64,000 bases of DNA, taken from Paracoccaceae bacterium. Its GTDB lineage: Bacteria > Pseudomonadota > Alphaproteobacteria > Rhodobacterales > Rhodobacteraceae. The notes below the pieces were generated by a model, which worked only from the letters and a program-made list of their open reading frames with translations, was not told the origin of the DNA and searched no databases. Position 1 is the stretch's first letter, and each line of letters opens with the position of its first letter. The translations under genes were made by a program, and so were the position numbers. Positions 1 to 64,000 of this stretch are shown here, piece after piece. The stretch is taken from assembly GCA_024742835.1 (NCBI GenBank), contig JANSXS010000007.1, forward strand, positions 1-64,000. Reading direction: 5' to 3'.

Positions 1-20
1 ATTCAAAATGTCCTTTCATG

Positions 21-620
21 TCACTGATCGCAGGAGGGTCGCACGCCATCCAGCGGTTCGAAACCGGGGCAAATGTCACCGCCCCACACATACCCTGCCA
101 GCCCTGTCGGGTCGTGGAGCTCAAACCAGGGATATCCGTCCGTCTCCTCCTCCTCTGAGCGGGACTGGAGGTAGAGCCGGGTCCCCGATGCAATGTCACC
201 CAAGACCGGCTGATCCGGGCCGGGACCCGCATGCAGGCTCCCCCCGATCGCGCGCGCCAGGGCCGGGTAGTCGCCGCGCGGGTGATCCTGTGGCAGTTCA
301 AGCCGCACACAGGGGAGGGTCGCCTCCCCATCCTGCAGGGCCGTGTCCTCACCCGCCAGGATCAGGGACAGATCGCCCGCGTGATAGCGGATCTCGCCCG
401 CGGCAGTCTCACCGATCCAGAGCATGTCATGCTCCCGCCGCGCGCCGTCATGGTCGGGGGGATAGAGAAACCGTGCCTCTGATTGATTGGGGGACATGGG
501 CCCTACCCGGATATAGGGGGGCGCCTGGTCATCGGTCATGCAGAAGAAATAGACGCGCGGGAAGGCCGCAGCGGGGCTGGCGAGCGCCATGGCAGCGGCC
601 AGCACGGCAAATCGAAACAT
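21..620 (-). CDS. Secreted protein with C-terminal SH3-like domain, function unknown
   Basis: The 199-residue product begins with a clear signal peptide (about residues 1-19, ending ASPAAA), so it is probably periplasmic. The mature part has paired cysteines (CMTDD near the N-terminus, CVRLEL mid-protein, ICPG and SCDQ at the end) that could form disulfides. Residues ~130-190 (LHAGPGPDQPVLGDIASG, then WFEL and GLAGYVWGGDIC) look like a bacterial SH3 (SH3b) fold, which in other proteins binds peptidoglycan or peptides. The central part is not recognised. It is the last of a leftward group of small secreted genes. The SH3 reading is pattern-based; the function is not assignable. Confidence 0.7.
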   Translation of the reverse strand: MFRFAVLAAAMALASPAAAFPRVYFFCMTDDQAPPYIRVGPMSPNQSEARFLYPPDHDGARREHDMLWIGETAAGEIRYHAGDLSLILAGEDTALQDGEATLPCVRLELPQDHPRGDYPALARAIGGSLHAGPGPDQPVLGDIASGTRLYLQSRSEEEETDGYPWFELHDPTGLAGYVWGGDICPGFEPLDGVRPSCDQ

Positions 621-659
621 GGGACAAATCCTTTTCCGTCATAAAACACGGAAAAATCT

Positions 660-682
660 GCGCCGGGACAGGGGCCCGGCGC
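660..682 (-). terminator. Rho-independent terminator after the 697-1437 gene
   Basis: A perfect 8-bp stem (GCGCCGGG / CCCGGCGC) with a 7-nt loop lies just past the stop codon of the leftward gene. Reading leftward it is followed by AGATTTTT, giving the U-tract expected on that strand. Confidence 0.6.
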
Positions 683-696
683 AAGGAATTTCTTCC

Positions 697-1437
697 CTAT
701 TCAGTGGCTTCGCCATCTTCATCCGCACCCTCTTCGGGCTGCGGCTCCGGCTCGGCGGAAATGCCATCCTCGGGCGCACAGGGGCCTGCGCGCAGGTCAT
801 TGATCCTGGCAAGCGCCGCATCGGCGGCCTCCGGGTCCAGGGTGATCTGCATCGGCGCGACCAGCGGGTAGATCAGTTCGCCCCGGTCGCCGCGCATCTG
901 CAGCACATGGGTGCGGGCCATGATGGGTCCGAAATTGCCAAGCACCGCATCGGCCGAGAACATGCGCTGCGCGCGGGTGCGCAGGGTGCGCGCGCCGTTG
1001 ATCGCGTCGGGGTTTTCCTGATCGCCCTGTTCGGCGGCGGCGGTGCGCATATCCGAGAAGATTCCGCCCGCTGTCTGGATCGCCTCCCACGCGGATTGCG
1101 AGGGCATCAGCATCACGCGGGTATGGCCATTCACCGTATCTTCGGCAGGCAGGATGCCGGTCAGCGGATCAAGGTCGCGCAGGTCCATGCGCAGCACCTG
1201 CACACCAACGGGACCGCCCATGGTATAGCCCTGATTGGTCATCAGCGTCTGCACGATCCGGCAGCCCTGAAGCTCCAGTTCGATGGCGGTGTATTCCCCG
1301 GTCTCCTCGTTCACGATGACGCCGGGGGACGCGGCGCGGATCGCCAGTTCCTCGGGCGTGGGCTCCTGCTGAGCGAAGGCAGGTGCAGAGGTCAGAGACA
1401 GAAGGGCAATGGACAGGTAAAAATGGGGCCGGAGCAT
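697..1437 (-). CDS. Exported protein of unknown function
   Basis: The 246-residue product has a typical signal peptide (about residues 1-22, ending SAPAFA) and is therefore predicted periplasmic. The mature region contains two cysteines (GCRIVQ and GPCAPEDG) that could pair. The last ~25 residues are very acidic (repeated Glu/Asp/Pro). No catalytic motif or known domain is evident. It lies downstream of the 65-aa gene at 1533-1730 in the same direction and ends at a hairpin terminator. Signal peptide and reading frame are directly visible; I do not recognise the family. Confidence 0.7.
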   Translation of the reverse strand: MLRPHFYLSIALLSLTSAPAFAQQEPTPEELAIRAASPGVIVNEETGEYTAIELELQGCRIVQTLMTNQGYTMGGPVGVQVLRMDLRDLDPLTGILPAEDTVNGHTRVMLMPSQSAWEAIQTAGGIFSDMRTAAAEQGDQENPDAINGARTLRTRAQRMFSADAVLGNFGPIMARTHVLQMRGDRGELIYPLVAPMQITLDPEAADAALARINDLRAGPCAPEDGISAEPEPQPEEGADEDGEATE

Positions 1438-1532
1438 AAGGGATCTCTCCTGTTAGAAAGGCGCGGCGGCACAATGGCACGCAGCGCCCGAGGGCGCCAG
1501 CACCAATGCACCGAATAAACGATAGAAATAGG

Positions 1533-1730
1533 TCAGAGACGGGTCATGCGGCTGGCCAGGCGGGTTGCCTGACGCGCGCGCTGCGTGTTGCGCTGGATGG
1601 CCTGTCGCTGATCGGGGGTCATCTGGTCGTCGTCGCGGTTGCCGAAGGCGGCATTCACCCCGGCATCGACGCCGCGATTGATCACGCGCCGCAACAGGCG
1701 GTTGAGGATCATGTTGATGATACGGTCCAT
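1533..1730 (-). CDS. Small basic protein, 65 aa, unknown
   Basis: The open frame extends further upstream, but the start is placed at the ATG at 1730 because the upstream extension is low-complexity sequence overlapping scpB. The 65-residue product (MDRIINMILNRLLRRVINRG...) is highly basic with an amphipathic N-terminus followed by a Gln/Arg/Thr-rich C-terminus. It could associate with membrane or nucleic acid, but that is only an impression. It follows scpB by 73 nt in the same direction. No family recognised. Confidence 0.5.
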   Translation of the reverse strand: MDRIINMILNRLLRRVINRGVDAGVNAAFGNRDDDQMTPDQRQAIQRNTQRARQATRLASRMTRL

Positions 1731-1803
1731 GGGTCTGCCTCGAATCTGGTTGTTTTGTCCAGCTTGGCACGATTCCGTGGCAGAATTGGGGCAATCCGGA
1801 CGT

Positions 1804-2496
1804 TCACGGTCCGAACATGTCCTCCTGCCCCGGTCCTGGGTCCAGCGCATCGTCTTCGCCGTCATCATCGGGGCCGGGGAACATGCCGGGCGGCGGGCGG
1901 TTGTCCAGAAGGCCCGCTTCGCGCAGCTCCTTCAGCCCCGGCAGATCACGGGTGGTTTCCAACCCGAAATGATCGAGGAACTGGGGCGTCACCACATAGG
2001 TCACGGGCCGGCCCGGCGTCATCTTGCGGCGGCCGAAGCGGATCCATTCCATCTCGATCAACTGGTCGATGGTGCCCCGGCTGACGGACACGCCCCGGAT
2101 CTCTTCGATCTCGGCGCGGGTGCAGGGCTGGTGATAGGCGATGATGGCCAGCGTTTCGATGGCCGCCCGGCGGAGCTTGCGGGTTTCCACCGTCTCGCGA
2201 TTCATCAGAAACGAGAGGTCGGGCGCGGTGCGAATGGCCCAGGCATCGCCCACGCGGGCCACGTTGACCCCCCTGCCCTGATAGCGGCGGCGCAGCAGAA
2301 CCATGGCCTCTGCCGCGTCGCAGCCATGGGGCATGCGGTCCTGCATGGCGCGGGTGGTCAGCGGTTCGGCGGAGGCAAACAGCATCGCCTCGACCATGCG
2401 TTCCTGTTCCGCGAGCGGCGGCGCCTGGAAGAGGCTTTCTTCCTGGTCCTCTTCAATCGGGATGTCCCGCTCGATATCCGGGTCCTCAGCGGTCAT
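1804..2496 (-). CDS. scpB: Segregation and condensation protein B
   Basis: ScpB is the dimeric winged-helix subunit of the SMC-ScpAB condensin that compacts and segregates the chromosome. The 230-aa product has an acidic N-terminal tail, then two winged-helix domains (about residues 30-200) with the hallmark stretches AIETLAIIAYHQPCTRAEIE and GTIDQLIEMEWIRFGRRKM followed by GRPVTYVVTPQFLDHFGL. The C-terminal ~30 residues are Pro/Asp-rich, as in alphaproteobacterial ScpB. It overlaps scpA by 11 nt, which indicates translational coupling and a fixed subunit ratio. Confidence 0.95.
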   Translation of the reverse strand: MTAEDPDIERDIPIEEDQEESLFQAPPLAEQERMVEAMLFASAEPLTTRAMQDRMPHGCDAAEAMVLLRRRYQGRGVNVARVGDAWAIRTAPDLSFLMNRETVETRKLRRAAIETLAIIAYHQPCTRAEIEEIRGVSVSRGTIDQLIEMEWIRFGRRKMTPGRPVTYVVTPQFLDHFGLETTRDLPGLKELREAGLLDNRPPPGMFPGPDDDGEDDALDPGPGQEDMFGP

Positions 2497-3289
2497 CGGG
2501 GCCTCTTGCTTTCAGGTGGATCGGCGCGAATGTCTCGGTCTGGCGCAGGGTCGCCTTGCCTGCCTTCACCAGTTCCAGCGAGGCGGCGAAGGTGGAGGCG
2601 GTGGCAGAGCGGCGTTTCATCGGGTCGCGCCGCCAGCCATCGGGAATGAAGGTCGAGATATCGACCCAGTCACCGGAAAAGCCGATCATGCCCCGCATCC
2701 GGTCCAGTGCCGCTTCCATGGTGAAGATGGACTCGCGGTCCAGCACGAAGGGGCGGAAATCATCGCGGGTGCGGGTGCGGGCATAGGCCTGCATCAGGTC
2801 CCGCAGCGAGGCGGTGAAGGTCGTCTTGCGGGCGGTTTCCACCCGCTCGGGCAGGCCGCGCACGAAGCGGTCCTTGCCAAGCTGATCGCGCGCCATGATC
2901 CGCGCGGCCCGGTCGCGCATGGCTTGCAGACGTTCCAGCTGGAAGGCCAGATGCGCGGCCAGTTCCTCGCCGGTCGGGCCCTCCTCGGTGGGGTCGGGCG
3001 GCAGCAGCAGGCGGGACTTGAGGAAAGCCAGCCAGGCCGCCATCACGAGGTAATCGGCCGCCAGTTCAATGCGCAAGGACCGGGCCTTCTCGACGAAGGC
3101 CAGATATTGCTCGGCTAGTTTCAGGACCGAGATCTTGCGCAGATCCACCTTTTGCGTGCGGCTCAGCGTCAAGAGCACGTCGAGCGGGCCTTCGAAGCCG
3201 TCCACATCGACGATCAGAGCCTCCGCCGCGCGCCGTTCGGCGACGGTTTCCCAAAGGTCCTCTGGCTGGCGATCTGTGCTGTCTGACAT
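2486..3289 (-). CDS. scpA: Segregation and condensation protein A
   Basis: ScpA is the kleisin that bridges the SMC heads and binds ScpB. The 267-aa product shows the N-terminal kleisin signature FEGPLDVLLTLSRTQKVDLR followed by helices ADYLVMAAWLAFLKSRLLLP (about residues 80-100), and a C-terminal winged-helix segment. Upstream, 129 nt separate it from nagZ; downstream it overlaps scpB. The order nagZ-scpA-scpB after argS is common in Rhodobacterales. Length and motifs are normal. Confidence 0.95.
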   Translation of the reverse strand: MSDSTDRQPEDLWETVAERRAAEALIVDVDGFEGPLDVLLTLSRTQKVDLRKISVLKLAEQYLAFVEKARSLRIELAADYLVMAAWLAFLKSRLLLPPDPTEEGPTGEELAAHLAFQLERLQAMRDRAARIMARDQLGKDRFVRGLPERVETARKTTFTASLRDLMQAYARTRTRDDFRPFVLDRESIFTMEAALDRMRGMIGFSGDWVDISTFIPDGWRRDPMKRRSATASTFAASLELVKAGKATLRQTETFAPIHLKARGPDDR

Positions 3290-3367
3290 CGGGGCGGGTC
3301 CATGGTGAAGGGGGACAAGGTCCGGTCCTGGCAGGGGAATGTCAAGATCAGCGGTCGCGCGGGGGGA

Positions 3368-3385
3368 CGCGATTTCGAAATCGCG
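3368..3385. repeat. 18-bp perfect palindrome between nagZ and scpA
   Basis: CGCGATTTCGAAATCGCG is perfectly self-complementary and sits in the 129-nt spacer upstream of scpA. A TTTT follows on the plus strand only, so it is not a convincing terminator for the leftward genes. It could be a regulator-binding or mRNA-processing site. Confidence 0.35.
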
Positions 3386-3418
3386 TTTTCGGGCAGCGCG
3401 CGCGGCGATCCTGAATGT

Positions 3419-4420
3419 CTATTTCAGCAGCGCTTCAAGCTCCGACAGGGCCTCCCGCTCGGAAATCGAAATGGCGCGCCTGCGGCTGCCAAGGGCGCGG
3501 GAAAGCCGCTTCGAAGCGGCTTCGTCCAGCCCCCCGGCAGCGGTGACGACGGCTTCCATCTCGTCCGGCTTGCCGTTGCAATGCAAAACCACATCGCAGC
3601 CCGCCGCCCTTGCCCGCGCTGCCCGCTCCGTCAAACTGCCCGGCAGCGCATTCATCGACAGGTCGTCGGTCATCAGCAGCCCGTCAAATCCGATCTCCTC
3701 GCGGATCAGCCGGATCATGGCGGGGCTGAGCGTTGCGGGGGCATCGGGGTCGATCCGTTCAAAGACCAGATGCGCACTCATCCCCCAATGCAGATCGCTC
3801 AACGCCCGGAAGCTGGCGAAATCCGTCTGATCGAGCTCATCGCGCGACGCTGTCACATGCGGCAACGCGTGGTGGCTGTCGAGCGTCCCCAACCCGTGGC
3901 CCGGCAAATGCTTCATCACCGGGAACACCCCGGCATCCGACAGCCCGTCAGCCACAGCGCGGGAGATCTCCACAACTGTTTCAACATCTTCCCCGTAGCA
4001 ACGGTTGCGCAGGAACGGGTGAGTGTCGGGCCGGGCAATATCGGCACAAGGCGCGCAATTGCCGTCGATGCCGATCGCCAGCTGCTCCCGCCCGATAAGG
4101 TAGCTGCGCAGATACATCGACCGCGCGGCCCCTTCAGGCCCCGCCTTTGCCACCTGATCAAAGGGCGGCAGCCATTCGCGCCAATGGGGTGCTCGCAGGC
4201 GTTGGACCCGCCCGCCTTCCTGATCCACGAAGATGGGGGCCTGCCAGCCCACGGCGTCCCGCAGATCACCGGTCAGCCGCCGCACCTGATCCGGCGTTTC
4301 CACGTTACGGGCAAAGAGGATGAACCCCACGGGAGCCACATCCGCGAAGAACGCCGCCTCGACGCGCGACAGGCGCGGGCCGAGGCACCCGAGGATCGTG
4401 GCGCTTTTGGCGGCGTGCAC
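3419..4420 (-). CDS. nagZ: Beta-N-acetylhexosaminidase (GH3), cytoplasmic peptidoglycan recycling
   Basis: NagZ removes GlcNAc from GlcNAc-anhydroMurNAc peptides during cell-wall recycling in the cytoplasm. The 333-aa protein has the GH3 TIM barrel with the conserved MKHLPGHG loop (about residue 167) carrying the His of the catalytic Asp-His dyad, and LLMTDDLSMNAL (about residue 245) with the Asp nucleophile. There is no signal peptide. It starts 6 nt after the SPOR-protein stop, so the two cell-wall genes are co-transcribed. Length is typical. Confidence 0.93.
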   Translation of the reverse strand: MHAAKSATILGCLGPRLSRVEAAFFADVAPVGFILFARNVETPDQVRRLTGDLRDAVGWQAPIFVDQEGGRVQRLRAPHWREWLPPFDQVAKAGPEGAARSMYLRSYLIGREQLAIGIDGNCAPCADIARPDTHPFLRNRCYGEDVETVVEISRAVADGLSDAGVFPVMKHLPGHGLGTLDSHHALPHVTASRDELDQTDFASFRALSDLHWGMSAHLVFERIDPDAPATLSPAMIRLIREEIGFDGLLMTDDLSMNALPGSLTERAARARAAGCDVVLHCNGKPDEMEAVVTAAGGLDEAASKRLSRALGSRRRAISISEREALSELEALLK

Positions 4421-4426
4421 TGGTGA

Positions 4427-5395
4427 TCAACGCACGGTGACGGGGATACAGGGCGCCCCCTGGGCATTCAGCGCCGTGCAGAAGCGGCGGGCATCCGACA
4501 GGTCGTCGAACCCATGCGCCCGCAGACGGAAGAAGGCCCGCCCGCCCGACACGGCCCGCTGCACCACGCGGTCCTTGTCGCGGAAGAAATCCGGGTAGAG
4601 CCGCGCCAGCCGCACCCATTCCTCGCGCGCGGTCTCGGCATCGTCAAAGGCCCCGAGCTGCACCAGCCGGGTGCCCGTCGCCAGCCCTTCCGGGTCAAGC
4701 TCGGTCACCGATGCGGCTGCCGGTTGCGCGGCGGCCGGGGCGGCCGGGCTCAGCGACGCCACCAGCACGACCTCTTCCGGGCGGCTGAGCGGGCGCAGGG
4801 ACCGGCTGACGCCGGGAATGGTGGCCGGGATCACGTCGATCAGCGGGCGCGGAGTCGCGGCAAGCGCTTCGGCCACGGCAGCGTCCACCGGGTTGCCCGC
4901 GGCAACGGCTTCGGCTTCGGCGGCCGGTTCCAGCGGTTCCAGCGGCGTGGCCTCTTCCAGCAGTCGGTCGATCAGGGCCAGCGTTTCCTCGCCCGCGGCG
5001 TCCGCAGGCGCGGTGCTGTCCGCCGGAAGGCTGGCAGAGCTCAGATCGATCTCTTCGATATCCAGCGGCGCCGGCGCCAGTACGATCCGGTCAGCGGCCG
5101 GCGCGGCCTCTGCCCCTTCGGTGATACGGTTCACCGCCAGCCCCTGATGGTCCGCCACGGTGCCACCCGGGTTCTCCGGTGCCACTCGCATCGGCCCTTC
5201 CAGCGCCTGGATCACCGGCACGCCGGAGACGTCGCGCACGGTCAGTTGCCAGGCCCAGATCGCTAGCCCGACGATCAGCGCGACCGACATCAGGGCGCCG
5301 ATCCAGTTCACGATGATGGACATGCCCGATGCGGCGGTTGCGCCCTCGGTGTCATACCGGGACGCGGGTTCGTCATAATACTCAATATCTGCCAT
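4427..5395 (-). CDS. SPOR-domain membrane protein
   Basis: The 322-aa protein has a short cytoplasmic N-terminus, one membrane segment (about residues 25-48, IGALMSVALIVGLAIWAWQL), a long Ala/Pro/Glu-rich periplasmic linker (about 90-230) and a C-terminal SPOR-like domain (about 240-320: TRLVQLGAFDDAETAREEW ... FFRLRAHGFDDLSDARRFC). SPOR domains bind denuded septal glycan and localise proteins to the division site. It sits between argS and nagZ; the latter is essentially contiguous. A role in cell-wall turnover at the septum is inferred. Confidence 0.85.
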   Translation of the reverse strand: MADIEYYDEPASRYDTEGATAASGMSIIVNWIGALMSVALIVGLAIWAWQLTVRDVSGVPVIQALEGPMRVAPENPGGTVADHQGLAVNRITEGAEAAPAADRIVLAPAPLDIEEIDLSSASLPADSTAPADAAGEETLALIDRLLEEATPLEPLEPAAEAEAVAAGNPVDAAVAEALAATPRPLIDVIPATIPGVSRSLRPLSRPEEVVLVASLSPAAPAAAQPAAASVTELDPEGLATGTRLVQLGAFDDAETAREEWVRLARLYPDFFRDKDRVVQRAVSGGRAFFRLRAHGFDDLSDARRFCTALNAQGAPCIPVTVR

Positions 5396-5519
5396 GCCTG
5401 CCCTCGCTTCCCGGCATGGGCAGTCCGCAAATGGCGCGGCATACCGGGTATTTCATAGCCTGCTCGATCCCCGGTCATCGCTTTTTTGAAGTGACGCCCC
5501 GTTATGTTCGGGGCTGCCC

Positions 5520-7250
5520 TCAGCGCATTTCTTCGACCGGTGTCACGCCATAGATACCAATACCGTTGGAAATAACAACCTGAACGGCACCAATGAGGGC
5601 AAGTTTTGCTTTCGATGCAACAGGGTCGTCTTCCTGCAGGAAACGCAGGGCCGGTTCGGCATTGCCCTTGTTCCACAGCCCGTGGAATTCGCTGGCCAGA
5701 TCATAGAGGTAGAAGGCCACCCGGTGCGGCTCGTGGCTGGTGGCGGCGATCTCGACCAGGCGCGGCCATTCCGCCAGCTTCGCGGCCAGCGCAAACTCCG
5801 CCGGATGGGCGATGGCAGACAGGTCGGACGCATCCGCCGCGATCCCCGCCTCAGCCGCCTTGCGCTGCACCGAACAGATCCGGGCATGGGCGTATTGCAC
5901 GTAGAAGACCGGGTTGTCCTTGGATTGCTCGCGCACTTTATCCAGGTCGAAATCCAGGGGTGCATCGTTCTTGCGTGTCAGCATGACGAAGCGCGTCACA
6001 TCCGCGCCCACAAGGTCCACCACATCGCGCAAAGTCACGAAAGTGCCCGCCCGCTTCGACATCTTGAAGGGCTGACCGTTCTGGTAGAGCTTCACCAGCT
6101 GCGTCAGCTTGATATCCAGCGGCACGCGGCCGTCGGTCAGCGCGCTGACAGCCGCCTTCATGCGTTTGACATACCCGCCATGATCCGCGCCGAACACGTC
6201 GATCAGCAGGTCATAGCCGCGGCTGACCTTGTCGTAATGATAGGCGATATCGGGGGCGAAATAGGTCCAGCCACCATCAGATTTCTTGACCGGGCGATCC
6301 ACATCGTCGCCGTGATCGGTGGAGCGGAACAACGTCTGCTCGCGCGGCTCCCAATCCTCGGGCGTCTTGCCCTTTGGCGGCTCCAGCACGCCTTCGTAGA
6401 TCAGGCCCTTTTCGTCGAGAGAGGCCAAAGCCTTTTCGATAAGTCCGGTGCCGTAAAGCGATTTCTCGCTGAAGAAGATATCCATCTCGACGCCCAGAGA
6501 TTTCAGATCCTCGCGGATCAGGCCCATCATCGCCTGGGTGGCGAAATCGCGCACCTCGGTCAGCCAGACGGATTCAGGCTGGTCCAAATAGGCATCGCCT
6601 ACCTTGGTCTTGAGCGCCACGCCCACCGCGATAAGGTAATCGCCCGGATAGGTGCCATCCTCGAACGCCACCGCCTGACCATGCGCTTCGAGATAACGAA
6701 GGTAGACCGACCGCGCGAGCACATCGACCTGAGCACCACCGTCGTTGATGTAATATTCCCGCGTCACCTTATAGCCCGCGAAATCCAGCAGGCTGGCCAG
6801 CGCATCGCCAAAGACCGCGCCGCGCGTATGGCCCACATGCAAGGGGCCGGTGGGGTTGGCCGACACGTATTCCACGTTGACCTTGCGGCCCTGCCCCATG
6901 TCAGAGCGGCCAAAATCATTGCCCTGCATCAGCGCCGCGCGGGTCACGTCCTGCCAGACATGTGCCGCCAGCCGCAGGTTGATAAAGCCCGGCCCGGCGA
7001 CCTCGGCGCTGTCAATCATCGCGCCCCCGGCCAGACGCCCCGCCAGCGCCCCGGCAATGTCACGCGGCTTTGCGCCCGCGGGCTTGGCCAGCACCATCGC
7101 GGCATTCGTGGCCATGTCGCCATGCAATGGATCGCGCGGCGGCTCTACCGTGACGTTGCCCATGTCGAGGCCGGCGGGCAATTCGCCCGCCTCCTGCATC
7201 GCCGTCAGCGCCTCAAGCACCTGTCCGCGGATCTCGGTGAACACATTCAT
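5520..7250 (-). CDS. argS: Arginyl-tRNA synthetase
   Basis: ArgRS charges tRNA-Arg with arginine. The 576-aa class I enzyme has the N-terminal Add-1 domain, the HIGH motif as HVGH in [20 protein letters not shown] (about residue 127-146), the KMSKS motif as FKMSKRAG (about 394), and a C-terminal DALR anticodon-binding domain ending [10 protein letters not shown]. Start and length are normal. It is followed by a SPOR protein, nagZ and scpAB, and preceded 51 nt upstream by an SDR-like gene. Its size, intact motifs and family similarity make the long antisense frames here irrelevant. Confidence 0.97.
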
Positions 7251-7301
7251 CGGTCTGTCCTTGCTGTTCTGCGCGCCGGTTTACCACCGCAGCGGCGCGC
7301 G

Positions 7302-7931
7302 TCAATCGGATCGCGGCAACACGGTCATCAGCGTGCCGCCAATGCGCGCCGCCCCCGGCGCATTCAGCCCCGCCAGCGTCATCTGTAGTGCCGCCGCATC
7401 GACCCTGTCTTCCGCGCATTGCACCTGCACCCCGTTGATCGGCACGGATGCGCCAAGCTGCGCCTGCAAACGCGCCGCAAACGCGCCCATGGCGTCCGAC
7501 AGGCTGGCCGTTACCGGATCCCCGGACCCGCCATGACAAAGGTAAACCGCCTGTCCGCCCCCCGAACGCAGCGCCGGGGCGAGCGCCGAGGTCAGCTGCG
7601 CGCAGGCCGGCAGCGCCATCGCCGGATGCCCCGGAAAGCGTAGCATCTGGCACAGGATCAGAAAGGTCAGCGGCGTATCGGCCCAGATATCGGTAAAATG
7701 TCCGATATGCTCTGGCTTCATCAGATTCAGGCGGAGCGGCTCTATCCGGTCAGGCGCGGCCCGCGTCAGCGTCATCAACAGCGTTTCGTCATGATCGACG
7801 CAGATCACCTTTGCCCCGGCGCGGGCAAAGGCAAGACCCAGGCCATGGCCAAGCTGCGCCCCCGCGCAGGCAATCAAAACAGTCTTTTCCAAAGCAGACC
7901 CATCCGACAATGTCACACCCGACCCCACCAC
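7302..7931 (-). CDS. SDR-like Rossmann-fold protein, probably non-catalytic
   Basis: The 209-aa product starts with a Rossmann nucleotide-binding region (TVLIACAGAQLGHGLGLAFA, with a degenerate glycine pattern) followed by a beta strand ending in acidic CVDHDE, typical of NAD-type short-chain dehydrogenases. I see no clear Ser-Tyr-xxx-Lys catalytic set, so it may be a degenerate SDR. The start is uncertain: GTG at 7931 gives the frame used here, and GTG at 7916 has a better G-rich ribosome site. It is 51 nt upstream of argS and probably co-transcribed. Substrate unknown. Confidence 0.6.
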   Translation of the reverse strand: MVGSGVTLSDGSALEKTVLIACAGAQLGHGLGLAFARAGAKVICVDHDETLLMTLTRAAPDRIEPLRLNLMKPEHIGHFTDIWADTPLTFLILCQMLRFPGHPAMALPACAQLTSALAPALRSGGGQAVYLCHGGSGDPVTASLSDAMGAFAARLQAQLGASVPINGVQVQCAEDRVDAAALQMTLAGLNAPGAARIGGTLMTVLPRSD

Positions 7932-7955
7932 TTTACGAAACTGAAAACCCCAGCC

Positions 7956-8072
7956 TTAAAGCGTTTCGTGAAAACCCTGAATCACGGATTTTCAAGAAAC
8001 GCAGTACTCCGTTTAGTCGTTGCACGCGTTCCGCCTTTCGCTGATGTCCAAGTTTACGACGGAACGCTTTAT
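7956..8072. repeat. Palindromic AAAGCGTTT repeat element, copy A (~117 bp)
   Basis: This intergenic element begins TTAAAGCGTTTCGTGAAAAC and ends ACGGAACGCTTTAT, so its ends are inverted repeats. It aligns over its whole length with the element at 51485-51600, including the internal TTGCACGCGTT block. It lies just upstream of the SDR-like gene. Confidence 0.7.
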
Positions 8073-8227
8073 CGTGTTGCGCGTAACGAAAACCTTTACC
8101 AACAGATTTTTCCTACAACGCCGCACATCCAAAAATCACGCGAGCGTCACCCTTATGCCGGTCTTTCTGGCGCAGACAGAGCAGGGTGTTTCTCGCGGCC
8201 CGACGGACGGCACGCGCCCGCCCCTGG

Positions 8228-9397
8228 CTACACCCCTTCGCGCGCCGCGCTTTCGCCCTGCCCGCCCAGCAATCTGGCATGGCTTTCCAGCGCAAAACGA
8301 TCGGTCATCCCGGCGATGTAATCGGCCACCAGCCGCGCCAGATCGGTGTCCGTGGTGGCGCGCGACACGTCGGCTTGCCATCGTTGCGGCAGATGATCCG
8401 GGTTGGCCATGTAGAAGGGAAAAAGCGCGTCGACGACCCGCGTGACACGTTCGCGCATCCGCATGACCTTGGGCGCGCGGTACATGTGCTTGAAAAGAAA
8501 AGCGCGTATCACGTGCACGTCGCGCACCATGCCGCTTGAGAACGCGATCACGGGGTGCCCGAGGGCGCGCACGGCCTCGACGCTGTCGGGTGCGACCTCC
8601 TCCAGCGTCGCGCGGGAGGTTTCGATGATATCCCCCACCATCTCGCCAAAGACGCGGCGCAGCGCCTCGTGTCGGCGGCGATAAGGGTCAAGGCCAGGAT
8701 ACAGCCTGTCGACCTCGGCATAACAGGCACCGACCACGGGCAGATCACGGATATCGGCCTCGGAAAACAGGCCCGCGCGCAACCCGTCATGCAGATCGTG
8801 GTTGTTATAGGCCACGTCATCGGCAAGCGCCGCGACCTGCGCCTCGGCGCTGGCATAGCTGTGCAATTCCAGATCGTGCCGCGCGTTGTAGCTGTGTAGC
8901 GCATAGGGCAGCGCGCCGGTGACGGGGCCGTTATGCTTGGCGATGCCCTCGAGCGTGTCCCATGTCAGGTTGAGCCCGTCGAATTCGGCGTAATGCCGTT
9001 CAAGCGAGGTCACGATGCGGATCGTCTGCGCGTTGTGATCGAACCCGCCATAGGGGGCCATCAGCCGATCCAGCGCATCCTCGCCGGTATGCCCAAAGGG
9101 CGTGTGGCCCAGATCATGGGCCAGTGCGACGGCCTCGGTCAGTTCTTCGTTCAGGCCGAGCGCGCCCGCGATGGTCCGCGCCACCTGCGCCACCTCGATG
9201 GAATGGGTCAGGCGGGTGCGAAAATAATCGCCTTCGTGTTCCACGAAAACCTGCGTCTTGTGCTTAAGCCGGCGAAAGGCGCTGGAATGGATGATCCGGT
9301 CGCGATCGCGCTGGTAGCAAGAGCGAAACGCGCTTTCTTCTTCGGCCACAAAGCGGGCGCGCGCCTGTCGCGGATCTGAGGCATAGTGCCTGTGCAT
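8228..9397 (-). CDS. dgt: Deoxyguanosinetriphosphate triphosphohydrolase-like protein
   Basis: Family members hydrolyse dNTPs to nucleoside plus tripolyphosphate and influence dNTP pools. The 389-aa product carries the HD phosphohydrolase signature: THSIEVAQVARTIAGALGL and ALAHDLGHTPFGHTGEDALD supply metal-binding His and His-Asp, preceded by SSAFRRLKHKTQVF. The start is placed at ATG 9397 (MHRHYASDPRQ), because the longer frame would run into the start of the divergent erpA. It is the short alphaproteobacterial type-2 form (E. coli Dgt is ~505 aa). Adjacent divergent erpA is a common arrangement. Confidence 0.92.
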   Translation of the reverse strand: MHRHYASDPRQARARFVAEEESAFRSCYQRDRDRIIHSSAFRRLKHKTQVFVEHEGDYFRTRLTHSIEVAQVARTIAGALGLNEELTEAVALAHDLGHTPFGHTGEDALDRLMAPYGGFDHNAQTIRIVTSLERHYAEFDGLNLTWDTLEGIAKHNGPVTGALPYALHSYNARHDLELHSYASAEAQVAALADDVAYNNHDLHDGLRAGLFSEADIRDLPVVGACYAEVDRLYPGLDPYRRRHEALRRVFGEMVGDIIETSRATLEEVAPDSVEAVRALGHPVIAFSSGMVRDVHVIRAFLFKHMYRAPKVMRMRERVTRVVDALFPFYMANPDHLPQRWQADVSRATTDTDLARLVADYIAGMTDRFALESHARLLGGQGESAAREGV

Positions 9398-9420
9398 CAC
9401 GATTTCCGGTCTGCCTTGCC

Positions 9421-9449
9421 TTGTTGCCCTGTCCCACGCGCCATATATT
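9421..9449 (+). promoter_or_regulatory. Candidate promoter for erpA
   Basis: TTGTTG and TATATT are separated by 17 nt and lie 44 nt before the erpA start, in the divergent dgt/erpA spacer. The assignment rests on spacing and sequence only. Confidence 0.4.
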
Positions 9450-9492
9450 TGATATTGATAGGGAAGCAAAGCAAAGCGACAGGACATAGTAA

Positions 9493-9816
9493 ATGCAACT
9501 GCCTCCAAAAGTCACAGACCGCGCATTCGAACGTCTGGCCGAGATCGACGCCGCCACGGATGGGCAGGCCCTGCGGGTCGCCGTCGATGGCGGTGGCTGC
9601 TCAGGCTTTCAGTATGACATCCGTCTCGACACGCCTGCCGAAGACGATCTGGTTCTGGAACAATCGGGTCAGAAGGTGGTGGTCGACAGCGTCTCGCTGC
9701 CGTTCCTGCAAGGCGCGGTGATAGATTTCACCGAGGAATTGATCGGCGCACGGTTCACCATCCAGAACCCGAACGCTACAAGCTCTTGTGGATGCGGCAC
9801 ATCGTTTTCCATGTAA
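9493..9816 (+). CDS. erpA: A-type iron-sulfur cluster insertion protein (ErpA/HesB family)
   Basis: A-type carriers deliver Fe-S clusters to apoproteins. The 107-aa protein contains the three invariant cysteines: one in GGGCSGFQYDI (about residue 36) and two in SSCGCGTSFSM at the C-terminus. IDFTEELIGARFTIQNPNA is the family stretch. The length is normal. It is divergent from dgt. In many alphaproteobacteria xth follows closely, but here a leftward three-gene cassette lies between. ErpA versus IscA/SufA naming cannot be settled from sequence alone. Confidence 0.9.
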   Translation: MQLPPKVTDRAFERLAEIDAATDGQALRVAVDGGGCSGFQYDIRLDTPAEDDLVLEQSGQKVVVDSVSLPFLQGAVIDFTEELIGARFTIQNPNATSSCGCGTSFSM

Positions 9817-9866
9817 GTATGGGCTGCGCCAAGTGACGCTTCCCCTTGTTACGGAAAAGATATGGT

Positions 9867-10781
9867 CTACTCGGCGGGCACGGTCGTGTCCGAAGCCGAC
9901 AACAATGGCTGGTCCAGCACAAGCCAGATCCCGGCCATCAGCATCAAACCCGCGCCAAGGACAATGGCCATGTCGGGAACCTCGCCGAAAACCAGCACGC
10001 CGATCACGACCATCCAGACGAATTGCAGGTTCATCAGCGGCGTGACAACGTGCGCCGGCATCGTGCGCAACGCAGCGACCAGCACACACCGCGCCCCGAA
10101 CAGCAGCACAGCATACATCACGGCCCAACCCAGATCCTGTGCCGCCATCGGCGTATAGACGAACGGAAGCGCCAGCCCCATCGCGACCATCAGAGCCAGG
10201 TTCGGGTAAAACACCTGCGCCAGCAACCCGCTGTCGCGCTGGCCGATATAGCGCGAGGTCACCATCGACACGGCCCCCAGCACCACGGCAGCGAAGGCCA
10301 GCGCGTGACCCTTGCCGATCCCGCTCAGCCCCTCATGGAACACGCAGAGCACGCCAAGCGTGCCGAACGTCAAGGCGATCCAGGCGCGCGTACCGACCCT
10401 TTCGGACAGGGCCGGGCCGGACAACAGCGCCGCCAGCAGCGGGATCAGTGCGATGAACAGGAACACCTCGGCAAAGGGCAGCAGGCGAAAGGCGTGGAAA
10501 AACGCGATCGTTCCCAACACCGTCGCCCCCGCCCGCAGCGCCATGGCCAGCGGACAGGAGGTCCGCAGGCCCGCCGACGCCGCACCGCCGACCCGGCTTG
10601 CGATCACGCAGAACAGCGCCACCAGCGCCCCGGAAAGCGCGAAAAGCTGCGGTGCGGCATAGTGCGCCGCGAATTGTTTGGTGATCGCGTCAGCCCCTGA
10701 AATCAGCAGGGTATAAAGCGCCGTCAGCCCGACACCGCCGAGAACGAGCCCGCGCGTCACCTTGTCGGCCCTGACGGGCAC
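9867..10781 (-). CDS. EamA/DMT-family transporter
   Basis: The 304-aa protein has about ten hydrophobic segments arranged as two EamA repeats (first from GLVLGGVGLTALYTLLISGA, second from HALAFAAVVLGAVSMVTSRY), the layout of drug/metabolite exporters. It overlaps the upstream 362-aa gene by 25 nt and follows the FTSSL repeat-peptide gene, so it looks like the last gene of a three-gene leftward operon. An export role for something made by that operon is inference; the substrate is unknown. It ends 50 nt from the convergent erpA stop. Confidence 0.85.
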   Translation of the reverse strand: MPVRADKVTRGLVLGGVGLTALYTLLISGADAITKQFAAHYAAPQLFALSGALVALFCVIASRVGGAASAGLRTSCPLAMALRAGATVLGTIAFFHAFRLLPFAEVFLFIALIPLLAALLSGPALSERVGTRAWIALTFGTLGVLCVFHEGLSGIGKGHALAFAAVVLGAVSMVTSRYIGQRDSGLLAQVFYPNLALMVAMGLALPFVYTPMAAQDLGWAVMYAVLLFGARCVLVAALRTMPAHVVTPLMNLQFVWMVVIGVLVFGEVPDMAIVLGAGLMLMAGIWLVLDQPLLSASDTTVPAE

Positions 10782-11845
10782 GCCGCCGGTCCACCCGCAC
10801 GGGCGAAACCGGCAAAGAACGCCTCGAAATCAACCGCCGCCTCGGCCTCTTGCAGCACCTCGCGCGCCGCGTCCGACAGGCTGTCTCCGACCCGGTCGCG
10901 CATGTGGTGCCATTCCGGGCGGCGGTCCTGCGCCATTGCCAAAAGCCCTTCGGACAGCTCCCGCAACGGGGCCACATGGGGGCGCGGCGCGCGGAACTGG
11001 ATCGGGCCTTCGGGGATTTGCGCGCCGAAGCCGCCCTGCCCGGCCACCGACATCGCCCAGTTGATCATCAGGTAGGGGTGGTAATCATCCTGCGCCCAAC
11101 CCGGCGCGCCGCTTTCCACCACGAACAGCCGCGCCTGCGCGAAAAGCCAGCTTTCCCATGTGACAGGCGGCGTCTGCCCGGCAAAGCGCAGCGCGATGCA
11201 GACCTCGGACAAAAGGTCAGTGTTCAGTTCCAGAAACGCCAGCGTTCCGGCATGATACAGGCTGTCCAGCGCAGCGCGGGGCAGCTCTGGGCTGCGCCGC
11301 CCGTATTCGGACAGGTAGAACACGATATGCGTCAGTTCATACGCGGCTTTCTTGTTCGGGCGGGCAAAGGTTTCGCACTGCGTGACAAAAGCGTACAATC
11401 TATGCGTGAGCGCCTCATCCGCTTTCAGCGGCTCGATACCCCGGCGCTGGCACAATCTGCGCGCCTCGGCGCGTTGCAGATCCGACAGTTCGGCATCGGC
11501 CAGCCCCTCTTGCGCCACCCAGCGTGCCGCCGCTTCGCCCTTGGTGCCCGACAGGCCCAGATCCTCCAGATCCAGACAGAGTGACAGCAAGAAACGGTAA
11601 TATTGCGGGAAGAAACCAAGCCGCGATTCAAAGTGCTCATAGAAATCGGCAAGCGGTTCCAGAGCCTCTGGCTCAAGCCGCGCGCCGGTGCTTTCCAGAA
11701 GGTTCAGAAGCTCGGCGTTTTCCTTGAGCCAGAACACATCACCCCGGCTGCGCCGTTCTGCCGCGAAGCGCTGAATCAGAGCGATCTTGCGCGCGGCGGG
11801 CGTGGCTTGGCGGAATGGAAGGTCAAGATGAAGAACGGATCCCAT
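10757..11845 (-). CDS. Helical protein of unknown function, partner of FTSSL repeat peptide
   Basis: The 362-aa product has no signal peptide or membrane segment and is predicted almost entirely alpha-helical, rich in Ala, Leu, Glu and Arg. Distinct stretches are LADFYEHFESRLGFFPQYYR (about 67-86), ELTHIVFYLSEYGRR (about 167-181) and DDYHPYLMINWAMS (about 265-278). The clustered aromatic, His and Asp residues hint at a ligand or metal pocket, but no known catalytic motif is seen. It follows the repeat-peptide gene by 42 nt and overlaps the EamA gene, so the three form a unit. I believe it belongs to an uncharacterised Rhodobacterales family but cannot confirm a name. Confidence 0.75.
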   Translation of the reverse strand: MGSVLHLDLPFRQATPAARKIALIQRFAAERRSRGDVFWLKENAELLNLLESTGARLEPEALEPLADFYEHFESRLGFFPQYYRFLLSLCLDLEDLGLSGTKGEAAARWVAQEGLADAELSDLQRAEARRLCQRRGIEPLKADEALTHRLYAFVTQCETFARPNKKAAYELTHIVFYLSEYGRRSPELPRAALDSLYHAGTLAFLELNTDLLSEVCIALRFAGQTPPVTWESWLFAQARLFVVESGAPGWAQDDYHPYLMINWAMSVAGQGGFGAQIPEGPIQFRAPRPHVAPLRELSEGLLAMAQDRRPEWHHMRDRVGDSLSDAAREVLQEAEAAVDFEAFFAGFARAGGPAACPSGPTR

Positions 11846-11887
11846 TGAATTGATCTTTCTGCTTTTATTTCCATTCCGCCACTTTGA

Positions 11888-12238
11888 TCAGAGGCTCGAC
11901 GTGAACATCTGCACCGCGTCACCATCCGTGCCGCGCGCCGCGCGTACCGGACCAAGGCTAGAGGTGAAAAGCTCGACCGCGTCGCCCGTGGCCGTCGCGC
12001 TGGCGGCGGGGCTGAGGCTGGAGGTGAACATATCCACCGCCTCGCCCATGGCCGTGTCGGAGGCTGCCGGCGACAGGCTGGAGGTGAACAGCGCCACCTG
12101 CTCGCCCGCGACCATGTCGGCGGTCGCACCCGGCATCAGCGAAGACGTGAACGCCTCGACGGCGCGTCCGTCATGCAGGCTGGCCAGCTCTGCGGGGGCT
12201 GCATCAAATGTTGTCCGGGTCTTGAGATTGGTCTGCAT
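11888..12238 (-). CDS. Repeat peptide with five FTSSL motifs
   Basis: The 116-aa product contains five copies of FTSSL spaced about 20 residues apart. The unit is G-x-x-V-x-x-FTSSL-x-P with an Ala/Thr/Ser-rich linker (AVEAFTSSLMPGA, QVALFTSSLSPAA, AVDMFTSSLSPAA, AVELFTSSLGPVR, AVQMFTSSL), and the protein ends exactly on the fifth motif. The start is the ATG at 12238, which has a GGAGAG ribosome site; the longer frame (to 12313) has none. Codons for the repeats differ, so the motif is selected at protein level. There is no signal peptide. It heads the operon with the helical protein and EamA exporter and could be a multi-core precursor peptide, a self-assembling protein or a scaffold. Confidence 0.8.
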   Translation of the reverse strand: MQTNLKTRTTFDAAPAELASLHDGRAVEAFTSSLMPGATADMVAGEQVALFTSSLSPAASDTAMGEAVDMFTSSLSPAASATATGDAVELFTSSLGPVRAARGTDGDAVQMFTSSL

Positions 12239-12552
12239 GGAAACTCTCCAGATTAGGGTTGTCAGCCCGGTAACGTTTGCAACCTTAAGGTTATCTGCCA
12301 AGAACTTTTTCACGTTTAGAAACTATCCACAAAGTCATACACACCCTGATATCTGCAAACCGGTCGCATATACAGGACCGCAGGGCGTTCACCCCGGTCA
12401 TGAAAAAATGATGTCCACACAGTGTGGATAAACCGAAATTCCGGATTTCGGGAGAATTTTTTGCAAAATCACCTCAGGGGAGATTCGTACAGCCCCGCTC
12501 TTGCCTCCGGCGCCGGGCTGCGCGACAAGGCTCCGAGCCAAGGGAGACGCCC
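12239..12552. other. Gene-free spacer between the FTSSL operon and xth
   Basis: This 314-nt divergent spacer has no credible gene. It holds DnaA-box-like sequences (CTATCCACA at 12323-12331, TGTGGATAA at 12423-12431), a perfect inverted repeat TCCACACAGTGTGGA at 12414-12428, and a hairpin CCGAAAT-TCCGG-ATTTCGG at 12433-12451 upstream of xth. It should contain the promoters of both flanking units. Confidence 0.6.
12414..12431. promoter_or_regulatory. Inverted repeat overlapping a consensus DnaA box
   Basis: TCCACAC-A-GTGTGGA is a perfect 7-1-7 inverted repeat. Its right arm continues into TGTGGATAA, the exact complement of the consensus DnaA box TTATCCACA. A second near-consensus box (CTATCCACA) lies at 12323-12331. 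Binding is inferred. Confidence 0.45.
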
Positions 12553-13332
12553 ATGAAAATCGCCAGTTTCAACATCAATGGCATCAAGGCCCGCCTGCCC
12601 GCCCTGCTTGACTGGCTGGACGAGGCGCAGCCCGACATTGTGCTTATGCAAGAGATCAAATCCGTCGACGAGGGCTTTCCCCAAGAGCCGTTCGAGGAGC
12701 GCGGTTATCACGTGGAAACCCACGGTCAGAAAAGCTTTAACGGTGTGGGCATCCTGTCCAAGCTGCCGCTGGAGGACGTTACGCGCGGCCTGCCCGGCGA
12801 CGATACCGATGAACAGGCCCGCTGGATCGAGGCGACGGTTGTCGGCGACAGCGCGCTGCGTTTATGCGGGCTATACCTGCCCAACGGCAATCCTGCTCCG
12901 GGGCCGAAATATGATTACAAGCTGGCCTGGATGACGCGGCTTGAGGCGCGCGCGCGCGATCTTCTGGCACAGGAAGAGCCGTTCGTGATGGCCGGGGATT
13001 ACAACATCATCCCGCAAGACGAGGACGCCAAGCGCCCCGAGGTGTGGCAGACAGATGCGCTTGCCCTGCCCCAAAGCCGCGCCGCGTTCCGTCGGCTGGT
13101 CAATCTTGGCCTGACCGACGCGTTCCGCGCCACCAATCAGGCCGCAGGGCATTACACGTTCTGGGATTATCAGGCCGGGGCTTGGAACCGCGACGACGGT
13201 ATCCGCATCGACCATGTCCTGCTCAGCCCGCAAGCCGCCGACCGCCTGACAGGCTGCGGCATCGACAAGGAAATCCGTGATCGCGAAAAACCGTCGGACC
13301 ATGTGCCGATCTGGGTGGAAATGGATATCTGA
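12553..13332 (+). CDS. xth: Exodeoxyribonuclease III
   Basis: This is an AP endonuclease / 3'-5' exonuclease of base-excision repair. The 259-aa product begins MKIASFNINGIKARLPAL and has the family's catalytic elements: LMQEIKS (metal-binding Glu, about 35), GDYNIIPQDED (Asp/Asn, about 152), and RIDHVLLSP plus SDHVPIWVEM at the end (Asp-His). The start at ATG 12553 follows a GGGAGA ribosome site; the open frame extends upstream without one. Length is normal. It reads away from the FTSSL operon and meets the monooxygenase gene tail-to-tail. Confidence 0.95.
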   Translation: MKIASFNINGIKARLPALLDWLDEAQPDIVLMQEIKSVDEGFPQEPFEERGYHVETHGQKSFNGVGILSKLPLEDVTRGLPGDDTDEQARWIEATVVGDSALRLCGLYLPNGNPAPGPKYDYKLAWMTRLEARARDLLAQEEPFVMAGDYNIIPQDEDAKRPEVWQTDALALPQSRAAFRRLVNLGLTDAFRATNQAAGHYTFWDYQAGAWNRDDGIRIDHVLLSPQAADRLTGCGIDKEIRDREKPSDHVPIWVEMDI

Positions 13333-13338
13333 CGCCGG

Positions 13339-14502
13339 TCAAACCTGCGTGATATCGTAGCCGTAAAGCCAATCGAACTGGCCGGTCATGCGCCCCGGCG
13401 CGATCGCGCCGCCCAAACGTAGTGCTGTATGCGCGGCAAGCCGCAGAGGCGGGAATGACAGGTGGTATTTCCAGGCATTGCGGCTGGCCGCATTCACAAC
13501 GCGGGTCACGCGGGCGCGGCGCAAATGCTGGTAGGCTACCAGCCCGCCGGACAGGCTTTGGGCGTGATCCAGGGCGCGCACGAGGCCCCAGGCGTCCTCA
13601 AGCGCCATGTTCGCGCCTTGCGCCAGGAAGGGCAGCGTCGGATGCGCGGCGTCCCCCAAAAGCGCCAGCCCGCCCTGATGCCAACGCGGCGCGACCGGAT
13701 GGCGGAACAACCCCCACAGATGCACTTGCCCGACCCGTGCCAGCATGTCGCGCACCGGGGCACCGAAATCCGCGAAGGCGGCGCGCAGGTTGGCGGGGTC
13801 GTCTGTCTGGCTCCAGCTTTCGGATTGCCACGCCGCGCGTTCTTGCACGGCCACGATATTTCGCCGCCCTTGGGGTAACGGATAGCTGACCAGATGGCGG
13901 CGGGGGCCCATGAAGACCTGCGCCTCTGGCGGGGCGGTTTCGTCTGCGATTACGGCGCGCCACGCGACCTGCCCGGTAAAGAAAGGCTCTGCCGCGCCAT
14001 TGATCGCGGGGCGCGCCACCGAATGCAGCCCGTCCGCCGCGACCATCAGATCGGCACTGACCTCGGCGCCAGCGGCGGTTGTGGCAACGGGCCGTTCAGC
14101 GGGGGTTATGGCGGTAATGCGCGTGCCGGTGACGATCTCGACCCCGGCCCGCCGCGCCGCATTTGCCAGCAGATCAAGCAGATCCGCGCGATGCACGAAA
14201 AAATACCACGGCCGATCCATCCCCGACAGATCGAGACGCAACACATCGCGCCCGGAATAGTCGCGCAGCCGGACCGCCTGCGCCTGCACCGCGCGCGCGC
14301 GCAGCTCATTGGCCAGACCAAGCGCCTCGAGCACGACGACCCCGTTGGGCGACACCTGCAAGCCTGCGCCGACCTCGCGCAGCGCCGGGGCCTGCTCCAG
14401 CACCCGGACCGATTTCGCGCCACGTCGCGCCAGCGCCAGCGCGGCGGCCAGCCCGCCGATACCGCCACCGGTGATCACGCAATCAAGATCCTGGATATCC
14501 AT
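13339..14502 (-). CDS. FAD-dependent aromatic-ring monooxygenase (salicylate hydroxylase-like)
   Basis: The 387-aa flavoprotein has the N-terminal FAD-binding GxGxxG region (ITGGGIGGLAAALALARRGA, about residues 10-29), a GAGLQVSPNG segment, a DG-type motif (LMVAADGLHSVARP, about 151) and the second FAD contact GDAAHPTLPFLAQGANMALE (about 276-295). These define group A monooxygenases that hydroxylate aromatic acids with NAD(P)H and O2. The nearest recognisable types are salicylate 1-hydroxylase and 3-hydroxybenzoate 6-hydroxylase; the substrate is not determinable. It stands alone, ending 6 nt from xth. Confidence 0.85.
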   Translation of the reverse strand: MDIQDLDCVITGGGIGGLAAALALARRGAKSVRVLEQAPALREVGAGLQVSPNGVVVLEALGLANELRARAVQAQAVRLRDYSGRDVLRLDLSGMDRPWYFFVHRADLLDLLANAARRAGVEIVTGTRITAITPAERPVATTAAGAEVSADLMVAADGLHSVARPAINGAAEPFFTGQVAWRAVIADETAPPEAQVFMGPRRHLVSYPLPQGRRNIVAVQERAAWQSESWSQTDDPANLRAAFADFGAPVRDMLARVGQVHLWGLFRHPVAPRWHQGGLALLGDAAHPTLPFLAQGANMALEDAWGLVRALDHAQSLSGGLVAYQHLRRARVTRVVNAASRNAWKYHLSFPPLRLAAHTALRLGGAIAPGRMTGQFDWLYGYDITQV

Positions 14503-14577
14503 GCAGCTTGCCCCCGATCAAAAAAGCGCCGCGGCACGGGGCCACGGCGCTTGGAAATGTCGCCCGGTCAAATCGGT

Positions 14578-15033
14578 TCAGTCGTCGCGGTGTACTTTTT
14601 CCCGGCGCTCGTGGCGTTCCTGCGCCTCAAGGCTCATGGTGGCGATTGGACGTGCGTTCAGACGTTTGAGACTGATGGGGTCGCCCGTCACTTCGCAATA
14701 CCCGAATTCACCCTCCTGAATGCGACGCAGGGCGGCGTCGATCTTGGAGACAAGTTTGCGCTGACGATCGCGGGTGCGCAGTTCCAGCGCGCGGTCAGTC
14801 TCTTCGCTGGCGCGGTCGGCCACATCGGGGATCGCACGTGTGCCGTCCTGAAGCCCCTCTATCGTGTCCCGGCTGCCTTCCAGCAGCTCATTTTTCCAGT
14901 TGGTCAGCTTGCGGCGAAAATATTCGAGTTGACGTTCATTCATGAACGGCTCGTCTTCCGCCGGGGTATAGTCCTCGGAAAGAAAGACTTCTGCTTTCAT
15001 GTCTGCATCCTCTTCACGGCCAGCATCATTCAT
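14578..15033 (-). CDS. dksA: DksA/TraR-family RNA polymerase-binding transcription factor
   Basis: DksA inserts a coiled coil into the RNA polymerase secondary channel and with ppGpp controls rRNA and amino-acid operons. The 151-aa protein has the coiled coil (about residues 30-110, NERQLEYFRRKLTNWKNELL ... ASEETDRALELRTRDRQRKL) and the globular end GEFGYCEVTGDPISLKRLNA. Only one of the four zinc-finger cysteines remains, as I recall being reported for the Rhodobacter sphaeroides homologue. The start at 15033 has GGGAG at good spacing; ATG 15000 is an alternative. It is monocistronic and divergent from moxR. Confidence 0.9.
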   Translation of the reverse strand: MNDAGREEDADMKAEVFLSEDYTPAEDEPFMNERQLEYFRRKLTNWKNELLEGSRDTIEGLQDGTRAIPDVADRASEETDRALELRTRDRQRKLVSKIDAALRRIQEGEFGYCEVTGDPISLKRLNARPIATMSLEAQERHERREKVHRDD

Positions 15034-15180
15034 GAATTTCTCCCTGGCTCCGATGCGTGCGGGTTACACGGCCATGACCTGAATGTCACTACTCAATCAC
15101 GCCGCATTGATGTGTTTTCCCCAGCGGATTAGATTGCGCGAAATCACGGCCCCCCGGCCCAAGCAAGGGATTGCAACAGG

Positions 15181-16020
15181 ATGAGATTTCAAGGCACCGA
15201 CGCCTATATCGCGACCGACGATCTGACCATCGCCGTCAATGCCGCCGTCACGCTGGAACGCCCCCTGCTGGTCAAGGGCGAACCCGGCACCGGCAAGACG
15301 GAACTGGCCCGGCAAGTCGCCAAGGGTCTTGGCCTGCCGATGCTGGAGTGGAACATCAAGTCCACCACCAAGGCGCAACAGGGGCTTTACGAATACGACG
15401 CCGTCAGCCGGTTGCGCGACAGCCAGCTTGGCGACGCGCGCGTGAACGATGTGCGCAACTATATCCGCAAGGGCAAGCTGTGGCAGGCCTTCGAGGCGGA
15501 AAACCGGCTCGTGCTGCTGATCGACGAGATCGACAAGGCCGATATCGAGTTTCCCAACGACCTGTTGCAAGAGCTCGACCGGATGGAATTTCACGTCTAC
15601 GAGACAGGTGAAACGATCCGCGCAAAACAGCGCCCGATCGTCATAATCACCTCCAACAATGAAAAAGAACTGCCCGACGCGTTCTTGCGCCGCTGCTTCT
15701 TTCATTACATCAGCTTTCCCGATGTCGACACCCTGCGCCGCATCGTCGAGGTGCATCATCCCGGCATCAAGGATCAGCTTTTGACCGAGGCGCTGACGCA
15801 ATTCTACGAGCTGCGGGATCAAAGCGGGCTGAAGAAAAAGCCCTCCACCTCCGAAGTGCTGGACTGGCTCAAGCTGATCCTTGCAGAGGATCTGACCGCC
15901 GAAGACCTAAAGCGCAGTGGCGCAGAAGCCCTGCCCAAGCTGCATGGCGCGCTGTTGAAGAACGAACAGGACGTGCATCTGTTCGAGCGGCTGGCCTTCA
16001 TGGCGCGCCGCCAGCGATAA
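15181..16020 (+). CDS. MoxR-family AAA+ ATPase (first copy)
   Basis: MoxR ATPases act as chaperones that install metal cofactors or activate complexes, typically with a VWA protein. The 279-aa product has Walker A GEPGTGKT (about 35-42), Walker B LLIDEIDKAD (about 112-121), sensor 1 IITSNNEKELPDAFLRRC and the C-terminal lid. Its matching VWA partner is two genes downstream (17943-19127). This pair is distinct from the second MoxR/VWA pair at 22834-25060, whose Walker B differs (LLIDELDRTDE). Client unknown. Confidence 0.92.
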   Translation: MRFQGTDAYIATDDLTIAVNAAVTLERPLLVKGEPGTGKTELARQVAKGLGLPMLEWNIKSTTKAQQGLYEYDAVSRLRDSQLGDARVNDVRNYIRKGKLWQAFEAENRLVLLIDEIDKADIEFPNDLLQELDRMEFHVYETGETIRAKQRPIVIITSNNEKELPDAFLRRCFFHYISFPDVDTLRRIVEVHHPGIKDQLLTEALTQFYELRDQSGLKKKPSTSEVLDWLKLILAEDLTAEDLKRSGAEALPKLHGALLKNEQDVHLFERLAFMARRQR

Positions 16021-16392
16021 GTCGGCACCGCGCCAGAACCGCCTGTTAACACCTGTGGCAAAGCCCGTTGCAAAGCGGCAAGATGCTTTTTCGGCTTTGC
16101 GCCCCCCTTTTTTCAGCTGCGAGCCAGCATCTTGAAAAGAAAGGGATATAATCGGAAACATCTGGACTTGCGCCGGGCATTGGACCTTGGTCACATTTTT
16201 GCCTTTATTGCTCCTTAGATCAGACGGAATGGGAGGCCAATCTCCCTCCGGTCCGGCAAGGTCATCGAGCAGGGCGGAAGCGACATGTGCAAACAACATG
16301 CACAGGCCACCGCACGAGGTCATCGCCGGGCAGCGGAACGACGTCGTAGCGGCGGCGCTTTTGCTTGGTTCAATTCAGGCTTCGGGGGGCAT
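16021..16392. other. Gene-free spacer after moxR, with a weak terminator
   Basis: This 372-nt spacer has no credible ORF on either strand. GCAAAGC (16070-16076) pairs with GCTTTGC (16094-16100) around a 17-nt loop and is followed by GCCCCCCTTTTTT, a possible rho-independent terminator for moxR. The rest should carry the promoter of the DUF2927 lipoprotein gene. Confidence 0.45.
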
Positions 16393-17751
16393 ATGCGCCG
16401 CGTCATTCTTCCAATCTGTCTCATGCTGGGCGCGTGTGTGCCCGGCGTGCCATCGGAAATGCCCACACGGGCCGCGACCGATCAGCCCGCCATGCTGCAA
16501 AGCATGAAATCCTTCTCCGCGCCGAAACCCCTGCCACCGATCCGGTCGAACCGTGATATCGCGCGGGATTTCCTTGAACTGTCGTTCCAGCTTGAATCAG
16601 GGCGCACTCTGACCAGTTTTTCGCGCTTCGAGGGGCCGGTTTCCGTACGTGTCACCGGCGATCCACCGCCCACGTTGATGCCTGATCTCAACCGTCTTTT
16701 GCATCGTTTGCGCACCGAAGCACAGATCGACATCACCCGCGTGCGCGGCGAGGCCGCGAATATCACGATCGAGGCCGTACCACGCAGCCGAATCCGCCGC
16801 CACCTGCCGAAAGCAGCCTGTTTCGTCGTCCCCAATATCAGCCGCCTGTCACAATACCGCGCCGCGCGCCACAGCCGGATCACGAACTGGAGCCTGCTGA
16901 AAAAGCGCGAGAAGATCGCGATTTTCCTTCCCAACGACGCCTCGCCACAAGAGGTGCGCGATTGCCTGCACGAGGAACTGGCACAGGCGCTTGGCCCGCT
17001 CAACGATCTGTATCGCCTGCCCGACAGCGTGTTTAACGACGACAACGTGCATACCGTGCTGACAGGCTTCGACATGTTAATCCTGCGGGCCTATTATGCA
17101 CCCGAACTGCGTGCGGGCATGAGCCGGGGTGACGTCGCCACGCGCCTGCCCGGCATCCTTTCCCGGCTCAATCCACGCGGCGAGATGCTGGCGCCGCAAT
17201 CCGTTTCCGCGACGCCACGCGCCTGGGTCAAGGCGATCCAGACCGCGCTTGGCCCCGGCGCGCGCCACGGGCAACGCATGAGCGCCGCGCGAGAGGCGCT
17301 GCGTATCGCGCAGGCCATCGGCTGGACAGACCACCGCCGCGCCTTTTCGCATTTTGCCATGGGCCGTCTGACCCAGGCGGGTGATCCCGATTACGCGCAT
17401 GATCACTTTCTCATGGCTGACCGTTTCTACCGGATGACGCCGGGCACCGATCTGCACCGCGCCTATACCGCGTCGCAGCTTGCGGCCTATGCGGTCAGCC
17501 AGGGCAACGGCACGCACGCGCTGGATATTCTGGCGCCGCATCTTGCCGTGGCCGAGCGCCATGAAAACGCGGCGCTTCTGGCCACGCTGATGATGTTGCG
17601 TGCAGAGGCGCTTGATCTGACAGGCCGCGTCGCAGAGGCGCGCACCATCCGGGTGGACAGCGTCGGCTGGGCGCGGTACGGCTTTGGCTCGGATTGGGCG
17701 GTGCGCGCGAAACTTCGGGAAATCACGTCGCTCAGTCCCCTGAAAGGATAA
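16393..17751 (+). CDS. DUF2927-family lipoprotein
   Basis: The start at ATG 16393 yields a lipoprotein signal peptide (MRRVILPICLMLGAC) with lipobox LGAC, so Cys15 should be lipidated; the upstream extension of the frame has no signal. The mature 452-aa protein matches the DUF2927 type: SFQLESGRTLTSFSRFEGPV near the N-terminus and DCLHEELAQALGPLNDLYRL mid-protein. The central HEELAQ segment resembles a metallopeptidase-like helix, but no activity is proven. The C-terminal half looks like TPR-type helices. It lies between the first MoxR ATPase and its VWA partner. Confidence 0.82.
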   Translation: MRRVILPICLMLGACVPGVPSEMPTRAATDQPAMLQSMKSFSAPKPLPPIRSNRDIARDFLELSFQLESGRTLTSFSRFEGPVSVRVTGDPPPTLMPDLNRLLHRLRTEAQIDITRVRGEAANITIEAVPRSRIRRHLPKAACFVVPNISRLSQYRAARHSRITNWSLLKKREKIAIFLPNDASPQEVRDCLHEELAQALGPLNDLYRLPDSVFNDDNVHTVLTGFDMLILRAYYAPELRAGMSRGDVATRLPGILSRLNPRGEMLAPQSVSATPRAWVKAIQTALGPGARHGQRMSAAREALRIAQAIGWTDHRRAFSHFAMGRLTQAGDPDYAHDHFLMADRFYRMTPGTDLHRAYTASQLAAYAVSQGNGTHALDILAPHLAVAERHENAALLATLMMLRAEALDLTGRVAEARTIRVDSVGWARYGFGSDWAVRAKLREITSLSPLKG

Positions 17752-17764
17752 CAACGGGGATATC

Positions 17765-17932
17765 ATGATCGTCATTCTGGGGGCCATTCTGGGCGCGGCC
17801 TTGGGCGCGCTGACCGCCTATCGCCGCAAGGGCAGCACTGCCGATATCCTGCAATACGCCTTTGTTTACGGGCTGGGCTTTACCTTGCTGGGGCTGTTCG
17901 CCACGTTGATCATCCACCGCATGTCCATCTGA
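17765..17932 (+). CDS. Small membrane protein, 55 aa
   Basis: This short gene starts 13 nt after the DUF2927 stop and ends 10 nt before the VWA gene. The 55-residue product has two hydrophobic segments (about 1-18, MIVILGAILGAALGALTA, and 32-50, AFVYGLGFTLLGLFATLII) around a basic YRRKGSTADIL turn, suggesting a hairpin with a cytoplasmic loop. The tight packing between two genes of the module supports real expression. No family recognised. It may anchor the module at the membrane. Confidence 0.65.
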   Translation: MIVILGAILGAALGALTAYRRKGSTADILQYAFVYGLGFTLLGLFATLIIHRMSI

Positions 17933-17942
17933 GCGGTCCCGC

Positions 17943-19127
17943 ATGTTCCTGCCCTTCTTCGAGACACTCAGAAAGGCGGGGCTGCCGGTCAGCCTGCGCG
18001 AGTATCTCACTTTTCTGGAGGCGATGGGCACCGGCCTTGTGACCTATGATGTCGAGGGGTTCTATTATCTTGCGCGCAGCGCGATGGTCAAGGACGAGCG
18101 ACATATCGACCGCTTTGACCGCGCCTTTGCCGCCAGTTTTGAAGGGCTGGAACAGATCACCAGCCAAGACATGCTGAACGCCGTCGACCTGCCCGCCGAA
18201 TGGCTGGAAAAGATGGCCGAAAAGCACCTGAGCGCCGAAGAACGCGCCGAGATCGAGGCGCTTGGGGGCTTCGACAAACTGATGGAAACGCTCAAAGAGC
18301 GCCTGAAAGAGCAGCAGGGCCGTCATCAGGGCGGCAACAAGTGGATCGGCACTGCCGGCACCTCGCCTTTCGGCGCCTATGGCTACAACCCCGAGGGCGT
18401 GCGGATCGGGCAGGACAAGTCGCGCCACCAGCGTGCGGTCAAGGTCTGGGACAAGCGCGAATTCCGCAATTTCGACGACAGCGTGGAGCTTGGTACGCGC
18501 AACATCAAGGTCGCGCTCAAACGTCTGCGCCGTTGGGCGCGCGATGGCGCGCATGAAGAGCTTGATCTTGACGGCACGATCCGCGCCACCGCAGAGCACG
18601 GCTATCTTGATGTGAAAACCCGCCCCGAGCGGCGCAACGCCGTCAAGGTGCTGCTGTTTCTGGATGTGGGCGGCTCGATGGATCCGCATATCGCTGCGGT
18701 TCAGGAACTTTTTTCAGCGGCACGCGCGGAATTCAAGCATCTGGAATATTACTATTTTCACAACTGCCTTTACGAAGGCGTCTGGCGCGACAACCGCCGC
18801 CGTTGGGACGAACAGACCCGGACCGAAGAGGTGTTGCGCACCTTCGGGTCCGATTACAAATGCATCTTTGTTGGCGATGCCTCGATGTCCCCCTACGAGA
18901 TTGCCTATCCCGGCGGCGCGAACGAACATTGGAACCCCGAGGCCGGTCAGGTCTGGCTGAACCGCGCGCGCGCGCAATGGCCCGATCACATGTGGATCAA
19001 TCCCGTTCCGGAAACCTATTGGGGCTATACCCAATCCATCCAGATGATCCGCCAGATATTCGAGGACCGGATGGTGCCGATGACATTGGCAGGGCTGGAG
19101 CGCGGCATGAAGGAACTGGGGCGGTAA
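17943..19127 (+). CDS. VWA-domain protein (CoxE-like), first copy
   Basis: The 394-aa protein starts with the CoxE-like region FLPFFETLRKAGLPVSLREY and has a C-terminal von Willebrand A domain beginning VLLFLDVGGSMDPHI (about 236-250). The MIDAS motif is DVGGS instead of DxSxS, so metal binding may be altered. A Gly/His-rich segment (QGGNKWIGTAGTSPFGAYGY, about 136-155) precedes it. VWA partners of MoxR ATPases act together in cofactor insertion or complex activation. It is the last gene of a unit ending at the terminator at 19236. Confidence 0.88.
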   Translation: MFLPFFETLRKAGLPVSLREYLTFLEAMGTGLVTYDVEGFYYLARSAMVKDERHIDRFDRAFAASFEGLEQITSQDMLNAVDLPAEWLEKMAEKHLSAEERAEIEALGGFDKLMETLKERLKEQQGRHQGGNKWIGTAGTSPFGAYGYNPEGVRIGQDKSRHQRAVKVWDKREFRNFDDSVELGTRNIKVALKRLRRWARDGAHEELDLDGTIRATAEHGYLDVKTRPERRNAVKVLLFLDVGGSMDPHIAAVQELFSAARAEFKHLEYYYFHNCLYEGVWRDNRRRWDEQTRTEEVLRTFGSDYKCIFVGDASMSPYEIAYPGGANEHWNPEAGQVWLNRARAQWPDHMWINPVPETYWGYTQSIQMIRQIFEDRMVPMTLAGLERGMKELGR

Positions 19128-19235
19128 AGCGCGTCACGCTCTATCAGATGGACCCGCCCCGGTGCAACTTGCCACAGCAGGCAGCCTGCCTCCAGTCGAG
19201 CAAGCCTTGTGAGCACAACCTGTCGCCCCAAGAAA

Positions 19236-19264
19236 AAAGGCCGCCCATTCCAGCGGCCTTTCTC
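19236..19264 (+). terminator. Rho-independent terminator after the VWA gene
   Basis: The 9-bp perfect stem AAAGGCCGC / GCGGCCTTT with loop CCATTCCA is flanked by A and T tracts, so it may work in both directions. It closes the MoxR/VWA unit about 110 nt after the stop. Confidence 0.75.
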
Positions 19265-19426
19265 TGGATCGTATGTAAGTGTCGTTAAACGCTTGGCTAT
19301 TTGGAATTTGATTTTATTATTTTTAATCAATAATTTATAACTGCCGTGAAAATTATGCTATCAATGTGCGAATAAATCAATGCCTCAAAAAGGCTTTGCT
19401 AAAAAAACCATACTAAATACGTCCTC

Positions 19427-19693
19427 CTATTTAGAATTTTCATTATTCCGCTCTGCATTATGTTCCATTCTCTTAAACCGAACAGAGCTATATATATTAG
19501 ACAGCGCCCAAATCGAAATAAAAGTCGCAGCAAGCATTCCGCCACTCACTACTTCTTCATCAAAACCAAGTGAACGTAAGAAAAACTGCGTCAAAATTGC
19601 TACAATCGCTATGAACATCATAAAGAATGGCACAATCAAAACAAAACCCCAAATTGCAAGGTATGTAATTATTATTTCTTTAAGTGCTTTCAT
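19427..19693 (-). CDS. Small two-helix membrane protein in an AT-rich islet
   Basis: The 88-aa product has two hydrophobic segments (about 8-38, ITYLAIWGFVLIVPFFMMFI onward, and 52-68) and a charged, Asn/Glu/Lys-rich tail ending NERNNENSK. Base composition and codon use (many AAA, ATT, TTA codons) differ sharply from neighbouring genes, a sign of horizontal acquisition. A GAAAGAGTG site precedes the start. The region between the terminators at 19264 and 19845 is AT-rich throughout. No family recognised; the overlapping plus-strand frame (19380-19790) is less protein-like. Confidence 0.5.
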   Translation of the reverse strand: MKALKEIIITYLAIWGFVLIVPFFMMFIAIVAILTQFFLRSLGFDEEVVSGGMLAATFISIWALSNIYSSVRFKRMEHNAERNNENSK

Positions 19694-19844
19694 TTCACTC
19701 TTTCCAATTAATCATCAGCATCACTATGCCAATCTGCCCTCGTGCAACTGCACCTTCGCTACCACACAAATCGCCACTTTTCATGCCTAAAACGCACACA
19801 TAGCGCCACCGCAGCGTGTATCAGCAAACATCAGCGACAAAGAA

Positions 19845-19870
19845 AAAGGCCACCCGCACGGGTGGCCTTT
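19845..19870 (-). terminator. Rho-independent terminator after rpsI
   Basis: The 11-bp perfect stem AAAGGCCACCC / GGGTGGCCTTT with loop GCAC sits 29 nt past the rpsI stop and runs into TTTTTCT on the minus strand. It ends the rplM-rpsI operon. Confidence 0.85.
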
Positions 19871-19898
19871 TCGATAGTTGGGATCGCGTGGAGGTTGA

Positions 19899-20390
19899 TT
19901 AACGCTTGGAGAACTGGAAGCTCTTGCGCGCCTTGGCGCGGCCGTACTTCTTGCGTTCCACCACGCGGCTGTCGCGGGTAAGGAAGCCGGCGGCCTTGAG
20001 CGCGCCGCGCAGGGACGGATCATAAAGCTGAAGCGCCTTGGACACGCCATGCTTGACCGCTCCGGCCTGACCGGACAGGCCACCGCCTTTGACCGTCGCC
20101 ATGACATCGAACTGGTCTTCAGTGCCCGACACGGTGAAGGGCTGCTTGAGGATCATCTGAAGCACGGGACGCGCGAAATACTCGTTGATCGGCTTGCCGT
20201 TCACCACGACCTTGCCGGAACCCGGTTTGATCCAGACACGGGCGACCGCATCCTTCCGCTTGCCGGTGGCATAAGAGCGGCCAAGCGCGTCACGTACCGG
20301 TTCACGCGGGGTTTCGACCTCGGTGGCCGTTGCCTCTACGCCGTCTGCGACGGCCTCAAGACCTTCGAGAGTTTTGATTTCATCAGCCAT
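19899..20390 (-). CDS. rpsI: 30S ribosomal protein S9
   Basis: S9 is a small-subunit protein whose C-terminal tail reaches the P-site tRNA. The 163-aa product begins at ATG 20390 ([10 protein letters not shown]); the open frame extends upstream through rplM in another frame and should be ignored. Core motifs are [19 protein letters not shown] (about 39-57), [14 protein letters not shown] and the canonical C-terminus SFQFSKR. An N-terminal ~35-residue acidic extension is typical of alphaproteobacteria. It follows rplM by 5 nt. Confidence 0.97.
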
Positions 20391-20395
20391 GTGGA

Positions 20396-20854
20396 TTAAA
20401 CCCGCGTGTTTTTCTTGTTCATGGATTTCACATCCAGCACATCGGGGCTTTGCGCCTCGTGTGGATGCTCGGCACCGGCATAGACGCGCAGATTTGTCAT
20501 CTGCTGACGCGCCAGCCGGTTCGAGGGCAACATGCGTTTGACGGCCTGTGTCACCACACGCTCGGGATGCGCGCCTTCGAGGATCTGGCCCGTGGTGCGC
20601 GACTTGATGCCGCCCGGATGGCCGGTGTGCCAGTAATTGGGCTTCATGCGCTTGTTGCCGGTCAGCTGGACCTTCTCGGCATTGATGACAATCACGTTGT
20701 CGCCCATGTCCTGAGATGGGGTGAAGCTGGGCTTGTGCTTGCCGCGCAGGCGGGTGGCAATGATCGAGGCGAGACGGCCAAGAACGACGCCCTCGGCGTC
20801 GATCACGATCCATTTCTTGTCGATATCTGCCGGAGTCGCAGAAAAGGTTTTCAT
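20396..20854 (-). CDS. rplM: 50S ribosomal protein L13
   Basis: L13 is an early-assembly large-subunit protein. The 152-aa product shows the family motifs [20 protein letters not shown] (about 15-34), [20 protein letters not shown] and [14 protein letters not shown] (about 77-90). It is the first gene of the rplM-rpsI operon, with a good promoter candidate about 45 nt upstream. Confidence 0.97.
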
Positions 20855-20895
20855 GTGTTCGTCCCTGAGTTCTGGGGTCTTGTTCGGATTGCGCG

Positions 20896-20923
20896 GTTAT
20901 ACAGGGTGGCGCGACCAGATCAA
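20896..20923 (-). promoter_or_regulatory. Candidate promoter of the rplM-rpsI operon
   Basis: Reading leftward, TTGATC and TATAAC are separated by 16 nt, ending 42 nt before the rplM start. This is close to the sigma-70 consensus. Confidence 0.5.
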
Positions 20924-21018
20924 GCGAATGAAGCGTCAAATTTTCTATCGTTATCATGTACTTGTAAATTAGGTATTTATATACCCCACATCAGACAACC
21001 CCCAAGAGCCGTGCCGGC

Positions 21019-22410
21019 TCAGATGTCGACCGCCAGCGGCGGCGCGTCAAGCAAGCGCGACATGGTCGCAAGCGCGGCTTCAAGCTCGCGGTCGGGCATG
21101 TACGGGTTCAGGCTGACCCGCACAGCGTTGGGGGCCTGCCCATCCGGCAGCGCGAATTCATCGGCGGGCTTGATGCGGATGCCCTCGGCCTCGCACGCCC
21201 GCGCGAACGTCGAGCCGCGCCAGCCCTGCGGCATCCGCAACCACACAAACGGCGCATCCTCGCGCCATTGCACGTCCCAGCCGCCAAGCAGGTTGATCGC
21301 CATGCGCACCTTGCGTGCCACTTCTGATTCCACTTTTTGGCGGGTTTCCTCTGCGGCACCCGACCGGAACAGCGCCGTGGCCGTGTCGACCATCGGCTGC
21401 GGCATCCCGTAGAACGAGGATTGCGCCACCTGTCGTGCCTGCGACCCCTGTCCCACCGGGGCGACCGCATAGCCAAAGCGCAAAGCCGCCGAAACCGTCT
21501 TGCTCAGCGAGGAGACGAACCACGCGCGTTCCGGGCAAAGCGCGCGGTAAGCAGGCGTTTCGGCCCGTGTCAGGCAGTGGCAATCATCCTCGATGATCTG
21601 AAGCTCGAACTGTCGGGCCAGGGCCGCGATCTCGGCCTTGCGGGCGGCGGGCGTGTGGCAGGTCGTGGGGCTGTGCAATTCCGGCGAGGTCAACAACACT
21701 TGCCCGCCATGACGGCGCAGCACCTCTTCAAGATGATCCGGGCGCAGGCCGTGCTCGTCCATGTCGACCCCGATCAACTGCGCGCGCAAGAGCCGCGCGG
21801 CATGGCGCACGCCGGGATAGGCCAGCGATTCCGTCAGGATGACGGGGGTCGTGCCCTGCAAAACCGCCTGAAGCGCCATCATCGAGACATTCTGCGCACC
21901 CAGCCCCAGCACCACATCCTCGGCCGCAATGCGCCCCGCGCGATCCGGCCCGATCCAGTGGCCGACCGCGACGCGCGCGCCATGATCGGTTTGCGGCGAG
22001 GGGTAATCGACATACCCGTGCACATTGCTGCGCCCCAGATCCTGCAACACGCGGCGGATATGCGCCTCCTGCCCGACATCTGGCACCCGCACCGCGCGCA
22101 GATCCAGCCATCCCGGTTGCGGCGGATTGAGCAGCGGATCCTCTGCCGGCTGGCTGAGCAGGCCGCCGGACACAAAGGTACCGCGCCCCACGCCGGTCTC
22201 GACCAGCCCCTCCTCTGCGGCCAGCTTGTAGGCGCGCGCGACCGTGCCCGGCGTGATCCCCAGATCCCAGGCCAGCTCACGCACCGGAGGCAATTTCGCC
22301 CCCCGCGCAAGCCTGCCGGTACGGATGGAAGCGCGCAAGGATTGTATCAATACAATATACTTAGATTCAGTCGATTTCGATAGGTCTGGCGGCCAATTTG
22401 TATCAGTCAC
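21019..22410 (-). CDS. MocR-type GntR / aminotransferase-like transcriptional regulator
   Basis: MocR regulators fuse a GntR winged helix to a PLP-binding aminotransferase fold and respond to amino-acid-type ligands or PLP. The 463-aa product has the winged helix at about 15-85 (LPPVRELAWDLGITPGTVAR, then GVGRGTFVSGG) and the fold-type I domain with the PLP lysine in SSLSKTVSAALRFGY (about 312). It starts at GTG 22410 behind AGGA. It is divergent from a DUF1127 gene, and three copies or part-copies of a TTGTAT..ATACAA motif lie around its start, suggesting autoregulation and control of the neighbour. Confidence 0.9.
   Translation of the reverse strand: MTDTNWPPDLSKSTESKYIVLIQSLRASIRTGRLARGAKLPPVRELAWDLGITPGTVARAYKLAAEEGLVETGVGRGTFVSGGLLSQPAEDPLLNPPQPGWLDLRAVRVPDVGQEAHIRRVLQDLGRSNVHGYVDYPSPQTDHGARVAVGHWIGPDRAGRIAAEDVVLGLGAQNVSMMALQAVLQGTTPVILTESLAYPGVRHAARLLRAQLIGVDMDEHGLRPDHLEEVLRRHGGQVLLTSPELHSPTTCHTPAARKAEIAALARQFELQIIEDDCHCLTRAETPAYRALCPERAWFVSSLSKTVSAALRFGYAVAPVGQGSQARQVAQSSFYGMPQPMVDTATALFRSGAAEETRQKVESEVARKVRMAINLLGGWDVQWREDAPFVWLRMPQGWRGSTFARACEAEGIRIKPADEFALPDGQAPNAVRVSLNPYMPDRELEAALATMSRLLDAPPLAVDI
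22341..22359. promoter_or_regulatory. Operator-like repeat 1 (inside MocR 5' coding region)
   Basis: ATTGTATCAATACAATATA contains the perfect 6-2-6 inverted repeat TTGTAT-CA-ATACAA. It is identical over 19 nt to the site at 22468-22486. Confidence 0.55.
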
Positions 22411-22412
22411 AA
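22398..22412. promoter_or_regulatory. Operator-like partial repeat over the MocR start codon
   Basis: TTGTATCAGTCACAA keeps the left half (TTGTATCA) of the 19-nt repeat and a diverged right half. It overlaps the GTG start of the MocR gene. Confidence 0.4.
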
Positions 22413-22467
22413 TGTTTTCCTAGCGATTCAGGGCGGAAATACGTACAAATAGAGATGTAACATACAA

Positions 22468-22486
22468 ATTGTATCAATACAATATA
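22468..22486. promoter_or_regulatory. Operator-like repeat 2 upstream of the DUF1127 gene
   Basis: This is an exact second copy of ATTGTATCAATACAATATA, ending 11 nt before the DUF1127 ATG. Another ATACAA half-site at 22462-22467 makes a direct repeat with a 15-nt period. The position suggests direct control of the DUF1127 gene by the adjacent MocR regulator. Confidence 0.6.
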
Positions 22487-22497
22487 ACGAGAGATCC

Positions 22498-22779
22498 ATG
22501 TTCAGCCAGACCAGTATAGACCTAAAGCGTTTCGTCAAAGGCGGTGATGCGGCTTTTCCACAAAACGCTTTTGACGCCGTGGAGCAGCTTGGCGCCTATT
22601 GCCGCCTGCCCGGCCTGTCGCGCCCGGCGGTCGAATTGATATGGATCTACATGCTGTGGACGCAACGCCGCCAAAGCCGCCGCGACCTGGCCCGGCTGGA
22701 TGCGCGGATGCTGCGCGATATCGGGGTGGCCCCGAAGGACGCGCGGCGGGAAAGCCGCAAGTGGTTCTGGAGGCCTTGA
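22498..22779 (+). CDS. DUF1127-domain small protein
   Basis: The 93-aa product ends with a DUF1127 motif (ARLDARMLRDIGVAPKDARR, about 65-84), an Arg-rich segment that in short alphaproteobacterial proteins has been linked to RNA or phosphate/stress physiology. The N-terminal part is unusual: codons ~9-25 lie within an AAAGCGTTT...AAACGCTTT inverted-repeat element (22524-22571) that matches the intergenic repeat family in this window. It is divergent from the MocR regulator with an operator-like repeat just upstream, and ends at a strong terminator. Confidence 0.85.
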   Translation: MFSQTSIDLKRFVKGGDAAFPQNAFDAVEQLGAYCRLPGLSRPAVELIWIYMLWTQRRQSRRDLARLDARMLRDIGVAPKDARRESRKWFWRP

Positions 22780-22803
22780 CGATCCCCGTGGGGCCTCTTG
22801 CAC

Positions 22804-22832
22804 TGGGCCGGCCAAGTGCCGGCCCATTTTTT
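22804..22832 (+). terminator. Rho-independent terminator after the DUF1127 gene
   Basis: The perfect 9-bp stem TGGGCCGGC / GCCGGCCCA with loop CAAGT is followed by TTTTTT. It sits immediately before the convergent VWA gene stop. Confidence 0.88.
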
Positions 22833-22833
22833 G

Positions 22834-24090
22834 TCATTCGCGCAGCGCCATCAGACGGGCCTTGTCGCCGCTGTCATCCGGGCTGGAGATGGCCTGCGCC
22901 AGTTCTTCCAGCGTGGCGATGGAGTGACCGGCCCGAAAGGAATCCACATGCGGGAGCATCGCGCGGATGCCGGTGGCGCGTGGTGCGAAGCCGTCCCACC
23001 GCAAGAGCGGATTGAGCCAGATCAGCCGCCGTGAGGAAAGGTGCAGGCGCTGCATTTCATGCTCCAGGCTGGCCGCATCGTCGCGGTCCAGCCCGTCGGT
23101 GATCAGCAGCACCACGGCCCCCTGCCCCATGACGCGCCGAGACCAGTCCCGGTTGAACGCGTGCAAACAGGCCCCGATCCGCGTGCCGCCCTCCCAGTCC
23201 TGCGCCTCGCGCCCGGCGGCGCGCAGCGCGGCATCCACGTCGCGCGCGCGCAGATGACGGGTGATATTGGTCAGCCGCGTGCCGAAGGTAAAAGCATGGA
23301 CCCTGGCCCAGCCCGCGCCTTTTTCATTGGCCACGGCATGAAGAAAATGCAAAACCATCCGGCTATATTGGCTCATGGAGCCTGAAATATCGCAAATCGC
23401 CACGAGGTTCGGCCAGCGCGGGCGCGGCTTTTGCAGATGGATGCGCCCCATCTCGCCGCCGCGGCGCATCGCCGCCTGAAGGGTCTTGCGCGCGTCGATC
23501 CTTTGGCCGGTATGGCTGGCCATGACCCGGCGCGAGGCGAAAGGTTTGACCGGCAGGCTGAGGCGCGCCAGCATCCGCTTGGCCTCGGCAATCTCGGCGG
23601 TGCTCATCTGTTCGAAATCGAGCGTTTTGAGCTTTTCCTCGCGCGACATGGTTTGCGCGGCGTCGATCTCGATCAGGATCTCCTCGTCGGACCCTTGCGG
23701 GTCCGTCTCGGGCATTTCGGGTTCGATCCCGTCGAGAAGCGCCTCGGCTGCGCGTTTTTCGGCGGCCTGCGCGCTACGCTCTTCCTGCACACCGCGGATG
23801 GCCGGCAGCATCAGGGACATCATATGTTCCATGTAGCGCGGATCGCGCCAGTAGAGCCGGAAGATCTGGGCGAACACCGCACGATGTTCGGGCCGGGTCA
23901 CGAAACAGGCGCGCAGCGTGTAGTAAAAATCGGATTTGGCGCTGAAGCCCGCGGCCTCGACCGCGCGAATGGCGTCGATCACGCGCCCCGGCCCCACCGG
24001 TAGCCCCGCCTTGCGCAGCGCGCGGGCAAAATGGGTGATGTTATGGGTGAGTTTGGGATCCTCGGGCAGGTCGAGATCGGGATACTCCAT
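22834..24090 (-). CDS. VWA-domain protein (CoxE-like), second copy
   Basis: The 418-aa protein has the CoxE-like N-terminus (ITHFARALRKAGLPVGPGRV, about 18-37) and a C-terminal VWA domain with an intact MIDAS start, ICDISGSMSQYSRM (about 232-245). In carbon monoxide dehydrogenase clusters CoxD (MoxR-like) and CoxE (VWA) insert the active-site metal sulfide, and this pair (with 24152-25060) resembles them, but no cox structural genes are in the window. The unit is moxR then VWA, separated by a repeat element. Confidence 0.88.
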   Translation of the reverse strand: MEYPDLDLPEDPKLTHNITHFARALRKAGLPVGPGRVIDAIRAVEAAGFSAKSDFYYTLRACFVTRPEHRAVFAQIFRLYWRDPRYMEHMMSLMLPAIRGVQEERSAQAAEKRAAEALLDGIEPEMPETDPQGSDEEILIEIDAAQTMSREEKLKTLDFEQMSTAEIAEAKRMLARLSLPVKPFASRRVMASHTGQRIDARKTLQAAMRRGGEMGRIHLQKPRPRWPNLVAICDISGSMSQYSRMVLHFLHAVANEKGAGWARVHAFTFGTRLTNITRHLRARDVDAALRAAGREAQDWEGGTRIGACLHAFNRDWSRRVMGQGAVVLLITDGLDRDDAASLEHEMQRLHLSSRRLIWLNPLLRWDGFAPRATGIRAMLPHVDSFRAGHSIATLEELAQAISSPDDSGDKARLMALRE

Positions 24091-24102
24091 CAGCGGGCGA
24101 AA

Positions 24103-24149
24103 CGGGGGCTCTGCCCCCGAACCCCCGAGGTATTTGGGGCCAGATGAAG
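24103..24149. repeat. Intergenic GC hairpin repeat of a type common in Rhodobacteraceae
   Basis: GGGGGC-TCT-GCCCCC followed by GAACCCCCGAGGTATTTGGG and GCCAGATGAAG fills the spacer between the MoxR-2 and VWA-2 genes. From general familiarity, closely similar strings recur between genes in this family; no genome-wide count is possible here. Confidence 0.5.
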
Positions 24150-24151
24150 CA

Positions 24152-25060
24152 TCAGGCGGGGTCCAGCCCGGCGCGGGCCTCGTCCAGGAGGCGCTTGGCC
24201 TCGGAGCCTTGCAGCTTGGCGATATCGTCCTGGTATTTCAGGATCGCGCCGAGCGTGTCGGCGATCACCTCGGGGCTGAGCGAGATCACGTCGAGTGCCA
24301 GAAGGCATTTGGCCCAGTCGATGGTTTCGGCGACGCCGGGTTTCTTGAAGAGATCCTCGCTGCGCAGTTTCTGCACGAAGGCAACGACCTCGCGGCTGAG
24401 GCTTTGGGCAGCTTCTGGCGCGCGGGCCTGGAGAATGTCGATCTCGCGGGCGAAATCGGGGTAATCGACCCAGTGATAAAGGCAGCGGCGTTTGAGGGCA
24501 TCATGCACCTCGCGGGTGCGGTTGGAGGTCAGCACGACGATGGGTGGCTCGGGCGCGGCGATGGTGCCCAGTTCGGGAATGGTGACCTGGAAATCGCTGA
24601 GCGCTTCGAGCAGGAACGCCTCAAACGGCTCGTCGGTGCGGTCGAGCTCGTCGATGAGCAGCACCGGCGGGCCGCCGTCCTGCGGGCGCATTGCTTCGAG
24701 GAGTGGGCGTTCGATCAGGAACTGCTCGGAAAAAAGCTCTTTCGTGAGCCGCTTTCGGTCGACCGCGCCCTCGGCCTCGGCGGCCCGGATGGCGATCATC
24801 TGTTCGGCGAAGTTCCATTCATAGACCGCCGAGGAGGCGTCGAGCCCCTCGTAGCATTGCAAGCGGATCAGACGCCGGCCCAGCCCGGCGGCGAGCGCCT
24901 TGGCGATCTCGGTCTTGCCGGTGCCCGCCTCGCCTTCCAGAAAGAGCGGACGCCCCAGACGCAAGGCGAGGAAGACGACCGTGCCGAGCGCGCGGTCGCA
25001 GACATAGCCCTGAGCGTCGAGCAGGGACTGGACATCGTCGATGGACGTGAATGTGGTCAT
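24152..25060 (-). CDS. MoxR-family AAA+ ATPase, second copy (CoxD-like)
   Basis: The start at ATG 25060 (MTTFTSIDDVQSLLDAQGYV) gives 302 aa; the longer frame to 25840 is a shadow of the divergent gene. Walker A is GEAGTGKTE (about 42-50), Walker B LLIDELDRTDE (about 133-143), sensor 1 VLTSNRTREVHDALKRRC. A partner VWA gene follows. The ATPase presumably remodels a client enzyme for cofactor insertion, as CoxD does. The client is not visible. Confidence 0.9.
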   Translation of the reverse strand: MTTFTSIDDVQSLLDAQGYVCDRALGTVVFLALRLGRPLFLEGEAGTGKTEIAKALAAGLGRRLIRLQCYEGLDASSAVYEWNFAEQMIAIRAAEAEGAVDRKRLTKELFSEQFLIERPLLEAMRPQDGGPPVLLIDELDRTDEPFEAFLLEALSDFQVTIPELGTIAAPEPPIVVLTSNRTREVHDALKRRCLYHWVDYPDFAREIDILQARAPEAAQSLSREVVAFVQKLRSEDLFKKPGVAETIDWAKCLLALDVISLSPEVIADTLGAILKYQDDIAKLQGSEAKRLLDEARAGLDPA

Positions 25061-25231
25061 GGTGCCTCCTGTGCCGTCAAGAACTGCACGCGTCCGCCGC
25101 GCCGTCAAGGCCCCGGAGTCGCCGGGGCGCCCGTCAAACCCCTTCAATTTTCCAAAATTTCGCCCCAATTGGCCCCTATCCCAAGGCACGATACAGGCCG
25201 TGATGCGCGGCGCGAGCCCGAGGAATGAGTA

Positions 25232-26197
25232 ATGACTGCCGAGTATTCCAAAGCGCTGGACACCAGCCTGAACGGGCTTGCCTGGCCCGATTGGCTGGAG
25301 CGGCTGGCCGAAGCCACCGATGCCGATGGCTATGCCGAATCGCTGGGCGGGTGCCATGCAGCCATCTTTGTGGAGCAAAAACCCACCCTGCTGGTCAGTT
25401 TCGAGCAGTTCGAGTCGATCCGCGTCTTGTCGCCAGAGGCGCAACCGCTGGGCTGGCATCTGGCCAAGGCGCTGGGCTGGTCGCATCTGTGCCTTGCCTG
25501 CCAGGGCGAGACATGGTTCCGCGAGGGGCGGGTTTACGGGTATTTCGACCGGCTGGTGGATGACGGGTTCTTCGAAGAATTCGACCAGGTGATCTTTTAC
25601 GGCGCGGGGGCTTGTGGCTATGCCGCGGCAGCCTTTTCGGTGGCGGCGCCGGGCGCGCGGGTGCTGGCGATCCAGCCGCAGGCCACGCTTGATCCGCGCA
25701 TGACGGAGTGGGACGACAGGTTTCGGGCCATGCGGCGCACCGATTTCGCCACCCGCTACGGATATGCACCCGATATGCTGGATGCGGCGGACGCGGCTTT
25801 TGTGCTTTACGATCCCGACATCGAGCTGGATGCGATGCACGCGGCTCTTTTCGCGCGGTCGAACGTGACGCGGTTCCGGATGCGTTTCATGGGGCCGCGT
25901 CTGGATCGCGGTTTGCTACGCATGAACCTGCTGTTACGCATTCTGGCGCAGCTAAGCGGCGGCAAGCTGAGCGAGTTGGCCCTTGCGCGCCTTTACCGCG
26001 CCCGCCGCGAGGACGTGCCCTATCTCAAGTCGGCCCTCGGGCGGCTGGAGGATGACGGGCGGCTCCGGCTGGTGGCGCGGATGGCGGGCCATGTGATGCG
26101 CACCACGCCCGGCCCGCGTTTTCGCCGGAGCCTGCGCGCCGCCTATCAGCAAGCAGCGGAGCTGGGGCTGGAGATGCCGCCTAACCCCGAAGCGTGA
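25232..26197 (+). CDS. Conserved protein of unknown function, alpha/beta-fold N-terminus
   Basis: The 321-aa product lacks a signal peptide. The N-terminal half looks like an alpha/beta fold, with strand-turn VIFYGAGACGYAAAAF (about 120-135) resembling a nucleophile elbow but without the usual GxSxG, and RVLAIQPQATLDPRMTEWD (about 143-161). The C-terminal half is helical and basic. I recall similar Rhodobacterales proteins carrying inherited names such as 'phosphoadenosine phosphosulfate reductase', which nothing in this sequence supports. It starts 171 nt from divergent moxR-2 and precedes pyrC. Confidence 0.7.
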   Translation: MTAEYSKALDTSLNGLAWPDWLERLAEATDADGYAESLGGCHAAIFVEQKPTLLVSFEQFESIRVLSPEAQPLGWHLAKALGWSHLCLACQGETWFREGRVYGYFDRLVDDGFFEEFDQVIFYGAGACGYAAAAFSVAAPGARVLAIQPQATLDPRMTEWDDRFRAMRRTDFATRYGYAPDMLDAADAAFVLYDPDIELDAMHAALFARSNVTRFRMRFMGPRLDRGLLRMNLLLRILAQLSGGKLSELALARLYRARREDVPYLKSALGRLEDDGRLRLVARMAGHVMRTTPGPRFRRSLRAAYQQAAELGLEMPPNPEA

Positions 26198-26242
26198 CAT
26201 GGCATCTGGATCAGGGCGCGGCGCTGGTGTAAGCCCGCTCGC

Positions 26243-27280
26243 ATGACACAGACACTGACCCTGCCCCGCCCTGACGACTGGCACCTGCACCTGCGCGATG
26301 GCGCAGTTCTTCGCGCCGTCCTGCCCGAAACCGCGCGCCATTTCGCACGAGCGATCATCATGCCCAATCTGGTGCCGCCCGTTGTCACCTCTGGCGACGC
26401 GGCCGCCTACCGCGACCGCATTCTCGCGGCGCTGCCCACCGGCATGGATTTCACGCCGCTGATGACGCTTTACCTGACCGAGCAGACCGATCCCGACGAT
26501 GTCGCCCATGCCCATGCGTCGGGGCTGATCACGGCGGTCAAGCTCTATCCGGCGGGGGCCACGACCAATTCCACCTCGGGTGTTCGCGATTTCGACAAGG
26601 TGCGCGCCGTGCTTGACCGGATGGCCGAAATCGGCCTGCCACTATGTGTGCATGGCGAGGTCACCGATGCCGAGATCGACATCTTTGATCGCGAGGCGGT
26701 GTTCATCGACCGGGTGCTTGATCCATTGCGCCGGGCCACGCCGGGGCTGCGCGTGATCATGGAACACACCACCACGCGCGACGGGGTCGAGTATGTCAAG
26801 GCCAATGACAGCGGGCTTGCCGCCACGATCACCACGCATCACCTGATCATCAACCGCAACGATATTCTCGCAGGGGGTATCAGGCCGCATTACTATTGCC
26901 TGCCCGTGGCCAAGCGCGAGGAACACCGGCTGGCACTGCGCGAAGCCGCCACCAGCGGCGACCCCCGGTTTTTTCTGGGCACCGACAGCGCCCCGCATAC
27001 CGACCCGAACAAGGAAAGCGCCTGTGGCTGCGCGGGCTGCTTTACCGCCACCAACACCCTGTCGATCCTGGCCGAAACCTTTGAGCAGGAGGGCGCGCTG
27101 GCCCATCTCGAAGGCTTTGTCAGCCGCAATGGCCCCGGCTTTTACGGGCTGCCGGTCAACAGCGAAACACTTACCCTGACACGCGGTGCGCCGATCACCT
27201 ACCCGGCGACCATCGACACCGAAGACGGGCCGATCACGCTGTTTGACCCGAAAATGCCGTTGCATTGGCGCGTGGACTGA
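26243..27280 (+). CDS. pyrC: Dihydroorotase (type II)
   Basis: PyrC closes carbamoyl-aspartate to dihydroorotate in pyrimidine synthesis. The 345-aa amidohydrolase has the metal ligands HLHLRDG (about residues 14-20), the carboxylated Lys in [13 protein letters not shown] (about 99), MEHTTTRDG (about 173) and the late LGTDSAPH (about 247). Length matches the E. coli-type enzyme. It is followed by pyrE after 64 nt, forming a two-gene pyrimidine unit. Confidence 0.96.
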
Positions 27281-27344
27281 TCCGTCTTCGAGCATCCAAC
27301 ATCCCCGCCGGAGGTTCCGGCACCTGCCACAAAGGACCGCCCCC

Positions 27345-28019
27345 ATGATCCCGTCCGCCTATCCGCCCGCCACCGAGATTGCCCGGCTCACCGCGCGCAT
27401 GTTGCTTGAAATAAAGGCCGTGCATTTCAACGCCGACGAGCCCTTCACGCTGGCCTCGGGCCTGCCAAGCCCGACCTATATCGACTGCCGCAAGCTGATC
27501 TCCTATCCGCGCATCCGGTCCACTCTGATGGATTTTCTGACCGTCACCGTGCTGCGTGACGCGGGCTTCGAGACGTTCGACAATATCGCGGGCGGCGAGA
27601 CGGCGGGCATTCCCTTTGCCGCGCTGGTGGCCGAGCGGATGGGCCTGCCGATGACCTATGTGCGCAAGAAGCCCAAGGGCTATGGCCGCAACGCCCGCAT
27701 CGAGGGGGCCATGACCGAGGGCGAGCGTGTGCTTCTGGTCGAGGATCTGACGACCGATGGCGGCTCCAAGCTCAGCTTCGTGGATGCGATCCGCGAGACG
27801 GGGGCGACCTGCGGGCATACGGCCGTGATCTTTTACTACGGGATCTTTCCCGACACGCTCAAGACCTTGGGCGATCACGGCGTCGCCCTGCATTACCTGT
27901 GTACATGGTGGGACGTTCTCGCCGAGGCCCGCGCACAAGAAGCGTTCGATCCCGCGACACTCGATGCGGTCGAATCGTTCCTGCGCGACCCGCGCGCATG
28001 GCAGGCCGCGCGCGGCTGA
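27345..28019 (+). CDS. pyrE: Orotate phosphoribosyltransferase
   Basis: PyrE joins orotate to PRPP to make OMP. The 224-aa product starts at ATG 27345 ([15 protein letters not shown]); the upstream frame is a shadow of pyrC. Motifs are [18 protein letters not shown] (about 33-50) and the PRPP loop [17 protein letters not shown] (about 129-145). It follows pyrC in the same pathway. Length is normal. Confidence 0.96.
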
Positions 28020-28174
28020 CAGGTACGGGTCATGCCCGTGGGCATGGCGCGCAAGACCCGGTTCAAAAAAAGCGCGATGCGGCAGTTCGGTCACGCCATT
28101 TGGTTAGTAACCGCCGCGCCGCGCCATATCTTGACGCGACCCCCGCCCCTGCGGCAAGATATGGTATGTGTGAG

Positions 28175-28194
28175 ATATCCACAGCCAATCCACA
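28175..28194. promoter_or_regulatory. DnaA-box-like pair upstream of dnaB
   Basis: ATATCCACA (8 of 9 matches to TTATCCACA) and CAATCCACA (7 of 9) lie 3 nt apart about 75 nt before dnaB. Weak matches such as these occur by chance; position before a replication gene is the only extra support. Confidence 0.25.
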
Positions 28195-28266
28195 AAAAGA
28201 TACCATTTGCCCATGCGCGGCGTGGCTTTGTATGCACCAAGGCCACAGGCACACCGGGGGTAGGGA

Positions 28267-29742
28267 ATGAACGAGGTCACAAGTTTCAACGCGACCGGCG
28301 CGGATACGATGCCGCATTCGATCGAAGCCGAACAGCAGCTTCTGGGCGCGATCCTGACGAACAATGACATCTATGACCGTGTCGCCAGCCTGATCCAGCC
28401 GCATCATTTCTACGACCCCGTCCATGCCCGCATCTACGAAACCGCCGCCGCGCGGATCGCCAAGGGCAATCTGGCCTCTCCGGTAACCATCAAGACCTTT
28501 CTGGAGGATGACGAGGGGCTAAAGGAACTGGGCGGCCCGGTCTATCTGGCCAAGTTGGCCGGGGCCGCGATCTCGGCCTTTGCGGCGCGGGATTACGCCC
28601 AGATGATCTACGACATGGCGATCCGGCGCGAACTTATCGGGCTGGGGCACGAAATCGCCGATCACGCTACCCGCGCTGATGTAGAGAACGAACCGCGCGA
28701 CCAGATCGTGATGGCCGAGCAGAAGCTTTACAAGCTCAGCGAGCAAGGCCAGACGGAAAGCGGATTTCAAAGCTTTCTCAAGGCTGTCACCGACGCCGTA
28801 AATGTCGCCAATGCCGCCTATCGGCGCGAGGGCGGGCTGGCCGGGATCTCTACCGGGCTGATCGACATGGACAAGAAGCTGGGCGGGCTGCACAAATCCG
28901 ACCTTCTGATCCTCGCCGGGCGCCCGTCGATGGGCAAGACCTCGCTGGCAACCAATATCGCCTTCAACATCGCCAAGGCCTATAAGCGCGGACAGCGCCC
29001 CGATGGCACCGAGGGCGCAATAGAAGGCGGCGTTGTGGGGTTCTACAGCCTGGAAATGAGCGCCGAGCAGCTGGCCGCGCGCGTGCTGTCCGAGGCATCC
29101 GAAGTACCGTCCGAACAGATCCGGCGCGGCGACATGACCGAGGGCGAGTTCCGCCGTTTTGTCGAGGCCGCGAAAACGCTGGAATCCTGCCCGCTTTACA
29201 TCGACGACACCCCTGCCCTGCCGATCAGCCAGCTCGCCGCGCGCGCCCGGCGGCTCAAGCGCACCCATGGGCTTGATGTGCTGATCGTGGACTATTTGCA
29301 GCTTGTGCGCCCGGCCACCGCCAAGGACAGCCGCGTCAACGAAGTGTCGGAAATTACCCAGGGACTGAAAGCGATCGCCAAGGAACTGGATATCCCCGTT
29401 ATCGCCCTGTCGCAGCTGTCACGTCAGGTCGAATCGCGCGAGGACAAGCGCCCGCAGCTTTCCGATCTGCGCGAATCCGGCTCCATCGAGCAGGACGCCG
29501 ATGTGGTGATGTTCGTCTTTCGCGAAGAATATTATGCAGAGCGTGAAAAGCCCGGCGACGACCAGCTTGACAAGATGGCCGAATGGCAAGCCCGCATGGA
29601 AAAGCTGCATGGGCGCGCGGAGGTCGTCATCGGCAAGCAGCGTCACGGCCCCATCGGCACCGTCGAGCTTAGCTTCGAGGGCCGCTTCACCCGGTTCGGC
29701 AATCTTGTCAAACCGTGGCAGCAGGATGGCGGGGAGTTCTGA
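28267..29742 (+). CDS. dnaB: Replicative DNA helicase DnaB
   Basis: DnaB unwinds DNA at the replication fork as a hexamer. The 491-aa protein has the N-terminal domain (MPHSIEAEQQLLGAILTN, about 17-34), Walker A ILAGRPSMGKTSLATNIAF (about 215-233), Walker B LDVLIVDYLQLVRPA, and GSIEQDADVVMFVFREEYY with the arginine finger region near the C-terminus. Length is normal with no intein. The 247-nt leader lies behind pyrE. Confidence 0.97.
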   Translation: MNEVTSFNATGADTMPHSIEAEQQLLGAILTNNDIYDRVASLIQPHHFYDPVHARIYETAAARIAKGNLASPVTIKTFLEDDEGLKELGGPVYLAKLAGAAISAFAARDYAQMIYDMAIRRELIGLGHEIADHATRADVENEPRDQIVMAEQKLYKLSEQGQTESGFQSFLKAVTDAVNVANAAYRREGGLAGISTGLIDMDKKLGGLHKSDLLILAGRPSMGKTSLATNIAFNIAKAYKRGQRPDGTEGAIEGGVVGFYSLEMSAEQLAARVLSEASEVPSEQIRRGDMTEGEFRRFVEAAKTLESCPLYIDDTPALPISQLAARARRLKRTHGLDVLIVDYLQLVRPATAKDSRVNEVSEITQGLKAIAKELDIPVIALSQLSRQVESREDKRPQLSDLRESGSIEQDADVVMFVFREEYYAEREKPGDDQLDKMAEWQARMEKLHGRAEVVIGKQRHGPIGTVELSFEGRFTRFGNLVKPWQQDGGEF

Positions 29743-29751
29743 GCGCGCGTC

Positions 29752-30717
29752 ATGCCCCGGCTGTTTGTTCATATCGGCACGCCCAAGACCGGCTCCACCG
29801 CGATCCAGTACTTCCTGGCCCGCAATTTCGAGGCGCTGCGCGATCGGGGCGTGAATTTCATCCGCGAGGGGCGCAAGCGCGAGGCGCATAATCTGGTTCT
29901 GCAAGCCCGCCGCGCCGGTAATATCGCCGCCGTGATGGACAAGGTCGTGGCCGAGATCGAACGCCGCCCAGAGGCGACCCACGTCCTGACCTCCGAGATG
30001 TATTTCGGTGCGGGCGCTGCGCAGGATCTGGCCGGCGCCCTGCCGGGCGCGCTGCGCCGCGAGACCCGCATCCTGGTTTACCTGCGCCGGCAGGACAGGT
30101 TTCTGGAGGCGCTCTATAAACAGCGCGTCAAGACCGGGCGCTATCACGGCGACGCGCTGGATTTCGCCCGCGCCAAGCTGGGCAACGGCAATTACCTGCG
30201 CGCGCTTGCGCCCTATGCGGAGGCGTTCGGGCCGGAAAACATCCTGGTGCGCCCGTTCGAGCGGCAGCTATTCCGCGACGGCAATATCGTCTGCGATGCC
30301 GCCGATCTGTTGGGGGTTAAGGGGATGAAGGATCTTTTCGTGCCCGGCTCGGTCGACAACCTGACGCTCAGCCACGAGATCACGCAGCTTCTGGCGCGTC
30401 TGGGGCGGGCAACGGATGTGAATATCAAGGACATCATCCGCCACCTGTCGCAGGATCCCCCCGAGGGGGCCGCGCGTTCGGGGGATTGCTTTTCGCTGGC
30501 CGAACGACGCGAGATCATGGCCGGGTTCGAAGCCACCAACCAAGAGCTGCGGCAGCTTTATCGCCCTGATCTGCCACGCCTGTTCACCATGTCCGACCTG
30601 GCCCCCGGCGCGCCGGACACGACCCCCGACGCCACCGAGCGCCTGCACCGAATGGAACGCGCGCAGGATATCGTTTTCACGGCACTGGAAGAAATGCGCG
30701 CCAAAATTCCGGCGTGA
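29752..30717 (+). CDS. Sulfotransferase-like protein
   Basis: The 321-aa product begins MPRLFVHIGTPKTGSTAIQY, the 5'-PSB loop (GxPKTGST) that binds PAPS in sulfotransferases; the 3'-phosphate-binding side may lie in RILVYLRRQDRFLEALYKQR (about 105-124). It has no signal peptide or membrane segment. It begins 9 nt after dnaB, so it is probably co-transcribed, though a functional link is unlikely. The acceptor could be a surface glycan or a small molecule. Confidence 0.75.
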   Translation: MPRLFVHIGTPKTGSTAIQYFLARNFEALRDRGVNFIREGRKREAHNLVLQARRAGNIAAVMDKVVAEIERRPEATHVLTSEMYFGAGAAQDLAGALPGALRRETRILVYLRRQDRFLEALYKQRVKTGRYHGDALDFARAKLGNGNYLRALAPYAEAFGPENILVRPFERQLFRDGNIVCDAADLLGVKGMKDLFVPGSVDNLTLSHEITQLLARLGRATDVNIKDIIRHLSQDPPEGAARSGDCFSLAERREIMAGFEATNQELRQLYRPDLPRLFTMSDLAPGAPDTTPDATERLHRMERAQDIVFTALEEMRAKIPA

Positions 30718-30792
30718 GACGAACATCACCGGTCAAGTTCGCCATTCTGATTTCGCTTGACCCCTCTTGCCATCCTGTCAAAACGCGGCGTC

Positions 30793-31830
30793 ATGAGCAC
30801 AGGTAAACTGACCATTGATCTTGATGCCCTGGTGGCCAACTGGCAGGCGCTTGACGCCCGCACCGCCTGTGCGACCGCGGCTGTCGTCAAGGCCGATGCC
30901 TATGGGTTGGGCATGGCGCGCGTGGCACGTGCTCTGGCAAAGGCGGGCGCGCGGCAGTTCTTTGTCGCTGTCGCCGAAGAGGGGGCCGCCCTTCGCCAGG
31001 CGCTGGGGCCGGACGCGGACATTTTCGTGTTTTCCGGGCATATGCCGGGAGATGCGGACATGATCGGTGACATGCATTTGACCCCGATGATAAATTCGCT
31101 GGATCAACTGATCCGCCATGTCGAGGCGCTGCCCGGTCATGGCTTTGGCATCCAGCTTGACAGCGGCATGAACCGGCTGGGCATGGAACCGGACGAATGG
31201 GCCGCCGTACGCGAGGTCGCGCTTGGCCAGAACCCGGCGCTGATCATGAGTCATCTGGCCTGCGCCGACGAGGCCGCGCACCCGATGAACGCGGCGCAAC
31301 TGGCCACCTTCCGGGAAATGACAGCCGATACCGGCGTGCCGCTGTCGCTGGCCGCGACGGGTGGCTGCCTGATGGATGCCGATTTTCATTTCGACCTGAC
31401 CCGTCCCGGCATCGGGCTTTATGGCGGGCAGCCGTTTGAGGATGCGCGCCCGGTTGTCACGCTCGATATTCCAGTGATCCAGACCCGGCGCGTGGCGCCG
31501 GGCGAAACGGTGGGCTATGGTAACACCTATACGGCGACGCGCGAGACGCGCATCGCCACCATCGCCGCAGGCTACGCCGATGGCATTCACCGCATCATGG
31601 GCCCGAAAACCGTGCTTTATGCCGAGGATGTGCCCTGCCCTGTCGCGGGACGCATATCCATGGACCTGATCGGGGTGGACATTACCGATCTGGGCCATGA
31701 TCCGGCCAGCCTGCGCCTGCTGGGGGCCGAACAGGGGGTCGACGATCTGGCCGACAATGCCGGCACCATCGGTTACGAGATCCTGACCTCTCTGGGGGCG
31801 CGCTATGACAGGCGCTATATCGGCGGATGA
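30793..31830 (+). CDS. alr: Alanine racemase
   Basis: Alr makes D-alanine for peptidoglycan. The 345-aa protein has the PLP lysine in [12 protein letters not shown] (about 33), the catalytic tyrosine region [15 protein letters not shown] (about 237-251), and [14 protein letters not shown] (about 282). ATG 30793 is used; the frame can start at TTG 30757. Its stop overlaps the mlaE start by 4 nt, so envelope functions are coupled. Confidence 0.94.
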
Positions 31831-32612
31831 CCCTTTTGCTGTCGCCTCTGGCCGCCTTGGGACGCAGCGTGCTGGCCGGACTGGCCATGCTGGGCCGGAT
31901 CGTGATCTTTGCGCTCAGGGCGTTCAGCCATATCCTGCGTCCGCCCTATTACCCGCGTGAAATCGGTCATGCGTTGTTACAGATCGGCTGGCTGTCGCTG
32001 CCCGTGGTGGGGCTGACGGCGGTGTTCACCGGCGGCGCGCTGGCGTTGCAGATCTACGCGGGCGGCGCGCGTTTCAACGCCGAGGCGGTGGTGCCGCAGA
32101 TCGTGGCCATCGGCATGGTGCGAGAACTTGGGCCGGTGCTGGTGGGGCTGATGATCGCGGCGCGCGTCACCTCGTCCATCGCGGCCGAGATCGCCACGAT
32201 GAAGGTGACAGAGCAGATCGACGCGCTGGTCACGCTGTCCACGCACCCGATGAAATATCTGGTCGCGCCGCGCGTTCTGGCCGCGCTGCTAACCGTGCCT
32301 TTGCTGGTGGGGATCGGCGATGTCATCGGCATTCTGGGGGGGTATACCGTCGCCGTGCAGAACCTTGATTTCAACGCCGCGACCTATTTGCAGAACACCG
32401 TCAATTTTCTTGAGCTGCGCGACATCGCCTCAAGCCTGGCCAAAGGCGCGGTGTTCGGCGTGATCGCGGCCGTGATGGGGTGTTATTACGGGATGCATTC
32501 GGGCCGGGGCGCGATGGGCGTGGGCCGCGCGACCAAAAGCTCGGTTCAGGCCGCCGCGATCCTGATACTGGCCGCGAATTTCGTTCTTACGGGGGTGTTT
32601 TTCTCGGTATGA
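31827..32612 (+). CDS. mlaE: MlaE-family ABC transporter permease (phospholipid trafficking)
   Basis: MlaE is the permease of the MlaFEDB complex that moves phospholipids between the outer and inner membranes. The 261-aa protein has the conserved [20 protein letters not shown] and [15 protein letters not shown] coupling motifs (about 90-140) and five hydrophobic segments. It overlaps alr (ATGA) and mlaF by 4 nt each. mlaD, mlaC and mlaB are not in the window. Confidence 0.93.
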
Positions 32613-33355
32613 TCGAACTGCGCGATGTTCATAAGACTTTCGGTGCCAACCGCGTTTTGCGGGGGGTGGACCTGACTATTCCCAAGGGCACGTCGATGGT
32701 GATCATCGGCGGCTCGGGCACCGGCAAATCAGTGGCGCTGAAATGCGTGCTGGGGCTGATTTCGCCCGATAGCGGGCTGATCACGCTGGACGGGCAGGAC
32801 GTTACCAAGGGCGACCGCGACGCGTTTCTGGCCCGGTTCGGGATGCTGTTTCAGGGGGGCGCACTTTTCGATTCGCTGCCCGTTTGGCAGAACGTGGCGT
32901 TCCGGCTGCTGCGCGGCTCTCTCAAGCGGCCCTTGGCGGAGGCGCGCGAGATCGCAATCGAGAAACTGCGCCGCGTGGGGCTGACACCCGAACAGGCCGA
33001 CAAGTTTCCCGCCGAATTGTCAGGCGGGATGCAAAAGCGCGTCGGGCTGGCCCGCGCCATCGCCGCGGACCCTGAGATCATCTTTTTCGACGAGCCGACA
33101 ACCGGCCTGGACCCGATCATGTCGGGGGTCATCAACGAGCTGATCCGCGAGATCGTGGTGGAGATGGGGGCAACGGCCATGACCATCACCCATGACATGA
33201 CATCGGTGCGCGCAATTGCGGACAATGTGGCGATGCTGCATGACGGCGTGATCCAGTGGACCGGTCCAGTAGCCGAGATGGACGCCTCGGGCGATCCTTA
33301 CCTGGAGCAGTTCGTGACAGGCTCTGCCGAAGGGCCGATAGAGGCGGTGCGGTGA
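32609..33355 (+). CDS. mlaF: MlaF-family ABC transporter ATPase (phospholipid trafficking)
   Basis: This is the nucleotide-binding partner of MlaE. The 248-aa product starts at ATG 32609 within the mlaE stop. Walker A is IIGGSGTGKSVALKC (about 34-48), the signature LSGGMQKRVGLARAI (about 136-150), Walker B PEIIFFDEPTTGLDP and the H-loop MTITHDM. The Q-loop GMLFQGGALFDSLPVW is family-specific. A set of three hairpins follows the stop. Confidence 0.94.
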   Translation: MIELRDVHKTFGANRVLRGVDLTIPKGTSMVIIGGSGTGKSVALKCVLGLISPDSGLITLDGQDVTKGDRDAFLARFGMLFQGGALFDSLPVWQNVAFRLLRGSLKRPLAEAREIAIEKLRRVGLTPEQADKFPAELSGGMQKRVGLARAIAADPEIIFFDEPTTGLDPIMSGVINELIREIVVEMGATAMTITHDMTSVRAIADNVAMLHDGVIQWTGPVAEMDASGDPYLEQFVTGSAEGPIEAVR

Positions 33356-33356
33356 T

Positions 33357-33424
33357 CCGTTTTCTTTAAAAGAAAACGGTATGGAAAATTTGAATTTTCC
33401 AACTTGGAATTTTTTCAAAATTCC
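33357..33424. repeat. Three consecutive perfect AT-rich hairpins
   Basis: Directly after the mlaF stop are three self-complementary units: CCGTTTTCTT-TAA-AAGAAAACGG (33357-33379), GGAAAATT-TG-AATTTTCC (33383-33400) and GGAATTTT-TTC-AAAATTCC (33406-33424). All are mismatch-free. The composition is AT-rich against a GC-rich background. They may act as mRNA stability or termination structures, or be a mobile palindromic element. Confidence 0.7.
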
Positions 33425-33486
33425 AGTGGCTCTTGTAGCAAAACGATCCGCGCCACATCTTGCCCTGTAACCGCATGAGGCGCGCC

Positions 33487-33960
33487 ATGCTCAAATACCT
33501 CAACCTTTCGCTTCTCGTCCTCTTCCCCGTCGCGTGGTTCGCCCCGCTGATGCGGGCAGGACTTCTGCCGCTTTTCGGGTTAACCGAAATCTCGGTCATC
33601 ACCGGGCTGCAATCCTTATGGCAAAGCGACGTGGTCCTTGCGCTTCTGGTCACGGTTTTCGCGCTGTTCGCACCTTATGCAAAAACGCTTGCCCTTGCCC
33701 TTGTCCATTTCGGATTTCTTCGGCGCAAGGCCCTGCCAGCGTTGCAAATCCTTGGCAAGCTAGCGATGGCCGATATCTTTTTGATCGCGCTTTACATCAC
33801 CATCGCCAAAGGACTCGGCGTGGGAAGGGTCGAAACCGCGTGGGGGCTGTACCTGTTCACGGCCTGTATCATTGGCTCGCTGATCATCGGACTGATGACC
33901 ACGAAATCCCAAGAAACCCGATCCGCTGTTTCCAAACAGGAAACAATCGCGCCCGACTGA
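33487..33960 (+). CDS. PqiA-like membrane protein
   Basis: The 157-aa protein (start MLKYLNLSLLVLFPVAWFAP, ATG 33487; ATG 33475 is also possible) has four hydrophobic segments and resembles one half of paraquat-inducible protein A (PqiA), e.g. LPLFGLTEISVITGLQSLW and GKLAMADIFLIALYI. The classical PqiA zinc-type cysteines are absent, as in short alphaproteobacterial members. It follows mlaEF, and PqiA/MCE systems share lipid-trafficking themes, so a related envelope role is inferred. Confidence 0.72.
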   Translation: MLKYLNLSLLVLFPVAWFAPLMRAGLLPLFGLTEISVITGLQSLWQSDVVLALLVTVFALFAPYAKTLALALVHFGFLRRKALPALQILGKLAMADIFLIALYITIAKGLGVGRVETAWGLYLFTACIIGSLIIGLMTTKSQETRSAVSKQETIAPD

Positions 33961-34071
33961 CCTGGATTGAGGCTGAAACAGCTCTCGAAAGATAAAAATT
34001 CCCATATGCGAAACAGATGTCCCGTCGTAAACTGTCGCTGTGTTTACTGGGAACGCTTTCTGGGGGAAGTG

Positions 34072-34842
34072 ATGTCCGATAATGTTCGGTCCGCCATTTT
34101 TGTGGCTCAATATCTGTTCCAAAGGCTCGCAACAGGCGTGTTCGTTCTGGTGGCGCTTGTGCTTGGCCTTGCCACCGCGCTGTCCGTCGCCGGGATCTGG
34201 CCCTGGCTTGACATGGAGCTGGCGTTCGGCAGCACTGTCTACCCGCAGGCTGGCATCGCCGTGCAATCGGGCGTGACGCTGCTGGCGGTGCTGTTGTGCT
34301 TTTACCTGCCGGCCAATGCCCGGATCATGGCGCTGGAAAATTCGCACCGGCGCTTTCATATCGGCATGGCCGATGTCGCGCGCGCCTATGCCACGGCCCA
34401 TGCCGCCGACCGCGCGGGCATGTTCCAGATCCAGTCGGAATTCGACGCCGTGCGCGAGCGGCTGGCCTACATGCGCGAGCATCCCGATCTTGAAAGCCTG
34501 GAGCCGCAGATCATGGAGATCGCGGCACAGATGTCCTGTATCAGCCGCGACTTGGCCGAGATCTATTCCGATGACAAGGTAGATCGCGCCCGCGCCTTTC
34601 TCAAGCAGCGCCAGCAGGAGGTTGAGCTTTTCAACCGCCGCATCGACCGCGCCAAGGCCGTCACCTTGCGTCTCAAGCAATGGGCGCAGGACGTGGAACT
34701 GGAGGAAAGCGTCGCAATCAGCCAGCTTGAGCGGCTGCGCGAGGATCTGCGCGACATTCTGCCTGAATTGGGGTACCGCGAGGCACCCGACCCTGACGGT
34801 TCGGTGATCAGTTTGCAACGCGGCGCGCGGGCGGCCGAATAA
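34072..34842 (+). CDS. Two-TM membrane protein with coiled coil, unknown
   Basis: The start at ATG 34072 follows a GGGGGAAG site; an open frame upstream lacks one. The 256-aa product has two hydrophobic segments (about 18-42, GVFVLVALVLGLATALSVAG, and 62-80, SGVTLLAVLLCFYLPANA), then a long helical cytoplasmic or periplasmic region (about 85-240) with heptad-like pattern, e.g. DKVDRARAFLKQRQQEVELF. It has no enzyme motif. Homologues, as I recall, are sometimes called 'DNA repair protein' because radA follows, which is not supported by the sequence. Confidence 0.6.
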   Translation: MSDNVRSAIFVAQYLFQRLATGVFVLVALVLGLATALSVAGIWPWLDMELAFGSTVYPQAGIAVQSGVTLLAVLLCFYLPANARIMALENSHRRFHIGMADVARAYATAHAADRAGMFQIQSEFDAVRERLAYMREHPDLESLEPQIMEIAAQMSCISRDLAEIYSDDKVDRARAFLKQRQQEVELFNRRIDRAKAVTLRLKQWAQDVELEESVAISQLERLREDLRDILPELGYREAPDPDGSVISLQRGARAAE

Positions 34843-35036
34843 AACGTTGGAAAGCGTGTCGCGAAAACCTGCCGCGCAGATAAACGAGACAGGCCACACT
34901 CCACCCCATCATTACACGTGTTTTGCCTTTGACGGATATCTGAGGTCACAGTCGGAACGCGTTCAGGAAAATCCGTGCTTCGGCTTGACCGTAATCCGGT
35001 TTGACCTGTCCGAACTCTTGGGGCATGACCAGACCA

Positions 35037-36401
35037 ATGGTGAAATCCGCTTCCTTTTCCTGTTCGGCCTGCGGCGCGGTCCATTCCAAATGGTCGGGGC
35101 GCTGCGACGCCTGTAACGCATGGAACACAATCATCGAGGATGTGCCGCTTTCGGCCGGGCCAAAGGGCAAGTCGCTGGGTGCCCGGCGTGGCAATGGCAT
35201 CAACCTGACGGATCTCGCGACGCAGGAACCACCGCCGCCACGCACCATCTCGGGGATGGACGAGCTTGACCGCGTGTTGGGCGGCGGGCTGGTGCCTGGA
35301 TCGGCCACGCTGGTGGGCGGCGATCCGGGTATCGGCAAATCCACGTTGCTGTTGCAGGCCGCCGCGCGCTTTGCGCAGGCCGGGCTGCCGGTGATCTATG
35401 TCTCGGGCGAAGAGGCAAGCGCACAGGTGCGTATGCGCGCGCAACGGCTTGGGCTTGGCGATGCGCCGGTCAAGCTTGCCACGGCAACCGCGCTGCGCGA
35501 TATCCTGACAACGCTGGAGACGGAAACACCGGGCCTGGTGATCATCGATTCCATCCAGACAATGTGGGCCGACAATGTCGACAGCGCGCCCGGTTCCGTG
35601 GCGCAGGTCCGCGCCGCCGCGCATGAGCTGACCACCTTTGCCAAGCGCAAGGGATCGTCGGTCATCCTGGTGGGCCATGTCACCAAGGAAGGCCAGATCG
35701 CTGGTCCCCGCGTGGTCGAACACATGGTCGATACCGTGCTGTATTTCGAGGGCGAGCGCGGGCACCAGTTCCGCATCCTGCGCTCGGTCAAGAACCGCTT
35801 TGGCCCCGCCGACGAGATCGGCGTTTTCGAGATGACGGGACAAGGGCTGGCCGAGGTCGCCAACCCGTCGGCCCTGTTCCTGTCCGGGCGCGGCGATCCG
35901 GCCCCCGGCTCTGTCGTTTTCGCCGGGATCGAGGGCACCCGCCCGGTGCTGGTGGAAATGCAGGCGCTGGTCGCGCCCACGCCGCATTCGCAACCCCGTC
36001 GCGCGGTGGTCGGCTGGGATAGCGGGCGGCTGGCGATGATCCTTGCCGTGCTGGAGGCGCGCTGCGGCATCCCGTTCGCGGGGCTGGATGTCTATCTCAA
36101 CGTCGCGGGCGGCATCAAGATTTCCGAACCGGCCGCCGATCTGGCCGTGGCCGCCGCCCTGCTAAGCGCGAGAGAGGATGCCGCCCTACCCGCCCAAGCA
36201 GTGCTTTTCGGCGAGATTTCCCTGTCCGGCGCACTGCGGCCGGTGTCGCAAACGGAAAACAGGTTGAAAGAAGCCAAAAAACTTGGTTTCACATCCGCGA
36301 TCATTCCTGCCGGAGGCAAACCCGGCGGAACAGGTGGGCTGTCTCTGACCCGAATGGGCGATCTGACAGGTTTTGTGGGTGAGATTTTCGGCGCGGGCTG
36401 A
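35037..36401 (+). CDS. radA: DNA repair protein RadA
   Basis: RadA is a DnaB/RecA-type helicase that extends D-loops in recombination. The 454-aa protein has a CxxC...CxxC zinc finger (C9, C12, C23, C26: FSCSACGAVHSKWSGRCDAC), Walker A GGDPGIGKSTLLLQ (about 89-102), the RadA-specific KNRFG motif (VKNRFGPADEIG, about 252-263) and a C-terminal Lon-protease-like domain from RAVVGWDSGRLAMIL. The ATG at 35037 is used; the frame extends 12 codons upstream. Confidence 0.95.
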   Translation: MVKSASFSCSACGAVHSKWSGRCDACNAWNTIIEDVPLSAGPKGKSLGARRGNGINLTDLATQEPPPPRTISGMDELDRVLGGGLVPGSATLVGGDPGIGKSTLLLQAAARFAQAGLPVIYVSGEEASAQVRMRAQRLGLGDAPVKLATATALRDILTTLETETPGLVIIDSIQTMWADNVDSAPGSVAQVRAAAHELTTFAKRKGSSVILVGHVTKEGQIAGPRVVEHMVDTVLYFEGERGHQFRILRSVKNRFGPADEIGVFEMTGQGLAEVANPSALFLSGRGDPAPGSVVFAGIEGTRPVLVEMQALVAPTPHSQPRRAVVGWDSGRLAMILAVLEARCGIPFAGLDVYLNVAGGIKISEPAADLAVAAALLSAREDAALPAQAVLFGEISLSGALRPVSQTENRLKEAKKLGFTSAIIPAGGKPGGTGGLSLTRMGDLTGFVGEIFGAG

Positions 36402-36425
36402 CGCGCATTCAGGGAAGAGTTAGGT

Positions 36426-36986
36426 ATGGACGGGTTTACCATCATTGACGGCATCGTGGCGCTGGTCATCGTGCTTTCCGCACTTCTGGCCTATTCGCGC
36501 GGTCTTGTTCGCGAGACTCTGGCGATTGCCGGTTGGGTGGTGGCGGCCATCCTTGCCTTTCTCTTTGCGCCGCAAGTGGAGCCGCTGGTCAAGGAAATCC
36601 CCGTGGTTGGCGATTTCATCGCCGATAGCTGCGAGCTGAGCATGATAGCGGCCGCCACAGCGATCTTTGCCGTGGCGCTGATCGTCACCTCGCTGATAAC
36701 GCCGCTTTTCTCGTCGCTGGTACAACGCTCTGCCTTGGGCGGTATAGACCAGGGGCTTGGCTTTCTGTTTGGCGTAGCGCGCGGTATCCTGCTCGTGGCG
36801 GTTGCCTATTTCGTTTATGAAACCGTCGTCACCAGTCAGGATATCCAGATCATCGACGACAGCCGCTCGGCCCGCGTGTTTGCCCGACTGACCGACAATG
36901 TCGCGGAAAGCAATCCCGAAGCGGCGCTTGGCTGGATCACACAGCAATATGAACAGCTTGTGTCGGTCTGCGACGCGCCGACCTGA
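36426..36986 (+). CDS. cvpA: CvpA-family membrane protein
   Basis: CvpA-type proteins are small inner-membrane proteins; in E. coli cvpA lies upstream of purF. The 186-aa product has four hydrophobic segments, the first IIDGIVALVIVLSALLAYSR (about 6-25), and LVRETLAIAGWVVAAILAFL. A short cytoplasmic tail ends with QYEQLVSVC. purF follows after one small gene, as in the classic cvpA-purF linkage. Function in this group is not established. Confidence 0.88.
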   Translation: MDGFTIIDGIVALVIVLSALLAYSRGLVRETLAIAGWVVAAILAFLFAPQVEPLVKEIPVVGDFIADSCELSMIAAATAIFAVALIVTSLITPLFSSLVQRSALGGIDQGLGFLFGVARGILLVAVAYFVYETVVTSQDIQIIDDSRSARVFARLTDNVAESNPEAALGWITQQYEQLVSVCDAPT

Positions 36987-37029
36987 GGTTGGCCAACACC
37001 ACCAGTCACCGGGCCAAGAAGGACATGAC

Positions 37030-37479
37030 ATGACGTCTCAGGCCACGCTGATCGCCTCGATACTCATTGCCGTCGGGGGGGCGTTCATCGCCATGCAGGC
37101 CCCGATCAACGCGGCGCTGGCCCGCACCATCGACAGTTCGGTCGCGGCGGCCTGCATTTCGTTCGGTGTCGGCTTTGCGGTGCTGCTGGCGATCACGCTG
37201 CTCTCGGGCGACGGGGCCTCTTTGACGCGGGTCGGCACGGTGCCCCGGTGGCTTTTGCTGGGCGGCGCGCTTGGGGCTGTTTTCGTCTGGTCGTCGCTAT
37301 GGGCGGTGCCGATTCTTGGCGTATTGACCACGACGACGCTGCTAATTTTCGGGCAGATCGTGGCCTCGTTGGCCATCGACCATTTCGGCGCTTTCGGGCT
37401 GATCCCGCGTGATATCTCTGTTTCGCGCATCCTGGCAGCGGTTCTGGTGGGCGCTGGCGCGGTCTTGTCCCGCTTTTGA
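37030..37479 (+). CDS. Small DMT-family (YdcZ/DUF606) membrane protein
   Basis: The 149-aa product has five hydrophobic segments and the DUF606-type features GGAFIAMQAPINAALAR near the N-terminus and LWAVPILGVLTTTTLLIFGQ (about 91-110). Such half-size DMT proteins often work as dimers and may export small molecules. The start at ATG 37030 is used because the upstream frame is a shadow of cvpA. It sits between cvpA and purF. Confidence 0.82.
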   Translation: MTSQATLIASILIAVGGAFIAMQAPINAALARTIDSSVAAACISFGVGFAVLLAITLLSGDGASLTRVGTVPRWLLLGGALGAVFVWSSLWAVPILGVLTTTTLLIFGQIVASLAIDHFGAFGLIPRDISVSRILAAVLVGAGAVLSRF

Positions 37480-37585
37480 CGCAGGTTCACAAGCGGGCCC
37501 GCCGCCGAGTTGTGATAGTTTCGTGACATATCCGACAAGAACCCCTAAATAGGGGCCATGCGATCAGGGATTCGGAGCCACCGCC

Positions 37586-39052
37586 TTGTCCGACAATAAA
37601 ATGCCCCCCGCCCATCCGTTCGATGACGACAAGCTGCGCGAAGAGTGCGGTATCTTCGGCGTGATCGGCGTCACCGACGCCGCGAACTTCGTCGCCCTTG
37701 GCCTCCACGCGCTGCAACATCGTGGGCAAGAGGCTGGCGGCATCGTCAGTCATGACAGCGACCAGGGGTTCAATTCCGCTCGCCGGTTTGGCTATGTGCG
37801 TGACAATTTTACCCGACACAGCCTGATGGAAACGCTGCCCGGCCCGCTGTCGATCGGGCATGTGCGCTATTCCACCGCCGGCGGCAAAGCCCCCGTAATC
37901 CGCGATGTGCAGCCCTTTTTCGGTGAGTTTTCAATGGGCGGCGCGGCGATTGCCCATAATGGCAACATCACCAATGCCGACGCGCTGCGCCGCGAGCTGA
38001 TCGAGCGCGGCTCGATCTTTCAATCCAATTCCGACAGTGAATGCATCATTCACCTCATGGCCCGCAGCCTGCAACGCACCATCCCCGAACGCATGGAAGA
38101 CGCCCTGCGCCGAGTTGAAGGCGCGTTTTCCGTGGTGGCCATGACATCGGAAAAACTGATTGGTGTGCGCGACCCGCTTGGCGTGCGTCCTCTGGTGCTG
38201 GGACAGGTGGCCGATGGGTGGGTGCTGAGCTCGGAAACCTGCGCGCTGGATATCATTGGCGCGCGGTTCGTGCGCGAAATCGCCCCCGGCGAAATGGTTG
38301 TGATCTCAGACAAGGGCGTTGAAAGCCACCGGCCGTTCCGCCCACGCAAATCACGGTTCTGCATCTTTGAACATGTCTATTTCTCGCGCCCCGATTCGAT
38401 CATCGGCGGGCAGTCGGTGTATGAGACGCGCCGACAGATCGGCATCGAGCTGGCCAAGGAAAGCCCGGTCGAAGCGGATCTTGTCTGACCGGTACCGGAT
38501 TCCGGCACGCCCGGTGCCATTGGCTATAGCCAGCAATCGGGCATTCCCTTTGCCATGGGCATCATCCGCAACCAGTATATGGGCCGCACCTTTATCGAAC
38601 CGACAGAGCAGATCCGCAACATGGGTGTGCGGCTCAAGCTGAACGTCAACCGCGCGCTGGTCGAGGGCAAGCGCATCATCCTTGTAGATGACAGCGTGGT
38701 GCGCGGCACCACCTCGCGCAAGATCAAGGAAATGATCCTTGATGCCGGTGCCAAGGAGGTGCATTTCCGCATCGCTTCACCGCCCACGGCATGGCCCTGT
38801 TTCTACGGCGTGGATACGCCCAACCGCGACAAGCTGTTGGCCGCGACCATGTCCGAAGACGAGATGCGCGACCATCTGGCCGTGGACAGCCTGAAATTCA
38901 TCTCGCTGGACGGTCTGTACCGCGCCGTGGGCGAGGCCGAGGGCCGGGATACCGCCAACCCGCAATATTGCGACGCGTGTTTTTCCGGCGATTATCCGGT
39001 GGCCCCAACCGACCAGATCGAAAAGGGCTTTGAACTCAAGGCCGCCGAATAG
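37586..39052 (+). pseudogene. purF: purF (amidophosphoribosyltransferase) with in-frame TGA at codon 301
   Basis: PurF makes phosphoribosylamine from PRPP and glutamine, the first step of purine synthesis. The frame is intact over 488 codons except a TGA at 38486-38488. The N-part (TTG start with GGAG upstream) has the Ntn nucleophile Cys21 in LREECGIFGVIG and glutaminase motifs. After the TGA the same frame continues PVPDSGTPGAIGYSQQSGIP, MGRTFIEPTEQ and the PRPP loop IILVDDSVVRGTTSRKI. Related PurF proteins, as I recall, have Cys before PVPDSG (ADLVCPVPDSG), so one base change (TGC/TGT to TGA) explains it. A real nonsense mutation, a sequencing error or UGA recoding are possible. No other decay is seen. 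Confidence 0.85.
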
Positions 39053-39073
39053 CACGACGGTGTACCCCCCGTC

Positions 39074-39508
39074 TTATGGTTGTGATGTGCGGACCGGCGG
39101 GATCGCGTAAGTCAGGCTGGCCCGCGCTACGGGCTCGGTCATGCCGTCGGAAAAGATCAGCACGTCCCCCACGGCCAGACTGCGCCCCAGTTTCAGCACG
39201 CGGCTTTCGGCGATCAGATCCGCGTTCGCGGCGGGTTTGCGCATGAAATCAATCGCGCAATTTGTGGTCACGGTCAGCGCCTCGCGTCCGATCATCCCAA
39301 GCAGCGTGATATAGAACGCCACATCCGCCAACGCAAAGATAGCCGGGCCGGACACCGTGCCGCCGGGCCGCAAATGCCGGTCACCGACATTCAACCGCAC
39401 AGACGAGCGCATCTCTTCCAGGGCTTCGATGGTGAAATCGTTCTTCACCTGCGGAAAGACTTGGGAAAGAAATTCCGTCACCTCCGTCGCTGACAGCTTG
39501 AGCGTCAT
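39074..39508 (-). CDS. PaaI-family hotdog thioesterase
   Basis: The 144-aa protein (ATG 39508, with GGAG 8 nt upstream) has the hotdog signature GDRHLRPGGTVSGPAIFALA (about 42-61), which supplies the acyl-CoA thioesterase active site, and ALTVTTNCAIDFMRKPA (about 83-99). These enzymes hydrolyse acyl- or aryl-CoA esters. It is convergent with purF and divergent from an enoyl-CoA hydratase gene, so both may serve acyl-CoA metabolism. Substrate unknown. Confidence 0.83.
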   Translation of the reverse strand: MTLKLSATEVTEFLSQVFPQVKNDFTIEALEEMRSSVRLNVGDRHLRPGGTVSGPAIFALADVAFYITLLGMIGREALTVTTNCAIDFMRKPAANADLIAESRVLKLGRSLAVGDVLIFSDGMTEPVARASLTYAIPPVRTSQP

Positions 39509-39565
39509 GCTTTTCTCCTTCACGGTTGCGCGATAGAAGGATCACAAGCGCAACGGAGAGACAAG

Positions 39566-40354
39566 ATGGCAATCCTCGACAGACAAGATCACGGGCCGGT
39601 TGCCCGGCTTACCCTCAACAATCCCGAAAAGCTTAACGCGCTGTCCGACGCGATGCTTGCGGCGCTCTCCGAGACATTCGCGGATATCGCCGCAAATGAC
39701 GCGATCCGCGTGGTTACACTCGCCGGTACCGGCAAGGCGTTCTGCGCCGGGCATGACCTCAAGGAAATGACCCAGGGACGGCAGGCAGAAGATGGCGGGC
39801 GCGCCTATTTCGCCGATCTTTTCACCCGCTGTTCCAAGGTGATGACCGCGATCCGCGACCTGCCCCAGCCGGTCATTGCCGCCCCGCACGGCATCGCCAC
39901 CGCAGCCGGATGCCAGCTTGTCGCGTCCTGCGATCTGGCCGTTGCGGCCCATGACACGCGCTTTGGCGTCAACGGGGTGAATATCGGGCTGTTCTGCTCG
40001 ACCCCGATGGTGGCCCTGTCGCGCAACGTGCCACGCAAGCAGGCTTTCGAGATGCTGACAACCGGTAGCTTCATCGACACCGACCGCGCGCAAGCCATCG
40101 GCCTGATCAACAAGGCCGTCCCCGCCGAGGATCTTGACGCGGCGACGCTGGAACTGGCCGAAACCATCGCGTCCAAGCTGGGGGCGGCAGTCAAGGTCGG
40201 CAAGCAAGCGTTTTACCAGCAGCTCGAAATGGGGCTGGAAGAAGCCTACGACTATACCCGCGACGTGATGGTGGAAAACATGCTCTGGCGCGACACCGAA
40301 GAAGGTATCAGCGCCTTTATCGAAAAGCGCCCGCCCGAATGGAACCAAGCCTGA
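39566..40354 (+). CDS. Enoyl-CoA hydratase/isomerase-family protein
   Basis: The 262-aa crotonase has the oxyanion-hole segments FCAGHDLKEM (about 63-72) and AAGCQLVASCDLAVAAHDTRFG (about 113 onward). The usual first catalytic Glu is not clearly present, and the second region reads GVNIGLFCSTPMVALSRNVP, so it may be a specialised isomerase or hydrolase. LNNPEKLNALSDAMLAAL is the normal N-terminal motif. It is divergent from the thioesterase and ends at a strong hairpin terminator. Confidence 0.8.
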   Translation: MAILDRQDHGPVARLTLNNPEKLNALSDAMLAALSETFADIAANDAIRVVTLAGTGKAFCAGHDLKEMTQGRQAEDGGRAYFADLFTRCSKVMTAIRDLPQPVIAAPHGIATAAGCQLVASCDLAVAAHDTRFGVNGVNIGLFCSTPMVALSRNVPRKQAFEMLTTGSFIDTDRAQAIGLINKAVPAEDLDAATLELAETIASKLGAAVKVGKQAFYQQLEMGLEEAYDYTRDVMVENMLWRDTEEGISAFIEKRPPEWNQA

Positions 40355-40374
40355 TCCAGATAACCGTCTGGATC

Positions 40375-40419
40375 AAAACAGGTATGGCGCGCCCTCACAC
40401 GGCGCGCCACATCTGTTTT
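40375..40419 (+). terminator. Terminator after enoyl-CoA hydratase (long hairpin)
   Basis: AAAACAGGTATGGCGCGCC pairs with GGCGCGCCACATCTGTTTT over 19 bp with two mismatches (loop CTCACAC), ending in TGTTTT. A smaller hairpin GATCCAGA / TCTGGATC (40353-40374) precedes it. Confidence 0.75.
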
Positions 40420-40482
40420 GGACGCCGTCCCCGTGGCAGCAAGCCCTTTCCAAACCGCCCCTGATCCCCTAGATCACACAAT

Positions 40483-41847
40483 ATGACACAGACACTTCAC
40501 ATCGTCGGCGGCGGCATGGCCGGGTCCGAAGCAGCATGGCAAGCCGCGCGCATGGGCGTGCCCGTCGTGATCCACGAAATGCGCCCCCATACCGGCACCT
40601 TTGCCCATCAGACCGGCGATTTGGCGGAAATGGTTTGTTCCAATTCCTTTCGGTCGGATGATGACGAACAAAACGCCGTTGGCCTGCTACACTGGGAAAT
40701 GCGCGCCGCCGACGGGCTGATCATGCAGACGGCGGACAAACACCGCCTGCCCGCCGGCGGCGCGCTTGCCGTGGACCGCGAAGCGTTCGCGCGCGATGTG
40801 ACCGCCACGTTGCGCGCCCTGCCCAATGTCACCGTCAAGGCGGGGGAAATCACCGATCTGCCCGATCAAGGCCACTGGATCTTTGCCACCGGGCCGTTGA
40901 CCTCCACCGCGCTCGGACAGGCCATCGCACGCGAAACCGGCACCGACAGGCTGGCCTTTTTCGACGCCATCGCGCCGATTGTCTACCATGACAGCATAGA
41001 CATGTCGAAAGCGTGGATGCAGTCGCGCTATGACAAGGGCGAAACAGAGGAAGAGCGCACCGCCTATCTCAACTGCCCGATGGATCGCGATCAATACGAG
41101 GCGTTTATCGACGCGCTTCTGACGGCCGAAAAGACCGAGTTTCACGACGGCGAAACCGCGACCTATTTCGACGGTTGCCTGCCCATCGAGGTGATGGCCG
41201 AACGCGGCCGCGAGACCCTGCGTCATGGCCCGATGAAGCCGGTTGGCCTGACCAATCCACATGCGCCGGATGTCAAACCCTGGGCCATCGTACAGCTGCG
41301 CCGCGACAACGCGCTTGGCACACTTTACAATATCGTCGGGTTTCAGACAAAGATGAAGTACGGCGCGCAAGCGGCTGTTTTCAAAACTATTCCTGGCCTG
41401 GAAAATGCCAGTTTCGCGCGGCTTGGCGGCATTCATCGCAACACGTTCCTGAACTCGCCCACGCTTCTGGACGATCAGATGCGCCTGCGGGCCAAGCCGA
41501 ATATCCGCTTTGCCGGGCAGATCACCGGTGTCGAGGGCTATGTGGAATCGGCTGCGATGGGCCTTCTTGCGGGGCGTCTGGCCGCGGCAGAGATCCTGGG
41601 CCAGCCGGTGCCCGCGCCGCCACAGGACACGGCGATGGGCGCGCTTATCCACCACATCACCGGTGGCGCCGAGGCAAAGACGTTTCAGCCCATGAACGTG
41701 AATTTCGGCCTGTTCCGCCCTGTGGACGGGTTCAAGGGCGGGCGGCGAGGACGGCGGGACCGCTACAAAGCCTACACCGACCGGGCCAAATCGGCCTGGT
41801 CCGCGTGGCTTGAGGGCACCAAAATGGACATTCCCGCGCCGGTGTGA
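40483..41847 (+). CDS. trmFO: Folate-dependent tRNA m5U54 methyltransferase
   Basis: TrmFO methylates U54 of tRNA using methylene-THF and FAD. The 454-aa flavoprotein starts with the dinucleotide fold [20 protein letters not shown] (about 6-25), then HEMRP and the family-specific [12 protein letters not shown] (about 49-60), with the nucleophilic Cys in [10 protein letters not shown] / DGCLPIEVM region (about 230). [14 protein letters not shown] is near the C-terminus. Length is normal. It is followed 12 nt later by a methyltransferase and gluQ, giving a tRNA-modification run. Confidence 0.95.
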
Positions 41848-41859
41848 TTAACTCATCCC

Positions 41860-42474
41860 ATGCCTGACACCTTTTTTGACAAGGTCTACGCCACGACCGA
41901 TCCTGAACGCACACGCGCCCTTTATGACGATTGGGCCGACAGTTACGATGATGAACTGACACAAAACGCCTATGCAACGCCGAACCGCGTGGCCTGCGCG
42001 CTTGCCCGCTATCTCGAAGACAAGACCGCGCCCGTGCTGGATTTCGGCTGTGGCACCGGCCTGTCGGGAGTGGCCCTGCACGAGGCGGGCCTGACCAACG
42101 TCGACGGCATGGACCCAAGCGCCGACATGCTGGCCCAGGCGCAGCCCAAACAAGTGTATCGTGACCTGCACCGGATCGCACTGGAAAATCCGGAACCGAT
42201 CCCGAAGGACCGTTACAGTGCCATCTGCTGCGCCGGTGTGATCGGTCCGGGCGCGGCCCCGGCCAGCACCATCGACATGGTGATGCATCCGTTGCCGCCA
42301 GGCGGCTTTCTGGGTATCAGCCTGAATGATCACGCCATCGCAAAGCGCGTCTTTGAATCTGCGCTGAACCAGTGGATAGATTGCGGCGCAGCCAGCCTCT
42401 TGATGCGCGAATATGGTGCGCATTTGCCGGGTCAAAACATCAAGGCCTTTGTGTACGTGCTTGAAAAAAATTGA
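41860..42474 (+). CDS. Class I SAM-dependent methyltransferase
   Basis: The 204-aa protein has SAM-binding motif I VLDFGCGTGLSGVALHEAG (about 62-80) and VDGMDPSADMLAQAQ (about 84-98). Preceded by YDDWADSYDDEL, it resembles Williams-Beuren-type small methyltransferases. Its stop overlaps the TTG start of gluQ, indicating co-translation with trmFO and gluQ. The methyl acceptor is unknown; a small molecule, protein or tRNA is possible. Confidence 0.85.
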   Translation: MPDTFFDKVYATTDPERTRALYDDWADSYDDELTQNAYATPNRVACALARYLEDKTAPVLDFGCGTGLSGVALHEAGLTNVDGMDPSADMLAQAQPKQVYRDLHRIALENPEPIPKDRYSAICCAGVIGPGAAPASTIDMVMHPLPPGGFLGISLNDHAIAKRVFESALNQWIDCGAASLLMREYGAHLPGQNIKAFVYVLEKN

Positions 42475-43325
42475 CTTTCGCTACACGCTTTGCCCCATCG
42501 CCCACCGGACCGCTGCATCTGGGCCACGCCTATTCGGCGCTGGTCGCGCATGACATGGCCCGCGCCGCCAAGGGGCGGTTTCACCTGCGGATCGACGATC
42601 TGGACCGCGCCCGCGCCCGCTCCGAGTGGGAAGGCGCGATCAAGGCCGATCTGTACTGGCTGGGGCTTGACTGGCCCACACCCGTATGGCGACAATCCGA
42701 ACGTCTGCCGATCTACCGCGACGCCTTGCAACGGCTATGGGACATGGGGCTGCTATACCCGTGCGGCTGCACACGCGCCGATATTCGTGCCGCCGCCGAC
42801 GCCCCGCAAGAAGGTGCGGGGCTTTATGGCCCTGACGGACTGATCTATCCGGGCACCTGCCGTCCCGCTACACCGCATATCGGCCCCTTGCCCGATGGCG
42901 CGCTGCGCCTTGACATGGCACGGGCCTGCGCGCGGATCGGCACGCCGCTGGCCTTTACAGAAACCGGGAGTGGCCCGGATGACAGCACCGGGCGCATCAC
43001 CCCCACCGACCTGCCGACACATGTGGGCGATGTGGCGCTGGCCCGCCCCGGCATGGGCGCGGCCTATCATCTGGCCATCGTGATCGACGACGCCGATCAG
43101 GAAATCACCCATGTTGTGCGCGGACAGGATCTGTTCGAGGCCACCCAGATCCATGTGCTGCTGCAAAAGCTGCTTGGCCTGCCCACACCGATCTACCACC
43201 ATCACCGCCTGATCCGCGACGAGGCGGGCAAGCGGCTGGCGAAACGGGATGATGCGCGCGCGCTGAGATTATATCACGAAATGGGCAAAACGCCGCAGGA
43301 CATCCGCGCGATGGTCGGGCTGTAG
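42471..43325 (+). CDS. gluQ: Glutamyl-Q tRNA(Asp) synthetase
   Basis: GluQRS attaches glutamate to the queuosine base of tRNA-Asp. The 284-aa protein is a truncated GluRS: HIGH motif as SPTGPLHLGHAYSALVAHD (about 9-27), the Zn site with CGC in YPCGCTRADIRAA (about 98-110) and a Cys in GTCRP, and the KMSKS equivalent GKRLAKRDDA (about 249-258); no anticodon-binding domain. The start is TTG at 42471, overlapping the upstream stop (TTGA). Confidence 0.9.
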   Translation: MTFATRFAPSPTGPLHLGHAYSALVAHDMARAAKGRFHLRIDDLDRARARSEWEGAIKADLYWLGLDWPTPVWRQSERLPIYRDALQRLWDMGLLYPCGCTRADIRAAADAPQEGAGLYGPDGLIYPGTCRPATPHIGPLPDGALRLDMARACARIGTPLAFTETGSGPDDSTGRITPTDLPTHVGDVALARPGMGAAYHLAIVIDDADQEITHVVRGQDLFEATQIHVLLQKLLGLPTPIYHHHRLIRDEAGKRLAKRDDARALRLYHEMGKTPQDIRAMVGL

Positions 43326-43343
43326 CCCAGAACAGCGGCGGGT

Positions 43344-43706
43344 TCAGTCGGCCATGGGGGCCATGATTTCCACCTCGTCACCGTCCCGCACGGCGCTGTA
43401 GAAACAGCTTCTCCGGTTGGTATGGCACGCAGGCCCGGTTTGCTCGACGAGCACCAAAAGGCAATCGCGGTCGCAATCCACCCGCAGTTCGACAAGGGTC
43501 TGCACATGGCCAGAGCTTTCGCCCTTGATCCAGAACGCCTGCCGTGACCGGCTCCAATAGGTGACGCGCCCGGTGTCCAGCGTACGGGCCACGGCTTCGG
43601 CATTCATCCACGCCATCATCAGAACCTCGCCGGTCGCCGCCTCCTGGGCAATCGCCGGAATCAGACCTTTGTCGTTGTAGCGCAAACTTGACGGATCGAA
43701 GATCAT
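43344..43706 (-). CDS. hisI: Phosphoribosyl-AMP cyclohydrolase
   Basis: HisI opens the adenine ring of PR-AMP in histidine synthesis. The 120-aa protein has [20 protein letters not shown], then [16 protein letters not shown] (about 51-66), the metal-binding DCDRDC (about 76-81) and the cysteine in [12 protein letters not shown]. Length is normal. It is convergent with gluQ and divergent from the NifU-like gene. HisE is separate, as usual in alphaproteobacteria. Confidence 0.94.
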
Positions 43707-43772
43707 GGGAGAAACCTTTTGAAACTTTGCCTTGGCCCCTTACCTATGGGGTCGGGCCGGAAAGGGAAAGCC

Positions 43773-44219
43773 ATGAGCGGCGACAGCGATCTTATCAAAC
43801 TCTACTCGTCACGTATCCTCGCGTTGGCAGCAGACATGCCCCATGCCGGTCGTCTGGACGCGCCAGATGCAACAGCCAAGCGGCGCGCGCCGCTATGCGG
43901 GTCCAACGTCACAGTCGATCTGAAAACAGACGGCAACCGGATCACCGACTACGCCGCCGACGTGAAAGCCTGCGCCCTTGGCCAGGCCGCCGCCAGCGTA
44001 GTGGGCCATGCCATAATCGGCTGCACCGAGGATCAGGTCACGCAGGCGCGCGACGCGCTCAAGGCAATGCTGAAAGCCGACGGGCCGACGCCGCCCGCGC
44101 CCTTTGACGGGCTCGACGTGTTGCGGCCCGCGCGCGACTACAAGAATCGCCATGCCTCTATCCTACTGACACTGGAAGCGGTGGCCGACGCCATGCACGA
44201 GGCCCGCGCCTCGGCGTGA
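43773..44219 (+). CDS. NifU/IscU-like Fe-S scaffold-type protein lacking one cysteine
   Basis: The 148-aa protein (ATG 43773 behind AAAGGGAAAG) belongs to the U-type scaffold fold. It has Cys in APLCGSNVTVDL (about 42) and in VKACALGQAAAS (about 67), matching the first two IscU cluster ligands. At the third ligand site IscU has HCSIL; here it is KNRHASILLTLEA (about 125-137), so the cysteine is replaced by Ala. It may still bind a cluster with another ligand, or have a different role. It is a single gene divergent from hisI. Confidence 0.78.
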   Translation: MSGDSDLIKLYSSRILALAADMPHAGRLDAPDATAKRRAPLCGSNVTVDLKTDGNRITDYAADVKACALGQAAASVVGHAIIGCTEDQVTQARDALKAMLKADGPTPPAPFDGLDVLRPARDYKNRHASILLTLEAVADAMHEARASA

Positions 44220-44299
44220 CGGCGGTATGATACCCGGCGCGGCTTTCCCGTCGCTGGTTTCAGGCTATCTTCGGCATAACCAATGCTGGAGAGCCCCGG

Positions 44300-45538
44300 A
44301 TGATCGACCAGAACAGCGCCGCGATCGGGCGTTTCGACAAGTCCTTTCTCGTCCATATGATAAAGGATTTCTTCCTGATCCTCCTGCTGGTGACAATTGT
44401 CGAATTCACCATCAAGGCGGGGATGGTTTATTACAATTACACGACCAACGGACAGACCGAAGCCGCCCGCGTCACGGAAAACCTGTCCGATAATGTGCGC
44501 TCCATCATGCGCAACGAGGGCGGGCCGGTCGCAGCGCGCACGATGTATCCAATTCTTGAAACAAACTGGAACGATCTGGGGTACAAGGTGGCAATCGTGC
44601 CCGCGCCTGTCACCGTGACCTCCATCGAGGAAAATTTCGGTTTCACCCCCGAAGGCATCCCCGCCGGCCCCTGGCCCGAAGGGCGTCACAAGACCGCCAG
44701 CGAGGACATCACCGCAGAGCCGTTTTGCCTTGCCTGCCATACATCTGCCGATGTGGGCGACGTTCTGGGCACAGTGATCGTACGCAATTATCTTGCCAAG
44801 GATTTTGCGATCTGGCTCAAGGATATCCAGCTTTCGGGCGGGCTGGCCATCGGCAAGATCCTGTTGCACTCCGTCCTTCTGTTCCTGATCCTGCGCGCCC
44901 GGATGGAGCCGCTGATCGGCCTGCGGTCGGTCGTTTCCAACCTCGCGCGGGCCTATGGCGGGCTGCATCACCGCGCCGATATCCGCACCGCGGACGAATT
45001 CGGCGCGCTTGCCCGCGACCTCAACCAGTTTCTGGATCGCATCAGCCGCGTGATCGGTGAACTGGATCAGGTTCTGGGCCGTGTCGTCACCGTCAATGAC
45101 GACATCGTGCGCGTACAAGGCGATCTGCGTGACCGCATCGACACCGTGATAAGCCGCCTGCGCAAGTTGGAACGCGGAGCGATGATTTCCGCCAAAGGCG
45201 AGCCGCGCCTGTCGCAACGCTGGTTCGAGGCCGCGCGCCTGTCGGTGCTTGCGCATAAAGAGCGGCCAGACGATGCCGAGGCCACAGCCGCCCTGCTGGA
45301 CGAGCTGCAAGAGGTCATCGCCAGCGCAGAGGCCCAGATCGGAAATTCCGAGGCATTGTTCAAGGATCTGGCCGATCTGGGGGCCGAATCCGAAACGCTG
45401 CGCGATGCCATGTCCGAAATGACCCGGCTGGAAGAACGACTAAAGGCGATCATCGAAACCGGCAGCACCCTTGTTCAGCGTGTGCGTCCCGATGCAAACC
45501 AGGCTAGCGGAACATCACAAGCACCGGAACAAGCATAA
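44300..45538 (+). CDS. DUF3365-like haem sensor with HAMP, no output domain
   Basis: The 412-aa protein has a first membrane segment (about 26-46, FFLILLLVTIVEFTIKAGM), a periplasmic DUF3365/Tll0287-type domain with a c-type haem motif CLACHT (about 143-148), a second membrane segment (about 185-202), a HAMP-like region (LEPLIGLRSVVSNLARAYGG, then TADEFGALARDLNQF) and a C-terminal coiled coil (about 270-390). There is no kinase, cyclase or chemoreceptor signalling tip, so it probably signals by direct contact. The sensed ligand (redox, NO or CO) is inferred. Confidence 0.8.
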   Translation: MIDQNSAAIGRFDKSFLVHMIKDFFLILLLVTIVEFTIKAGMVYYNYTTNGQTEAARVTENLSDNVRSIMRNEGGPVAARTMYPILETNWNDLGYKVAIVPAPVTVTSIEENFGFTPEGIPAGPWPEGRHKTASEDITAEPFCLACHTSADVGDVLGTVIVRNYLAKDFAIWLKDIQLSGGLAIGKILLHSVLLFLILRARMEPLIGLRSVVSNLARAYGGLHHRADIRTADEFGALARDLNQFLDRISRVIGELDQVLGRVVTVNDDIVRVQGDLRDRIDTVISRLRKLERGAMISAKGEPRLSQRWFEAARLSVLAHKERPDDAEATAALLDELQEVIASAEAQIGNSEALFKDLADLGAESETLRDAMSEMTRLEERLKAIIETGSTLVQRVRPDANQASGTSQAPEQA

Positions 45539-45569
45539 AAAAAACCGCCGCACGCTGGGACAGCGGCGG
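45537..45569 (-). terminator. Rho-independent terminator of the small SOS gene (leftward)
   Basis: On the minus strand the 7-bp stem CCGCCGC / GCGGCGG with an 11-nt loop is followed by eight Ts (45544-45537). It ends the leftward transcript from the 45722-45844 gene. Confidence 0.75.
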
Positions 45570-45721
45570 CGGCAGTAATGCGTTTTCGTGGGTCCGTCGC
45601 GTGGCCCGGAGCGAGGCGAAAGCCCTCGGGCGCAGACGATGGGACAGTGAAAGGCGCGTCAGGTTTGGGACAGGAGACGCGGTTTCAGGCGACGGTCACG
45701 AAAGATCGCAGGCAGAAAAGG

Positions 45722-45844
45722 TTAAAGGACCCCCGGCAGGTAGAGCGCACCAATCAGAATGATGCTAAGCGCGGCGGCCCCGATGAAATCCCCCAACAAA
45801 GTATCGCTGGAGCGGCGGGCGGCTGTCTTGATCTGGCTGAGCAT
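45722..45844 (-). CDS. SOS-box small membrane protein, 40 aa
   Basis: This short gene has ATG at 45844 with GGAG 7 nt upstream, and stop TAA. The 40-residue product has a polar basic start (MLSQIKTAARRSSDTLLGDF) and a single hydrophobic helix (about 21-37, IGAAALSIILIGALYLP), so it is probably an inner-membrane protein with N-terminus in the cytoplasm. A consensus alphaproteobacterial LexA site lies 66 nt upstream. Caulobacter SidA, a 29-aa SOS-induced membrane protein that blocks division, is comparable in size, topology and control, but no sequence similarity is claimed. Located downstream of recG. Confidence 0.75.
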   Translation of the reverse strand: MLSQIKTAARRSSDTLLGDFIGAAALSIILIGALYLPGVL

Positions 45845-45909
45845 TGGCAAGCTCCTTATCAGGTCATTTATGTTGCTCCTTTGTTCTCATTTCGCGGGCG
45901 TGATGTAAA

Positions 45910-45924
45910 GAACTTTATGAGAAC
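45910..45924. promoter_or_regulatory. LexA (SOS) box, GAAC-N7-GAAC
   Basis: GAACTTTATGAGAAC matches the alphaproteobacterial LexA consensus (GTTC-N7-GTTC on the minus strand) exactly. It lies 66 nt upstream of the small membrane-protein gene. It overlaps a perfect 9-nt inverted repeat, TGTTCTCAT (45882-45890) / ATGAGAACA (45917-45925). Confidence 0.75.
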
Positions 45925-45976
45925 ATTTGCGAACTTTTAAGGATTTTGTGCCCAAACCCTTTGTTTTGAGGGCCGT

Positions 45977-50246
<4,270 letters not shown>

Positions 50247-50302
50247 TCAGAGTGTTAGGCTGGCCATCCCCCAAGGTCCAGAGCCAAGCCGACGCGCGCG
50301 GG

Positions 50303-51019
50303 TCACGCCCCGATGGCCATACGCCCGTCGCCGGTGCCCACCGGATCGGGATCGCGCAGCACATAACCACGCCCCCAGACCGTTTCGATATAGTTCTCTC
50401 CTCCCGTTGCCTCGGCCAGTTTCTTGCGCAGCTTGCAGATAAACACGTCGATGATCTTGAGTTCGGGCTCGTCCATGCCGCCGTAAAGATGGTTCAGAAA
50501 CATCTCCTTGGTAAGGGTGGTACCTTTGCGCAGGCTCAAAAGCTCCAGCATCTGGTATTCCTTGCCGGTCAGATGCACCGTCTTGCCCCCCACTTCGACT
50601 GTTTTGGCATCCAGGTTGATATGCACCTTGCCCGTGCGGATCACCGACTGGGAATGCCCCTTGGATCGCCGGATGATCGCGTGAATACGCGCCACAAGCT
50701 CTTCGCGGTGAAACGGCTTGGTCAGGTAATCATCCGCGCCAAAGCCAAAGCCCTTGATCTTGTTTTCGGTATCGTCGGCCCCCGACAGGATCAGGATCGG
50801 CGTTTCAATCCGCGACAGGCGCAGTTGGCGCAACACCTCGTGCCCGTTCATGTCCGGCAAGCCCAGATCCAGAAGGATCAGATCGTAATCATAAAGCTTG
50901 GCCAGGTCGATTCCCTCTTCGCCCAGATCTGTCGTGTATACGTTGAGATTGGCATGGGTCAGCATCAGTTCGATGCTTTTGGATGTATTGGGGTCGTCTT
51001 CCACCAGAAGGACGCGCAT
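50303..51019 (-). CDS. ctrA: Cell-cycle response regulator CtrA
   Basis: CtrA is the master cell-cycle and motility regulator of alphaproteobacteria. The 238-aa protein starts at ATG 51019 ([20 protein letters not shown]) after a GGAG site. The receiver has acidic pocket EDD and phospho-site D51 ([13 protein letters not shown]), with K in [16 protein letters not shown]. The DNA-binding OmpR-type domain contains [40 protein letters not shown] and [10 protein letters not shown], nearly invariant in CtrA. The likely antagonist gene is just upstream. In Rhodobacterales CtrA is often non-essential and controls flagella and gene transfer agents. Confidence 0.97.
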
Positions 51020-51069
51020 GTGCATTACTCCGTTGAGGTCCGTGTCATGCTCCGAGGCTCCATAAAATT

Positions 51070-51087
51070 GGTTAACCACCGGTTACC
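51070..51087. promoter_or_regulatory. Candidate CtrA-type site upstream of ctrA
   Basis: GGTTAACC and GGTTACC are 3 nt apart in the ctrA leader; they resemble the TTAAC half-sites of CtrA binding sequences, with shorter spacing than the classic N7. Possible autoregulation. Confidence 0.35.
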
Positions 51088-51109
51088 GAGAAAGAACAAA
51101 TAGCGCTTT

Positions 51110-51391
51110 CTATCTAAGGTTGTCTATAGATTTTCCCGCACGCACCTTCAGCCCACCGATCCCGTGGCGTGCAACCGCGTCCAGCCACTCCTGGAATTCC
51201 TCCGCGCTCAACCCGTAGTCAGCCTGCGCCTCGGCCCGTGTGATCAGGCCATGCAGCACGCCGCGCACCACCGCGAGCTTGCGCGAGGCGACCCATCTTT
51301 GCGTGTCCAGCGGCGGCAGATCCGCCCGCGTCATTACCGACCCGTCGGGCAGGGTCACCGCCCGGGGACCATCCACTTTCTTGAGATACAT
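51110..51391 (-). CDS. sciP: SciP-like DUF1153 helix-turn-helix protein
   Basis: SciP (DUF1153) in Caulobacter binds DNA and CtrA and blocks activation of CtrA targets. The 93-aa protein fits: RWVASRKLAVVRGVLHGLIT followed by the helix-turn-helix RAEAQADYGLSAEEFQEWLD (about 33-72) and a basic tail. Its gene sits 90 nt upstream of ctrA in the same direction, so regulator and antagonist are adjacent. Similarity rests on my recall of the family. Confidence 0.85.
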   Translation of the reverse strand: MYLKKVDGPRAVTLPDGSVMTRADLPPLDTQRWVASRKLAVVRGVLHGLITRAEAQADYGLSAEEFQEWLDAVARHGIGGLKVRAGKSIDNLR

Positions 51392-51484
51392 GGCTCACAC
51401 CCCTTCGCATTTCGTCTGACCGATCATCGGGAAATGCGCTTAATGGGTGATGAAACGGCGCGGGCTAAGTGCCGCGCATTTTCC

Positions 51485-51600
51485 TAAAGCGTTTCGCAAA
51501 AACCGGAATCACAGCTTTTCGTGAAACGCACGCAACAGACCAGCGTTGCACGCGTTTCGCCTTCAATTGACGCCTCAGGTTAAAGGCGAAACGCTTTAAA
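51485..51600. repeat. Palindromic AAAGCGTTT repeat element, copy B (~116 bp)
   Basis: The element starts TAAAGCGTTTCGCAAAAACC and ends GGCGAAACGCTTTAA, giving terminal inverted repeats (AAAGCGTTTCG / CGAAACGCTTT). It aligns with copy A (7956-8072) over its length, with the block GTTGCACGCGTT shared exactly. Located between sciP and mnmA. Confidence 0.75.
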
Positions 51601-51675
51601 ACCCGGTGCGGGGCACAGCCCTTAACATTCCGCTCCAAGCCGCTTATATGTCCCGCCAAACGTTGGAGACGCCCC

Positions 51676-52821
51676 ATGCCCCTCGACCCGGCCCTCAACT
51701 CGCTCGGCTTTGCAAAGCCACCCGCCGAAACCCGCGTCGTGGTCGCGATGTCGGGCGGCGTGGACAGTTCCGTGGTGGCCGCGCAACTGGCAGAGGAAGG
51801 CTATGACGTGGTGGGCGTGACCTTGCAGCTTTACGATCACGGCGCGGCACTGGCCAAAAAGGGCGCCTGTTGTGCGGGCGTCGACATTCACGACGCGCGC
51901 CGCGTAGCCGAGGATATGGGATTCCCCCATTACGTGCTGGATTACGAAAACATCTTTCGGGATGTCGTGATAGACGAATTCGCCGACAGCTATCTGGGCG
52001 GTGCCACCCCGGTGCCTTGCATCCGCTGCAACGAGCGGGTGAAGTTCAAGGATCTGTTGCAGACGGCCCGCGATCTGGATGCCGATTGCATGGCGACAGG
52101 GCATTACATTCAACGCCATGACGGGCCGAACGGCCCCGAACTGCATTGCGCCGCCGACGCGGCCCGCGACCAGTCCTATTTCCTGTTTTCGACCACGCAA
52201 GAGCAGCTTTCGTTTTTGCGCTTCCCGCTGGGTCACCTGCCATCAAAGGCGGAAACCCGCGCGCTGGCGGCACGCTACAACCTGCCCGTCGCGGACAAGC
52301 CCGACAGCCAGGACATCTGCTTTGTACCCAATGGGAACTATGCCGCCGTGATCGAGAAACTGCGCCCCGGCGCGGCGGAACCGGGTGACATCATTCATGC
52401 GGACGGGCGTGTGCTGGGCCAGCACGACGGGGTTATTCATTACACGATCGGCCAGCGGCGGGGCCTGGGCATTGGCGGCCTGTCGGACCCGCTTTACGTG
52501 GTCAGGCTGGATGTGGAGGGCAAACAGGTCATCGTTGGTCCAAAGGAACTTTTGGCGACACGCAAGGTGCCGCTGCGCGAAATCAACTGGCTGGGCGACG
52601 CGCCGTTCGAAAGCGCGCCGGAATGGCACGTGGCGGTCAAGGTACGGTCGACACGCCCCCCGCGCGAGGCGATCATCCGCCCGCTTGGTGCCGACACGGC
52701 CGAGGTCGAATTGCTGACACCCGAAGAGGGCGTATCGCCTGGTCAGGCGTGCGTGTTCTACGATACCCGCGGCAGCCGCATTCTGGGTGGCGGCTGGATC
52801 TGGAAAGGTGAGACGCGGTAA
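51676..52821 (+). CDS. mnmA: tRNA-specific 2-thiouridylase
   Basis: MnmA adds sulfur to U34 of tRNA-Lys, Glu and Gln. The 381-aa protein has the PP-loop [20 protein letters not shown] (about 22-41), the catalytic cysteine site [14 protein letters not shown] (about 112-125), the second Cys in [13 protein letters not shown] (about 210-222) and the C-terminal barrel. Length is typical. It is convergent with lpxB. Confidence 0.96.
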
Positions 52822-52922
52822 CAGGTCCAGCAAGCGGGCCATGGCCTGACATATTCTGATCCACATCATCATGGCGCATGTCTACGCCCGAAGGTTTAAG
52901 ACAAGCTTAAGCCGCATCGCTT

Positions 52923-54080
52923 TCAGCCCCGTGAAAGCCCGTTCAGCACCGCCCGCGCCGCGCGCAGACCCGGCGCTTCCCCACCGCGGCCCAACCTTGA
53001 CATGGTCAGCGCCATCGCCTCGTTCTGGGCCTCTGGTGCGTCCAGAACCGCGAGGACACCACCCGCGATCAGATCGGGGCGACAGCGTTCACCATTGAAT
53101 TCGGGGACCGCGCGCGTCTCTGACACAAGATTGACCAGCGTCAGCGTGTCGATGCGCAACATCCGCCGGATGATCTCGCGCGTGATCCAGTTTACGTCAT
53201 AGGCGATCACCATCGGCGTCGCGGCGGCCGCCAGTTCAAGAGACACCGTGCCCGAGGCGGCCAGCGCCACATCCGCAGCCGAAAAAGCTGATTTTTTTTC
53301 AGCTTCGTAGGCGGCGTTCTTCATGTCATTGGGCGCGACAATGACCGGCTGTCCGGGCCAGTCAGTCACAAGCGCGCGCACCTGTTCCGCGCGGGTTGCC
53401 GTGGTTGGCAGAACCACTCTCAGATCAGGCTTTTGACGCAGAATCTCTCTTATAGCCGCGCCGAAAATCGGCCCCAGCCGCGCCACCTCTCCGCCGCGTG
53501 AGCCCGGCAACACCAGCAGAACCGGCGCATCGGCCAACCCATGCCTCGCCCGGAACGAGGCGACCTCAGCGGCGCTGGCCTGTGGCGCGCCGACCACGGG
53601 GTGGCCCACGAAGTCGCAATCCATGCCAGCGGCCCGCATATAAGGCGGCTCGAACGGCAACAGCGCAAGCACCTGGTCGATCACAGACGCCATTTTCACA
53701 GCGCGTTTCGGGCGCCACGCCCAGACGGACGGCGCCACGTAATGGACCATGCGAACGTCACGGCGCGCCTTGACCAGACGCGCCACGCGCAGGCAGAAAT
53801 CAGGGCTGTCGATAGAGATGATCACATCGGGATCTGCGGCCAACGCGGCCTCTGCGGTTTCGCGGATGCGGCGCTTGAGGTGGAAATATTTCGGCAGGAT
53901 CTCTACGATCCCCATTACGCTCAGCTCTTCCATCGGAAACAAGGATGACAGGCCCTCAGCCTCCATCTGCGGGCCGCCGACGCCTAAAAATTCAATATTT
54001 GTCAGGGACTTCAAGCCCGACATTAACGCAGCGCCAAGCACATCTCCCGACGCCTCGCCCGCGATAATGAACGCCTTCAT
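52923..54080 (-). CDS. lpxB: Lipid A disaccharide synthase
   Basis: LpxB joins UDP-diacylglucosamine and lipid X to form the lipid A disaccharide. The 385-aa GT19 protein has AFIIAGEASGDVLGAALMSG (about 3-22), VDSPDFCLRVARL-like SIDSPDFCLRVARLVKA, HYVAPSVWAWRPKRA (about 118-132), LLVLPGSRGGEVARLGPIFG and SGTVSLELAAAATPMVIAY. It overlaps lpxI by 4 nt and is the last gene of the leftward envelope cluster. Confidence 0.96.
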   Translation of the reverse strand: MKAFIIAGEASGDVLGAALMSGLKSLTNIEFLGVGGPQMEAEGLSSLFPMEELSVMGIVEILPKYFHLKRRIRETAEAALAADPDVIISIDSPDFCLRVARLVKARRDVRMVHYVAPSVWAWRPKRAVKMASVIDQVLALLPFEPPYMRAAGMDCDFVGHPVVGAPQASAAEVASFRARHGLADAPVLLVLPGSRGGEVARLGPIFGAAIREILRQKPDLRVVLPTTATRAEQVRALVTDWPGQPVIVAPNDMKNAAYEAEKKSAFSAADVALAASGTVSLELAAAATPMVIAYDVNWITREIIRRMLRIDTLTLVNLVSETRAVPEFNGERCRPDLIAGGVLAVLDAPEAQNEAMALTMSRLGRGGEAPGLRAARAVLNGLSRG

Positions 54081-54883
54081 GCAAGATCTCGGGCAAGCAC
54101 GAAAACGCCCGCATCCGAGGCGCGGCGCAGCACCTCGTCCCTGTCGAGGATCATCACCTGCCCGGCGGCGATGACCACCCCGGCAAGCCCTGCCGCCACC
54201 ACAGCTTCAATCGTGCCCGGCCCGATCACCGGCATGTCGATACGCAGATCCTGACCGGCTTTGGGCGCTTTCACGAACACGCCACGCCCACCCCGGCGCA
54301 ATGCCGGATCTGTCTGCGCGACAAAGCGCAACAGCGCATCGGTGCCCTGCACCGTCTCGATGCCCAGACATTGCCCGCCGCCCACGACACAGCCCTGCCC
54401 AAGGTCGAGTGGACCAATCGTGGTTAATATCTCTGCCGCACGCGCCATATCGCGCAGCACCCCGGCGTCAGGTGCCGGGCCATGCGCGAAACCCGAGGGG
54501 GCCACCAACGCGGGCAACAACTCATGCGCGCCCAGAACGGCAAACCCCTGTTCTTCGAAAATAGCGATGACCGTGCGCAACAACGCATCATCGCCCTGCG
54601 GCATCGCCGCCATCAGCCTTGGTGCAATGCGGGTCATCATCCCGTCAAACCGCGCGGGATCAATCGCAGGCCGCGACAGCGCCCCGGCGAACACCATCCG
54701 GTCCACATCAGACGCTTTCATCGACGCAAAAAGCGCCCCGATCTTTTCAAGCTCATGCTGTTCGGAACGGTCGCCCAACGCCGAGTCAATGCCGCGCAGC
54801 GTGATCACCAGCGCGTCCGGATGCGCCTCCGACAGCCGCACGGGCAACGCCCCGCCACAGGCCAGGATCGCCAGACGCCCCAT
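54077..54883 (-). CDS. lpxI: UDP-2,3-diacylglucosamine pyrophosphatase LpxI
   Basis: LpxI (DUF1009) makes lipid X, replacing LpxH in alphaproteobacteria. The 268-aa protein starts LAILACGGALPVRLSEA and has the family core LDLGQGCVVGGGQCLGIETV (about 178-197), GTDALLRF and IDMPVIGPGTIEAVVAAGLA. Between lpxA (2-nt gap) and lpxB (4-nt overlap). Pathway order LpxA, LpxI, LpxB is matched by gene order. Confidence 0.95.
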   Translation of the reverse strand: MGRLAILACGGALPVRLSEAHPDALVITLRGIDSALGDRSEQHELEKIGALFASMKASDVDRMVFAGALSRPAIDPARFDGMMTRIAPRLMAAMPQGDDALLRTVIAIFEEQGFAVLGAHELLPALVAPSGFAHGPAPDAGVLRDMARAAEILTTIGPLDLGQGCVVGGGQCLGIETVQGTDALLRFVAQTDPALRRGGRGVFVKAPKAGQDLRIDMPVIGPGTIEAVVAAGLAGVVIAAGQVMILDRDEVLRRASDAGVFVLARDLA

Positions 54884-54885
54884 AT

Positions 54886-55689
54886 TCAGCCCGCCCCCGG
54901 TGTCAGGTAGGACCGATCGCTTGAGGCGGTCACGAAATCGACAATCTGACGTACATAGGCGCTTTCGGTTTCTTCACCCAGACGGCGGGCCCGGTCCTGA
55001 AACGCACCGTCGCCCTGTGCCAGCATCTGAAACGCGGCGCGCAGCGCGGTGATGTCCTTGCGCGCGACGCCGCGTCGCTTGAGCCCGACAAGGTTCAAAC
55101 CGTCCAGCACGCCGCGCGGGGCCTGCACCAGACCATAGGGGATCACGTCATTGGTCACCATCGTGACCGCGCCGATGATCGCCCCCTGACCGATACGCAC
55201 CCATTGATGCACGCCGCTCAGCCCGCCGATGATCACGTCATCCTCAAGCACGCAATGCCCGGCAAGCGCGGCGTTGTTGACGATGATCACACGGTTCCCG
55301 ACCTGCACGTCATGCGCCACATGACAGCCCGCCATGAAAAGCCCGTCATCGCCCACACGGGTCACGCCGCCGCCACCCTCGGTGCCGGCATTCATAGTCA
55401 CGTGTTCACGGATCCGGTTGCGCGCCCCGATGACAAGCCGTGTCTCCTCGCCCTTGAATTTAAGATCCTGCGGTATCTCGCCGATACAGGCAAAAGGAAA
55501 GATCACGCAATCCGGCCCGATATCGGTTTTGCCCGAAATCACCACATGACTTTTGAGTTCTGTACCCGCGCCAAGGCGCACCTCGGGGCCGATATGGCAG
55601 AACGGGCCAATCACGCAGCCCGCGCCGATCTGCGCGCCGTCCTCGATCACCGCAGCCGGGTGGATCGTTGTTTCGGATGTCTCGGCCAT
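54886..55689 (-). CDS. lpxA: UDP-N-acetylglucosamine acyltransferase
   Basis: LpxA adds the first acyl chain in lipid A synthesis. The 267-aa protein is a left-handed beta-helix built of hexapeptide repeats (IEDGAQIGAGCVIGPFCHIG, LGAGTELKSHVVISGKTDIG), with the catalytic His in AGCHVAHDVQVGNRV (about 127) and GGLSGVHQWVRIGQGA. The C-terminal helices bind ACP. It follows fabZ by 6 nt; both act on 3-hydroxyacyl-ACP. Confidence 0.96.
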   Translation of the reverse strand: MAETSETTIHPAAVIEDGAQIGAGCVIGPFCHIGPEVRLGAGTELKSHVVISGKTDIGPDCVIFPFACIGEIPQDLKFKGEETRLVIGARNRIREHVTMNAGTEGGGGVTRVGDDGLFMAGCHVAHDVQVGNRVIIVNNAALAGHCVLEDDVIIGGLSGVHQWVRIGQGAIIGAVTMVTNDVIPYGLVQAPRGVLDGLNLVGLKRRGVARKDITALRAAFQMLAQGDGAFQDRARRLGEETESAYVRQIVDFVTASSDRSYLTPGAG

Positions 55690-55695
55690 CAGGCG

Positions 55696-56160
55696 CTACT
55701 CCTTGGGAAGGTCCATCATCGCGGTGAACTCGACCTCGCAGGCCAGATCGCCCTCGACCTCGGCACGGCCGGTAAACTTCCAGACCTTGCCCCCCGGCTT
55801 GCCACGCCGCGTTTCCAGCTTCATTTCAAGCACGTCACCCGGCACCACCATGCGCCGGAACTTGCAGCTTTCGATCGCCATGAAATAGACCAGCAGGTTC
55901 TTGTCCGCCATATCCAGCGCCACGCCCACCATTACGGCGGCGGTCTGTGCCATGGCCTCGACGATGGTCACGCCGGGCATGATTGGCTTGCCGGGGAAAT
56001 GGCCCTGAAAATGCGGCTCGTTCATCGTGACATTCTTGATACCACGCGCGGAATGATAGCCGTCGATATCGACAACCTTGTCGATCAGCAGAAACGGATA
56101 GCGATGAGGTATCAGCCGCTGGATCAGATCGATATCCGCGGATTTCAGCGGCTCTGTCAT
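55696..56160 (-). CDS. fabZ: 3-hydroxyacyl-ACP dehydratase FabZ
   Basis: FabZ dehydrates 3-hydroxyacyl-ACP in fatty-acid elongation. The 154-aa hotdog protein has [14 protein letters not shown] (about 15-28) and the active-site [20 protein letters not shown] (about 49-68) with the catalytic His and downstream Glu. It competes with LpxA for 3-hydroxyacyl-ACP, and the genes lie together. Length is normal. Confidence 0.96.
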
Positions 56161-56277
56161 GGATGGTCCTTTCCCTGTGCCCCGGATCCTGTGCGGTGGA
56201 GCCTTGTTGGAGCCGGGTTAGCAATTCACCCGGTTCTGGGCAAGCGTGCTGACACATTCGGACGCGGCCGCGCGGGA

Positions 56278-56886
56278 TCATTCCTGCATTTCAGGCATAC
56301 GCAAGGTACCGGGTTCGGCATCCGGGGCGATCTGTTCAGACGAAAGCCCGCCATCGCCAAGCGCGGCGTCGATCCGTTCAACGGCGGTATCTGTAATGTC
56401 GATCACATCGGCCTGGAGCAACACGTTGCGCCTGTCCAGCACTACAAGCCCGCCTGCCTCTCGCATCAGCGCCACCAGTACGGGTTCTGCCCGGCGCATG
56501 AAGTCCACCGGCGCGCGTTCGCGGTTGCGTTCCCATTGGCGCACGCGGGCGTCGCTTTCGCGGCGAATTTCCTGAACCTTTTCGTCAAAGGCATCTGCCA
56601 TGTCGCGGAACTCTTCCGGCGAGGTTGCGTCACGCTGCACCGTCAGGGCCTTTTCCTCGGCTTCAAGGCGGGTTTCCAGATCGCGGTTACGCGCGATCAG
56701 CGCCTCGCGCTGTGCCTCAAGCTCTGCTGCCATGGCCTGGCCAAGTTTCGAACGATCGAAAAGTTCGCCGGGATCCAGCACAAGGATCTGGCTTTGCACG
56801 ATTCCCACGTCCTGTGCCTGAACCTGTACCGCGGGCATATTGGCGCAGAACCCTACCGCAAGAAGAAGCGCCGCGAGGCGTCTCAC
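56278..56886 (-). CDS. skp: Skp/OmpH-family periplasmic chaperone
   Basis: Skp-type chaperones escort outer-membrane proteins to BamA. The 202-aa product has a signal peptide (about 1-24, ending VQAQ) followed by ILVLDPGELFDRSKLGQAMA, then a long coiled coil (about 60-150, LEAQREALIARNRDLETRLE) forming the tentacles, and a return segment. It begins 1 nt after bamA, consistent with co-function. Confidence 0.9.
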   Translation of the reverse strand: MRRLAALLLAVGFCANMPAVQVQAQDVGIVQSQILVLDPGELFDRSKLGQAMAAELEAQREALIARNRDLETRLEAEEKALTVQRDATSPEEFRDMADAFDEKVQEIRRESDARVRQWERNRERAPVDFMRRAEPVLVALMREAGGLVVLDRRNVLLQADVIDITDTAVERIDAALGDGGLSSEQIAPDAEPGTLRMPEMQE

Positions 56887-56887
56887 A

Positions 56888-59230
56888 TCAAAAATCCGTG
56901 CTGACCGTGATGTCGAACTGGCGCTCGATATCGCCGGGTTCCTTTTGCAGCGCTTCCGAGAAGTTCATGCGAAGCGGGCCGAAGGGCGATTGCCAGAACA
57001 GCGACAGTCCAACCACGTGACGCGCCTTGAAATCATCGGAAGTCACGCCGCCAAAGGTGTTGTCCAGTCCCCAGATCGAGCCGATGTCATAAAACGCGCC
57101 CCCCGAGATACCGTATTCCTCGGGCAGGCCAAGTGGAAACTCGGCATCAAGTTTGGCGACGGCAAAAAAGTTGCCGCCCAGATGCTCGTTGTTCTGAATC
57201 GGCCCCATGCCATTGGAGGGAAAACCGCGCATGACCTGCCCGGTATAGCGATCAATGGCGCGGGTGTCGCGGTTGTCGAGAAAGTCAACCGCGCCGCCTT
57301 CCAGCGACGCGCGCAGCGTCACTTCCTCGCTCAGAACCTTGGTCTGTGCGACGATACGAGCGGAGCTTTTGAGATATTCCAGATCGCCGCCAAGCCCGGC
57401 ATATTCCAGACCGAAATCAAGCAGGACACCGGCGTTCGGATCAAGCCCGGACCGCCGGGTATCGTAGGTAAACCGATAACCGATCGCGCTGCTGTAAAGG
57501 CCGCCGCGCGTGGCCTCGTCGCGCAACAAGATCGAATTGCCCCCCTGCGCCACGGTCGGATAATTATCCATCTCGGAATAGCCGGCGCTGTAATAGACCG
57601 ACAAGCGGCTGTTTTCAGCCACCGGGAAGGTCAGTGTCGGCTGAAAAATGCCCCGGACAGTATCGTAAAAGCTGTTGTTGCCGTCGGTTTCGATCAGTGA
57701 GGTCTGCAACGAAAACTCCAGATCCCGGCCCAAAAAGGCGGGTTCGGAAAAGATCAGGTTGTAATTCGCCGTTTCACCCGACGCCGAGATCTGTGCCGTC
57801 AATCGCTGGCCGCGACCAAGGAAGTTGCGCTCTGAAAAGCCCAGCGTCAGACCAAAACCCGCATCCGACGAATAGCTACCCCCAAAGCTGAGCGTGCCGG
57901 TGGTCGTTTCCTCGACATCCACATCGACAAGCACCTGATCGGGCCGCGACCCTTCGCGGGCGTTCACGTCCACCGTCTCGAAAAAGCGCAGAGCGCGGAT
58001 ACGCTCAGCCGCTTCACGCACCTGACGCGGGTTGAAGGAATCGCCCTCTATCACGTCGAACTGACGCCGTATCACCCGATCGAGCGTTGTGGTGTTGCCT
58101 TCGATATCAATGCGTTCGACAAAAACCCGCGGCCCGCGCACAAGCCGAAACTCCACGTCCAGCGTCAGGTCGCGGTCGTTGCGCGTCACACGCGGCTCCA
58201 CGCGCAGGAAATCCACCCCCTGCTTAATGCCCAGGCGTTCCATCCGCGCAATCGAGTTTTCGATCAGTGTCGGCGAATACACCACGCCCGGCCGCAGCTT
58301 GATCACATCCTGATAAGCGTCGGCATCCACGTCGGAAAGGTCGCTGACCGTTGTGATCTCGCCAAAGCGGAATTGCTGACCCTCTTGGACGTTGAAGGTT
58401 ATGAAATACCCGTCACGTTCCCGCGCCAGTTCGGCGTTGGTCCCGGTCACACGGAAATCGACATAGCCGCGCGACAGGTAGAAATCCTGAAGCACTTGCT
58501 TGTCGAATTCCAGCCTGTCCTCGACAAAGGTATCGCGCGCGATCAAGGCCCTGAAAATCCCGGCCTGCTTGCTGTCCAGAACGCGGCGCAGACGACGGTC
58601 GGAATAGGCGCGATTGCCGATAAAGCCGATGCGCTGCACCTCGATCCCCTTGCCCTCGAATATTTCAAAGACCAGATCGACGCGATTATCGCTGCGACGG
58701 ATCACTTTTGGCGTCACGCGCGCGGAGATACGCCCGTTCTGTTCATAGGCTTCATTGATGATCGCCACGTCGCGTTCCGCGCGGGTCGGGCTGAACACCT
58801 GGCGCGGCTGGGTTTCGATAAAGCCCTCAAGTTCTTCATCCTTGAGCTTGCTGTTGCCCTCGAATGCGATGCGGTTGATCGTCGGAAATTCCACGACCCG
58901 GATAACAAGGGTGTCTCCCTGCGGCGTGATTTCCACATCCTCGAAAAGCCCGGTACCAAGGATCCGTTGATAAGCGTCATTCAGCTCACCGGCAGAGACC
59001 GTCTCGCCCCGTGCGATACCCGCATAGGTCAGGATCGTCGCCGTCTCGATGCGCTGATTGCCCTCGATCGAAACCGAGTTGAACCGATAGTTTTGCGCCT
59101 CGGCGCGCTCCGGCAGGGCCAGCGCACAAACGATCACGAAAAGCGCAAAGAACCCGCGCAGCGCGGATGACAGGAAATCTTGGCGGAAAAGGCGTGATGC
59201 CCCGGCCCGGCGGTTATGCAGCATGATCAA
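56888..59230 (-). CDS. bamA: Outer-membrane protein assembly factor BamA
   Basis: BamA inserts beta-barrels into the outer membrane. The 780-aa protein has a signal peptide (about 1-45, ending ERAEA), five POTRA domains (about 47-450; first begins NYRFNSVSIEGNQRIETATI) and a C-terminal 16-stranded barrel with GLSLFWQSPFGPLRMNFSEA and a terminal Phe (VSTDF) typical of outer-membrane proteins. It follows rseP with a small membrane gene between, and precedes skp. Confidence 0.96.
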   Translation of the reverse strand: MIMLHNRRAGASRLFRQDFLSSALRGFFALFVIVCALALPERAEAQNYRFNSVSIEGNQRIETATILTYAGIARGETVSAGELNDAYQRILGTGLFEDVEITPQGDTLVIRVVEFPTINRIAFEGNSKLKDEELEGFIETQPRQVFSPTRAERDVAIINEAYEQNGRISARVTPKVIRRSDNRVDLVFEIFEGKGIEVQRIGFIGNRAYSDRRLRRVLDSKQAGIFRALIARDTFVEDRLEFDKQVLQDFYLSRGYVDFRVTGTNAELARERDGYFITFNVQEGQQFRFGEITTVSDLSDVDADAYQDVIKLRPGVVYSPTLIENSIARMERLGIKQGVDFLRVEPRVTRNDRDLTLDVEFRLVRGPRVFVERIDIEGNTTTLDRVIRRQFDVIEGDSFNPRQVREAAERIRALRFFETVDVNAREGSRPDQVLVDVDVEETTTGTLSFGGSYSSDAGFGLTLGFSERNFLGRGQRLTAQISASGETANYNLIFSEPAFLGRDLEFSLQTSLIETDGNNSFYDTVRGIFQPTLTFPVAENSRLSVYYSAGYSEMDNYPTVAQGGNSILLRDEATRGGLYSSAIGYRFTYDTRRSGLDPNAGVLLDFGLEYAGLGGDLEYLKSSARIVAQTKVLSEEVTLRASLEGGAVDFLDNRDTRAIDRYTGQVMRGFPSNGMGPIQNNEHLGGNFFAVAKLDAEFPLGLPEEYGISGGAFYDIGSIWGLDNTFGGVTSDDFKARHVVGLSLFWQSPFGPLRMNFSEALQKEPGDIERQFDITVSTDF

Positions 59231-59380
59231 ACCCAGTCAGAGGACAGCGTGGTTGCAGCGTCAGTAACGCCTCTGAGAGGGGTTGTCAAAACGCGACTGT
59301 CCGTTGAGGCAAGCCTCCGCAAAGACCTGCGACAAGGCTTGAAACCGCGTCTGCGCGCCGCCGCGTGGCCCGGCATTGCC

Positions 59381-59456
59381 TAAAGCGTTTCGCTCGATTT
59401 TTGCGCGGGTTCCACCTTGAGCTGACGGCTCGGGTTCAAGGCAGACCGCCTTGACC
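59381..59456. repeat. Shortened AAAGCGTTT repeat, copy C (~76 bp)
   Basis: TAAAGCGTTTCGCTCGATTT opens the element, and its later part (GGGTTCCACCTTGAGCTGAC, GGGTTCAAGGCAGACCGCC) parallels the 3' half of copy B with the middle deleted. The right terminal repeat is degraded. It lies 2 nt from the stop of the small gene at 59459. Confidence 0.5.
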
Positions 59457-59458
59457 TG

Positions 59459-59584
59459 TCAGAAAGAGCCGATAAAGGCCCCCGCCCATAGCGCCAGTGC
59501 AAGGGTGGCCAGAAACAGCATCCTGTCCAGGTTGAGGGTCATCAACACGGTCATCCCGCGATATCCGCTCATGATGTGCTGCAT
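59459..59584 (-). CDS. Small membrane protein, 41 aa
   Basis: ATG 59584 follows AGGGTGA at good spacing; the longer frame (to 59650) is less likely. The 41-residue product has a polar start (MQHIMSGYRGMTVLMTLNLD) and one hydrophobic helix (about 22-38, MLFLATLALALWAGAFIG). It lies between rseP and bamA. No family recognised. Confidence 0.5.
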   Translation of the reverse strand: MQHIMSGYRGMTVLMTLNLDRMLFLATLALALWAGAFIGSF

Positions 59585-59673
59585 GTTCGTCACCCTGGCC
59601 TGAATTGCGTCAGTGCCGGGATGCACTCCAATTATGGCGGCTTTCGGCACTAGATTGTGTCAAAAACAAGGAA

Positions 59674-59706
59674 GGTGCCCCGACGCGCAACCGCGCCGGG
59701 GGCACC
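59674..59706 (-). terminator. Terminator after rseP
   Basis: GGTGCCCC / GGGGCACC forms an 8-bp stem around a 17-nt loop just past the rseP stop, and is followed leftward by TTCCTTGTTTTT. Confidence 0.5.
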
Positions 59707-59710
59707 GCCG

Positions 59711-61051
59711 TCAGGGGCAAAAGATATCGTTGAACAGGGCAAACACCATCAGGCTCAGCACCAGCGTCAGGCCCACCGTCATCATCACGCGCAACGCCTT
59801 GTCGCTGGGTGGCCGCCCGCGAACTGCCTCATAGGCGTAAAACACAAGATGCCCGCCATCGAGAACCGGAATCGGAAACAGATTCAACAGACCCACCGCT
59901 GTGGACAAAACCGCGATGAACCAGATGAAACTGTCCAGACCCTGGCTTGCCATCGCGCCCGACACCTCGGCGATGCCGATGGGGCCGGACATGTTGCAAC
60001 TGCTGATCGCACCCGTAACCATGTGGTACAGCCCGGAAATGGAGCCTTCCACCACCGCATATGTCTGTGCCACGGCATCGCTGAACGCGGCACCCGGCCC
60101 CTTGCGTTCGGTCGCCAGTTCAAAGGCCAGTCCACCCGCAATGCCGATCCGCCAATTGGTCTCGAACCCGCCTTCCGGGCGGGGTTCGTCAACCCGTTTG
60201 GGGGTCAGATCATAGTCAAGAAGTGTCCCATCGCGCCACACGGTCAGATTCGCCGTCGCCCCGTTAGAGGATTCGATCACGTCTCTTAGCTCATCGAAAA
60301 CGGCGATGTCCTGCCCTGCCACGGCGACGATCACGTCGCCCTGTTTCAGCCCGGTTTCATACGCAGCGGATCGCGGGGCAAGCTGCACCACCAGCGGCGG
60401 CATCGGATGCGGCCCCTGCACGGTCATTTCCCGGCCATCGCGGCGCACGCGGTAGTCCAGTAACGATTCCTCCGGCAACGCCTCGATGAAATCGTTGAAC
60501 CGATCGCCCTCGCGGCTTTCCCAATCAGGCATCGCGATACCCGCGATAGAGATCAGCTCGTCCCCCTCTTGCAGGGTCACGCTTTCGCTGACCGGCAGAT
60601 CGCGCAGGTCGCCCACGCGCAACGGCTCCGCCACCTGCCCCTGGAACATCATCACAGATCCGAACACCAGGATCGACAGGGCAAAGTTGAACACCGGGCC
60701 CGCCGCCACCGTCAGCGTGCGCGCCCAAAGCGGCGCGCCCAGCATGGTCTGCCGCCGCTCCGCCGGTGGCATGGCGTCAACGCTGTCATCATGGGTGGCA
60801 CTAGCGGCATCGCCATCGCCCTTGAACTTGACAAAGCCCCCCAGCGGCAGCGCGGCCAGTTGCCAGCGCGTGCCATGCTTGTCGACCCGCGACAACAAAA
60901 CCGGCCCGAAGCCAAGCGAAAACACATCCGCCTTTATCCCGCACCAGCGGCCAACGATGTAATGGCCATATTCATGGATCGCCACAATCACCGAAAGCGC
61001 CGCCACAAAGGCAAGCAAGGTCATGAAAAGGCCGCCGAATTCCGGGAGCAA
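59711..61051 (-). CDS. rseP: RseP-type site-2 intramembrane zinc metalloprotease
   Basis: RseP cuts membrane-bound anti-sigma factors and signal peptides. The 446-aa protein has the zinc motif IHEYGHYIVGRWCG (HExxH, about 26-39), two PDZ-like regions (TLQEGDELISIAGIAM, YETGLKQGDVIVAVAG), and the C-terminal LLNLFPIPVLDGGHL (NPDG-type) with the third ligand. It starts at TTG 61051 behind a strong GGAGG. Upstream 168 nt lie between it and cdsA, where relatives often carry dxr. Confidence 0.95.
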   Translation of the reverse strand: MLPEFGGLFMTLLAFVAALSVIVAIHEYGHYIVGRWCGIKADVFSLGFGPVLLSRVDKHGTRWQLAALPLGGFVKFKGDGDAASATHDDSVDAMPPAERRQTMLGAPLWARTLTVAAGPVFNFALSILVFGSVMMFQGQVAEPLRVGDLRDLPVSESVTLQEGDELISIAGIAMPDWESREGDRFNDFIEALPEESLLDYRVRRDGREMTVQGPHPMPPLVVQLAPRSAAYETGLKQGDVIVAVAGQDIAVFDELRDVIESSNGATANLTVWRDGTLLDYDLTPKRVDEPRPEGGFETNWRIGIAGGLAFELATERKGPGAAFSDAVAQTYAVVEGSISGLYHMVTGAISSCNMSGPIGIAEVSGAMASQGLDSFIWFIAVLSTAVGLLNLFPIPVLDGGHLVFYAYEAVRGRPPSDKALRVMMTVGLTLVLSLMVFALFNDIFCP

Positions 61052-61219
61052 GGCAAATCCTCCAAAGTTATGGGGTCAAAACGCGGGCAGGATGGCCCGA
61101 TCCGACATCTGATGGCAGATGGCCTGTCGGGGCACAGGTATCAAGCCCGAGAGTGGCGGCAATATGGCCGCAGCCGGGCCGAAGCCGCGCAAAGACGGCT
61201 CGATTTCGCGGCATCCGAC

Positions 61220-62002
61220 TCATGTCATCGCCGCCGGCAAAAGGCCAAACGCCCATAGCAAAAGCGCCATCACACTGGCCCCCAACAGCGCATCGAACCG
61301 GTCGAGCACGCCGCCATGGCCGGGAATAAGCGCGGAGCTGTCCTTGATCCCCTGACGTCGTTTCATCGCACTCTCAAGGATATCGCCCATCTGCCCTGCG
61401 AAAGCGACCAGCACGGACATCACGACCAACCATGGCCCCGCGCCCAAAGGCCCGGCGAACAGCGCGCCAACCACGGCCGCCAGTGCCCAGCCCGCCACCG
61501 TGCCCGACCATGTCTTTTTCGGGCTCAGCCGGGGCCAGAACTTTGGTCCGCCCAGCATCCGGCCCGCGAAATAGCCCATAACATCCGAGCCGATGACCAC
61601 CGCGATCACCCACAGGATCCAGCCGGTTCCCGCCTCTACTCGCAGCCAGATCAACGCGAAACTGGCCAGCATCACCCAGGCCACCAGCCCGAACAGCATC
61701 AGCCGGTCACGCGGGATCCGCCCCGCCGCAACCAGCCCCGGCACCAGCAGCAAAGGCAGCGCCAGCAGCACCGGCACCCAGCCTGCCAGCAAAAGCAGCG
61801 CTGCGCCAAGACTGCCCAGCCAAGGGGCGTGACGCGCCCCGAACATGCGCGCCGCCTCCCACGTCATCAGACCGCAGACACCACAGGACAGGATGGCAAA
61901 CAACGCCCCGCCCATCCAGATGGCGACACCGCCAACCACGGCGATTGCAACGCCCGAATAGAGTCGCGGCCCGAGATCATACCATCGCGCGGCTGCGCTC
62001 AT
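61220..62002 (-). CDS. cdsA: Phosphatidate cytidylyltransferase
   Basis: CdsA makes CDP-diacylglycerol for phospholipids. The 260-aa protein has about eight hydrophobic segments and the signature SPKKTWSGTVAGWALAAVVG (about 162-181) with the conserved SPKKT. It overlaps uppS by 4 nt. It is somewhat short but in the alphaproteobacterial range. Confidence 0.93.
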   Translation of the reverse strand: MSAAARWYDLGPRLYSGVAIAVVGGVAIWMGGALFAILSCGVCGLMTWEAARMFGARHAPWLGSLGAALLLLAGWVPVLLALPLLLVPGLVAAGRIPRDRLMLFGLVAWVMLASFALIWLRVEAGTGWILWVIAVVIGSDVMGYFAGRMLGGPKFWPRLSPKKTWSGTVAGWALAAVVGALFAGPLGAGPWLVVMSVLVAFAGQMGDILESAMKRRQGIKDSSALIPGHGGVLDRFDALLGASVMALLLWAFGLLPAAMT

Positions 62003-62739
62003 GCCGACACAGCCCCGAAACGCCGGTCGCGCGTGCCGTATCCACGCAGCAGCCCGTCAAAGATATCCGGGGTGAAATCGGGCCAGAGCGTGTCGATGAA
62101 TTCATATTCCGCATAAGCGGACTGCCACAGCAAAAAGTTCGATATGCGCGCCTCGCCCGAGGTGCGGATCACCAGATCCGGGTCAGGCAACACGCAGGTG
62201 TCAAGGTAGCGTGGCAGCGTTTCCTCGTCCACATCGTCGGGATGCAAGCGCCCCTCGGCCACATCCCGCGCCAGCCGCTTGGTGGCGCGCGTAACCTCGT
62301 CGCGCCCACCGTAATTCAGCGCGATGGTCAGGTTGGTGCCGGTACACCCCACTGTCATCTCCTCGGCCTCGTCCATCAGCCCGCGCAGCTTTGCATCAAG
62401 CCGGGGCCGGTCGCCGATGAACCGCACCCGCACGTTTTCTTTCACGAAGGCCTGCATCTCTTTCATGATGTAGCGCCGGAACAGGCTCATCAGCCCGGCG
62501 ACCTCGGTCTGGGTGCGCTTCCAGTTCTCTGTCGAAAAAGCAAAGATGGTGAGGTACTTTACTCCGAATTCCGGGCAAGATGACACGATTTCACGCACCC
62601 GGCGCGCCCCGGCATGATGCCCGAAAAGACGCGGGCGCCCGCGCTTTTGCGCCCAGCGCCCATTACCGTCCATGATGATCGCGACATGTCTAGGGCCGGT
62701 TCTTGGCGCTGTCGGTTCCATGTCGCGCTTGCCTACCAT
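61999..62739 (-). CDS. uppS: Undecaprenyl pyrophosphate synthase
   Basis: UppS builds the C55 lipid carrier for peptidoglycan and LPS. The 246-aa protein has HVAIIMDGNGRWAQKRGRPR (about 18-37; catalytic Asp), SGHHAG-like FGHHAGARRVREIV, and the C-terminal RTSGEARISNFLLWQSAYAE (about 191-210). A start at the second Met (62721) is also possible. It overlaps cdsA and follows frr by 1 nt. Confidence 0.95.
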   Translation of the reverse strand: MVGKRDMEPTAPRTGPRHVAIIMDGNGRWAQKRGRPRLFGHHAGARRVREIVSSCPEFGVKYLTIFAFSTENWKRTQTEVAGLMSLFRRYIMKEMQAFVKENVRVRFIGDRPRLDAKLRGLMDEAEEMTVGCTGTNLTIALNYGGRDEVTRATKRLARDVAEGRLHPDDVDEETLPRYLDTCVLPDPDLVIRTSGEARISNFLLWQSAYAEYEFIDTLWPDFTPDIFDGLLRGYGTRDRRFGAVSA

Positions 62740-62740
62740 C

Positions 62741-63304
62741 TCAGACCTGCATGATCTCGGCTTGCTTGGCGTCCAGCGCCTCGTCCACCGCCTTGATATA
62801 GCTGTCGGTCATCTCCTGCACGGCGGTTTCCCAGAACTTCTGGTCGTCTTCGGACATGCCGTCGGCCTTGGCCTTCTTGATGCGGTCCATGCCGTCGCGC
62901 CGCACGTTGCGCACGGCCACGCGCGCGCTTTCGGCATATTGGGCGGCAACGCGGGTCAGCTCCTTGCGGCGCTCCTCGTTCAGCTCCGGGATAGGCAGCA
63001 TGATGATCGGGCCGTTCATCTGCGGATTGATCCCCAGACCGCTTTCGCGGATGGCCTTTTCCACCTTGTTGATCATGCCCTTATCCCAGACATTGATCGT
63101 CACCATCCGCGGCTCGGGCACATTCACGGTGCCGACCTGATTGATCGGGGTCTTTTGCCCATAGGCGTCGACCATGATCGGCTCAAGCATACTGGCGCTT
63201 GCCCGCCCCGTGCGCAACGAGGCGAATTCCGTGCGCAGCGCGGTCATGGCACCGTCCATGCGGCGCTCAAGATCGCCGGTATCCAGTTCAAACTCTTCCG
63301 ACAT
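62741..63304 (-). CDS. frr: Ribosome recycling factor
   Basis: RRF splits post-termination ribosomes with EF-G. The 187-aa protein has the tRNA-mimic fold: [20 protein letters not shown] (about 16-35), helices with [20 protein letters not shown] (about 84-103) and [20 protein letters not shown] (about 128-147). Length is exact for the family. Between pyrH and uppS. Confidence 0.96.
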
Positions 63305-63348
63305 GCGTGTGTATCCTCTCTCCTGCCCGCCGCGTGGCCCTTGTAGTC

Positions 63349-64000
63349 TCAGCCATGCACCTTTGTATAGGTGCCCGTCCCATCAAGGATGGACCGGAAC
63401 CCGCCCGGTTCGTCCAGTGAAAAGACGATGATCGGCAGGCTGTTGTCACGTGCCAGCGCGATGGCGCTGGCATCCATCACGTCAAGATGCTTGGCCAGCA
63501 CCTCGTCATAAGTCACCGTCTCGTAGCGCACCGCGTCGGCGTGCTTGATCGGGTCCTTGTCATACACCCCGTCCACCTTGGTGCCCTTGAAGATCGCCTC
63601 GCAGGCCATCTCGTTGGCCCGCAGCGTTGCGGCGGTGTCGGTGGTGAAATACGGATTGCCGGTGCCCGCGGCAAAGATGCAGACGCGTTTTTTCTCCAGA
63701 TGCCGCACCGCGCGGCGCCGGATATATGGCTCGGCCACCTCGTCCATGCGAATGGCCGTGATCACCCGGCAATAGACGCCCAGCTTTTCCAGCGCGCTTT
63801 GCATCGCCAGCGCATTCATCACCGTGGCCAGCATACCCATGTAATCGGCGGTCGTGCGTTCCATCCCCTGTGCGCTGCCTTGCAGCCCGCGAAAGATGTT
63901 ACCGCCCCCGATCACCATGCAGATCTCCACGCCCATGTCGTGGACGATCTTGACCTCGCGGGCGATCCGCTCGACGGTGGGCGGGTTCAGCCCGTACCCC
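63349..64000 (-). CDS. pyrH: Uridylate kinase, 5' end cut by window edge
   Basis: PyrH phosphorylates UMP. The visible 217 codons cover most of the protein: [74 protein letters not shown] and [20 protein letters not shown]. The start codon lies beyond position 64000. It precedes frr by 44 nt, the usual pyrH-frr order. Confidence 0.95.

Follow-up and report, generated by a model that had tools for sequence, protein, structure and literature searches.

Among the described systems closest to the locus analysed here, SidA of Caulobacter crescentus is a 29-aa inner-membrane protein under LexA control (PMC4211646), and the LexA-type dinQ locus of Escherichia coli behaves as a type I toxin-antitoxin system (PMC3567139). 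At the RNA level, DinR originates from the dinI 3' UTR, is LexA-controlled and represses ftsZ, with inhibition of division shown (PMC10907235). For Rhodobacteraceae, we came across no SOS division inhibitor in the open-access literature searched, a coverage outside which most subscription papers fall. Here we consider a micropeptide gene in a 64,000-nucleotide stretch of a Paracoccaceae genome, referred to below as the window. Comparison across the family indicates that its open reading frame (ORF), the LexA box ahead of it and an RNA structure behind it are conserved, and we judge the chances evenly balanced that the locus produces a LexA-controlled dual-function transcript restraining cell division by at least one of its two arms.

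The locus is a compact unit on the minus strand (45537-45934) comprising operator, presumed promoter, Shine-Dalgarno sequence, 40-codon ORF, a structured segment of ~150 nt and an intrinsic terminator. The LexA box, GTTCTCATAAAGTTC in gene sense and GAACTTTATGAGAAC otherwise, occupies 45910..45924, with a third GTTC half-site 6 nt upstream of it (45931..45934) that is present in 90 of 107 distinct loci. Its edge is overlapped by the hexamer TTTACA (45904..45909), which would serve as the -35 element, and a second, imperfect LexA-like site, GAAC-N7-CAAC, is predicted over the presumed -10 region (45872..45886), while a sigma-70 scan at the locus called no promoters. The Shine-Dalgarno sequence AAGGAG (45852..45857) precedes a gene of 45722..45844, stop included, with its ATG at 45842-45844 and its stop codon at 45722-45724. 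The structured 3' RNA follows at 45573..45719, and the terminator (45537..45567) combines a stem at 45544-45567 with a T run to 45537; a terminator scan of 1801 bases returned this one, against a mean of 1.9 in shuffled sequence. Upstream on the same strand, the recG frame ends at 45977, its product carrying RecG_wedge and RecG_dom3_C domains in a Pfam/NCBIfam search, and a simple C-terminus test places recG directly ahead of the micropeptide gene at 110 of 116 loci, counting duplicates. On the other side, a convergent gene (44300-45538, plus strand) encodes a membrane protein of 412 aa that scores as a HAMP-domain protein (27 bits, cut-off 25) and whose sensor part contains a CxxCH motif; the stop codon of this gene abuts the micropeptide T run, so the terminator region may serve both genes.

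An initial annotation of this DNA had described a 40-codon leftward gene with a strong ribosome site, one membrane helix and its own T-run terminator. ORF, LexA box and terminator are real, and the ~150-nt structured RNA between stop codon and terminator was absent from that annotation. Beyond the presence of the ORF and its AAGGAG, the gene is under purifying selection (pN/pS 0.36 over 30 loci), and one hydrophobic helix emerges both from Kyte-Doolittle analysis, in which the best 19-residue window has a mean of 2.18 and begins at residue 16, and from an AlphaFold2 model, a single helix over residues 2-39 with a mean pLDDT of 92.2. Both lines of prediction support a tiny single-helix membrane protein, in which a cytoplasmic N-terminus bearing K6, R10 and R11 would likely be followed by a C-terminal membrane helix. 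Five residues (T15, D19, G22, L34 and P37) show no variation across 42 diverse members, and the micropeptide matched no Pfam or NCBIfam family at E up to 1. It may itself be a division inhibitor, which we consider less likely than not.

The case for LexA control rests on conservation of the operator. The window contains one exact GAAC-N7-GAAC, at 45910-45924, against 1.49 expected by chance, so the motif alone proves nothing; the whole source genome contains 67 exact matches, compared with 109 for the pattern read backwards, and exact-pattern statistics were therefore set aside as uninformative in favour of conservation. Among these 67, a codon-usage caller placed 51 in coding and 16 in intergenic sequence; sorting by open frames was dropped, as it placed the lexA and recA boxes inside spurious GC-rich ORFs. 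Exact boxes of this pattern precede both lexA (C35:35198) and recA (C18:4791), and the genes behind several of the 16 intergenic boxes are ones that we take to be uvrA, uvrD, a Y-family polymerase and mmcB.

Upstream of the micropeptide gene, an exact GTTC-N7-GTTC is present in 106 of 107 distinct Rhodobacteraceae loci, the sole exception (L119) having a single mismatch, GTTG in place of GTTC. Across the 107, the box begins 71-107 nt (median 80) 5' of the start codon; in the first, tblastn-derived set it was exact in 30 of 30 loci, 71-88 nt ahead of the ATG. A GTTC followed by a TTTAC/TTGAC-like stretch is found in 103 of the 107 loci, and a GAAC-N7-[CG]AAC over the presumed -10 region, LexA-like by sequence, likewise in 103. 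Further overlapping GTTC-N7-GTTC copies extend the operator at L130, L163, L168, L185, L187 and L189. The spacing equals that of the C. crescentus LexA consensus, (T/A)TGTTC-N6-TGTTC (PMC13384398). Moreover, recG of some alphaproteobacteria appears to be LexA-regulated in a comparative study, the available part of which mentions no gene behind recG (PMC3323433). The initial annotation had taken the spacing for the alphaproteobacterial LexA type, which the boxes at lexA, recA and the family loci bear out, and had proposed SOS control, with conservation of ORF and box among relatives as the check. Searched for by tblastn, both are conserved, and as they are conserved jointly across the family, the lack of conservation that was to count against the proposal is not what is found. 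Judged as a LexA regulon member, the gene has GTTC-N7-GTTC in its promoter, kept among relatives, and is almost certainly under SOS control.

Within the genus, 33 of 35 genomes matched the micropeptide in tblastn at E values no higher than 4.3e-5, the two exceptions being G002, which is 76% complete and had no match, and G019 (E 0.227). Among 390 genomes of the order, a profile of 29 sequences recovered the gene in 345, all from one family (f1) among the matches listed, and in 133 of the 139 genera sampled. Of the 45 genomes without a profile match, 20 were re-searched with a broader profile, and 17 of them yielded a short, divergent ORF preceded by an exact box at a distance of no more than 250 nt, leaving G065, G137 and G166; two genomes first scored as misses, G106 and G149, carry the micropeptide gene. 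Among weak-hit genomes added to the set, the box is exact in 9 of 10, the exception being L188 of G067. In a class-wide sample, 10 of 385 genomes matched, five of the same family and five weakly in other families, the latter (among 380 genomes) with E values of 0.001-0.009 and in open frames of 124-908 aa. One of these weak matches, G720, was rejected as a homologue, having a different open frame and a context without resemblance. Across these 380 genomes, the family profile thus gave no convincing match, and the gene looks restricted to the family. In the divergent loci L185-L208, L328 and L329, the LexA box is exact in 25 of 26, while the peptide shrinks (to ~31 aa in genus g31) and drifts until hardly more than a D..G...LP core is left; in these genera the operator outlives the protein sequence.

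The micropeptide terminator lies ~155 nt past the stop codon, and the intervening gap is taken up by the conserved structured RNA, in which an outer stem encloses inner hairpins and CUGCC and CUGUCCC are exposed. In the source genome, the RNA (45537-45727, terminator hairpin included) folds at -76.4 kcal/mol (z -5.62), with none of 200 shuffles as good. The motifs TTTCTGCCTGCG, CCTGTCCC, CTGCCTGTCCC and TTGCCTC recur between stop codon and terminator in relatives, and the terminator pattern is recognisable in 88 of 91 distinct 3' regions. MAFFT misaligned the 3' side of 30 RNA cores, and with larger MAFFT sets RNAalifold no longer recovered the structure; a covariance model built from a three-sequence seed was used instead. 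Run over 485,537 bases with an E limit of 1, this model matched 72 of 100 loci, in a single place each and directly behind the gene. Ten main-set loci were unmatched (L057, L119, L134, L138, L140, L142, L144, L146, L148 and L167), as were all 18 divergent loci searched with it; many divergent loci keep shorter hairpins with CTGCC or GTCC motifs ahead of the terminator.

In the resulting 72-sequence alignment, paired cells amount to 88.3% against 64.9% in shuffled alignments, and compensatory changes on both sides occur in 31 of 31 modelled pairs (shuffled mean 25.6, with 31 reached by 1 of 500 shuffles); the alignment is fitted to the model and its sequences are related, so the pair counts lean towards the model, and the margin is large. 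The covariation score is 0.524, compared with 0.174 when shuffled and at most 0.065 when slid, and RNAalifold on the same alignment predicts 21 pairs, all among the 31, with helices 4 and 5 missing. A refined model matched 69 of 149 family genomes in one place each (one genome per genus, strict filters, 20 candidates scored per genome) and, with 12 candidates scored, 3 of 240 genomes class-wide, all three of the same family. The source-genome RNA (45573..45719) reaches 71.1 bits with it. Rfam gave no match at gathering score in the whole 64-kb window and only sub-threshold ones, at E 1.3-4.8, within 45400-46100. Fold and covariation together argue that the 3' segment is very probably a functional structured RNA, an earlier description of which we did not find in the open-access literature. 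A terminator with a U run would suit Hfq binding.

The ftsZ leader was chosen as a candidate target because of the division hypothesis and the DinR precedent, and was not picked from a scan. The 76 RNA-leader pairs represent 74 distinct leaders, since L136 and L308 are one genome entered twice and L138 and L139, both Limimaricola, have identical leaders; the ftsZ pairs of G208 and G402 were left out of the pair statistics, their divergent RNA falling outside the set, as were L219 and L236 among 20 same-genus ftsZ leaders, which have no RNA partner in it. Background leaders start at predicted, not annotated, positions, and a set of 996 was cleared of ftsZ starts. Most Rhodobacteraceae ftsZ leaders share a start region like CAGGCGGACAG, which is absent from ten ftsZ leaders of other families. 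CAGGC[AG]G falls no more than 22 nt from the start in 69 of 76 ftsZ leaders (67 of 74 distinct) against 7 of 996 others, and AGGC[AG]GAAA occurs in 25 of 76 against 0 of 996; all genomes share ancestry, so these ftsZ counts are not independent. AGGAG, GGAGG or GAGGA lies within 22 nt of the start in 0 of 76 ftsZ leaders and in 73 of 996 other predicted leaders, and a start region without an AGGAG-type motif is unusual for an essential gene (L222, ftsZ loci L216-L304).

When each genome's own RNA is considered, 39 of 70 ftsZ leaders contain the complement of its first CUGCCnn (G-U pairs allowed) within their final 25 nt, compared with 2.4% of background, and 37 of 61 contain that of the second CUGCCnn (background 2.5%). 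The complement of the L2 motif is found in the last 25 nt of 0 of 72 ftsZ leaders (background 1.8%) and within 60 nt in 18 of 72 (background 4.7%). As a control, the reversed 5' motif matches 49 of 70 ftsZ leaders, which counts against ftsZ pairing. The source-genome ftsZ leader is among the 7 of 74 whose final 22 nt contain no CAGGC[AG]G; its CAGGCAGAAAA is an exact 11-nt complement of the RNA's UUUUCUGCCUG.

Full-length duplex energies, which over 46 pairs gave a mean z of -1.40 (permutation p 0.0036), were replaced by pairing energies that include the cost of opening. With opening cost, the mean energy is -8.45 for 75 ftsZ leaders against -1.74 (sd 3.52) for 429 other leaders predicted in the same genomes, of which 22 reach the ftsZ energy of their own genome. 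Dinucleotide-shuffled RNA gives -5.00 and shuffled leaders -4.92. The reversed RNA gives -7.63 against -8.44 for the true one, with the true pair better in 50 of 76 (p 0.0014); CAGGCGGAC is mirror-symmetric, which weakens this control, and the worry is not removed. Matched RNA-leader pairs reach -8.44 against -7.85 for mismatched ones, a slight advantage (permutation p 0.015, 47 representatives, phylogeny uncorrected). In the source genome taken by itself, ftsZ pairing is not significant and ftsZ does not stand out: 17 of 248 other leaders pair as well as or better than ftsZ with opening cost included, and 63 of 248 equal or beat it by duplex energy alone.

Paired changes between RNA and leader, read by eye, appear in two lineages and with exceptions. 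In Loktanella-/Yoonia-type genomes the RNA's GUCCCACC has its match in the ftsZ leader GGUGGGAC, a combination shown by L128, L142, L145 and L146. Limimaricola hongkongensis (L134, leader L255) combines an RNA GUCCCGC with a leader GCGGGAC, and Cognatiyoonia sediminum (L136, leader L269) combines an RNA GUCCCG with a leader CGGGAC. The exceptions are L305, with A against C, L138, L139 and L150, with AUCCCGC, and L140 and L310, in which the RNA motif is absent. In the window, the leader of one other gene is predicted to pair over 13 bp (-20.5 kcal/mol) with the structured RNA, in its 5' part, which makes this gene a possible other target. Weighing these comparisons, we place the probability that ftsZ is a real target of the 3' RNA slightly below even. 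The complementarity is a hint, independent of the peptide, that points towards division.

In the explanation that we propose, in which LexA binding, induction, RNA processing, ftsZ repression and peptide action are all inferred, a single LexA-repressed transcript would yield two products. One would be a membrane peptide of 40 aa whose single helix follows a short cytoplasmic N-terminus and leaves hardly anything on the periplasmic side; the other would be a terminator-tailed, structured 3' UTR RNA that works either as part of the mRNA or after processing into a small RNA. LexA would repress at two operators, and RecA-triggered LexA cleavage after DNA damage would allow the transcript to be made. 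CUGCCUG and CUGUCCC of the RNA may then pair with the ribosome-binding region of the ftsZ mRNA and with sites upstream of it, lowering FtsZ, a repression that is the leading, unproven mechanism, while the peptide would act in the membrane, possibly on the late divisome. The net effect of the transcript would most likely be slower cell division. The most complete form of this proposal, a damage checkpoint common to Rhodobacteraceae in which a micropeptide restrains the divisome and a 3' RNA of a new class silences ftsZ translation, loops and leader co-evolving, we consider rather doubtful.

That a chance motif happens to lie next to a spurious ORF would accord with the 1.49 boxes expected in the window, but is already refuted by the conservation of box and ORF across the family (box exact at 106 of 107 distinct loci, pN/pS 0.36); its probability is practically nil. 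A SidA-like checkpoint exerted by the peptide alone would block the late divisome at FtsW or FtsN, the RNA stabilising or timing the mRNA. The size, single membrane helix and LexA control of the micropeptide resemble those of SidA (PMC4211646), and its invariant residues in 42 diverse members fit such a role, yet the covarying RNA and its complementarity to ftsZ would go unexplained, and divergent genera keep the box and hairpins while the peptide drifts. We regard this account as unlikely.

The peptide could instead be membrane-active in the manner of DinQ or TisB, lowering membrane potential and slowing metabolism, with the RNA setting its dose. This is quite unlikely in our estimation: LexA control and one helix are as in DinQ (PMC3567139), and the tandem operator suggests tight repression, but the conserved polar residues T15 and D19 suggest a specific partner. 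Alternatively, the RNA may regulate targets other than ftsZ, or many mRNAs, the ftsZ match arising by coincidence of two conserved motifs. Several source-genome leaders do pair better, including that of the window gene with the 13-bp duplex, and RNA-leader co-evolution is weak; against this, in most genomes ftsZ ranks at or near the top of the locally sampled leaders (of 429 background leaders, 22 reach it), and we hold this account, too, to be quite unlikely.

Under the preferred reading of a dual-function transcript, the locus may help Rhodobacteraceae to pause division upon DNA damage. An SOS gene and a small membrane peptide are ordinary as parts, and the whole, with its structured 3' RNA, is unusual. 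A gene kept with a LexA operator and a covarying RNA across the family is a strong candidate for an SOS division inhibitor, and if the ftsZ pairing is true, one SOS transcript would unite a membrane-peptide checkpoint with a riboregulatory one. Furthermore, the 3' RNA offers a new RNA family, and the peptide and RNA arms can be tested separately.

Set against the known systems, UdsC of Rhodobacter sphaeroides, a member of the same family, is likewise a 3' UTR RNA, its host gene encoding a hypothetical protein, but it is 67 nt long, RpoHII-dependent and binds the rpoHII leader, and its source paper uses neither the term LexA nor the term SOS (PMC9779115). Given its RpoHII dependence and its 67 nt, UdsC was ruled out as the same locus (PMC9779115). 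DinQ, like the micropeptide, is an SOS-controlled single-transmembrane peptide, with features of its own in that an antisense RNA, AgrB, keeps it in check and that it causes membrane depolarisation (PMC3567139). SidA shares with the micropeptide, whose membrane location is predicted, the character of a tiny, LexA-controlled, single-pass membrane protein from an alphaproteobacterium, at 29 aa compared with 40 aa, and 'SidA-class' is a label by analogy. DinR of Klebsiella pneumoniae resembles the micropeptide locus in uniting a LexA-controlled mRNA with an ftsZ-directed 3' RNA, which here is predicted, and differs in that its host gene, dinI, is unrelated to the micropeptide gene. Moreover, the ftsZ-pairing stretch of DinR is given as Klebsiella-specific in the available part of its report (PMC10907235), whereas the Rhodobacteraceae RNA appears folded and conserved family-wide.
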